The notes below the pieces were generated by a model. That model was given only the letters and a program-made list of their open reading frames with translations, searched no databases and was not told the origin of the DNA. The position numbers were made by a program, and so were the translations under genes. From assembly GCA_011389735.1 (NCBI GenBank), contig JAABTS010000038.1:1-39288 (forward strand): a stretch of DNA of 39,288 bases, given 5' to 3'. The DNA is from Desulfobacteraceae bacterium (GTDB lineage Bacteria > Desulfobacterota > Desulfobacteria > Desulfobacterales > JAABTS01). This document shows positions 1-39,288 of the stretch, in pieces (positions within the stretch are counted from its first letter, which is position 1; each line of letters starts with the position of its first letter).

Positions 1-1074
1 CTCTCTGGAAGGAAAAAAACGGCGTAAAATATATTTCAGCTTTGCTGAAACGCCATGGGTTTTCCGTAACCGGTATAATACTGAATCAACCGGGATATCA
101 CACCGGCATTTAAACAATCTTGCAAAAGCGTCATCGATACATGCGGCGGGAACATGCGGCGTATAGTTCATTGTATAGTTCATTGGAATGGAACCGGAAA
201 AAATATCCTGTCCGAAAACCTTTTCAGTAAGCAGCAGCGCCAACACCAGGCATCTTTCCATCCGCCATTGACTCGCCCGTTTCCATACCCTGTCCCAATC
301 GATTCGATCCCGGTAATGGTTTATCACGGCGGCGATATCCCATAATTTTCGAAGACCGTTTCCAAACAGGTCATAATACGCCAGATGCAAAGCTAAACAG
401 AGGACCAAATCCTCGGGGCATAAAACGTTTATTTGCAGACCGGCGATTGATTCGGTAGAGGAGCGCCGCCAGAGACCTTCCAGGTCAATATTGAAAGGAT
501 TTTCCTGATCGGCGATGGATAGATGAAGCTCGATCATGATTTTGGAGCCGGGATAATAAACCGGCGGGAAATGCCTGTGGCCGGGCTGTATCCTGGGTGG
601 TATCGTAACCGGAACATTTTTTGATCCAGATCGAGCATCCCCAAAAAACCTGTACCCGTTGTCAAGCAACGATTTTACGCTTCCGGCGAAATCCGATTTT
701 TTGACCAGAATATCGATATCGGCCATCCGGCGCAAAGCAATGTCGCCATAGACGGCTTCCGCCAGATGGCAGCCTTTAAGAACGATCAGGCTGATGTTTT
801 CATTGGATAAAACGCCGGTCAACCTTTTCAGTTCATCGTAAAAGAACACATTCCGGGCGGCGTTCGCCAGATAAGATCTATATAATTTTTCAATTTCTTC
901 AGGCGGCGGTTCGCCGGACAATCCATTTACACGTATATTCCTGTATATCAAGGGAGATACTCCGTATGTTGCTGACAGGTTCACAATTTCGCGCCATTGC
1001 GATTCATCGAGGTTTTTTATGTCAAACCGTGTTCTCCCGGAAACAAGCTGCGCCAAAACCGAAATGCTTCCCAA
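1..1074 (-). CDS. Nucleotidyltransferase family protein (NTP_transf_5-like), C-terminus beyond window
   Basis: An open frame runs from a TTG at 1074 to the left edge (358 codons visible, no stop). AGAAGG lies 9 bases before the TTG, and an in-frame TGA lies seven codons upstream, so TTG is the likely start; the first in-frame ATG would cut off the fold's N-terminus. Residues 99-124 read LKG..LAEAVYG then RRMADIDILV: the nucleotidyltransferase pattern of a conserved LKG loop followed by two metal-binding Asp (D119, D121). A further acidic strand IELHLS (about 181-186) and a later HLAYYDLFG..RKLWDIA segment match my memory of Pfam PF14907 proteins, which often sit in exopolysaccharide or exosortase loci. 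The substrate is unknown. A 12-bp tandem duplication near 167-190 repeats the residues MNYT. Family confidence is good, biological role low. Confidence 0.8.
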   Translation of the reverse strand, partial: MGSISVLAQLVSGRTRFDIKNLDESQWREIVNLSATYGVSPLIYRNIRVNGLSGEPPPEEIEKLYRSYLANAARNVFFYDELKRLTGVLSNENISLIVLKGCHLAEAVYGDIALRRMADIDILVKKSDFAGSVKSLLDNGYRFFGDARSGSKNVPVTIPPRIQPGHRHFPPVYYPGSKIMIELHLSIADQENPFNIDLEGLWRRSSTESIAGLQINVLCPEDLVLCLALHLAYYDLFGNGLRKLWDIAAVINHYRDRIDWDRVWKRASQWRMERCLVLALLLTEKVFGQDIFSGSIPMNYTMNYTPHVPAACIDDAFARLFKCRCDIPVDSVLYRLRKTHGVSAKLKYILRRFFPSRE

Positions 1075-1181
1075 TCGATAAATCCTTCTAAATCATTGTA
1101 AATTTATATCAGGGCGTCCGACACCGACATCGCAGTATACGAAGAAACCGCAAAGCAGAAGGCGTCATGACCGCGAAACAG

Positions 1182-1285
1182 CTACAAGGATCAAATATAA
1201 AAAAGGATTTATAAAAAAAAGATGAGCTAACGAAGCGAGTCCCAATCCTTTCTTATAAATCCTTTCTTATACAAAATCCTTGTAG
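1182..1285. repeat. 104-bp near-palindromic element
   Basis: The arms 1182-1218 and 1249-1285 are inverted copies matching at 31 of 37 positions. They start with ten identical bases (CTACAAGGAT) and contain a 13-base identical block (AAAGGATTTATAA). The loop is 1219-1248. Within the right arm the AAGGAT unit recurs with a spacing of about 15 bases. It lies in the 366-bp gap between wecG and the nucleotidyltransferase gene, where I see no coding signal. I found no obvious target-site duplication. It could be a MITE-like element, a REP-type hairpin or an unusual intercistronic hairpin. The rest of the gap (1286-1440) shows nothing I can name. Confidence 0.7.
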
Positions 1286-1440
1286 GGGCCGACAAAACTC
1301 GAGCATCAAGCAATAATGTTCATGTTAAAACAGTGATTTACAAAATTCCCTTACATTCAGACCGGACACGGTATAGGGCGGGCCGGAAAAATGGGAATTC
1401 GCCCAGGAAGGTAACATCATCGGCTCATTGGGCGCAATGG

Positions 1441-2223
1441 TTATTCGCGCCGTCGCCTGACGCGCTGTTTCATAACCGCCAGCATGAACAGGGGCGCTGA
1501 TATGAAGGTGCGCTGATAAAGACGGTCCGGCTGGCGAAGGAGACGGGGCAGCCATTCCAGACCCATTTGCTGAAACACCGGATGGGATCGTTTGACCCGA
1601 TCCGTAAAAAAATCAAACACCGCGCCAACAGGTCCGATGAATTTGACGTCAAGCTGGTCTCGGTGCTGATGAGTCCACTTCTCCTGCTTGGGCGCGGTCA
1701 TGCCCACCCATAGCACGTCCGGCCGGGCGCTGTTGACGGCGTCGATCATGCGCCGGTTGTCCGGTTCGGAAAATTCGGGTTTGAACGGCGGGGAACAGCA
1801 GCCGGCAATCCGAATGCGGGGAAACGTGGCTTCCATTTTGCTTTTGATGCGTGTCAGGTTGTCTTCCGATGAGCCCAGAAAAAAGACGCTGTAGCCGCCC
1901 AGCCGGTCGAGTTCGCGGTGCAGGCCCATGAAGATGTCGGTACCGGTGATGCGGCGCTGAAGAACGCCGCCCGTCAGCCGCGAGGCGATGACAATGCCTA
2001 TTCCGTCGGGAACGAGGAGATCAGCGGCCATCAGGGCTTGGTGGAAGTCCAGGTCTTTTCGGGCGACCATCAGGGAATGGGGATTGGCGCAGGCCAGGTA
2101 GCGGCCCGTGTCGCCGGCCTGAATCCAGACCAGAATCTGCCGGATGCAATCTGTGGCCGACAGGGTGACGACCGGATATTGAAGGATGGTTTCCCGGTTT
2201 CGGGCCGGCGCCGCGTCAATCAT
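1441..2223 (-). CDS. WecG/TagA/CpsF family glycosyltransferase
   Basis: A 260-residue protein of the WecG/TagA/CpsF family (PF03808, GT26). These enzymes transfer a sugar such as ManNAc(A) from a UDP donor to a lipid-linked acceptor at the cytoplasmic membrane during surface-polysaccharide assembly. Visible family motifs are CANPHSLMVARKD, LLVPDGIGIV, RITGTDIFM, a Rossmann-like FFLGSSEDN, VGMTAPKQEKW, and a C-terminal GPVGAVFDFFTDRVKRSHP..GLEWLPRLL. Length is normal. The ATG at 2223 overlaps the stop of a decayed upstream frame (ATGATTGA), so it was probably translationally coupled to a lost gene. Together with the nucleotidyltransferase-like gene it marks the end of a polysaccharide cluster. 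The exact sugar cannot be read from sequence. Confidence 0.93.
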   Translation of the reverse strand: MIDAAPARNRETILQYPVVTLSATDCIRQILVWIQAGDTGRYLACANPHSLMVARKDLDFHQALMAADLLVPDGIGIVIASRLTGGVLQRRITGTDIFMGLHRELDRLGGYSVFFLGSSEDNLTRIKSKMEATFPRIRIAGCCSPPFKPEFSEPDNRRMIDAVNSARPDVLWVGMTAPKQEKWTHQHRDQLDVKFIGPVGAVFDFFTDRVKRSHPVFQQMGLEWLPRLLRQPDRLYQRTFISAPLFMLAVMKQRVRRRRE

Positions 2224-2355
2224 GCATCACCTTTTCCAGGTTCGCCGCGAGGCGCGCCGTAACCTGTTTCTGTCCTTCCGGATTGAGAGATGGATGGGAT
2301 CATAGAACAGGTCGTGACTGGGGTGATGAAAATCATGCCAATTTTAGTCAAATTT
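2216..2355 (-). pseudogene. C-terminal relic of an SGNH-hydrolase-like gene
   Basis: Read on the minus strand, this stretch gives NWHDFHHPSHDLFYDPIHL, a 2-bp frame change, then NPEGQKQVTARLAANLEKV-MHD and a stop at 2216-2218. An Asp/His-containing tail with H-L-N-P-E-G is typical of the catalytic end of SGNH/GDSL-type acyl hydrolases or O-acetylation accessory proteins. The sequence CATCTCTCAATCC has one extra TC relative to the in-frame CATCTCAATCC, and a TAA interrupts the frame just before NWHDF. No intact N-terminal part is visible upstream to 2660. The old stop overlaps the wecG start (ATGATTGA), as in an operon pair. The coding reading is seen directly; the family is a pattern-based inference. 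Confidence 0.6.
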
Positions 2356-2517
2356 TTCCTCCCGAATTTGTTCCGAATCTGAGGCACAACCAAAAAGTGA
2401 ATTGACTGACCGGTAACTGATTTCTCGATCAAAATTTACTGGAACAAAAGCAGGATGAAAGGAATAAAAACCAGATGATACTTTTATCCCAAATTAAATG
2501 GATTTTCATCACCCCAG
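2318..2517. repeat. 17-bp perfect inverted repeat flanking a gene-free stretch
   Basis: CTGGGGTGATGAAAATC at 2318-2334 recurs inverted at 2501-2517. The left copy lies inside the hydrolase relic, where it encodes DFHHPS on the minus strand; the right copy would encode the same residues on the plus strand. The 440-bp region 2224-2660 otherwise holds no gene I can support; short frames on both strands lack family features and ribosome sites. Confidence 0.6.
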
Positions 2518-2660
2518 CGGAAAGCACAGGACCATACATCACGGACGGCCTTTTTGAAATTAAAAGAGGTTGCATTTCGGTCCATGGCATATTAATAAAA
2601 AACAAACCGGAACATTCCATTTTATACGATTAAACCCATCATGATTGCGGAGGGGCTGTA

Positions 2661-3251
2661 ATGACGCAAGTGTTCGGCGATTTCATCGAATTGAACGATA
2701 CGAAGGAATACCTGATCATCAGTTTCTCGTCCCAAACCCTTCCGATTCACGAACGATGGCGCAACAACAGCCTTTCAGCAAATTTTCTCGCCGATTACTG
2801 GGGGTCGTTTTACACCATATCGGATAAGGCGTCGGAACGATCCCGAAACGAAGTCCGGGACGCCGTCAGTTATATTGTCAATGAGCTGCTTGAAAACGCA
2901 TTGAAATACAGCGACCCGGAATCGGATGCGCCGATTCGAATCAGGCTCTTCATGTCGGAAGATTCGCTTCGGTTTTACATTACAAACAGCATTGCGCCGC
3001 AGGAAATCAGTCGGTTCCGGAAACAAATCGAATCGATACTGGAAGGGGACACAAAGGAATTATACATACAAACATTGGAGCGGAATGCAAAAAACGATTC
3101 CGGCGGCGATTCAGGACTGGGACTTTTAACTCTGATCAACGACTATAACGCCGGACTCGCCTGGAAATTCGACAAACAGGAGAAAAACCACGATACCGAT
3201 ATCGTTACCACAATGGTTCGGCTGGCCGTGAGTCGGTCAAGGCCTTCGTGA
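2661..3251 (+). CDS. GHKL-like ATP-binding regulator (slr1658/DUF6272 type)
   Basis: A 196-residue cytoplasmic protein. The motif YIVNELLENALKYS (about residues 74-87) is the N-box of GHKL ATPases, and GGDSGLGLLTLINDY (about 151-165) is the G-box region; there is no phosphoacceptor His domain. This resembles anti-sigma-factor-type serine kinases and the protein set I remember as slr1658-like regulators. The next gene is a STAS protein, the expected partner. Together they suggest a partner-switching module controlling a sigma factor or an enzyme, with the kinase phosphorylating or sequestering the STAS protein. GGAGGGG sits just before the ATG. No cognate phosphatase or sigma factor is nearby. 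The target is unknown. Confidence 0.8.
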   Translation: MTQVFGDFIELNDTKEYLIISFSSQTLPIHERWRNNSLSANFLADYWGSFYTISDKASERSRNEVRDAVSYIVNELLENALKYSDPESDAPIRIRLFMSEDSLRFYITNSIAPQEISRFRKQIESILEGDTKELYIQTLERNAKNDSGGDSGLGLLTLINDYNAGLAWKFDKQEKNHDTDIVTTMVRLAVSRSRPS

Positions 3252-3291
3252 CACGCGAAACCGAAACATCATGAACAGTTTGGAGCGGCAT

Positions 3292-3636
3292 ATGGAAATC
3301 AACGGGGAAAACTACAAAGTGTGCTTTAGTCGAGAAACAACCACCATCGTTTGTGAAGGATCTTTAAGACTCTATGGCGCCGCAGCCTATGGAGACATTT
3401 CGGCCTTGCTCGAAAAAGCGGCGGAAACGAAAGCCGAAATCATCACGTTAGACCTCCGCAAACTCAAGTTTCTGAATAGTTCCGGAATCAACGTGATTTC
3501 CAAGTTCGTCATCAAGGTTCGCAATCAAAAAAGCTCCAAACTGACCGTGCTGGGAGCAAAACAATTTCCCTGGCAGCAAAAATCATTGAAAAACCTGAAC
3601 CGCCTCATGCCCGACCTGGAACTCGAATTCGAATGA
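3292..3636 (+). CDS. STAS-domain protein (slr1659 type)
   Basis: A 114-residue single-domain STAS protein. IITLDLRKLKFLNSSGINVISKFV is the usual beta-strand, loop and helix around the phosphorylatable Ser, and NSSGIN is the anti-sigma-antagonist signature. I chose the ATG at 3292 rather than 3271 because GGAG lies seven bases before it, while the earlier ATG has no ribosome site. It follows the GHKL protein by about 40 bases and probably forms its switch partner. A short W-containing segment (FPWQQKSLKNLNRLMP) near the end resembles what I recall of slr1659-like proteins. The downstream target is not evident from the neighbours. Confidence 0.85.
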   Translation: MEINGENYKVCFSRETTTIVCEGSLRLYGAAAYGDISALLEKAAETKAEIITLDLRKLKFLNSSGINVISKFVIKVRNQKSSKLTVLGAKQFPWQQKSLKNLNRLMPDLELEFE

Positions 3637-3759
3637 CAACCCCGGGCGGTTCCGTTCCTCCCTGCGATGTTTTCGTCATCCCCAATCCAAACAGAGGCGT
3701 TTGAGGTTGACGCACGACCGGCGAATCTGGTATCGATAGTTGATTGAGGCTTTCAGAAA

Positions 3760-3788
3760 TTGAATTTCACAAAGCGGCGGGAGATAAT
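3760..3788 (+). promoter_or_regulatory. Promoter-like element A (TTGAAT-17-GATAAT)
   Basis: The -35-like TTGAAT (3760-3765), a 17-base spacer and the -10-like GATAAT (3783-3788) lie upstream of the Nudix gene. The spacer contains CAAAGCGGCGGGA. A closely similar element occurs upstream of the HD-GYP gene (11985-12014), including the GCGGCGGG block inside the spacer. The shared layout supports a functional element rather than chance, but activity is not shown. Confidence 0.4.
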
Positions 3789-3827
3789 ACTATTCCTGTA
3801 TATCCAGGGGCGGCGGCACAGTGGAAT

Positions 3828-3857
3828 TTGATTTCCGAAAAGACAGCGGAATAATAC
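3828..3857 (+). promoter_or_regulatory. Second promoter candidate for the Nudix gene
   Basis: TTGATT (3828-3833), 18 bases, then TAATAC (3852-3857), about 55 bases before the Nudix ATG. This is a sigma70-like arrangement judged by eye only. The 275-bp gap 3637-3911 holds nothing else that I can identify. Confidence 0.35.
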
Positions 3858-3911
3858 AGAGCGTATTTCATAAGTAGATAACATACTGTAATTTCAGGAA
3901 ATGAACAGATC

Positions 3912-4352
3912 ATGGGATCAAACGAACACTACCGAAATCCATTATTGACAGTCGATATAATTATTGAAATCGAATCCGGAATCGTCCTTATCGAACGAAA
4001 AAATCCTCCTTTTGGATGGGCGATTCCAGGCGGTTTCGTCGATTACGGAGAATCTCTTGAAACGGCCGCCGTCAGGGAGGCAAAGGAAGAAACGAGTCTC
4101 GACGTTACTCTGGACAGCCAGTTTCACACCTATTCAGATCCCGGCCGCGACCCTAGACATCATTCGGTCACGACCGTTTATATCGGCGTAGCCGAAGGAA
4201 CTCCAAAAGCCGCGGACGACGCCGGAAATCTGGATATTTTTACAAAAGATACGCTGCCCCTGACAATCGTATTCGATCATCGAACGATTCTGGATCATTA
4301 TTTCCTGTATAAAAACGGAGAAAAAAAGCGTAACATTTTCCGTTTGTCTTGA
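3912..4352 (+). CDS. Nudix hydrolase
   Basis: A 146-residue cytoplasmic Nudix pyrophosphohydrolase that would split nucleoside diphosphates linked to another group (for example ADP-ribose or oxidised nucleotides). The Nudix box lies at residues 41-63: G41, E47, then REAKEE (55-60), which binds Mg2+. The usual Gly near the end of the box is Ser62. [17 protein letters not shown] fits the small ADP-ribose pyrophosphatase-like branch, but the substrate cannot be fixed. AGG is twelve bases before the ATG, a weak ribosome site. The Smr-domain gene follows after 32 bases, so the two may be co-transcribed. Confidence 0.9.
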
Positions 4353-4384
4353 AATACGGTATATGATTCCTGAAAGGAGGCGCC

Positions 4385-5092
4385 ATGAAGCCCACAAAAC
4401 GATCTTTTGGCGAATCCCCCGGCCTTTCGCGGCCGTTTGAAAACCTTGACGCCCTGTTAAAACAAAATTCCGTTCAGGTTGCGAAATCGCCTGAATCCGC
4501 GTCGCCTGAAAAACCGGAGCCTATCCCTCCCAAAAACGATCAAGACCTTTTCCGGGACGCCATGGCCGATGTCGTTCCGCTTTCACGAGGCGAACGGCGC
4601 GTATCCGCCGCACGGCGTGTTTATTACGACCCTGATGATATGGATTTCGACGCCGAATCGATGGAACGGCTCAAGGATCTTGTAGAAAGCGGAAAAGGCT
4701 TTGTCGTGGCGGATACATCAGAATACATGGAAGGAATTAACCATCGCGCTCATCCGGAAATCCTCGAAAGGCTCCATCGCGGCGATTTCACGGTACAGGC
4801 GTCGATCGATCTTCACGGATACAATGTTCAATCGGCCAAGGAATCGTTCGACGATTTCATCAAGGACGCCATCGCATCGGGAAAACGATCCGTTCTTGTC
4901 GTCCACGGCAGGGGACTGTCGTCGCCGAAAAAGCCCGTATTGAAAACCAAAGTCAAGGAATGGCTCACTTCCGGACCTTTCAGAAAATGGGTGCTGGCCT
5001 TTTCCAGCGCCCGCTCATGCGACGGCGGCGCAGGCGCCACCTACGTGCTGCTCAGGAACCGCCCTTTGACTAAACGGCACAGGAAATGTTGA
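4385..5092 (+). CDS. Smr/MutS2-domain protein, putative endonuclease
   Basis: A 235-residue protein with a low-complexity, Pro/Glu-rich N-terminus (about 1-60), a middle segment, and a C-terminal Smr domain (about 135-225). Smr signatures are IDLHGYNVQSAKESF (the D-L-H-G motif), VLVVHGRGLSS (the H-G-R-G motif) and AFSSARSCDGGAGATYVLL. Stand-alone Smr proteins are structure-selective nucleases acting on DNA, or on RNA at collided ribosomes in some bacteria. The AGGAGG ribosome site five bases before the ATG is excellent. Its TGA stop (5090-5092) is also the first three bases of the heptamer array. The hrpA helicase just downstream would fit an RNA or translation-quality theme, which is only suggestive. 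Confidence 0.9.
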   Translation: MKPTKRSFGESPGLSRPFENLDALLKQNSVQVAKSPESASPEKPEPIPPKNDQDLFRDAMADVVPLSRGERRVSAARRVYYDPDDMDFDAESMERLKDLVESGKGFVVADTSEYMEGINHRAHPEILERLHRGDFTVQASIDLHGYNVQSAKESFDDFIKDAIASGKRSVLVVHGRGLSSPKKPVLKTKVKEWLTSGPFRKWVLAFSSARSCDGGAGATYVLLRNRPLTKRHRKC

Positions 5093-5284
5093 ATTTTGAA
5101 TGTTGAATGTTGAATGTTGAATGCTGAATTTTGAATGCTGAATGCTGAATGTTGAATGTTGAATGCTGAATTTTGAATGCTGAATGTTGAATGCTGAATG
5201 TTGAATTTTGAATGTTGAATGCTGAATTTTGAATGCTGAATGCTGAATGTGAATTTTGAATGTTGAATCCTGAATGCTGAATGC
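5090..5284 (+). repeat. Heptanucleotide tandem array, 28 units
   Basis: Tandem units of seven bases, TGAATGT, TGAATGC or TGAATTT (one TGAATCC), run for 195 bases. Counting by hand gives 28 units, of which unit 23 lacks one base. The array starts exactly on the TGA stop of the Smr gene and ends about 36 bases before the hrpA ATG. Because 21 bases equal three units, the minus strand reads as a repeating heptapeptide of the type FNIQHSA, which explains two long antisense frames there; these are not genes. Such arrays are known to vary in copy number. Confidence 0.97.
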
Positions 5285-5320
5285 TCCTCTGAAATTTAAT
5301 ATCTGAAAACCTATAGCGAC

Positions 5321-8300
5321 ATGCCAAATCCAATAAAGTTTGAAAAACTGCGGCGTCTTATTCCCAAAGCCATGAGATCGGACCGCCACGCTCTGAACCA
5401 GGAATATAACCGGATTCAGCGAATCCTGCAATCGGATACGGCGAGTAAAACGCATGAGGATCGAATCCATCGATTAAGAGCCCGAATCCTGGATTCCGTG
5501 TATCTGCGAAAACGGCGAATGCAAACCGTCCCTGAGATTCGGTACAACGAACAATTGCCTATATTCGAGAAAAAAGACAATATCATCGACGCGATTTCCA
5601 GGAATCGTGTGGTGGTTATATCCGGGGAAACCGGTTCCGGAAAAACGACTCAGATTCCCAAATTCTGTTTGGCGGCGGGCCGAGGGATCGACGGGATGAT
5701 CGGATGCACTCAGCCGAGGCGGATCGCAGCCATGACCGTGGCCGGTCGTATCGCCGAAGAGCTGGGGCAGGAACTCGGCCGGTCGATCGGTTACAAGATC
5801 CGTTTTACCGATAAAACATCGCAGGAATCTCACATCAAAATCATGACCGACGGCGTCCTGCTGGCTGAGGCGCAGGGGGACCGGTTTTTAAACGATTACG
5901 ACACGATCATTGTCGATGAAGCCCATGAAAGAAGCCTCAATATCGATTTTGTGCTGGGTATCATCAAAAACCTACTGTTCAAACGTAAAGATCTGAAGCT
6001 CATTATCACCTCCGCCACCATCGACAAGGAGAAATTTTCCCGGGCTTTTTTCGACGCTCCGGTAATCGAGGTGTCAGGCCGCATGTATCCGGTGGAGGTT
6101 CGCTATTTTGTTGATGAGCATGATAACTCCGGCGACGGCGAAGAAGAGACGCATGTGGAAATGGCGGTTCGGGCCGTCTGGAAGCTGCATCGGGACACTC
6201 GGGTGAGCGGCGGAATCCTCGTTTTCATGCCCACCGAACAGGATATCCGGGAAACCTGTGAAATTTTGAACGGCCGCCTGGACGATGATAAAACCAACAA
6301 AAACGCCACTGTTTTTCCGCTCTATGCTCGAATGCCCGCATCGGAGCAGGGTCGGATTTTCGGAACGTGCCGGGGCCGGATGATCATTGTGGCCACCAAT
6401 ATCGCCGAGACATCGATAACCATTCCGGGGATTCAATATGTGGTGGATACGGGCCTGGCCAGGATTTCCCAATATTCGCCGCGGACACGAACGACTTCCC
6501 TGCCCGTGGCGCCGGTGTCCATGAGCAGCGCCGATCAGCGCAAAGGCCGGTGTGGCCGGGTGAGAGACGGTATTTGCGTTCGGCTTTTTTCCGAGTCCGA
6601 CTATCTGGGAAGGCCAAGGTTTACGCTTCCTGAAATTCTTCGATCCAACCTGGCTGAAGTCATCCTCCGAATGATCGCCTTGAAGCTGGGCGATGTGGAA
6701 CGGTTTCCATTTATCGACAGTCCGAATCCGAAGCAGATCCGTGACGGATTCGACATGCTGGTCGAACTTGGAGCGATAACGATGGGCCGCGAAAGGCCCG
6801 GAAAGACAAGGCTGCCCAAATTAACGCAAAAAGGTTTGCTCATGTCCAAAATGCCTCTGGACCCCAGGCTCTCCCGGATGTTGATCGAAGCCGAAGCCGC
6901 TGACTGTCTTGCGGAAATGACGATCATTGCGGCGGCTCTGAGCATTCAAGATCCCAGGGAGCGCCCCGCGGAAAAAGCCGAAGCCGCCGATTCGGCTCAC
7001 GCTGATTTCAAGCATCCGGAATCCGACTTTCTGACCCTGCTTCGAATCTGGAACAGGTATCACCAATTACGGCGATCGGAAAAAAGCCACTCGAAAATCA
7101 AGAAGTTCTGCAAGGCCAGATTCCTGTCATACCGGCGAATGCGGGAATGGTGCGATATTCACAATCAGATCAAGGGCGTTCTACTGGAAAACAATATCCG
7201 TTTGCCTTCCGATCCTCTGGTGGATATACCTGAAAAGCGAATCGGCGACTACCGGTACACAGCCGTCCACCGATGTATCACATGCGGTTTTCTGTCGAAC
7301 ATCGCCGTGAAAAAAGACAAAAATCTCTATACAGCGGCCAAAAACCGGGAAGCCATGATTTTTCCGGGATCGGGATTGTTCAACACGGCCGGAACCTGGG
7401 TGGTCGCGGCGGAAATGGTTGAAACATCACGGCTGTTCGCCCGCACCGTAGCTACGATCGATTCAGAGTGGATCGAGACACTGGGCGGCGAACAGCTTCG
7501 ATTCACGTACTCCGATCCGCATTGGGAACGTAAACGCGGTGAAGTCATGGCCAAAGAGCAGGTAAGTTTGTACGGCCTTATCATTGTTCAGGGAAGACCG
7601 GCTCGATACGGCCCTGTCGATCCCGATCACGCCAACGATATTTTCATCCGTAGCGTTCTGATTCAAGGCGATCTTGCCCGGCCGTTCCGTTTTATGCGCC
7701 GGAACCTGAATATGATTGACGAAATCAAGCAGATGGAAGACAAAATCCGGAGGCGGGACGTGCTGATCGGCGATGAAGAAATGTATTCGTTTTACAAAGA
7801 ACGTTTGCCCGGCGTATATGATATCCGCACCTTGAAAAAAATTCTTAAAGAAAAGGGAGAAGATTTTCTGGTCATGAACCGGGAAGAACTGCTTCGTTAC
7901 GAACCCGGCAGGGACCGGCTTGCGTTATACCCGGATCAGGTTTCGCTCGGGAACGTCGCCCTTCCCTGTGATTACCGGTTCAATCCGGGTATGCCGGACG
8001 ACGGCGTGACGGTCTGGGTGTCGAGCGACAAGGTGTCTCTCCTGAAACCTGAATCACTGGATTGGATCGCTCCCGGATTGTTGAACGAGAAAATCACCGC
8101 CCTCATCAAGGGTTTGCCCAAAACCTACCGGAAACAACTGGTCCCGGTCAACGAAACCGTGTCCATAATTTTGAAAAAAATGACGACGCCAAAAGCAGCC
8201 GATCTGAATGAAGGATCATTGATTTCAAAATTGAGCCGGTTTATCAATGACCATTTCGGCGTGGATATCCCCGCATCGGCGTGGCCCTTAAAATCTCTTC

Positions 8301-9328
8301 CGGAGCATTTGAAAATGCGTGTCGCCGTCACCGGGCCCGGCGGTGAAGTCGTCCGAGCGGGACGTGACCGGTCGGTGTTGTCCGGCAAAGCGATGGAATC
8401 GAGATTGCCGGAGGGCTTTGACCATATCCGGGGCCGGTATGAACGAGAAAACATTACGGATTGGGATTTCGGCGATATTCCGGAATCCACCGTTGTGGAA
8501 ACCAGATCCGGCGCCTCCGCCGTCTGTTATCTTCGCTTGAATCAAAACGCCTCCGGCGTTGGCCTGAAACTGTTCGCGGATCATCGAAAAGCGGCCGCCG
8601 CGCATAAAAAAGGGGTTGCGGCGCTGTTTTCCACGGTGCTTTCAAAAGACTTGAGATTCCTGAAAAAAGCCATTTCCATCAAGGGAAACGCCGCGAACCG
8701 GTCCGGTCAATTCAGCGGAAAATCCAAAATTGAAGCGCATATTTTTGACGGCGTGGTCAAGACTCTGTTTGAAAAGGATATCAGAACCCGGAAAGCGTTT
8801 TATGACCATGCGCAAACAGCGTCCGGGAAACTGCTCGAAATCGGAAAAGCCACGACCGAAAAAGCCGAACTGGTTCTTGACGCATGGTCGGAAACACGGA
8901 CGATTCTGGAACGATCAAGGTTCGAGTACCGAAAAACAAAGCCCATCGTGGATTTTTTAAACGAACTGGAAAAATCTCTGAGCGAACTCGTCCCCGAACA
9001 ATTCGCCGGACTCTATGATTTGGAACGAATGGAACATATCGCACGTTACATCCGGGCGATTGGAATCCGGGCGGAACGGGGCGTACTCAATTTTGACAAG
9101 GAAACCGCAAAGGCCGAGGATCTGAAGCATCAGACCGGCCGGCTTGACCGGTTGATCGAAACCCTAGACGATGACTCATCGGAAGAAAAACAAGCCGCCG
9201 TGGAGGAATTCCGCTGGATGGTCGAAGAGTACAAGGTGTCGCTGTTCGCTCAAGAACTCAAAACATCCGTTCCTGTGTCTCCGAAACGGATGACCCAAAA
9301 ATACAAGGAAATCGAACGGATGATTTAA
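5321..9328 (+). CDS. hrpA: ATP-dependent RNA helicase HrpA (DEAH family, DUF3418 tail)
   Basis: A 1335-residue DEAH-box RNA helicase of normal HrpA length. Motifs in order: Walker A GETGSGKT (102-109), DEAH (199-202), SAT (231-233), then ATNIAETSITIPG and QRKGRCGRVRDG (motif VI), followed by the HA2/winged-helix region, an OB-fold segment and the long C-terminal DUF3418 region (roughly from 700), which separates HrpA from shorter DEAH helicases. It acts on RNA in the cytoplasm; E. coli HrpA has been linked to mRNA processing and rescue of stalled ribosomes. No good ribosome site is seen before the ATG at 5321, and the heptamer array occupies the normal promoter position. No frameshift or missing motif was found. 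Confidence 0.96.
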   Translation: MPNPIKFEKLRRLIPKAMRSDRHALNQEYNRIQRILQSDTASKTHEDRIHRLRARILDSVYLRKRRMQTVPEIRYNEQLPIFEKKDNIIDAISRNRVVVISGETGSGKTTQIPKFCLAAGRGIDGMIGCTQPRRIAAMTVAGRIAEELGQELGRSIGYKIRFTDKTSQESHIKIMTDGVLLAEAQGDRFLNDYDTIIVDEAHERSLNIDFVLGIIKNLLFKRKDLKLIITSATIDKEKFSRAFFDAPVIEVSGRMYPVEVRYFVDEHDNSGDGEEETHVEMAVRAVWKLHRDTRVSGGILVFMPTEQDIRETCEILNGRLDDDKTNKNATVFPLYARMPASEQGRIFGTCRGRMIIVATNIAETSITIPGIQYVVDTGLARISQYSPRTRTTSLPVAPVSMSSADQRKGRCGRVRDGICVRLFSESDYLGRPRFTLPEILRSNLAEVILRMIALKLGDVERFPFIDSPNPKQIRDGFDMLVELGAITMGRERPGKTRLPKLTQKGLLMSKMPLDPRLSRMLIEAEAADCLAEMTIIAAALSIQDPRERPAEKAEAADSAHADFKHPESDFLTLLRIWNRYHQLRRSEKSHSKIKKFCKARFLSYRRMREWCDIHNQIKGVLLENNIRLPSDPLVDIPEKRIGDYRYTAVHRCITCGFLSNIAVKKDKNLYTAAKNREAMIFPGSGLFNTAGTWVVAAEMVETSRLFARTVATIDSEWIETLGGEQLRFTYSDPHWERKRGEVMAKEQVSLYGLIIVQGRPARYGPVDPDHANDIFIRSVLIQGDLARPFRFMRRNLNMIDEIKQMEDKIRRRDVLIGDEEMYSFYKERLPGVYDIRTLKKILKEKGEDFLVMNREELLRYEPGRDRLALYPDQVSLGNVALPCDYRFNPGMPDDGVTVWVSSDKVSLLKPESLDWIAPGLLNEKITALIKGLPKTYRKQLVPVNETVSIILKKMTTPKAADLNEGSLISKLSRFINDHFGVDIPASAWPLKSLPEHLKMRVAVTGPGGEVVRAGRDRSVLSGKAMESRLPEGFDHIRGRYERENITDWDFGDIPESTVVETRSGASAVCYLRLNQNASGVGLKLFADHRKAAAAHKKGVAALFSTVLSKDLRFLKKAISIKGNAANRSGQFSGKSKIEAHIFDGVVKTLFEKDIRTRKAFYDHAQTASGKLLEIGKATTEKAELVLDAWSETRTILERSRFEYRKTKPIVDFLNELEKSLSELVPEQFAGLYDLERMEHIARYIRAIGIRAERGVLNFDKETAKAEDLKHQTGRLDRLIETLDDDSSEEKQAAVEEFRWMVEEYKVSLFAQELKTSVPVSPKRMTQKYKEIERMI

Positions 9329-9400
9329 ATCCGATTCTTCGCAGGTTTTCAGCGATTCAACTTCGCAATTGGGCAGGGTTCGACCCGCTTGACAATCAGG

Positions 9401-9569
9401 GGGCTTGGTTCTAATTTCGGCCATAATTTTTCGGGTTGGAGCGCCAAAGCCGGAGACCGCGCTTCGTAAGTCGCAGGTTACAAACCCGCTCAGAGCAAGA
9501 GACCCGTTCAGAGGGGGTTTGCAACCCCCGGCTTACCCTGGCGCTCCGGCCGATCTTAGAACCAAGCCC
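9401..9569. mobile_element. MITE-like element, copy 1, with target-site duplication
   Basis: The ends 9401-9422 and 9548-9569 are inverted repeats of 22 bases with two mismatches; the outer 14 bases (GGGCTTGGTTCTAA) are identical. AATCAGG flanks both sides (9394-9400 and 9570-9576), or CAATCAGG if the boundary shifts by one base, as expected of a target duplication. The inside continues as an imperfect palindrome: GGAGCGCCA and GTAAG blocks occur in both arms, and GGTTACAAACC pairs with a GGTTTGCAACC-like block. It encodes no transposase. The right duplication contains the MFS stop codon (9572-9574), so the insertion site touches the gene's end without changing the protein. Confidence 0.85.
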
Positions 9570-9571
9570 AA

Positions 9572-10741
9572 TCAGGCGTCGCCGGTCCTGATTTTTTGCA
9601 CCGCGACCAGGGAAACGACGCTCATTCCGGCGCCGCACAGAAAAGGAATACGGTAATCGACCATCCAGAGCAGGCCGCCCATCACCGGCAAGGCGACCGC
9701 CGCGATATGGTTGATCGTGAATCCGACCGCCATACTCGGCGCAATATCTCCAGGGTCGGCGATTTTTTGAAAAAAGGTCCGGATCGCAATGGCGAAATTG
9801 AAAAAAACATGATCCAGGATATACAGGACGGCGATAAACGCCTTTGACGATGTTGTCGCGTATGCGATAAATATCAAAATAAGCGCCGTATATTCCAGGG
9901 TCAGCACCTTTCTTTCGCCGAACCGGATGATGGCCCTGCCGATCATCGGGCTTAAAAAGAAATTGATAATATTGTTCACCACAAACAAGACAGTGATTTC
10001 CCTGATGGAAAACCCGAAATTCTTGACCATCAAAAACACCGCGAACGCCATGAAAATCTGGCGCCTGGCGCCCGCCATGAAAGTCAGAAAATAAAACAAC
10101 CGGTATTTTTTCCGGAACACCATATTTTTCCGTTGCGGAACCAAATGCCTGTCCGTGGGGTCGCTCATGAAACACATCAGCGCAACGCCTATCACGGCCG
10201 CGCCGATAAGCAGATACAATTGTTTGAAGTTGAAGAGCGGTTCAATGAGAAAAATGACCACGCCGATACCGATGTTCGACGCGGCGGCCAGGCTGCGCAA
10301 TTTGCCGAAAACCCAGGGAGCTGTATTCCGGTCGAAATATTGAAGCGTCAGGGACTGGTTGGTGGTCTCAAAATAATGAAAGCCGAAACTCATGAGCAGC
10401 GTCGTGACGATCAGCCCGTAAAAGGTGGGGAAATATCCGGTGGCGGCGATTCCCGCCCCGCAAATGAGTACGGACAGCGAAGATAATTTATGTTCCTTGA
10501 TAATCAGAAGGAAATAAACAGCGAGCAACGCAAGAAATCCGGGAATTTCCCGGATGGATTGAAGCGCGCCGATATGTTTCCCTTCGAGGCCGACGCCGTA
10601 GACCGCGAAATTGTCGAAAAGAGTTCTCCACGCCTGCAATCCCACGGTCGCCGCAATAGTCAGCGCCATGAGATAATAGAACATCTGTTTGTGCTTCATA
10701 CGGGAGGGATCGTATGAACGTGCGATTACGCCTGTTTTCAT
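9572..10741 (-). CDS. MFS transporter
   Basis: A 389-residue integral membrane protein with about twelve hydrophobic segments and a hydrophilic, basic central loop (around SDPTDRHLVPQRKNMVFRKK), as in the major facilitator superfamily. I start it at the ATG at 10741, preceded by AAGGAG at a good distance, rather than a TTG 33 bases earlier that overlaps the upstream gene. The substrate cannot be told; the FHYFETTNQSLTLQYFD stretch is distinctive but unassigned. It is the last gene of a lepB - hypothetical - MFS group on the minus strand, ten bases behind its neighbour. A MITE copy is inserted at its stop codon and may alter transcript termination. Confidence 0.88.
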   Translation of the reverse strand: MKTGVIARSYDPSRMKHKQMFYYLMALTIAATVGLQAWRTLFDNFAVYGVGLEGKHIGALQSIREIPGFLALLAVYFLLIIKEHKLSSLSVLICGAGIAATGYFPTFYGLIVTTLLMSFGFHYFETTNQSLTLQYFDRNTAPWVFGKLRSLAAASNIGIGVVIFLIEPLFNFKQLYLLIGAAVIGVALMCFMSDPTDRHLVPQRKNMVFRKKYRLFYFLTFMAGARRQIFMAFAVFLMVKNFGFSIREITVLFVVNNIINFFLSPMIGRAIIRFGERKVLTLEYTALILIFIAYATTSSKAFIAVLYILDHVFFNFAIAIRTFFQKIADPGDIAPSMAVGFTINHIAAVALPVMGGLLWMVDYRIPFLCGAGMSVVSLVAVQKIRTGDA

Positions 10742-10751
10742 GAGCGGCTCC

Positions 10752-11243
10752 TTATCTTTCAAGTATTTGAACAAGAACGATTTCCTTGAAAAGCCACTCG
10801 CCTTCCTTTTTAATCATGCGGCAGTCGATTTCATGGGTGTCGAGTATCCGCTCTCCGTTCATCCGGGTGACGATGAAATCGGCTGTGGCGGTAGCGCGGG
10901 CGGTTCCGTCGCCTGCGACATCGACCGACAGATCGTAAAAATTTAGCTCTGTTTCCAGATTTTGGGACATCATCGAGAAAGTTCGACTGGATATATCCTG
11001 ACGGGTGTATGTCCGGTCAAAGCCGTAGGTTTCGGATGCAAACCGGCATTCATCGTCGAACAGAGCCCGGATCTGATTCACTCTGGCCGCTGTTTCGATT
11101 TTTGAATCGTTTCTTTCCCTGGACGCCCATTTGGATATGTTTTTGAATTCACGCCTGATTTTAGCTTCATCCGATGCAAAATAAAAATATGCAAAAAGGA
11201 CTCCGGCGACGACGATAACCGCAATGACCGATTTTTTCACCAT
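10752..11243 (-). CDS. Membrane-anchored small protein of unknown function
   Basis: A 163-residue protein with one N-terminal hydrophobic segment (about residues 5-23, VIAVIVVAGVLFAYFYF) and a soluble domain that should be outside the cytoplasm. I chose the ATG at 11243 because it overlaps the end of lepB as ATGGTGA and has GGAG seven bases upstream; an earlier in-frame ATG at 11375 would lie deep inside lepB and hide the signal anchor. The C-terminal part (ATADFIVTRMNGE..DCRMIKKEGEWLFKEIVLV) has the alternating strand pattern of NTF2-like/SnoaL or lumazine-binding folds, a fold guess only. Coupling to lepB suggests linked expression. No catalytic motif is recognised. Confidence 0.75.
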   Translation of the reverse strand: MVKKSVIAVIVVAGVLFAYFYFASDEAKIRREFKNISKWASRERNDSKIETAARVNQIRALFDDECRFASETYGFDRTYTRQDISSRTFSMMSQNLETELNFYDLSVDVAGDGTARATATADFIVTRMNGERILDTHEIDCRMIKKEGEWLFKEIVLVQILER

Positions 11244-11725
11244 AATGGGGCTCCGATAATTCTTCGTTGATGTGTTTGGCCGAAATCGTGGGTGTACATT
11301 GGAACCATCCGGTTGTCTCCCACAAGATACAAATGATCTTTTTCGACCGTCCTCGGCGGGAGATTCCATTTGCATGGAAGTTTGACATAGGGCTCGTCTA
11401 CGGGCTTTCCATTGACATGCAAAACACCGTCCTTGAACGAAACGGTTTCGCCTTCCAACCCTACGACTCGTTTCAAGAGCATCACCCGCCGTCCCGCGAA
11501 CTCGACCGTGACCACGTCATGACGGGAAGGTTCCGAAAACAGGTATCGCAATCGAAGGCAAAAATTGAATCCGCCGTCCCGGTATGTCGGTTCCATGCTG
11601 TTACCCCTGATTTTGAGGGGAATAACGATGTAACTGAACACAATGTAAGCCGCCAGGGCGATAACAACAATTCGAAGGACGGGTTTGAAAAGCCGAAACC
11701 CTTTGATCTTTTCCGTAATGGCCAT
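11237..11725 (-). CDS. lepB: Signal peptidase I
   Basis: A 162-residue S26 leader peptidase with one N-terminal membrane segment (about 17-38). It cleaves signal peptides on the outer face of the cytoplasmic membrane with a Ser/Lys dyad. Family boxes are present: GNSMEPT with nucleophile Ser43, RRVMLLKRVVGLEGE with general base Lys85, and GDNR (136-139). It is compact, with no extra periplasmic insert. The ATG at 11725 has a GAGAG ribosome site; the GTG 36 bases upstream looks weaker. The stop overlaps the next start (ATGGTGA). A second lepB elsewhere in the genome is possible. Confidence 0.92.
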   Translation of the reverse strand: MAITEKIKGFRLFKPVLRIVVIALAAYIVFSYIVIPLKIRGNSMEPTYRDGGFNFCLRLRYLFSEPSRHDVVTVEFAGRRVMLLKRVVGLEGETVSFKDGVLHVNGKPVDEPYVKLPCKWNLPPRTVEKDHLYLVGDNRMVPMYTHDFGQTHQRRIIGAPLW

Positions 11726-11984
11726 GTTTCTCTCTTTTTCCGTTTTTACATTCGGCGCCACTTATTCCTTTCCCCAAAACCATACTCTTCTTAATCAAAC
11801 CATGCAATGATATCAAGGCGTTTTTTTAGGCAGGGACAAAAACATTTTGCGGATTGATCCAAAAAAACATGCGGTAATCTCGAATATTCACATGCGCCGG
11901 CTCTTGTTAAAAGCGCCATATATGTGGTAAGCATGAGGTATGTGTGGCGGAAAAACGAATTCACCATCAACAGGTTTTCAAAAA

Positions 11985-12014
11985 TTGATTTTCATAAGGC
12001 GGCGGGCCGATAAC
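11985..12014 (+). promoter_or_regulatory. Promoter-like element B (TTGATT-18-GATAAC)
   Basis: TTGATT (11985-11990), an 18-base spacer containing CATAAGGCGGCGGG, and GATAAC (12009-12014) lie 82 bases before the HD-GYP gene. Over about 30 bases it closely matches element A at 3760-3788. A TATATAAC string at 12041-12048 could serve as another -10. The 370-bp gap between lepB and this gene (11726-12095) otherwise shows nothing certain. Confidence 0.4.
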
Positions 12015-12095
12015 GCAGGGAAATGGGATTTTCGGAAGACTATATAACGATTTTTAAACGGCGTCACGAACGTCATGAACAGGTTGGACTGATTT

Positions 12096-13190
12096 ATGAA
12101 CATGATCAATGAAATTAAAAACATATCGATTTTTTCAGGTCTGGATCGGACGGGGATCAAAAAGCTGTCAAAGATTGCAATTCACCGGCGTTTTCCAAAA
12201 AACAGCGTGATCATCGAAGAAGGCGATACGTCCACTTCCCTGTTTATCCTGATATTGGGCCGGGCAAAAGCTTTCAGCCGGTTTGAGGAAAAGGAAGTCG
12301 TACATGAATTTTTCGTATCCGGGGACTTTTTCGGAGAGATGAGTTTTATTGATCAGAAACCCCGTTCCGCCACGGTGGTTGCGGATCAGGACTGCGATGT
12401 GCTTGTTATTCAAAGAAATGATTTTTTTGAAGTGTTCTTGTCAAGCCCTGAATTCACATTAAATGTAATGCGGGGGCTGCTGCAACGTATTCGAACATCC
12501 AACCGCCAGAAGAACGACCTGTTCTTTTTGTTTTCCCAGCAGGATCTTTACGACGCCCATCTTGACACCATTAAACGACTGGTGCTCGCAGCCAAGTACA
12601 AAGACGACAACACCGCCGATCACATTATCCGCGTGGGCCGTTACAGCGCCTTGCTGGCCGAAAAATACGGCTTTAATGCAAACGAGGTGCAAACCATTCG
12701 ATATGCGTCTCAAATGCACGATATCGGAAAACTGGGCATCCCGGAACACATCTTGTTAAAACCCGGAAAACTGACTTTTGAAGAATTCGCGGTCATGAAA
12801 ACCCACACGCAAATCGGCGCCAAAATTTTATCGAACCCCAGATCCGAAATCTTGAAGTACGGCCATGAAATATCATTGAATCATCATGAACGTTTTGACG
12901 GCAAAGGTTATCCGGCGGGGCTTTCCCGTGAAAATACGCCCGTGTCCGCCCGAATAGCGGCGATCGCCGACACCTTCGACACGATTCTGTCAAGACGCCC
13001 TTATAAGCAACCGTGTTCCATCGAAATCGCCCTGGAGATCATCGAAGCCGAACGGGAAAAACAATTCGATCCGGGCCTGGTGGATCTTTTTTTCGAAAAC
13101 ATCGATGAAATTATCATTATCAGCAAAGACTTGAATTCCGACGAAGATGTTCTTCTCATCGAATTCGACCGTATTCTCAGATCCGGATAA
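12096..13190 (+). CDS. cNMP-binding / HD-GYP domain protein, putative c-di-GMP phosphodiesterase
   Basis: A 364-residue cytoplasmic protein with two domains. Residues about 10-130 form a Crp-type cyclic-nucleotide-binding beta-roll (SVIIEEGDTSTSLFILILGRAKAFS, FFGEMSFIDQKPRSATVVA). Residues about 160-340 form an HD-GYP domain: HD at 208-209, then HHERFDGKGYP at 263-273, the complete GYP motif of c-di-GMP phosphodiesterases. The protein likely degrades c-di-GMP under control of a small ligand bound to the N-terminal domain; which nucleotide, if any, is not known. The ribosome site is weak. The gene ends four bases before the large membrane protein, so the two form an operon and may act together. 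Confidence 0.92.
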   Translation: MNMINEIKNISIFSGLDRTGIKKLSKIAIHRRFPKNSVIIEEGDTSTSLFILILGRAKAFSRFEEKEVVHEFFVSGDFFGEMSFIDQKPRSATVVADQDCDVLVIQRNDFFEVFLSSPEFTLNVMRGLLQRIRTSNRQKNDLFFLFSQQDLYDAHLDTIKRLVLAAKYKDDNTADHIIRVGRYSALLAEKYGFNANEVQTIRYASQMHDIGKLGIPEHILLKPGKLTFEEFAVMKTHTQIGAKILSNPRSEILKYGHEISLNHHERFDGKGYPAGLSRENTPVSARIAAIADTFDTILSRRPYKQPCSIEIALEIIEAEREKQFDPGLVDLFFENIDEIIIISKDLNSDEDVLLIEFDRILRSG

Positions 13191-13194
13191 AAAA

Positions 13195-16100
13195 ATGATT
13201 GAAAAACTGCAATTTGACAAAGAAGATAAACGGCTCCTGTCCGTCGTCAATGAAGTGCCTTCGCAGGGAAAAGCTCTAGAATACCCCCGGAAAATTTTCT
13301 ATTCCCATTTTCATCCCCATGGAATCAAGGAAATGGCGGAATCGGAATGGATGCGGATGGCCACGGCCGTGGTTTATCTTCTGGATTCCCTGGAAGTGGG
13401 AAAAATGAACGACCGCCTGATTGCGTTGAGATGTTTGCATGAAGAACTATTGACCACCGCCGAGGGGTCAATGCCCCGTAATACGGCCCGGGTGCTTCTG
13501 GAAATCATGAAGGAACTGGTCCGGTCCAGAGGGGATTATGGAAAACAGCTCCGGCTCGCACACGACTTCAGGATCGCCGCATCCGGGAAACCAAGAATTG
13601 TCAGAGCTTTTTTGAATCGATACCATCTGCTTGAAATGCCCGAACAATGGAACCAGATCGCTTTTGACGACCATGTTCACGACGCCAACACCAAAGGGCG
13701 CAAATCGGCTACGCATCTGATCATGGACGCATGGATCAAGGGAGTTCGTTTCCTGAAAGTTGTGTATTACAATTATATCAGGCCCCGATCCGCCGCCGAA
13801 CTGCTTGAAGCCGCAAAAATCATGGGGATTCATGTCCGGATCGGGATCGAATTTTCATCTCCCTACAGAGATAAATACGTTCATTTAATCTGGGCGCCCC
13901 GAGGATTTCCGGATTCCGAATCGTTCCTCTGTTTCCTGGCGGAGGAACCGGTGGCGGCGTTAATGGAAGAAGGGCGGAAAGTTTCTGAATACCAGGAACA
14001 ATATGTGATCGAGGTGATTCATTCGTTCAATGAAAGACACCTGCCCGATATCAACCGGCAATATGGATTGAACCTGGCTCCGATAGACCCGGCCGAATTC
14101 CGGGCTTCGGTCAAGATCGGCCAGCTTTCCGTAACCCATCTGGGAAAATTTATCTTTCAAAAAATGCTCCCGGCGATGAAAAACCGGGTCTCGCAGCTCA
14201 CAACAAAATACAGGGAGGCCGAACCGGAAGAACAGTCCGCAATGGAAAATCTGGTTGAGGATATGAACCGGATCGATATAGAAGTTATTACGGACCGGTA
14301 TCTGTCTCCGGAACAAAATCCCGACGTTCGAAACCCCGAGAGCGTGTCCGATAAGGAAGATGTCCCAACGCTCTTAAATGTGTCTCCCAAAGCTTTGCTG
14401 GAACGGCTGGTCGATCTTTATCCCACGTTCAGAGTCACGCTAAATTTAAGCAATTTATACGTGGAAGATGTCCTGGAACTGCTTTATGATTGTGAAGGGA
14501 TTATCAACCGGCTTGAAATATATAACCTTAAAGATTACGCCAAGGGAAAAACTGATCATGTCGCCGATATAGCGGAATTGCAAAACGCAATCAACAAAGC
14601 CAACGTCATTGCGCTCAAAAGGATCATCCGGAACATTCTGGAACGGCTGAAACGGTCCGATTACCCCGACCGCGAGGATCGTATAAACAAGATCTCTGAA
14701 ATACTGCATGATATAATTACCCTGAAAAACCTGTATACCGTCAGGCCATTAAAATCGAGAATGGGAAGCGATTCCACCGGCCAATCGCCCCGAATCCACG
14801 GCATGGGGCTCGCCATCATGGAAACCCTTCCCCTGAGAGCGCAACGGGAGCTTAAACGAAATTCCGGAGGACGTCATCATATTGTTCCGATGAATGTAAG
14901 GGTCAATTTGCAGGTGACATACAAGACCGGGCGCATAAAAACCGGTTTCCTGGACGCCTCGATAAACTGGCCCCTCCGGTTTAAAATCATCAGGCGGCTG
15001 TTTCAAAAAGGAAAAGAAAACTGGTTTGTTCACGAAGAAAGAACGAATCTGTTTGAAAAGGGCAATATCGTTACGATCGGCGGCGTGGAAGACGAACACA
15101 GCAACGGATTTTCACTGGAAGAAGAGCAAAAGAAAAAGAAAACAACATCTCATAAATTTTCATGGTCGTATTTGAACAGCGGCTCCAAGAATATCATAAA
15201 AGTGCTGTCAGGTTTTATTCCGGCCTTTGCGACTTTTTTCTTTCTCTATGACTGGTGGTTTTTAGCCTGTTTCGGAGCCTTTATCTGGTTTTCTATCACC
15301 GGGTTGCGGAATATCGTGCAATCGGTTCTGGGCGGCGGCGGCGTAAAACGGTCTCCCCTGGTGCGATGGAACGACTATGTGAGCTGGGACCGCGTGTCCG
15401 ATTCCCTGATGTACACCGGATTTTCAGTTCCACTTTTGGATCTGTTCATGAAAAATATCGTCCTGAACCACGGTTTCAACATCAACACTTCCACCAATCC
15501 AATGGCGCTTTACGCCTTTATGGGGCTGGCCAACGGAATCTATATTTCCAGTCATAACATATTTCGAGGGCTGCCGCCCGCCGCAGCCGTCGGCAATTTT
15601 TTCCGAAGCATTCTGTCGATTCCCATCGCAATCGGTTTCAACTCCATTATCGGCGGAATCCTGATCTTTTTTCAGGTTCCGGGCGTCAACGACATACTTC
15701 AAAAATGGGCGGCAGTAATTTCAAAGCTGGCGTCGGACTGTGTCGCGGGCGTTATCGAAGGCGCCGCCGACAGACAGCACAATATCGAAATGCGGTTCCG
15801 GGATTACGAAAATAAAATGAATCAGCTTTTCAATGTGTATGCGGAACTGGAGATGCTGTTTCCGGAAGAACAGGTTCAAGAAATTTTCACCCCCTCGAAA
15901 AAATCCTTTTGGTGTAAAAATTCAGATGCTTACGATCTTATTACCATTGTCATGATCAACGCCCTGGATCAACTCTATTTCTGGATGTACCAACCCCGCG
16001 CACGGACATGCCTTGCATATTTCGTCCGAAACATGTCCCCGGAAGAACGGCAGGTGTTTATGAAATCCCAATTCATTCTTCAGAAGCATAAGGAAATAAG

Positions 16101-16212
16101 CCTTCTTTTCGTGGACGGTATTGTAGGGAACAATTTCATGAAGCCACTGGCCTTTTATCTGGACCGTTCCGATGAGTATTTGAAAGCGATACAAAAACGG
16201 TTTGAATCTTGA
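13195..16212 (+). CDS. Large membrane protein of unknown function, N-terminal HVH motif
   Basis: A 1005-residue protein that I cannot assign. Around residues 158-163 it has DDHVHD, then TKGRKS and, after a helix and strand pattern, GIHVRIGIEFS; this loosely resembles a PHP-type metallophosphoesterase core, but the remaining PHP motifs are not clear. The middle (about 350-650) is soluble and helical. The last third has hydrophobic segments near 666-708, 771-792 and 805-831, then a soluble C-terminus. I prefer the ATG at 13195, four bases after the upstream stop, over the ATG at 13147, which overlaps the HD-GYP gene by 44 bases. The tight coupling suggests a c-di-GMP-related or signalling partner. 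Confidence 0.8.
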   Translation: MIEKLQFDKEDKRLLSVVNEVPSQGKALEYPRKIFYSHFHPHGIKEMAESEWMRMATAVVYLLDSLEVGKMNDRLIALRCLHEELLTTAEGSMPRNTARVLLEIMKELVRSRGDYGKQLRLAHDFRIAASGKPRIVRAFLNRYHLLEMPEQWNQIAFDDHVHDANTKGRKSATHLIMDAWIKGVRFLKVVYYNYIRPRSAAELLEAAKIMGIHVRIGIEFSSPYRDKYVHLIWAPRGFPDSESFLCFLAEEPVAALMEEGRKVSEYQEQYVIEVIHSFNERHLPDINRQYGLNLAPIDPAEFRASVKIGQLSVTHLGKFIFQKMLPAMKNRVSQLTTKYREAEPEEQSAMENLVEDMNRIDIEVITDRYLSPEQNPDVRNPESVSDKEDVPTLLNVSPKALLERLVDLYPTFRVTLNLSNLYVEDVLELLYDCEGIINRLEIYNLKDYAKGKTDHVADIAELQNAINKANVIALKRIIRNILERLKRSDYPDREDRINKISEILHDIITLKNLYTVRPLKSRMGSDSTGQSPRIHGMGLAIMETLPLRAQRELKRNSGGRHHIVPMNVRVNLQVTYKTGRIKTGFLDASINWPLRFKIIRRLFQKGKENWFVHEERTNLFEKGNIVTIGGVEDEHSNGFSLEEEQKKKKTTSHKFSWSYLNSGSKNIIKVLSGFIPAFATFFFLYDWWFLACFGAFIWFSITGLRNIVQSVLGGGGVKRSPLVRWNDYVSWDRVSDSLMYTGFSVPLLDLFMKNIVLNHGFNINTSTNPMALYAFMGLANGIYISSHNIFRGLPPAAAVGNFFRSILSIPIAIGFNSIIGGILIFFQVPGVNDILQKWAAVISKLASDCVAGVIEGAADRQHNIEMRFRDYENKMNQLFNVYAELEMLFPEEQVQEIFTPSKKSFWCKNSDAYDLITIVMINALDQLYFWMYQPRARTCLAYFVRNMSPEERQVFMKSQFILQKHKEISLLFVDGIVGNNFMKPLAFYLDRSDEYLKAIQKRFES

Positions 16213-16255
16213 TCGGATCGCCCTATTTTAAGAGTCATGCGTTATCGTAAAGACA

Positions 16256-16328
16256 GGGATCGGTTCTATTTTCGGCTAATCGATATCGATCCCGATAAAT
16301 GAAAATGGCCGAAGTTAGAACCAAGCCC
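16256..16328. mobile_element. MITE-like element, copy 2, with 8-bp target duplication
   Basis: A 73-bp element whose right end (16307-16328) matches the 22-base end of copy 1 at 9401 with one mismatch, in inverted orientation. Its left end (16256-16276) is a weaker match (GGTTCTATTTTCGGC core). TAAAGACA is duplicated exactly on both sides (16248-16255 and 16329-16336), which strongly supports transposition. It lies in the 126-bp gap between the convergent large membrane protein and radical SAM genes, ten bases beyond the latter's stop, and codes for nothing. Confidence 0.85.
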
Positions 16329-16338
16329 TAAAGACACT

Positions 16339-18018
16339 TTACGCCGGATTTCGAAAATCCGGATACGAATTCAAGCCTGAAACGGCGAGGCTTGAAAAGC
16401 CATTACGCGAATCGTCCATTTCAAACGAGTTCAAAAACAATTCGACCAACGGCCTGGAAACGGTGTGTTCATAAAATCCGGCGTCCGGATCATAGCCCAT
16501 TATTTTTCCTTCAGTGAATAGATATTGAAGGGCCTGAAGGCCGGCGGACATTCGGCCGTTCAGGTTTTGAGGAGACGTCGTCTCCGCTTCGCCGGCGTTT
16601 CCAGGCGTATTCAGATTTCGGTCTTTCAAGGATTTCATGAAATTGACGATTCTTCCGATCCGGAGCAGAGTGACGGCGTCGGTTCGGGCGTCGGCGTGGG
16701 ACATGGGGATCGCGCTCGACCGGAACAGGGCCATGGAGTCGGGTAATATCCCGAGTTCTTCGCACATACTGTAATACCGGCTTCCCGGCGCCGGATAAAA
16801 TATGGAAACACCGACGAGAACGTCCTGTTGCGCCAGCCGGATAATATCCCGCAAGGAATTTTCGGCGCTCTGGCCGGGCGCGCCCGCAATCAGATAGGCA
16901 ACCACGTCCAAATTCTCTCGCTTTGCCGTGTCAATGGCGGTCATGACCGGTTCCATCATATCAGGGCGGTTAAATTTCAATAACTGGCCTTTATCCAGCG
17001 ATCCGACCGACAGATTCAAGGTTTTGAATCCGGCCTCGCGCATCTTACGTATACAGCCGCTGTCAAGAGAAGGCGGGAAAAGCCCGTTCATCGCCCTCAA
17101 TTCGATATTCCGTTTTCCGTAACGGCTGATAAAACGGCTCATTAAATCCATGAACCAGGATTTGTTCAAGGTCAGATGTTCATCTTCGAAATCGATAAAT
17201 CCGACATCGTAATTTGACATTGACGATTCGATTTCTTCGAACACATGATCCACCGGTCTGATTCGGTAAGTCGGCCTGGAACCGCCCATGCAGCAATAAG
17301 CGCATCGCATGGGACAGCCTCGGGACGCGGCGATGACGATGCTTTTTCGCTTGTTCCGGCTGTAGTATTTTGCGACGGCGGAATCCGGCGCCGACGGCGC
17401 AATGGAATCCAGCGATTTAATTTCGGCCGGGGGGTTGATATGGAGCCCGTGTCCGCCCTTTCTGAACCCTATGCCGGGAATATCGCCGTAAGGTCCGTTT
17501 TCAAGGATTCTGTGCGCCAGCAGAGGCGTCGCCTGTTCTCCGTCGCCTCGGATGATAAAATCCACCGCCGTCCATGACAAAACGGATTCGGGGAATGCTG
17601 TGGGATGATGGCCGCCGATCACAATAACCGCGCCGGGACAAGCTTTTCGGACGGCGTCCGCGGTTCTTTCCGCGTATTCCTGGTAGGGCGTAAACAGGGA
17701 GGCGATTCCCACAAGCCACGGATCGAATCGGCGCGCTTTTTCAGCCGTGGAAGAAAATCCGTATCCGAAATGCTTGAATCTGTGAAACAGCGAAAACGGT
17801 GTTATGTCGTGTTTTCCGTAATACGGATGCAGATAATTCATTTCTTCGGGCCACGCCAGGTTTTTGGATTTCGATGTGGCGAGAGCGTCGATGATTTCCA
17901 CTGAAAAACCGTTGTTTTGAAGTTGGGCGGCGATCAAGGCGAGGCCGTAAGGATAGGTTCGTTTACGGGTCAAATAAAAATCACGGATCGGCGGCTGAAT
18001 CAGGACAATATCGCTCAT
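16339..18018 (-). CDS. B12-binding-type radical SAM protein
   Basis: A 559-residue protein with an N-terminal cobalamin-binding-like Rossmann domain (about 1-180; VIGGHHPTAFPESVLSW, FIIRGDGEQATP) and a radical SAM barrel with the 4Fe-4S ligands C235, C239 and C242 (GCPMRCAYCC). Enzymes of this class make methyl transfers or ring and chain rearrangements using S-adenosylmethionine, often on lipids, peptides or cofactors. The C-terminal 100 residues are not recognised. The gene follows the polytopic membrane protein by seven bases on the same strand, suggesting a shared task, perhaps modification of a lipid or glycan. No other enzyme of a known pathway sits beside it, so the substrate remains unknown. 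Confidence 0.9.
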   Translation of the reverse strand: MSDIVLIQPPIRDFYLTRKRTYPYGLALIAAQLQNNGFSVEIIDALATSKSKNLAWPEEMNYLHPYYGKHDITPFSLFHRFKHFGYGFSSTAEKARRFDPWLVGIASLFTPYQEYAERTADAVRKACPGAVIVIGGHHPTAFPESVLSWTAVDFIIRGDGEQATPLLAHRILENGPYGDIPGIGFRKGGHGLHINPPAEIKSLDSIAPSAPDSAVAKYYSRNKRKSIVIAASRGCPMRCAYCCMGGSRPTYRIRPVDHVFEEIESSMSNYDVGFIDFEDEHLTLNKSWFMDLMSRFISRYGKRNIELRAMNGLFPPSLDSGCIRKMREAGFKTLNLSVGSLDKGQLLKFNRPDMMEPVMTAIDTAKRENLDVVAYLIAGAPGQSAENSLRDIIRLAQQDVLVGVSIFYPAPGSRYYSMCEELGILPDSMALFRSSAIPMSHADARTDAVTLLRIGRIVNFMKSLKDRNLNTPGNAGEAETTSPQNLNGRMSAGLQALQYLFTEGKIMGYDPDAGFYEHTVSRPLVELFLNSFEMDDSRNGFSSLAVSGLNSYPDFRNPA

Positions 18019-18025
18019 GGAACTT

Positions 18026-19975
18026 TCAGTTTGAACCTTCGATATTCGATGGCGTTATAAGCACGGGATAAAAATCCGTATTCCCGTTTTGACGGGCGGT
18101 TTGAGGATCTTTACCGTACTTGCTTTCCGGGCCCAAATCCAATAAATAATCCCAGGCCGGTTTCTTCGGCGTTTTTGTCAGTTCCGGATCAACGGGAAAA
18201 AAACGAAGATCCGGACGGGACATCATATATGGATAAAGAATCCCATAGGAATCGCCGATAACTCCGACATCGGAATTCCGGGGGATCGTATCCAGCAACC
18301 GCATATCGGCCGGCGCCATATCCCAGGGCTTAAGCCCGATGGTTCCCCATACGCCGTTCGCGAATCCTTTTCTGATCATTTGCTTGAAATCGGAAATAGC
18401 GAATCGGGTTGAAGATCCGGGCGTAGCGCCGCTGAATCGGATTAACGGCTTATTGACATTGAAAAAAGCGGCGTAAAATAACAGAATCAGACTGATGGTC
18501 TGAAGAACCACGGCTCCTTTTTCGGTCAGGCGCCACGGAGGGAGCAGAAAAGCCGAACAAAATCCGGCGCAGGTAAAAAAAATGGTGAAAAACCGCACAT
18601 TTTCAATTGACCATCCGGAAAGCAAAGCAATTAAAATGATATACGACACAAGCCCTACGGAAACGGCTTTAATCCTTCGATGCCCTCTTAAAAGCGCAAG
18701 GAAAACCGAAGGAACGATGATCAAAAAAGCCAGAGGGCCGAACCAGGACAGGCTTGCGTCCGGCTTCCAGGCAATCGAGAAAGGAACTCCCCCGACGCTC
18801 TTTCCAAGAGGCGCAATCAAAATTCGGCAAATTCGTTCAAAAAATCCAACAAGGCTGAAATGGGCGGCCCACCGGCAGAACTGCTCGGCCGGCAGAGTAA
18901 AATGAGCGCTTGAAATGGCGTATTTGATAATATTGGCTATAGCGCCTGGAAGACCATATATATTATCCGTATAATTCACATTGAGGCACGGCCAGTCGAA
19001 CCCCGCCCACAACAAGGGAATTTGCAGAAACACCAGCAACGGGAGGGCAAGAACCGCGGTTGCGGTTTTATTCCGTCCGGCCAGGAATAAAAACACTTCA
19101 AAGCCGTGCCGCCTGACCATGAGAACCGTTGAAAGCGCCAAAGTGACGGCGGGAAATATGATGCTCGGGATGTTATCGGAAAGCGCGAACGCCATTCCCA
19201 GTAATAACATGCTGAAATCCCGCATATTAGGCGTTTCTATCGTCCGGTTGAGGGCGAGCAGGGAAAAAAGGGCGGCCGCCGCGGGAACCAGTTCAAAACC
19301 GGGAGTCGCCGCATGAAGAACAAGCCTGGACATGCCTGCCACAATCAGTGAGACCGCCAATGCGGTTCTGGGCCAGGCGTACCGTCTGGACAACGCATAG
19401 GTCGAAAAAACGATGCTCAGATAGGCTAGAAATCCAAAAACACCGGCGCCGGCCCCGGTATGGAATCGGAGCATCATATAAGGAAGGATCAGACCATTGG
19501 GAGGGATCAGACCTTTAGCCTCCACCGGATGGCCTGGCGGGCCGCCGATTCGCCCGCATAATCCGATACGGGCAAGACCCTCCCATTGATCCGGAACCGG
19601 CGGGATCAACAGCGATTGCGCCAGCAGATACAAACATGCAAGAAAAAAAAGGGATAGAAGCACTCTGTGCTGTTGAAAAATATCCAATAGAATATCCCGG
19701 TTTCGATAAATATCGTAACGGTATCGGATGATCAGAATTACAGCTATGACGCAGGCGAGCACTTCCCCGGCCGTTGAAATATGCCGGAGACCCGAAAGCA
19801 GGGAGATCTGGAACAGAAATGAAAGGAGCATCATAACAGCCATGATTGCGTAGGCAACCGATTCCGCAAACGTATTTCCGCATTTTCGGAAGTACATAAA
19901 GCCTGCGGCGACCAGCAAAGCCGTTTCAACCGGAATAAGGCGTTGCAATATCAATTGAATCAAGGATGAATCCAT
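18026..19975 (-). CDS. Polytopic membrane protein, possibly GT-C-like
   Basis: A 649-residue protein with about 12-14 hydrophobic segments and a C-terminal soluble part (about 560-649; VGVIGDSYGILYPYM). The layout - many membrane helices, a short first loop with PPVPDQWEGLARIGL, and a polar tail - resembles lipid-linked-sugar glycosyltransferases of the GT-C fold, but I see no decisive Asp motif, so this is a guess. The start is the ATG at 19975; a TTG at 19987 is possible and neither has a strong ribosome site. It lies 43 bases behind the Cys-rich gene and seven before the radical SAM gene, forming a three-gene group. Confidence 0.7.
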   Translation of the reverse strand: MDSSLIQLILQRLIPVETALLVAAGFMYFRKCGNTFAESVAYAIMAVMMLLSFLFQISLLSGLRHISTAGEVLACVIAVILIIRYRYDIYRNRDILLDIFQQHRVLLSLFFLACLYLLAQSLLIPPVPDQWEGLARIGLCGRIGGPPGHPVEAKGLIPPNGLILPYMMLRFHTGAGAGVFGFLAYLSIVFSTYALSRRYAWPRTALAVSLIVAGMSRLVLHAATPGFELVPAAAALFSLLALNRTIETPNMRDFSMLLLGMAFALSDNIPSIIFPAVTLALSTVLMVRRHGFEVFLFLAGRNKTATAVLALPLLVFLQIPLLWAGFDWPCLNVNYTDNIYGLPGAIANIIKYAISSAHFTLPAEQFCRWAAHFSLVGFFERICRILIAPLGKSVGGVPFSIAWKPDASLSWFGPLAFLIIVPSVFLALLRGHRRIKAVSVGLVSYIILIALLSGWSIENVRFFTIFFTCAGFCSAFLLPPWRLTEKGAVVLQTISLILLFYAAFFNVNKPLIRFSGATPGSSTRFAISDFKQMIRKGFANGVWGTIGLKPWDMAPADMRLLDTIPRNSDVGVIGDSYGILYPYMMSRPDLRFFPVDPELTKTPKKPAWDYLLDLGPESKYGKDPQTARQNGNTDFYPVLITPSNIEGSN

Positions 19976-20018
19976 GAGCTGTAACAATTTTCGAAAAGTC
20001 CGCTTGGAACCGTAAAAG

Positions 20019-20357
20019 TCAATCCTCTTTTTGAGCGGCGTCTCTTTCCGCTTTCATATGTTCGACGATTTCAATCATGAAATCCCTCATTTCCGTAGCG
20101 AGCCTTAAACATTCCGAACAATACACTTTTTTTCGTATTTTGTCATGGGCCTCGATTTGATGATGATGCCATTCTCCATAGGGCGTTCCCTTGCAGAATT
20201 TTTTGCCGGTATAGGCGGCGATGGGGCATCCGAAACAAATCAGGCCGTAGAAAATCCGACAGGGGGGGCAATCGATGACACCGCCGTCGGAACGCTCGCC
20301 GGCGATAATTTTTTCCCATTTTTGAACGGATGATTCCATTATTTTGATTTTGTCCAT
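20019..20357 (-). CDS. Small Cys-rich protein, putative metal-binding
   Basis: A 112-residue cytoplasmic protein with seven Cys: DCPPC, ICFGC, FC and YCSEC. A GEWHHHQ stretch adds three His. The clustering suggests binding of zinc or an iron-sulfur cluster. I start it at the ATG at 20357, which has a strong AAGGAGG eight bases upstream; the frame stays open to 20417 but lacks such a site. A long C-terminal helix (LRLATEMRDFMIEIVEHMKAE) may dimerise. I do not recognise the family. It is the first gene of the group ending with the radical SAM enzyme, so it could serve that enzyme. Confidence 0.75.
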   Translation of the reverse strand: MDKIKIMESSVQKWEKIIAGERSDGGVIDCPPCRIFYGLICFGCPIAAYTGKKFCKGTPYGEWHHHQIEAHDKIRKKVYCSECLRLATEMRDFMIEIVEHMKAERDAAQKED

Positions 20358-20502
20358 GCAACGCCTCCTTTTCCTACGCCCATAAAAATTTCCATAGGAA
20401 ATTTTCAAATTTTTCATTGGGTCAATCTATTCTTGCAATCTATTTCGGTATATTATAGATTTGTTCCATTGAAAACAGGAAATTTATATTTTGGAGCAAA
20501 AT

Positions 20503-23091
20503 ATGGCCATATTCGGAAAAGTAACTTTACAATGGCGAATCCTTGGCGGATTTTTTCTTTGCGCCATGTTAACCGGGGTGTCCGTAGGGGTCGGCATCTG
20601 GACGCTTCAAATGATTCAGTCCAACATGGACGCCACAACAAAAGAAATCGGACGTAAAATCGACCGGCAGAATTCGAGAATCAGCCAGTTGATGCCGCTT
20701 CGAACGCTTGTATCCCATATCAATAACGCGGAGACTCCGGAAGAACTTTCAAAACGCCGGAATCAATTCGAACAGATAAATATTATCGGGGATCAGGAAA
20801 ATATACTGGAAATCTATCAGGCCATCGACAACCTGATTATCCACAAACAAAATCAGCTAAAGGCCCTTTTCGAACTGGACGATCTGCGGCGAACCACCGT
20901 CCGCGCTCTGGAAGAGGTCAACACCCATGCGTTATCCATCGCCGAAGACGCTGAAAAATATTCGACCATTGAAATTGTTTCAGGAATGAGCGGCATCAAG
21001 GATAAGTTCGATACAATATCCTCGGAAATCGATATATCGGTTTCAACAGTCAAATCCCTGATTTCACTACGTTCCCATCTGGCCGGCCTGGCCGGCGAAT
21101 CCAAAGAGGGGTTGTTCGCCGATCCCGCCTTTATGGGCTATGCGGAATCCATAATCGTTCCTGTCGTTGAAACGGTCAGAAACGAAATCCAGATCATGCC
21201 GAAAAGTAAAGTTACAGTCGAATTGATCGACGCCCTTCATGATCTGGAAGGTTATTTCAAATCCATGCTGGAAATGAAAGCGGCCTATTTCAACGCCGCC
21301 GGGGAGGAAAAAGCGGATTTGGCCGCGAACCTGCTGCGGACCGCGGCGCAATGTTCGGCGTCCATTGACGGCGCGGTCGTCCTATCCATGAATATCATTG
21401 GAGAGGATTCCGGAAGCGGCAAGGAAAAAACCGACGATAACATGGTCGCCGCAATGGAAAGAGCGTTGACCACTATCAAGGCCGCGATGAGTCTCAGATC
21501 CTATTGCAGTGATCTGAATACAAGCGTCAAGGACGCCCTTCTCATCGAATCCGAAGCCGGTATCGACGCCGCTAAAAACAATCTGGAGATTCTCCTGGAA
21601 AACGCCGGTAAAGAACTGAATCTTTTACCCAGGGACGAGACCACCGTGAATATCTCCGAAACGTTGGGGATGCTCGAGGAACAAATGCGCAAAATGTTCG
21701 GCGCTTTGAAAAAACGGCTGTCGGCCGATGAAGAGCTGGGCAGCGCCATCACCAGGATCAGAACCAATATGGCCGTCGTCGATGAACATATTATCGAAGT
21801 TGCGGACAGGATGAAAACATCGGCCAACGCCATGCTCCACACCAGTTCGGAGCAAGTCCGAAAATGGCAATACTATCAACTGCTGCTGATGTTTGTCGCT
21901 GTTTTTCTCGCACTGGGAGTGGGCGTCTTGACATCTATATCCATGAACAAGGAAATCGAAGGGATTACGGATGGAATGAGCGGAAGCGTCGAAAAGGTTG
22001 CGTCTGCGTCCATGCAGGTGTCATCGACCAACCAGGAGCTTGTGGAAGGCGCGTCCCGCCAGGCGCAATCCCTGGAAAGAACGACCGCGTCCGTGAAATC
22101 GATCATAAGCTCCACAAAAAAAAACGAAGAGAGCGCCAATCAGGTCAACGAAATGATGGACGCCACATCTCGAGTGGTGGCGCAGGCCACCCAATCCATG
22201 GCGGAACTCATCGAATCGATCGAGGAAATATCAAAAATCGGTGAAGAAACCACCAAAATCATTCAAACCATCGACGAGATCGCTTTTCAGACAAAATTAC
22301 TGGCGCTGAACGCCGCCGTTGAAGCGGCAAGGGCCGGTCAAGCCGGCGTCAGTTTCGCCGTGGTGGCGAATGAAGTCAGAGGGCTTGCGGGCCGGGCCGC
22401 CGAGGCGGTGCAGAACACGACCGGCTTAACGGAAAAAATTATCGCCCGAATCAACGCGCAAACTGAAATCGTAACCCGCACCAACCAGAATTTTGAGGAA
22501 TTATCCGAAAAAGTGAGCAAGGTGGATTCGCTGGTGCATGGCATTGTGGAAGCTTTTACCGAACAAACCCAGGGAATCGATCAGATCAACGCCGCTGTCG
22601 GCGAAATGGATACGGTTGTTCAGCAAAATTTAACCAATGCGGAAAAATCCGTTTCAGCCTATAAAGAACTTGAAACCCAAACCGAAAACATCCTCAGTTT
22701 CATTCGAATCCTGAAAGGCCTCGAGGAAAAGCATATTTTTCAAAAAAATATTCGTGTGACTCTGGAAATCGAGGGGGAATTTATCCAAAACGGCCATCGG
22801 CCCGTCCCGTTTATTACAAAAAATATCAGCATGGGGGGCGCCTGCATCGAATCCGACCGTTTCATAGAAAGCGGATCCGTCGGGAAAATTCGCTTTAAAA
22901 ATGCAAACATCCGGATACCCTTGATGAAAGGGAAGATTGTGAGAGAAATCGGGGCCGGAAGCGATGATCTGCATACGCTTGGCGTCAAGTTTCTTGACCT
23001 CAAACCCAGGGAAATGAAAAGATTGAAATCGCTAATAACGGATGTTGTGAAACAAAAACAGAAGGATGAAAAGAAGTTGATTGCGGTTTAA
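20503..23091 (+). CDS. Methyl-accepting chemotaxis protein with C-terminal PilZ domain
   Basis: An 862-residue chemoreceptor. One membrane segment lies near residues 10-35 and the second near 460-480, enclosing a long helical periplasmic sensor of about 425 residues. The cytoplasmic signalling hairpin tip is clear: [21 protein letters not shown] followed by [18 protein letters not shown]. The last 110 residues form a PilZ-like c-di-GMP-binding domain ([11 protein letters not shown] matches the N-x-S-x-x-G motif; the preceding basic RxxxR element is degenerate, reading QKNIRVTLE). c-di-GMP could therefore tune this receptor directly. The start is the ATG at 20503, with GGAG seven bases before it; a TTG twelve bases upstream is less likely. 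No che genes are adjacent. Confidence 0.92.
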
Positions 23092-23123
23092 TTCGGATAT
23101 TGGATTTCGGCGCCTTACCGGCC

Positions 23124-23149
23124 GGAGATATACGACTTGTATTATCTCC
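23124..23149. terminator. Hairpin between convergent genes
   Basis: GGAGATA (23124-23130) and TATCTCC (23143-23149) pair perfectly, and the inner TAC/GTA extends the stem to ten pairs with one bulged T. It lies between the convergent MCP and Ate/Bpt genes, the usual place for a two-way terminator. There is no clear U-tract on either side, so it could also only stabilise 3' ends. Confidence 0.45.
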
Positions 23150-23172
23150 TTCCTGATATAATATCTAAAAAT

Positions 23173-23967
23173 CTATAATTCCCGCCAGGTTTCGCCGTTT
23201 AGAATAAAGCAGGGGCGATAATTAGCTTTATAAGCCATTTTGGGACTGCTTTTCACCCAAAATCCTGCATGAAGCCAATCCTTATTCATTTCCCGGCAAA
23301 GTTCAATTTCTTTAATCATGGAAAACACGCCCAGGCTCCGGGATTCATATTCAGGATCAAATGCGAAATAAACGCTGCTGATGGATTTTACCAGGATGTC
23401 GATCCAACCCAGCCCCACCAGCCGGTCTTCCAGATAATAACTCATTATTTCCGTATCCACGGGCGATTCGATCAAAAACTGGGAATAATCGATTTCATCC
23501 GGAAAGTGGTCGTGCCGGTCCATGCAATACTTTTGATACAATTCGAATTCTTCCTGGTCGAACCCGGCGGAGCGCCTTCGGATCACGATGTCCCTATTTT
23601 TTTTCATCGCCCGTCGTTGGGACCGTGACGGTTCGAATCGGCGGACATCAATTTTTATCAAGCGGCACTCGGAACATCCGGGGCAACGATTTTGATAAAA
23701 ATAATGTCCGCTTCTCCGAACCCCCTTGTTCAGCAGTCTTTCGTATTCTTCGGGGGCCATGTCGTCATAATGACGGGTCCTGGTTATCCAGACGCCGAAG
23801 GGGATATACGGGCATGGTCCGTTATATGTTTCAAACGCGCCCGATACGTCGGCGGAATCGAACGAACCGATTTTCGTATCCGATTGTGAAAATTCGATAG
23901 TCAATCGAAAGGGATCGTCCCGCTTCGATTCATCGCCTGAATCGTCAGCCTGCATATGATCTGTCAT
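23173..23967 (-). CDS. bpt: Aminoacyl-tRNA-protein transferase (Ate/Bpt family)
   Basis: A 264-residue enzyme that adds Leu or Arg from a charged tRNA to the N-terminus of proteins, marking them for ClpAP-type degradation by the N-end rule. Signatures: CPYIP (52-56), RHYDDMAPEEYERLLNKGVR, GHYFYQNRCPGCSECRLIKI with C95, C98 and C101, and SRSQRRAMKKNRD, all typical of the ATE N-domain; the C-domain ends with YKANYRPCFILNGETW. The type looks closer to bacterial Bpt (leucyl, acting on Asp/Glu) than to eukaryotic Ate1, but the tRNA preference cannot be fixed. It lies 33 bases behind HU on the same strand, so read-through is possible. Confidence 0.93.
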   Translation of the reverse strand: MTDHMQADDSGDESKRDDPFRLTIEFSQSDTKIGSFDSADVSGAFETYNGPCPYIPFGVWITRTRHYDDMAPEEYERLLNKGVRRSGHYFYQNRCPGCSECRLIKIDVRRFEPSRSQRRAMKKNRDIVIRRRSAGFDQEEFELYQKYCMDRHDHFPDEIDYSQFLIESPVDTEIMSYYLEDRLVGLGWIDILVKSISSVYFAFDPEYESRSLGVFSMIKEIELCREMNKDWLHAGFWVKSSPKMAYKANYRPCFILNGETWREL

Positions 23968-24000
23968 TTCCGATCAACACGATCCATGACGGAAGGCTGT

Positions 24001-24270
24001 TTAATTTACCGAATCCTTCAGTGTTTTACCGGCGACAAACTTGGGAACTTTTCGGGCCTTGATTTTCATTTCTTCGCCGGTCTGAGGATTCCGGCCCTTT
24101 CTGGCTTCCCGTTTCACGACTTTAAATGTTCCGAAACCGATCAGTGAAACGCTGTCCCCCGATTTAAGCGTTTCAGTAATCGTTTTCAGAACACAATCCA
24201 CCGCTGTTTGAGCGTCCTTCTTTTTTCCCAACTCCTTTGCAACTTCGTTGACTAAATCAGTTTTGTTCAT
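24001..24270 (-). CDS. HU-family DNA-binding protein
   Basis: An 89-residue nucleoid protein. The family signature [24 protein letters not shown] contains the DNA-binding arm with RNPQTG, and the N-terminal helices ([18 protein letters not shown]) are typical. It acts as a dimer that bends and compacts DNA. AGGAG precedes the ATG at good spacing. A 20-bp palindrome lies about 40 bases upstream of the start and could be an operator. HU or IHF subtype is not resolved, and a second HU gene elsewhere is likely. Confidence 0.96.
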
Positions 24271-24309
24271 CTTTTTTCCTCTCCTTCTTCCTGTTTCGGT
24301 TTATGCAAC

Positions 24310-24329
24310 TTCGTTCATACATGAACGAA
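24310..24329. promoter_or_regulatory. 20-bp perfect palindrome upstream of HU, operator candidate
   Basis: TTCGTTCAT, a two-base AC centre, and ATGAACGAA form a perfect inverted repeat with nine-base arms, 40-59 bases before the HU ATG. A TTGAAA-18-TACACA promoter-like pair can be read farther upstream on the minus strand, so the palindrome would lie just downstream of the start point. It could bind a dimeric repressor; no regulator gene is adjacent. Confidence 0.5.
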
Positions 24330-24485
24330 CAACGACTTTATCAGCGCACATGAAGGGCTATGTGTATCATTCACTCGAACCGGTTTTCAAGGTTTTTTTT
24401 TCCATCTTTCCTTTATTTTCAAGTTCGATTCAGCGCCGTTCTATAAAACCCTTTATTTTTGTTACCATTTTTTCAAATCATTTTC

Positions 24486-24514
24486 TTGAAATATCGGAAT
24501 CGAATAGGTTATAT
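24486..24514 (+). promoter_or_regulatory. Strong sigma70-type promoter candidate
   Basis: TTGAAA (24486-24491), exactly 17 bases, then TTATAT (24509-24514): four or five of six consensus bases in each box at ideal spacing. A start near 24521 would give a leader of about 113 bases before the gene at 24634. It may drive the run of genes up to 28931. The 363-bp gap 24271-24633 also holds the HU palindrome and the paired hairpins below; nothing else was recognised. Confidence 0.55.
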
Positions 24515-24527
24515 TAGAAATCATTAG

Positions 24528-24576
24528 AGGCGTCACTGAAAAAAACGCCGTTTCCATCAATTTTAGAAACAGGCGT
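24528..24576 (+). promoter_or_regulatory. Leader with mutually exclusive hairpins
   Basis: The segment ACGCC (24545-24549) can pair with GGCGT upstream (24529-24533), or, as part of ACGCCGTTTC (24545-24554), with GAAACAGGCGT downstream (24566-24576; ten pairs with one bulge). AGGCGTCACTG and AGGCGTCATTG are direct repeats flanking the centre. Such a three-part layout is what attenuators and riboswitch expression platforms show. No U-tract terminator is seen, so control at the ribosome site or of RNA stability would be more likely, if any. Confidence 0.35.
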
Positions 24577-24633
24577 CATTGCAAAACACAATTAAACATT
24601 TGACCTCAAATTCAAAATTCAATCGGGGAAGCC

Positions 24634-25023
24634 ATGTCTGAAATCACATTGGACGAACTGAAAAAAAGGCGAAAAGAATCCATGTTTATATCCGAACAGG
24701 CGGTTCTTGAATTCCCGGACCGGTATAAAGAATTGAAACGCTTGATAAGATCGGTGGTTTATGAAATCATCGATATTTCCGACTATTATAAAACCGCGAG
24801 ATCCGTTTCGGACGCCTTGAAACCGCTCGCATTCAACCGGCCAGGATCGATTTTCCATTATTTTTACGAACATATCGATCCCGGAATGTACGGCGACGTG
24901 AGATATTTAAGAGCCGTATGCACGGACTGTTTATTCGAAATCAATGCTTTTGACCGATGGCGTACGGAAAACCGGAATATCCATATTGTCCGCGAAAATG
25001 AACGAAACTTTAACAGGCTGTGA
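24634..25023 (+). CDS. Hypothetical protein, 129 residues
   Basis: A charged, soluble, mainly helical protein with no signal peptide or membrane segment. It starts at an ATG with GGGGAAG just upstream. Two Cys occur in AVCTDCLFEINAF (about 95-107) as a CxxC pair; the rest shows no motif I can name. It is the first gene behind a good promoter and an unusual leader, with the SHOCT protein 35 bases downstream. I do not recognise the family. Confidence 0.7.
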   Translation: MSEITLDELKKRRKESMFISEQAVLEFPDRYKELKRLIRSVVYEIIDISDYYKTARSVSDALKPLAFNRPGSIFHYFYEHIDPGMYGDVRYLRAVCTDCLFEINAFDRWRTENRNIHIVRENERNFNRL

Positions 25024-25058
25024 GAAAACCGATTGCCGGGTAAACACAAAAACTTAAA

Positions 25059-25601
25059 ATGAAAGACGGATATTTCAAACGACAGCTCGATATCATGTCC
25101 AGTTTGGGACTGTTTTATCTCATCATTCTGGCGCTTTTTTCCGTTCCGCTCATGGGGGCCCTTGTGGTGGTCGTGATCAAAGGGGTGATCGATTACCAGT
25201 ATGTCATTATCATCGCCGGATGCATTCTTTTCGGAACGATCTTGTTTGGGATCGTTAAATTTATACTGAGAATGAAACGTTCCCTCGCTCGGGACGGGCG
25301 TATGGCGAATCGATACGCTCAGGGAACAAACAACCGGGGCGGCCAGGTCAGCATTTCAGCATTTCACGGGCTGTTCACAGTGACTTACGGCGGCGGCCCT
25401 CCGAATTCCGTTCCGGAATACCTTCCCGATACCTCCGGTCTCAAAATGCTCCCGGCCGCCCGGGAAAACCAAATCGGTGGAAACGATATCGTTTCCAAAT
25501 TAAAAACGTTGTCGGATTTAAAAAAAGAAGGCGTTATCGATGAATCCGAATTTCTATCCCTGAAACAAAAGTTGATCGACAGCATGAATTCGAAAGACTG
25601 A
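25059..25601 (+). CDS. Two-helix membrane protein with C-terminal SHOCT domain
   Basis: A 180-residue protein with two hydrophobic segments (about 15-40 and 47-70) and a cytoplasmic tail. The last 38 residues, DIVSKLKTLSDLKKEGVIDE followed by SEFLSLKQKLI, are a textbook SHOCT motif (short helical C-terminal oligomerisation domain). The linker is Gly/Pro-rich. SHOCT proteins are usually of unknown function and tied to membrane oligomers. The gene lies between the 129-residue gene (35 bases away) and the PCMT gene (19 bases away), in the same direction. Confidence 0.85.
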   Translation: MKDGYFKRQLDIMSSLGLFYLIILALFSVPLMGALVVVVIKGVIDYQYVIIIAGCILFGTILFGIVKFILRMKRSLARDGRMANRYAQGTNNRGGQVSISAFHGLFTVTYGGGPPNSVPEYLPDTSGLKMLPAARENQIGGNDIVSKLKTLSDLKKEGVIDESEFLSLKQKLIDSMNSKD

Positions 25602-25620
25602 AAAAGGAAGAGAGGCGACC

Positions 25621-26367
25621 ATGAAACCATTCGACAAAATCCATATTAAAATTTTTATATGCATAATGGCCGGACTTTATTTTTCGCTGTCCCTGATGTG
25701 CTGCAAGGCCGAATCCGTAAGTTCGGAAAATTACACTGCAAAGCGTGAAGCCATGGTAAGCCGGCAGATTGCGGCCAGAGGCGTAAACGATCCGAAAGTA
25801 CTTGAAGCCATGCGAAAGGTGGAGCGGCATAAGTTCGTTCCGGAAAAACACCGGCCGCGGGCCTATAATGACCATCCCTTGCCTATCGGTGACGGCCAGA
25901 CGATTTCCCAGCCATATATCGTGGCGCTGATGACCGATGCATTGGAACTGGACGGATCTGAAAAAATACTGGAAATCGGAACCGGTTCCGGTTATCAGGC
26001 GGCCGTGCTGGCTGAAATCTGTAAACATGTGTACACTATCGAAATTGTTGAAAGCCTGGGAAAGAGGGCTGAGAAAACCCTGTCCGAGCTGGGATACGAC
26101 AATATAAGCGTAAAAATCGGAGACGGATATAAAGGATGGAAGGCGCACAGTCCTTTTGACGCGATTATCGTCACCTGCGCGCCGGCCAGGATTCCCGAAC
26201 CGCTGAAGCGACAACTGGCCGAAGGCGGAAGGATGATCATTCCGGTCGGCGAATCTTATGCTCAGGAACTGGTGTTGCTTACCAAAATAAAGGGAAAAGT
26301 GAAAAAACAGTCTATTACGCCGGTCAGATTCGTTCCCATGGTCGGAAAAGACGGGACAACCTATTAA
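25621..26367 (+). CDS. pcm: Protein-L-isoaspartate O-methyltransferase with N-terminal export signal or anchor
   Basis: A 248-residue PCMT, which methylates isoaspartyl residues in damaged proteins with S-adenosylmethionine to start repair. Motif I LEIGTGSGYQ is at 117-126, preceded by the conserved DGQTISQPYIVALMTDAL, and FDAIIVTCAPARIPEPL follows. Unlike the classical cytosolic enzyme, it begins with about 30 extra residues: basic start, hydrophobic core, then LMCCKAES. This looks like a signal peptide or signal anchor; the Cys pair does not make a canonical lipobox. The domain would then work outside the cytoplasm, where S-adenosylmethionine supply is a puzzle. A strong GGAAGAGAGG lies upstream of the ATG. 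Confidence 0.9.
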   Translation: MKPFDKIHIKIFICIMAGLYFSLSLMCCKAESVSSENYTAKREAMVSRQIAARGVNDPKVLEAMRKVERHKFVPEKHRPRAYNDHPLPIGDGQTISQPYIVALMTDALELDGSEKILEIGTGSGYQAAVLAEICKHVYTIEIVESLGKRAEKTLSELGYDNISVKIGDGYKGWKAHSPFDAIIVTCAPARIPEPLKRQLAEGGRMIIPVGESYAQELVLLTKIKGKVKKQSITPVRFVPMVGKDGTTY

Positions 26368-26392
26368 CAATTTCATTTAAATCAAGAGACTT

Positions 26393-28267
26393 ATGCTTCA
26401 AATCGAAAACATTGAAAAAAGCTTCGGCGCTCAGACGCTGTTTGAAAATATTCAGTTCCGGATTAACAAGGGAGAACGGGTCGGACTGGTGGGCCGTAAC
26501 GGACACGGCAAAACAACCCTGTTTAAAATCATTATGGGCGCTGAAGCGCCGGATTCCGGCAATGTCGTCGTTCCGAAGGGTTACCGAATCGGCCATGTCA
26601 GCCAGCATCTTGAATTCACAAAAGATACGATTATCGAAGAAGCGATTCTTGGCTTGCCGGAACACAGGGACGATCAGTCCTGGAAGGCTGAAAAAATTCT
26701 GTCGGGTCTTGGTTTCACCGAAAACGATATGCAAAGATCCCCTTACGAGTTTTCAGGCGGATACCAGGTTCGGCTGAATCTTTCCAAGATTCTTGTTGCG
26801 GAACCGGATCTTCTGTTACTGGACGAACCCACCAACTATCTCGATATTACGTCCATTCGATGGGTGACTCGATTTTTAAAGGACTGGCCCAACGAATTGA
26901 TGTTGATCACCCATGACCGGGGTTTTATGGACAACGTGGTCACCCATGTCATTGGAATTCATCGAAAAACCTGCAAAAAGATACAAGGAAATACGGAAAA
27001 ATTCTATACCCAGATCGCCCAGGAAGAAGAAATCCACGAAAAAACGAGGATCAACGACGAAAAGCGGCGAAAAGAAATCAATCAGTTTATAACGCGGTTT
27101 CGAGCCAAGGCGCGGCTGGCCAATTTAGTCCAGTCCCGGATTAAAATGGTGGAAAGAATGGGAAAACGGGAAAAATTGGACAATATTCAAACTCTCGATT
27201 TTTCATTCAGAAACAAACCCTTTAACGGAAAATACGTTACAATCCTGGAACATGTGTCCTTTGGTTACGATTCGGGGCCGGCCTTGATCGAGGATTTAAA
27301 CTGCACGGTGTTTCCCGGAGACCGAATCTGTATTGTGGGTAAAAACGGAAAAGGGAAAACCACGCTGATTAAATTACTGGGAGGCCGTCTTCCATGTAAT
27401 CGGGGCCGAATCAATATGCACCAGAATGTGTGTTCCGGCTTTTACGAACAGACCAATGTGGAAAGCCTGGTTCCGACCCGGACCGTGGAAGAGGAAATTC
27501 TATACACGTCCGAGGATGTGGATCGTCAGAAGGCGAGGAATATCTGCGGGGCCATGATGTTTGAAGGCGATTCGGCGTTGAAACGGATTTCGGTTTTATC
27601 CGGAGGAGAAAAAAGCCGGGTGATGCTGGGCAAGATTCTTGCCGAACCGGTCAACCTGCTTCTTCTGGACGAACCCACAAACCACCTGGATATGGAATCC
27701 TGCGACGCGCTTTTGACTGCGATAGACCATTTTGACGGCGCTGTGGTTATGGCGACTCATAATGAAATGTTCCTTCACGCCGTAGCCGAACGGCTTCTGG
27801 TCTTCGATGACGAGGGGATATCCGTATTTGAAGGATCTTACCGGGATTTTCTGGATAAAGGCGGTTGGGAAGATGATTCCGAAAATCCCGGAGATGGAGA
27901 AAAATCCGGGTCCCGGCCTGAAACGAAGCCGAAACGGGATCGTAAGGAATTGAAGCGTCTCAGATCGGAATTGATCGGCGAACGTTCCAAAATCATAAAA
28001 CCGATTGAACGAAAAATCGAACAAACCGAATCCGATATTGAAAAATTCGAAAATCTGCTCGAACAATTGAATACGGAAATGCAACGTGCGGCGGAACAAA
28101 AAGACGGTTCCAAAATTACGGAAATATCCCAGTCGATCCATCAATACCAGGCCCAAATCGACGAATTGTTTGAACATTTGGAAGGCTTTATATCATCGTT
28201 GGAAACCAAGACTGCGCATTTCGAGGACAGATTAAAAGCACTTGAATTGGAAGCCGAAGTGGATTAA
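26393..28267 (+). CDS. ABC-F family ATPase
   Basis: A 624-residue protein with two ABC ATPase domains and no membrane part. Domain 1: Walker A GRNGHGKTT (34-42), signature FSGGYQVRLNLSK, Walker B LLLLDEPTNYLD. Domain 2: GKNGKGKTT, LSGGEKSRVMLGK, LLLLDEPTNHLD. The linker carries RFRAKARLANLVQSRIKMVE, the arm that in ABC-F proteins enters the ribosomal E site, and the C-terminus is a coiled coil of about 110 residues, as in Uup and YheS. These factors relieve stalled translation or assist ribosome function. It follows pcm by 25 bases and precedes the DUF166 gene by 16, in one transcription unit. Confidence 0.94.
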   Translation: MLQIENIEKSFGAQTLFENIQFRINKGERVGLVGRNGHGKTTLFKIIMGAEAPDSGNVVVPKGYRIGHVSQHLEFTKDTIIEEAILGLPEHRDDQSWKAEKILSGLGFTENDMQRSPYEFSGGYQVRLNLSKILVAEPDLLLLDEPTNYLDITSIRWVTRFLKDWPNELMLITHDRGFMDNVVTHVIGIHRKTCKKIQGNTEKFYTQIAQEEEIHEKTRINDEKRRKEINQFITRFRAKARLANLVQSRIKMVERMGKREKLDNIQTLDFSFRNKPFNGKYVTILEHVSFGYDSGPALIEDLNCTVFPGDRICIVGKNGKGKTTLIKLLGGRLPCNRGRINMHQNVCSGFYEQTNVESLVPTRTVEEEILYTSEDVDRQKARNICGAMMFEGDSALKRISVLSGGEKSRVMLGKILAEPVNLLLLDEPTNHLDMESCDALLTAIDHFDGAVVMATHNEMFLHAVAERLLVFDDEGISVFEGSYRDFLDKGGWEDDSENPGDGEKSGSRPETKPKRDRKELKRLRSELIGERSKIIKPIERKIEQTESDIEKFENLLEQLNTEMQRAAEQKDGSKITEISQSIHQYQAQIDELFEHLEGFISSLETKTAHFEDRLKALELEAEVD

Positions 28268-28283
28268 AACGGATAAGAAGACC

Positions 28284-28931
28284 ATGATTCAGCAAAAAAT
28301 CACCGTTTTTCAACAAAACAGGGACGGCGAAAATAAAATCCGGGGGATCAGAGAATACGGCCGGGACGCGATCGTCCTTGACGTTATTTCCATTGACGAT
28401 CCTCTGCCGCCTGTGATCGACGATACGACGCCGTTTATCACGGGGCCGGGCGACACGGATCTGGTGCTCGATTTTTTGAAGCACCCGGATCTTTCAAGCG
28501 ATCTTGCGGTTCAATGCGTCGAAAAGGGAACTCCCATTGTGGCGTCGGGGAAAAAAGTCCGAATCAAAGGGGTTTTTACACCGTTCACCTGATGCGGCCT
28601 GGGGAGGCAGGTCTGCCTCGGTTATTACGGAACCCATTTCGGCGCTCCGGAATTCGACGTAACGGTCGAGAACGGCCGAATCGTCAGGGTCCGGGTGATT
28701 CGAGGCGCTCCCTGCGGCGCCACCTGGCGGGCGGCAGACCGTATCACCGGCCTTGGCGTCGAAAAAGCGATGACACAAATAGGCCTGGAAACGCAATACT
28801 TTTGTTCGGCCGACCCATCGTCGTGGGATCCGATCAGCGGTAAAAGCCCGGTTCATTTTGCCGGCGAGATCCATCAGGCGTCTTTTAAAAAAGCGCTGGC
28901 CCAAAACAGAGGCGCAGGAGGATCTGTTTAA
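28284..28931 (+). CDS. DUF166 family protein, candidate selenoprotein (TGA = Sec103)
   Basis: The frame from the ATG at 28284 (AAGAAG upstream) reads 102 codons, then TGA at 28590-28592, then another 112 codons to TAA at 28929-28931. Both halves belong to one DUF166/COG1810-like protein: LEVISID-type N-terminus (here LDVISIDDPLPPVIDD), TDLVLDFLKHPDLSSDLA, ASGKKVRIKGVFTPFT, Sec103, CGLGRQVCLG, GAPEFDVTVENGRI, IRGAPCGATWRAADRI, YFCSADPSSWDPI, GKSPVHFAGEIHQA. The residue after the TGA is Cys104; other Cys are 78, 111, 144 and 174. As I remember homologues, a Cys-Cys pair stands here, so Sec would replace the first Cys. A SECIS-like hairpin follows at once. The frame after TGA has no other damage. 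DUF166 function is unknown; the Cys set suggests metal or redox chemistry. Confidence 0.82.
28590..28619 (+). promoter_or_regulatory. SECIS element candidate with Sec TGA
   Basis: TGA (28590-28592), 11 bases, then stem GAGGCA (28604-28609), loop GGTC (28610-28613) and stem TGCCTC (28614-28619), a perfect six-pair stem. The apical GCAGGTCTGC is the same as I recall for the E. coli fdhF SECIS bound by SelB, and the distance from TGA to the loop (17 bases here) is nearly the same as there (18). The lower stem is weak, with only G-T pairs possible below the six-pair stem. Confidence 0.8.
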
Positions 28932-28946
28932 CGGATTTGATGATGT

Positions 28947-28975
28947 GGTGGAAAAAAACCGTGTTTCTATATAAT
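28947..28975 (+). promoter_or_regulatory. Weak promoter candidate for the protease gene
   Basis: A perfect -10 box TATAAT stands at 28970-28975, 26 bases before the protease ATG, but the -35 position (28947-28952, GGTGGA) is far from consensus. The metalloprotease gene may have its own promoter here or be read from the unit upstream. Confidence 0.3.
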
Positions 28976-29000
28976 CAACCATTAGCAAAGGAGCTTGACC

Positions 29001-32000
29001 ATGAAAAAACGGTTTCAGATTAAACGCCTGGTTTTTATCACGATTGTGCTGGCGGCGATGGTGTTTGGATTACAACAGGTCGCACCCTGCTTATCGTTCG
29101 CAGCCTCGGAGCCTCCTGCGGGCTCATTGAAATCAAAAGTGTCTCTGCCTGCAAACTTCACGGCGGATCGTTTTCAATTCCGGAAATCGTCCGACCGTAA
29201 TCACGGCCGGATTCAAAAAACCGCCGTGCGGGAAGCCGACAAAGGTCTGACCGGAAACGGCTCCGAATCCATCAACCCGATCAATAAAAAAATCGCTGAT
29301 ATTCTCGACGCCGCCTGTCGGGACAGCGTCAGAATCACTTCCCGCCAGCGAAAACTGCTCAGATCTTCGGCCGATTCAGATCCTTCCGAACCTCTCAGGG
29401 TGCTATTCGATCGCACCCACTCGGTTCCATTTTATATGAAACTGGGCGAACCCAAAACAGGCTCCCCCAAAACAGCGAGAAGCGCCGCTCAGCTCAGAAA
29501 AGCGGCTGGAAATTTCCTTCGCACAAATAAAACCCTTTTTAAAATCAATGACTCGGACTCTGAATTCAGTCTTGCAAAGGAACAAACCGACTCAACCGGA
29601 GTCACCCATCTACGATATCAGCAGACCTGCCGGGGCGTCCCTATATGGGGGCGGGAAGTTTCGGTTCATGCGGATACGGCCGGCGATGTTTTTCTATATT
29701 CCGGAAACCCTCTGCCAAGCCCCAAAACACCGGTGGAAAATCCGGCGTTGACAGCCCCGGAAGCCGCACAAGCCGCATTGAGACATCTGAACATCGATGA
29801 ATCCGGCGATACGGGAACGCCTGAACTTTTCTATTTCAAATCAAGCGACGGAAAACTGTCTCTTGCCTATAAAGTCGATGTGTCCTCCAAAATCGATCAG
29901 GGATGGATCTGCTTTATCGATGCGATGAACGGCGATCTGATTCATCGAATATCCAAAATCCAGAACGAACTAAGAGCCGGTTCCGGGCTGGATTTATCGG
30001 GAGTCAACCGCAGTTTCAACGTTTGGTCCGAAGGCGATTACGATTATATGATCGATCCCAGCATACCTTATAACGATCCTCCCCATTCACCTCTGCCCGA
30101 TATTAAAAATTATGGAGACACTTATGTTCTGGACGCCCGCCACGGAGAGGACAGCGTCTATTTCGTCAGTAAAAACAGATATTCCGGAGACTGGGATCCC
30201 GCCGCCGTCAGCGTCGCATACAATATTAAACGGGTGAACGATTATTATAAAAACACCTTCAACCGGAACGGCATCGACAATCAATATATGAATTATCTGG
30301 TGGTGATCCATCTTTCCAGAAATTATGCGGGCGCCTTTTGGAACGGCAAATTCGTCGTATTAGGAGACGGAGACAACCGCATATTCACTTCACTGGCCGA
30401 TTCGCTGGATGTTCTTGCTCACGAAATCCAGCACGGCGTCACTCAGAACACGGCGGGATTGATTTATGAAAATCAGAGCGGGGCTCTGAACGAGGCCTAT
30501 TCCGATATCATGGCCTGCATGGTCGACCGGGACGATTGGACCGTCGGAGAGGACGTAACCCTTATATCGCCCGGTTATCTCAGAAATCTGATCGATCCGT
30601 CCCTTGCCCCGGACCCGCTCCCGACCACGATGAGTGAATATAAAAACCTCCCGAACACCGAAAAGGGCGATTTCGGCGGCGTTCATATCAATATGAGCAT
30701 TCCCAGCCGGGCGGCCTATTTGATGGCCGATGGTCTCAGCGCCGAAGGTTTGGGCCGGAGCATCGGCCGGGAAAAAACCGAACAAATTTTCTATCACGCG
30801 CTGACTCATTATTTAAAAGCGTCCTCCCAGTTTATCGACGGCAGAATGCTGACGATCGAATCCGCCCGCCAGCTTTACGGATCGGATTCGACTGAAACGG
30901 CGGCGGTTCAGGCGGCCTGGGACGCCGTCGAGGTATACGGTGAAAATATCGGAACGCCCGATGATCAGAAACCGTCCGACGCCGATCCGATTTCCGGAAG
31001 CGACATCATGGCGTATCTCTATCCCCAGGACGGATCCCATAATCCGTCCGGCGAAGATGAAGCCTATGATCTGTATATCCAAAAGATCTCCGAACCGTTC
31101 ACCGGTTACTCCGAGGAGAACGATATCGGGCCGTTGAACCTGGCTCCCGTTCATTATACGCGGCCCGCCGCCGTGACCGAGGGTTATGAAACAATCGTGT
31201 TTTATATCGGAGCGGACAACAATCTGTACGCCGTCAACCTGGACGGTTCCGAACACACTCAAATCACCCGAAGCGGAAATATGCACAGCTTCACGATCTC
31301 ACCGGACGGACTGTATTACGCATACACTTCCGTCTGGACGAACGATAAAAATATCTACGTCGGCAATTTGAACACCAGTCAAGAAACGGCGTATCCGGTC
31401 AAACCCATGACCGACCTGCCGCCTGGAATGGAGGATTATATCAACACAGTCCTTTACGCGGACTCTCTGGCGTTTGATTACACGGGAAGAACCCTGGTCT
31501 TCGACGCTCTGAACTGTATCTCTACGGACAACGACCCCTGCGGTCCGTCGGAAGGCGGCCATCGGTACTGGTCTATCGGTTTTCTGGATGTCGGAACCGG
31601 CGGATTCGAATTTCCTTTTCCGAACCAGAATCCCGACGTGGATATCGCCTATCCGTCGTTTGCTTACAATAACAACTACGTGATCGCGCTGGACGTTATC
31701 GATTATATGGATTTCGTGGACAAAGGCGCTGTCTATTCGTCGGTGTGGACCTTGAACTGGCATAACCAGACCGACGGATACGTCTGCAATCCCAACCTGG
31801 GCCCTGACGATCACCCAGTCTACGGCGTACCCGGTTTTTGGGGAAATGACGACTATATCACCACGCAATCGATCTGGGAAGAAAACGGCGTATTGAATCG
31901 GATTCCCGTTTTAAGCGACTGGTCGGGCGATGAAGGCCGCGCCGAACAAATCAATCGATACGCCGCAGCCATGCCGTTCATGCATCGCGCAGGAAACCGG

Positions 32001-32462
32001 AATTTGTCGGCGGAACTTGATGTAAACCCTTCAGCCATCAATTTCACCGACGTCTCCGTCGGAACTTCCATGCGTCGATCCGTGACATTGAGCAACTCCG
32101 GAGACCGGGATATCAATATCACGAATATTTCTTTAACGGGATCGAGCGAATTTCGTCATAACGGGGTCAATGCGATATTACCCCGGAAAAAAAGCATGTC
32201 CGTAAGCGTTACATATACGCCGACAAGCTCCGGTTCCTCGAGTTCCGCGGAGCTATGGATTGAAAGCGACGCGGATATTCCTCAGAAAACGATTTCGCTG
32301 ACCGGTTCAACCGCTTCAGATTCGCAACCGGAAGAGGATGACGAAGGCGGCGGCGGATGTTTTATTGATTCAGCGGCGTCCGGTTTATACAGGTTTTCGG
32401 ATATTGTTTTTCAGAAGGCCATAAACAGCGCCTTTTTCACTAACGCTCACCAGACGCGGTAA
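29001..32462 (+). CDS. Secreted M4 (thermolysin-type) metalloprotease with propeller, Ig-like and CFI-box tail
   Basis: A 1153-residue secreted zinc protease. Order: signal peptide (about 1-35), FTP/PepSY propeptide (to about 330), M4 catalytic domain with zinc ligands H474 and H478 in HEIQH and E498 in NEAYSD exactly 20 residues on, and catalytic His562 in GGVHINMSIP. Then follow a TolB/PD40-like beta-propeller stretch (ADNNLYAVNLDGSEHTQITR, SFTISPDGLYYAYTS), an Ig-like domain of the ASPM/Hydin type (LDVNPSAINFTDVSVGTS), and a tail GGGGCFIDSAASG resembling the CFI-box C-terminal sorting element. The ATG at 29001 has AAGGAG upstream. It degrades proteins outside the cell. The sensor kinase 5 bases downstream may be co-expressed. 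Confidence 0.93.
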   Translation: MKKRFQIKRLVFITIVLAAMVFGLQQVAPCLSFAASEPPAGSLKSKVSLPANFTADRFQFRKSSDRNHGRIQKTAVREADKGLTGNGSESINPINKKIADILDAACRDSVRITSRQRKLLRSSADSDPSEPLRVLFDRTHSVPFYMKLGEPKTGSPKTARSAAQLRKAAGNFLRTNKTLFKINDSDSEFSLAKEQTDSTGVTHLRYQQTCRGVPIWGREVSVHADTAGDVFLYSGNPLPSPKTPVENPALTAPEAAQAALRHLNIDESGDTGTPELFYFKSSDGKLSLAYKVDVSSKIDQGWICFIDAMNGDLIHRISKIQNELRAGSGLDLSGVNRSFNVWSEGDYDYMIDPSIPYNDPPHSPLPDIKNYGDTYVLDARHGEDSVYFVSKNRYSGDWDPAAVSVAYNIKRVNDYYKNTFNRNGIDNQYMNYLVVIHLSRNYAGAFWNGKFVVLGDGDNRIFTSLADSLDVLAHEIQHGVTQNTAGLIYENQSGALNEAYSDIMACMVDRDDWTVGEDVTLISPGYLRNLIDPSLAPDPLPTTMSEYKNLPNTEKGDFGGVHINMSIPSRAAYLMADGLSAEGLGRSIGREKTEQIFYHALTHYLKASSQFIDGRMLTIESARQLYGSDSTETAAVQAAWDAVEVYGENIGTPDDQKPSDADPISGSDIMAYLYPQDGSHNPSGEDEAYDLYIQKISEPFTGYSEENDIGPLNLAPVHYTRPAAVTEGYETIVFYIGADNNLYAVNLDGSEHTQITRSGNMHSFTISPDGLYYAYTSVWTNDKNIYVGNLNTSQETAYPVKPMTDLPPGMEDYINTVLYADSLAFDYTGRTLVFDALNCISTDNDPCGPSEGGHRYWSIGFLDVGTGGFEFPFPNQNPDVDIAYPSFAYNNNYVIALDVIDYMDFVDKGAVYSSVWTLNWHNQTDGYVCNPNLGPDDHPVYGVPGFWGNDDYITTQSIWEENGVLNRIPVLSDWSGDEGRAEQINRYAAAMPFMHRAGNRNLSAELDVNPSAINFTDVSVGTSMRRSVTLSNSGDRDINITNISLTGSSEFRHNGVNAILPRKKSMSVSVTYTPTSSGSSSSAELWIESDADIPQKTISLTGSTASDSQPEEDDEGGGGCFIDSAASGLYRFSDIVFQKAINSAFFTNAHQTR

Positions 32463-32467
32463 ACAAA

Positions 32468-35038
32468 ATGCATCCATATACCCTCACGGATCTGATAGAC
32501 ATCGAACATTTGCAAGCGCTGATGGATCTTTTTTACAATGTTGCGGGGTTCGGACACGCCATTAGCGACAAAGACGGAAATATTCTTACGGCTAACGGGT
32601 GGCAGGAAATTTGCACCAATTTCCATCGCGTACATTCAGAAACCAACGTCCGATGCATTGAAAGCGACACCTATATCCACGAAAATCTGGAAAAAGGAAA
32701 ATTCATTCAATATCGATGTAAAAACGGGATGTGGGATATGGCCGCGCCGATCGTCATTGCAAATCAGCATATCGCCACCATATATTACGGACAATTTTTT
32801 TTCGAAGACGAAACCATCGATATCGACTTTTTCATCGATCAGGCGAGACGATACCATTTTGATGAAACATCGTATATTGACGCTCTGAAACGGGTTCCCA
32901 TCATCACCCGGAAAAAAGCCGATGAAATAATGGCGTTTTACACCGGATTCGTTGAATTTTTAGGCAATCTGGGGCTTTCGCGGATTCATCAACTGGAAAC
33001 GGAAAAAGCATTGAGAAAAAGCGAAAACCAGTACAGGGAACTCGTTCAAAGCGCCAATAGCGCCATTCTCAGGATGGACACCGAAAGCCGGATCACTTTT
33101 TTTAACATTTTCGCTCAAAAACTGTTCGGGTATACGGAAGAAGAGGTTAAAGGGAAAAGCGTTATCGGAACGATTGTTCCCAAATTCGATTCCAGCGGCA
33201 TAAACTTGAAATCCGTTATGGACGACATTTGCAAAAACCCGACGGATTATGTCAACACCGAAAATGAAAATATTTCAAAAACCGGCGATCGTTTGTGGAT
33301 GTCCTGGACCAACAAGGCGATTCCGGATGAATCCGGTAAAATAAAAGAAATTTTATGTGTCGGGAACGATGTCACCAGGCGGAAAACAGCCGAAGAGGCT
33401 CTGAAATTGAGCGAGGATTTTCATCGAAGTCTTTTCGAAGATTCGCCAACGCCCATGTTCATGCAGGATTTCAACCAAATTGGAAAAATGGTTGAAGAAT
33501 TGAAATCCAGTGGAATTACCAATATTAAATCCTACCTGAATTCGAACCCCGCGGAAACGGACCGGCTGGCGAAAGCCGTTGTATTGACAAAGTTGAATCG
33601 GGCCGCGTTGAAATTGTATAAAGCCGAATCATGCGAAATCCCCCTCCAAAACCTGGATCAAATTCTCATTCCCGGCGAACGTTCTCATTTTATCGATCAG
33701 ATCGAAACGTTCTCTAAAGGAGGGAACTGGTACGAATACGAGGCGCGAAACAGAACGTTGAAAGGCGATATTATATGGGTGATCATACGGAAAACGGTTA
33801 TTCAGGGGAGAAAACGGGATCTTTCACAAATTCTTACAACGGTCGTCGACGTCACGGAACGGAATCTGGCCCAAGCAGAAAGGGCGCGCCTGGAAAGCAG
33901 GCTCAGACAATCCCATAAAATGGAGGCCATCGGCACTCTGGCGGGCGGCGTGGCTCACGATTTCAACAACATTCTCGCCATTATGATCGGCAATACCGAA
34001 CTGGCGTTGGATCATCTGGCCGAGGGGACTCCGGCGGCGGAGCATCTCAACGAGGTGGTCAACGCCGGATTGCGGGCAAGGGACGTTATCGGTCAACTGG
34101 TCGGGTTCAGCAGGAAAAACGAACAAAAAATGAAAATCATCAACATTGAAACCATCATCCACGATTCCATAAGACTGATGCGCTCCCTGCTTCCGAAACA
34201 GATTGAAATCAGCGTTCGGGTCAAACCGGATCTAAAGCCGGTGCTTGCGGACGCGACGCAAATACACCAGATTATGATGAATTTATGCACCAATGCATCC
34301 CACGCCATGAAGGCGTCCGGCGGCGAACTGGATATCACGCTTTCCAATAAACGCATCACCGAGGAAAACGCCGCCGAGTACGGCGATCCGGCGCCGGGCG
34401 AATTCGTCGAATTGATTGTCAGAGACACCGGTCATGGGATCGATCCGGCGATTATCGATAAAATTTTCGATCCGTATTTCACCACCAAGGAATTCGGGGA
34501 AGGCACGGGAATGGGGCTGACCGTGGTTCACGGGGTAATCAAAAATCACGGCGGCGGCGTATCGGTGAAAAGTAAAACAGGTTCAGGAACGGCGTTTCAC
34601 ATCCTTTTTCAGGCGGCCGCGGAACGTATGTTCAAAGAAAAACATGACGAATCACCGCCGCCAACCGGAACGGAAACCATTTTATTGATCGATGATGAAG
34701 AATCCATTGTCAAATCAGGCAAAGATACGCTTGAAGGGCTTGGATATACAGTTCACGGCTTCTCAAATCCGATCCGGGCCATCGAACACTTTAAATCGGA
34801 CCCGAACCGGTTCGATCTTGTCATTACGGATATGGCCATGCCCAAAATAACCGGAGATATTCTCAGCGAAAAACTGCTCCATATCAAACCGGATGCGCGA
34901 ATCATCATCTGTACGGGCTATAGCGGGCGTCTTACCGAAAGCCGCGCAGAACAGCTCGGCATAAAAGCGTTTATCGTAAAACCGATGCTGAAAAGCGAAC
35001 TGGCGACGGCTATCAGGCAGGCGATAGATCAGGAATGA
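32468..35038 (+). CDS. Hybrid histidine kinase with PocR sensor, two PAS domains and receiver
   Basis: An 856-residue cytoplasmic sensor kinase. It starts with a PocR-type ligand-binding domain (about 8-180) with C49, C63 and C84, then PAS domains (about 190-315 and 325-470), a HisKA phosphoacceptor with H497 in AGGVAHDFNNIL, an HATPase (DTGHGIDP, GTGMGLTVVHG), and a C-terminal receiver with phosphate-accepting D788 in ITDMAMP. No membrane segment. PocR domains bind small molecules such as hydrocarbon derivatives, or sense redox through the Cys; the ligand here is unknown. There is no ribosome site before the ATG at 32468, five bases after the protease stop, so translation may be coupled. Confidence 0.94.
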   Translation: MHPYTLTDLIDIEHLQALMDLFYNVAGFGHAISDKDGNILTANGWQEICTNFHRVHSETNVRCIESDTYIHENLEKGKFIQYRCKNGMWDMAAPIVIANQHIATIYYGQFFFEDETIDIDFFIDQARRYHFDETSYIDALKRVPIITRKKADEIMAFYTGFVEFLGNLGLSRIHQLETEKALRKSENQYRELVQSANSAILRMDTESRITFFNIFAQKLFGYTEEEVKGKSVIGTIVPKFDSSGINLKSVMDDICKNPTDYVNTENENISKTGDRLWMSWTNKAIPDESGKIKEILCVGNDVTRRKTAEEALKLSEDFHRSLFEDSPTPMFMQDFNQIGKMVEELKSSGITNIKSYLNSNPAETDRLAKAVVLTKLNRAALKLYKAESCEIPLQNLDQILIPGERSHFIDQIETFSKGGNWYEYEARNRTLKGDIIWVIIRKTVIQGRKRDLSQILTTVVDVTERNLAQAERARLESRLRQSHKMEAIGTLAGGVAHDFNNILAIMIGNTELALDHLAEGTPAAEHLNEVVNAGLRARDVIGQLVGFSRKNEQKMKIINIETIIHDSIRLMRSLLPKQIEISVRVKPDLKPVLADATQIHQIMMNLCTNASHAMKASGGELDITLSNKRITEENAAEYGDPAPGEFVELIVRDTGHGIDPAIIDKIFDPYFTTKEFGEGTGMGLTVVHGVIKNHGGGVSVKSKTGSGTAFHILFQAAAERMFKEKHDESPPPTGTETILLIDDEESIVKSGKDTLEGLGYTVHGFSNPIRAIEHFKSDPNRFDLVITDMAMPKITGDILSEKLLHIKPDARIIICTGYSGRLTESRAEQLGIKAFIVKPMLKSELATAIRQAIDQE

Positions 35039-35044
35039 AACATC

Positions 35045-35905
35045 CTATTCTTTTTTGATCCACTCATTGACCCGGTGTGGGTTTTCTTCAATCCATCTTA
35101 TAGCGGATTCATAAGGATCGGCGCCCTCCAAATTCCAAACCATGACTTTCTGCATATCCTCCGGCTTCCATTTGAATTCATCTAAAAACAGATACACGTC
35201 GGGCATATCCATATAGAGCCCTTTTCGAACGATAGTGGCGATATGTTCGGCGCCGCCGTAAATTCCCTTAGGGTCATCCAGATATCTGAGACGCCATTTT
35301 CCAAATTTCCAGTGGGGCGTCCACCCGGTCGCGACCGCCCATTGGTTTTTACTGATCCTATATTTCAATTCCGCGATCATGGTCTCGCCGGAGCCTTCAA
35401 CGAGTTCAAAACCGTCGAGCCGATAAACGGACATGGCTTTTTCCGTGGCGGACATGACTCCGGCCCCGGGATCGATACCGATAATGCGCCTGTCGAATTT
35501 TTCCGCATATACATTCAGCTCGTCAATGGAATCGACCTGTACATAATCCGGAACAACCAGCCCGATCTTTGTTCCGTTCAAATTTGGCCCCAGGTTGACC
35601 ACCTTGTCCGCCACATGTCTTAAATAATGGCCGTGCGCGGTCGGAAGCCAAGCCGCGACGATCGCATCCACATCGCCTACGGAAACCGCCTGCCACATGG
35701 CCGAAGCGCTCACCGGCGTAATATCGACATCGTATCCCATCTTTTCCTGAAGGATCGCTTTGACCACATTCGTGCCGGCCACTTCCGACGCCCATTCGAC
35801 ATACGCCAGTTCCACCTTTCCTTTTCCGCAAAATCCCGCCCGGCTGAAAATAAGCAAGAATACCGACACGATCAGAACCGGTGTAACTCCATATTTTTTT
35901 TTCAT
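35045..35905 (-). CDS. Glycine betaine/proline-type ABC transporter substrate-binding protein (OpuAC-like)
   Basis: A 286-residue periplasmic binding protein. The N-terminal signal peptide (MKKKYGVTPVLIVSVFLLIF) follows an ATG at 35905 with AGGA seven bases upstream; a longer frame to 35959 lacks a ribosome site. The OpuAC family core is visible: VELAYVEWASEVAGTNVVKA, AAWLPTAHGHYL, GIDPGAGVM and ATGWTPHWKF, whose Trp residues would form the aromatic cage for a quaternary amine. No ATPase or permease genes lie next to it, so it is an orphan receptor or works with a distant transporter. It converges with the kinase gene after six bases. Confidence 0.92.
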   Translation of the reverse strand: MKKKYGVTPVLIVSVFLLIFSRAGFCGKGKVELAYVEWASEVAGTNVVKAILQEKMGYDVDITPVSASAMWQAVSVGDVDAIVAAWLPTAHGHYLRHVADKVVNLGPNLNGTKIGLVVPDYVQVDSIDELNVYAEKFDRRIIGIDPGAGVMSATEKAMSVYRLDGFELVEGSGETMIAELKYRISKNQWAVATGWTPHWKFGKWRLRYLDDPKGIYGGAEHIATIVRKGLYMDMPDVYLFLDEFKWKPEDMQKVMVWNLEGADPYESAIRWIEENPHRVNEWIKKE

Positions 35906-36014
35906 AAAATTTCCTTTTACATTTTCACGTATTCGCTTCCGAAAAGCCTCACACAACACGAATACGGTTTATCCCAACGAGAAAAAGATATTTGAAAACC
36001 CGAAGGCCATATCG

Positions 36015-36824
36015 TCAAGTTGATTTGCGGGCTGATACGACCGCCCTCAACCGGGCCGGATAATCCGTTACAACGCCGTCCACCCGCATATCCAGCATTC
36101 TATACATGTCCGATTCCGCATTGATCGTCCATACATGAACGTCGAGATTTCTTAGATGCGCCGCGGTGACAAAGCGTTTTGTCAGAACTTTCAGGCCGCT
36201 TCCGTATTCCGGAATCTGAAGCGCGACGGCAGGAGATCGGAATCTTCCCGAAAATCCAAAAAGCTGCAATGCAAAAAAAATGCGAATTTCCAATTCGCTG
36301 GCCGAGGTGGACACATCCGGAAGCAGGCTCCTAAAGGCGGCGAGGGTTTTATGGTTGAACGACGCAACGGTCGTTTTATCTTCCATATGATACTCCCGGA
36401 TCAATTTACAAAACGCCGGAACCGAATCCGGACACTTGATATCGATATTCATAGACGCATTGGGAAATGCGGAAAAGACTTCGGAAACCTTCGGAATCCG
36501 GACGCCCTGATTTCGAAAAGGATACGTCTTTCCATGATCGGCCGTAAAACGATATCCGGCGTCCAAACGGCTGAGGGCGTCAAATGAATACTTCTTCACC
36601 GGGCCGGTTCCATTGGTCGTTCTGTCCACGCCGGGATCATGAATGACGACCGGCGCGCCGTCGGCGGTTGAATGAATGTCCATCTCAAGAACATCGGCTC
36701 CGGACGCCAGGGCGCGTTCAAACGCAAAAATCGTATTTTCCGGCCAAAGGCCTTTTCCGCCTCGATGCGCCATCACAAGAGGCGGATCGACACTTCGGGG
36801 CAAATCGAACCGTCCGGCAGGCAT
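36015..36824 (-). CDS. Glycerophosphodiester phosphodiesterase
   Basis: A 269-residue GDPD enzyme that splits glycerophosphodiesters into an alcohol and glycerol 3-phosphate. Signature residues: HRGGKGLWPENT (H20, R21, E29, N30), EMDIHSTADG (E47, D49) and VVIHD (H62), with a final DGVVTDYPARL as in the UgpQ type. There is no signal peptide, so it should act in the cytoplasm. It begins three bases after the TPR gene's stop with no ribosome site of its own, implying translational coupling. A choline or glycerol link to the neighbouring betaine-type binding protein is possible but not shown. Confidence 0.94.
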   Translation of the reverse strand: MPAGRFDLPRSVDPPLVMAHRGGKGLWPENTIFAFERALASGADVLEMDIHSTADGAPVVIHDPGVDRTTNGTGPVKKYSFDALSRLDAGYRFTADHGKTYPFRNQGVRIPKVSEVFSAFPNASMNIDIKCPDSVPAFCKLIREYHMEDKTTVASFNHKTLAAFRSLLPDVSTSASELEIRIFFALQLFGFSGRFRSPAVALQIPEYGSGLKVLTKRFVTAAHLRNLDVHVWTINAESDMYRMLDMRVDGVVTDYPARLRAVVSARKST

Positions 36825-36827
36825 CGC

Positions 36828-37805
36828 TTAACTTTTTTTCCTCCTGATTTCCATAAGCTTTTCCAGGCGGTCTTTCTGTTCTCGAAGGCCCTCCGGATCA
36901 CAGTCCGGATTGTTCTCAAGAATCTTGATTATTCGATTGACCGATGAAACGGCGGACGTATATTTTTTTTGAAGTAAATTTACGTTGGCGAGCCCTTGAA
37001 GTGAATGGATATTTTGTATATCGTAGGGCCCGCGTTCGGATTCATTGATGATCAAGGCCCTCGTGAATGACCGTTCGGCCTGTTCATAATCCTTTTGAAC
37101 CATCCGGCTGTTTCCGAGCGCCGTCAGAAACGGGATGGACTCCCGATGTTCCGGGCCTACAGCATTTTCCATGAAATCAAGCCCTCTTTGATAAAATTTT
37201 TCAGCCAGCTCGAAATCCTTTTTTATGAAATTGACATTCCCAAGGGAAAAACAAATCTCCGCCGTTTTTTGAAAGTTTGACTCTTTTTTGATATCAATCA
37301 ACTTCAGCGCTTCAATATACAATGGTTCAGCCGGTTCGGCGTTTCCGCCGCTCAAATAAAGATCCGCCAGATTTTTCAAATGCTCGGCGTGCATCGAATT
37401 TCCGGGAGTCGCGCCGGCCCCTCCCTTGACCACTGAAACCGCCCTTTCAAAATCGGCCTTCGCAAGAAAATAATTATCGGCCTCGGTGTAACAAAATCCA
37501 CGCAGTCTCAAGGAAGGCGCCAGCAGAGCGAGGCCGGCGTCAGGAGGTTCGGCGTCAGCGATTTTCAAAGCCTTTTCCGCTAGTTTCAGAGCCTCGCCAA
37601 CCTCTCCGTGCAACAACATGTCATACGCCTTCCGCGCATAAAAACGCCATTGTTCGGTGGGGGACAACTCCGGCCCATTTTTTATCTCGGCGTATCGATC
37701 TTTTAATTCCGTATACGAATAAGCGATTCGGTCTCTGTAAAAATACCCCGAAACACCGGCCGCCGCCAGCAAAATAAACATCAGTAATCGTACAACTATC
37801 TTCAT
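36828..37805 (-). CDS. Membrane-anchored TPR protein
   Basis: A 325-residue protein with an N-terminal hydrophobic anchor (about 5-22) and four to six tetratricopeptide repeats of the kinesin-light-chain kind (AEICFSLGNVNFIKKDFELA, LTALGNSRMVQKDYEQAERS). It would sit on the outer face of the membrane and mediate protein contacts. The ATG at 37805 has AAGGAT five bases before it; a TTG 24 bases upstream is less likely. It leads the GDPD gene by three bases. The specific partner is unknown. Confidence 0.88.
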   Translation of the reverse strand: MKIVVRLLMFILLAAAGVSGYFYRDRIAYSYTELKDRYAEIKNGPELSPTEQWRFYARKAYDMLLHGEVGEALKLAEKALKIADAEPPDAGLALLAPSLRLRGFCYTEADNYFLAKADFERAVSVVKGGAGATPGNSMHAEHLKNLADLYLSGGNAEPAEPLYIEALKLIDIKKESNFQKTAEICFSLGNVNFIKKDFELAEKFYQRGLDFMENAVGPEHRESIPFLTALGNSRMVQKDYEQAERSFTRALIINESERGPYDIQNIHSLQGLANVNLLQKKYTSAVSSVNRIIKILENNPDCDPEGLREQKDRLEKLMEIRRKKS

Positions 37806-37969
37806 TTTATCCTTCGATCTGCTTCTCAATCAGTTGATCAGATGAAACCCCATATCATAAAATACGATGGAATTTCAAGAAAATAACTAAAGCCAAAAAA
37901 GTTTAAGGATAATTTAAGGATAAAACGAAAATGATAGGTGAAAACGGAATCGAATTAGTACTTAAAGCG

Positions 37970-37992
37970 GGGGCTGGTTCTATTTTCGGCCT
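37970..37992 (+). mobile_element. Single MITE end, copy 3
   Basis: GGGCTGGTTCTATTTTCGGC (37971-37990) matches the left ends of the elements at 9401 and 16256; GGTTCTATTTTCGGC is identical to the 16256 copy. I find no matching right end before 38073, so this is a lone or truncated end. The rest of the 268-bp gap 37806-38073 holds only a weak seven-base inverted repeat (38024-38030 with 38057-38063). Confidence 0.6.
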
Positions 37993-38073
37993 TTTTAACC
38001 TAAACAATAAAACCGCGAATAAACACGAAAACAATTTCATGAACATTATTTGTATATTTCGTGGTATAGTCTT

Positions 38074-38985
38074 TCAGGGGTGGTGAAAATACAAAGATTC
38101 TTCATTCATCATCGTCCATTTGGAATGAAAGGATTCGCAGGATGAATTGTTTGTATTCAGGTAAATGGAAATTAGCGTCCCTTCCCCTTTTTCACTGTGA
38201 ATTTCAAGACTGCCGTTTAAATGCTCTAGTCGTTCCTGGATATTGAGCAGCCCGAATCCCTGTTTCCCGTTTTTTTTGAAAACGGCTTCCTGAACATCGA
38301 ATCCGGATCCGTTATCAACGACATCGATATGAATCGCTCCGTCGATATTCTTGAAAGAAAGCTGAATCTTGTCGGGGCGTGCGTGAAAAATGGAATTTAA
38401 CAATAGTTCCCGAACCACCCGGAACAAAAGGACTTCCAGAATTACAAAAATCGACGGCCCCGTCTTTGTTATCTTACATTCGATCGGGATCCGATAATTA
38501 TGCTGAAAATTATCCACCAGAGATTCAATGGCGGTTTCAAGACCTAGTTCGTAAAGAACGAGCGGACTGAGGTCAAATGCGATGGCGCGCATTTCCTCTA
38601 TAACCTGGTCGATATACCTGTAAATCTCGTCGAGCGCCTTATGGCAGGAATTTGTGGTGGCCTCTTCTCGAAGCGCTCCCAGTTTCATCCGCGATGTCGC
38701 CAGGGTCTGGCATACCTGTTCGTGAAGCACGGTCGCAAACCGGCGTCTTTCCGATTCCTCGATGTAAAAGGACTTTGAAAAAACAGATCTGAGACGATCG
38801 CGGCAGGCGTCGGGGATGGCTTTTTCCGTATTCGACAAATCAGTTTCCATTCCTGTAAAAACGCTATGAGCGGTCTTTACGGACGTTGCATCATGAGCTT
38901 TGAACCGGCGGCGTTTTTTTCCTCCGGCCGATTCCTCCAGGTACGTCCTGTTTTCCCGGCTAATGTTTGTAATGCACTTTTTCAT
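38074..38985 (-). CDS. Sensor histidine kinase, HisKA_3/NarX-UhpB type
   Basis: A 303-residue soluble kinase. The HisKA_3 dimerisation helix ERRRFATVLHEQVCQTLATS carries the phosphoacceptor His88; the HATPase has an N-box VVRELLLNSIFHA, DNGSGFD and GFGLLNIQERLEHLNG. Residues 1-60 are basic and not recognised as a sensor; there is no membrane segment. The start is uncertain: the ATG at 38985 overlaps the STAS gene by 26 bases, a TTG at 39024 lies farther inside it, and the next in-frame ATG is at 38850. No response regulator follows inside the window. Partner control by the overlapping STAS protein is plausible. Confidence 0.85.
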   Translation of the reverse strand: MKKCITNISRENRTYLEESAGGKKRRRFKAHDATSVKTAHSVFTGMETDLSNTEKAIPDACRDRLRSVFSKSFYIEESERRRFATVLHEQVCQTLATSRMKLGALREEATTNSCHKALDEIYRYIDQVIEEMRAIAFDLSPLVLYELGLETAIESLVDNFQHNYRIPIECKITKTGPSIFVILEVLLFRVVRELLLNSIFHARPDKIQLSFKNIDGAIHIDVVDNGSGFDVQEAVFKKNGKQGFGLLNIQERLEHLNGSLEIHSEKGEGTLISIYLNTNNSSCESFHSKWTMMNEESLYFHHP

Positions 38986-39253
38986 TGGAGCAAATATCGT
39001 ATGAATGGGGGCCGGTGAGTACAAACGACGCGGGACGTATTTTTAAGAAGGGCAAATTTTTATCCAACACATCCCGGCCGAAGGAATGAACTCTGTTCAA
39101 CCCTTCGGTATGGATGAATATTCTGGTGGCTTTTGTATTCTCTTTTAGCTTGTTGATCAGTTCACAGGCGGAATTACCGTCAAAATCGCCCCTTAACCTT
39201 AAATGAACGCCGTCCTTTCTTCTATTGAAATTTATATTGAAGTCCGTCCTCAT
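38960..39253 (-). CDS. Small STAS-like protein
   Basis: A 97-residue protein with the strand and helix pattern of a STAS or SpoIIAA-like fold (GVHLRLRGDFDGNSACELIN, ATRIFIHTEGLNRVHSFGRD). The usual phosphorylatable Ser position reads RVHSFGRD, so a Ser is present. GGAG lies six bases before the ATG at 39253. It overlaps the sensor kinase start, so both are made together; it may hold or report the kinase state. The family call rests on pattern only. Confidence 0.7.
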   Translation of the reverse strand: MRTDFNINFNRRKDGVHLRLRGDFDGNSACELINKLKENTKATRIFIHTEGLNRVHSFGRDVLDKNLPFLKIRPASFVLTGPHSYDICSNEKVHYKH

Positions 39254-39288
39254 ATTATTTCTCCGAAATCTCGGTTGTATTCGTTATA

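Follow-up and report, generated by a model that had tools for sequence, protein, structure and literature searches.

DUF166 proteins containing selenocysteine (Sec) have been described before. The table of PMC9312934 lists one, with Zhang and Gladyshev 2007 as its source, the list in PMC13188914 enters it under NF041372 on the same 2007 source, and the Sec proteins named for a marine deltaproteobacterium in a passage of PMC8318568 include DUF 166. No function is given for it in those parts of the three papers, and neither of the two review tables assigns it a redox motif. Our literature search for a function under DUF166, PF02593, COG1810, DfsP, and MMP0976, done by whole-word matching that can miss variant spellings, found none. 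For the generic family (PF02593; COG1810 in methanogens), a list in PMC1852104 gives an occurrence specifically in methanogens and A. fulgidus; the example named there, MMP0976, has a locus number eight away from that of a CO_dh protein on the same list. The selenocysteine DUF166 family is already catalogued (NCBIfam NF041372, DfsP) and in print, and the gene described here adds one member to it. An earlier sequence-only reading of this DNA had proposed Sec in DUF166 and left aside whether such a form had been reported; the Sec part of that proposal stands, and NF041372 and the reviews already list the family.

The gene, dfsP, was found in a window of 39,288 nucleotides, by which we mean the whole stretch of DNA analysed, from a Desulfobacteraceae bacterium (Table 1). 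Its frame starts with the ATG at 28284, contains a single internal stop (TGA, codon 103), continues for 112 open codons, and closes with the TAA at 28929-28931, as the sequence-only reading had described. That reading also held that ordinary ORF calling misses the gene; conventional calling of the region indeed yields only 28242-28592 (116 aa), ending at the TGA. The DUF166 signal claimed for both sides of the TGA was recovered as one Pfam PF02593 match running across it (residues 8-205, 133.5 bits, E 1.1e-38, gathering score 24.4). NCBIfam NF041372 matched residues 4-205 with 310.6 bits, against a curated cut-off of 200. With this full-length match, and with DfsP proteins having Sec or Cys at column 103, nothing excludes the window protein from NF041372.

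Table 1. Positions in the window of dfsP, its upstream neighbor, and the codons and predicted elements discussed in the text.
Feature	Position	Strand	Remarks
ABC-F ATPase gene	26393..28267	+	Ends 16 bases before dfsP
dfsP, very probable DUF166-family selenoprotein gene	28284..28931	+	215 residues plus TAA stop
N-terminal half, Rossmann-like alpha/beta domain	28284..28568	+	Predicted model
Cys78 codon	28515..28517	+	129/133 DfsP; absent from generic DUF166 rows
C-terminal half, IscU-like fold	28569..28928	+	Predicted model, pLDDT 94.2
TGA codon 103, very probably read as selenocysteine	28590..28592	+	Column is Sec in 76 and Cys in 57 (n = 133)
Cys104 codon, adjoining the Sec codon on its 3' side	28593..28595	+	Cys in 133/133 DfsP; invariant in the 89-row set with generic DUF166
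SECIS-type apical hairpin, GAGGCA-GGUC-UGCCUC	28604..28619 (loop 28610-28613)	+	-8.2 kcal/mol alone; register conserved
Cys144 codon, GAPCGATW motif	28713..28715	+	133/133 DfsP; invariant in 89 rows; paired by hhalign with the second IscU Cys
Cys174 codon	28803..28805	+	131/133 DfsP; generic DUF166 Cys one column off
His191 codon	28854..28856	+	At least 95% of 133; at least 90% of 89 rows; paired by hhalign with the IscU HC-motif His

The genome to which the window belongs (477 contigs, 96.86% complete) was then scanned for the Sec machinery. All its components turned out to be present above their cut-offs, with 359.2 bits for selB, 599.7 for selA, 372.8 for selD, and 73 for tRNA-Sec, and ARAGORN likewise reported a tRNA-SeC with the anticodon tca. 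The selD gene of this genome is itself of the Sec type: residue 11 of its matched part is encoded by an in-frame TGA.

We then compared DfsP proteins across genomes. NF041372 had a match in 140 of the 389 genomes of the class sample (132 above the cut-off) and in 84 of the 395 genomes of the phylum sample (58 above it). The set compared comprised 133 proteins: the 131 other above-cut-off genes of the class sample, one from a Desulfobacterales MAG (L053), and the window's dfsP. L053 and another member, L112, are identical in the compared columns, carry the same protein, and probably stem from one organism. The nearest relatives found share 60-64% identity with the window DfsP. Column 103 was Sec or Cys in all 133 proteins, with no third residue, and the pair of columns 103 and 104 read UC in 76 (U103-C104 in the window) and CC in 57; the Cys directly after the TGA, pointed out in the sequence-only reading, is thus a constant of DfsP. 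The phylum sample was likewise a mixture of dfsP genes with one TGA and without. One genome holds two dfsP copies (L217 and L218), one Sec and one Cys.

To follow the two forms across the family, a tree was computed with columns 98-116 left out. It required 19 changes of the Sec/Cys label, the mean for shuffled labels being 43.1; the tree is a quick one, with 66 of its 128 inner branches open, and its well-supported branches require at least four changes. As read from these sequences, Cys replaces Sec at the DfsP site repeatedly. Since selA was above the cut-off in 347 of 375 class-sample genomes, its presence is unable to separate Sec from Cys genomes, and the Cys forms mostly live among Sec-using lineages.

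The bacterial SECIS model, in the form in which PMC13188914 states it, has an upper stem of 4-16 bp, an apical loop of 3-9 nt with a G within its first two positions, and a spacing of 16-37 nt. The window hairpin, with a 6-bp stem, a GGUC loop, and 17 nt from the UGA to the loop, fits that description. Defined as at least 4 of the 5 inner pairs plus a loop starting with GG in the window's register, the hairpin was present in 60 of 70 distinct Sec forms versus 3 of 56 distinct Cys forms. Slid registers also paired, though less often: of the 70 Sec forms, 61 had at least 4 of 5 pairs in the true register, and 39, 35, and 26 had them when it was slid by -7, +2, and +5, respectively; at most 9 of the 56 Cys forms reached this number at any shift. 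Folding energy did not single the hairpin out. The free minimum-energy fold of a longer stretch reached -13.7 versus -11.2 with the hairpin enforced, and a 45-nt stretch, whose free fold favors another structure, folded no better than shuffles (z-score -0.74). An unconstrained search picked another hairpin of the window (-8.3) over the conserved one (-8.2); by its criteria a hairpin could be drawn in 74 of the 76 Sec forms, but equally in 37 of the 57 Cys forms. A scan of the whole window with Rfam gave 0 matches.

The hairpin also left its mark on the protein. Among 200 columns, the largest differences in variability between Cys and Sec forms were at 109, 111, 108, and 110, which are the hairpin codons; R108, Q109, V110, and C111 vary little in the Sec forms and widely in the Cys forms. 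Cys111 was present in 56 of 76 Sec forms versus 3 of 57 Cys forms. We considered Cys111 as a redox partner of Sec103 and rejected it, as this residue tracks the mRNA hairpin. dfsP thus offers a case of an mRNA hairpin shaping a protein sequence, the RQVC after Sec being tied to the SECIS and mostly lost with Cys. The three Cys forms that retain a SECIS-like hairpin in the right register (L059, L077, and L086) form, together with L094, a Cys group beside a Sec row, L106 (support 81), and because of this position their hairpins are likely relics of a recent Sec-to-Cys change.

Taken together, the Sec/Cys column, the SECIS-type hairpin, and the Sec machinery of the genome bear out the proposal of a candidate selenoprotein, and on this sequence evidence dfsP is very probably a DUF166-family selenoprotein gene whose UGA is read as Sec103. 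SelB carrying Sec-tRNA-Sec and positioned by the hairpin would decode the UGA. Of the three grounds for refutation named in the sequence-only reading, a genome lacking Sec machinery and a column 103 without a conserved Cys are contradicted by these results, and a sequencing error at 28590-28592 is rendered very unlikely by the TGA that 75 other genes have there.

To place the protein, we compared DfsP with generic DUF166. The two have the domain, C104, C144, and H191 in common. They differ in that generic DUF166 has Phe or Leu at 103 in all 11 rows, lacks C78 in the 11 rows read (the column is unreadable in L201), and has other gene neighbors. A Cys/His site common to DUF166 would consist of C104, C144, H191, and a Cys near 174, to which DfsP would add Sec/Cys103 and C78.

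The predicted structure was then compared with solved ones. The whole-protein model had a mean pLDDT of 95.5, and its best solved matches covered mostly the N-terminal Rossmann-like half, with Z at most 8.5. The top Foldseek rows for this model were catalase, ThuA-like, and CODH entries, with a query TM of at most 0.30. ISCU was seen further down these lists, so the C-terminal half (residues 96-215) was modeled separately from 89 sequences. By title, 26 of the best 29 Foldseek rows for this half were IscU/ISCU and one was SufU, several rows sharing an entry; ranks 7 and 23 were held by xanthine oxidase and a lipoate ligase entry, respectively. The best row, 5wkp_H, had a probability of 0.97 and TM scores of 0.49/0.47, and the lowest E-value was 0.089. 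By VIA, ISCU2 matched with Z 7.5 and an rmsd of 3.1 over 92 of 126 residues, a Z within the range of common arrangements that is equaled by a molybdenum CO dehydrogenase flavoprotein (7.5). The modeled C-terminal half resembles the IscU fold consistently, though not decisively. DfsP would thus be built of an N-terminal Rossmann-like half and a predicted C-terminal IscU-like half.

Sequence profiles gave a divided picture. For DfsP, no match to Pfam NifU_N (PF01592) was listed at E up to 10, a range in which the HMMER filters drop most hits above about 0.1, and searches of PDB sequences gave nothing convincing (best E 0.32 and 0.53). Three DUF166 profiles were compared with one of NifU_N, built from 50 sequences. 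The one made from the C-terminal halves of 11 generic DUF166 proteins scored 26.75 (pair E 5.8e-4, probability 29%), above its controls (maximum 16.2 for 60 shuffles and 20.6 for 44 other families; 21.9 reversed). Both profiles that include DfsP scored 21.0, and the DfsP-wide C-terminal one fell below the best of its shuffles (up to 23.0) and of the other families (up to 23.5), its reversed profile giving 16.3. In the hhalign alignment, C144 falls on the second IscU Cys and H191 on the His before the third; the first IscU Cys falls near FGxP, with U103/C104 upstream of it. Of the three ligand Cys of IscU, only the second has a counterpart in DUF166 (C144), and the first and third are not in place. 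DfsP resembles IscU, NifU_N, and SufU in its predicted C-terminal fold and in the positions of the second Cys and the His, and differs from them in the extra Rossmann-like half, the Sec, and the absent Pfam match. We do not class it as an IscU member, given the missing Pfam match and the Cys positions that disagree.

Of 16 loci of generic DUF166, 10 have the gene either inside a CODH/ACS operon or immediately downstream of a SufB-like gene. In all five loci of family f78 (L288-L292; two more of the seven matching genomes have no usable locus), DUF166 shares 4 bases with a cdhA-type gene, and CO_dh- and CdhC-type genes come after it. These neighbors were profile-scanned in L193, the genome of L288 (cdhA, TIGR00314 with 1033.6 bits; CO_dh and CdhC by Pfam), confirmed by BLAST in L194, and assigned by eye in the others. 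In all five loci of family f81 (L283-L287, all matching genomes), no more than about 20 bases separate DUF166 from the SufB-type gene directly ahead of it; SUFBD_core was scanned in L197, three more were identified by BLAST at 71-85% identity, and the fifth by eye. SufC-type genes precede DUF166 in the four wider f81 loci, one of them with 184.8 bits to TIGR01978, under the cut-off of 212.8. In L284-L287, DUF166 is followed by a gene resembling, by eye, a flavodoxin-fold reductase. The six remaining loci (five of f98, one of f116) had neither CODH/ACS nor SufB context directly beside the gene. In f98, a MinD/ParA-type ATPase precedes DUF166 in L195 and, by eye, in L211; its identification as CooC was dropped, as no profile scan gives that name. 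In the same two loci a CdhE-like gene, named by eye, lies 3.4 kb upstream, with 37.5 and 37.9% identity to that of L193.

The neighbors of DfsP itself were different. Among 1135 neighbor genes at 133 DfsP loci, a search that accepted hits with E of 1e-5 or lower covering half the query revealed no relatives of CdhA, CdhC, CdhD, CdhE, CO_dh, or SufB, and the SufC matches among those printed were ABC ATPases of about 24-30% identity. Co-occurrence with CdhC was weak: it was present in 117 of 140 genomes with DfsP versus 179 of 249 without (Fisher p 0.009, odds ratio 2.0, genomes being treated without regard to kinship or completeness). The missing links at DfsP loci and the added links in f98 pull in opposite ways and leave the odds of a cluster-related function unchanged.

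From the fold, the conserved residues, and the neighborhoods, we tentatively propose, at slightly less than even confidence, that DfsP assembles or carries metal clusters in the manner of IscU, with Sec at its site. What the sequences show are residue conservation, the exchange of Sec and Cys, the SECIS, and the gene neighborhoods of the generic relatives; the fold and the metal are inferred for DfsP, as are the part played by its Sec and the sharing of a job with those relatives. Sec/Cys103, Cys104, Cys144, Cys174, and His191 would hold an Fe-S or Ni/Fe-S precursor or pass on sulfur. Compared with Cys, Sec makes a site more nucleophilic or easier to reduce, and it may do so here. The wider proposal, that DUF166 is an unrecognized IscU-fold scaffold or carrier for CODH/ACS and the minimal SUF-like (SMS) system, with DfsP as its Sec form and Sec replacing a ligand or sulfur-transfer Cys, appears somewhat less probable.

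The alternative that survives best is a thiol/selenol oxidoreductase that binds no metal and in which Sec103 is joined to Cys104 in a vicinal selenylsulfide. Such a selenylsulfide is present in mammalian thioredoxin reductase, and the Cys next to Sec in 76 of 76 Sec forms would provide one. Most selenoprotein families are also thought to act in redox reactions, according to a statement in PMC9312934. Generic DUF166, however, keeps C104 next to its Phe or Leu, so the Sec-Cys pair is not the core of the family; moreover, C144 and H191 are about as conserved, and the tables in PMC9312934 and PMC13188914 are silent on a redox motif. A redox pair accounts no better than a metal or cluster site for the presence of C104, C144, and H191 in relatives outside DfsP. 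We regard the oxidoreductase as somewhat unlikely, and the Sec-Cys redox pair suggested in the sequence-only reading gains no support from the two tables or from Cys111. Less probable still is a sensor or detoxification protein for Hg, Zn, or Ni instead of an assembly factor. The conserved Cys/His set would suit it, as would the vicinal thiols, which are known to bind soft metals, but the informative neighbors of generic DUF166 are cluster-enzyme or cluster-assembly genes.

A translation-linked role together with the upstream ABC-F ATPase appears very improbable. The ABC-F gene and dfsP possibly form one transcription unit, and in 22 of the 126 dfsP loci with an upstream gene in view the immediate upstream neighbor, on the strand of dfsP, encodes an ABC-F protein, under 14 family labels, of which about 13 are independent because L053 and L112 carry the same protein. 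On the other hand, 104 other loci do not have it there, 41 of the 47 loci of family f12 have a LUD-domain gene in that place (one profile-scanned), and the adjacency may merely be old gene order. On the other side of dfsP, the + strand at 28995-32462 encodes a thermolysin-type (M4) peptidase that carries a choice-of-anchor D domain. Elsewhere in the window, positions 5085-5283 hold an array of the 7-base unit AATGTTG (28.6 copies, 84% matches), which gives rise to minus-strand ORFs of repetitive sequence. That an ordinary DUF166 gene suffered a nonsense mutation or was misread in sequencing, which the single stop in the frame would allow, can be dismissed, and with it the pseudogene, in view of the 75 other genes with TGA at the same codon and a register-conserved hairpin that nearly all Cys forms lack.

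What appears to be new here is the evidence that the DUF166 family may help build metal-sulfur clusters, the selenoprotein family itself being known. If the proposed link to Fe-S or Ni-Fe-S clusters is true, it puts Sec into a cluster-assembly site and makes the function of DUF166 directly testable. SmsCB works without a known carrier, as stated in a passage of PMC12192291, and the M. jannaschii genome contains a putative DUF166 match; were the proposal true, DUF166 would be a candidate for the carrier missing beside SmsCB in that organism.
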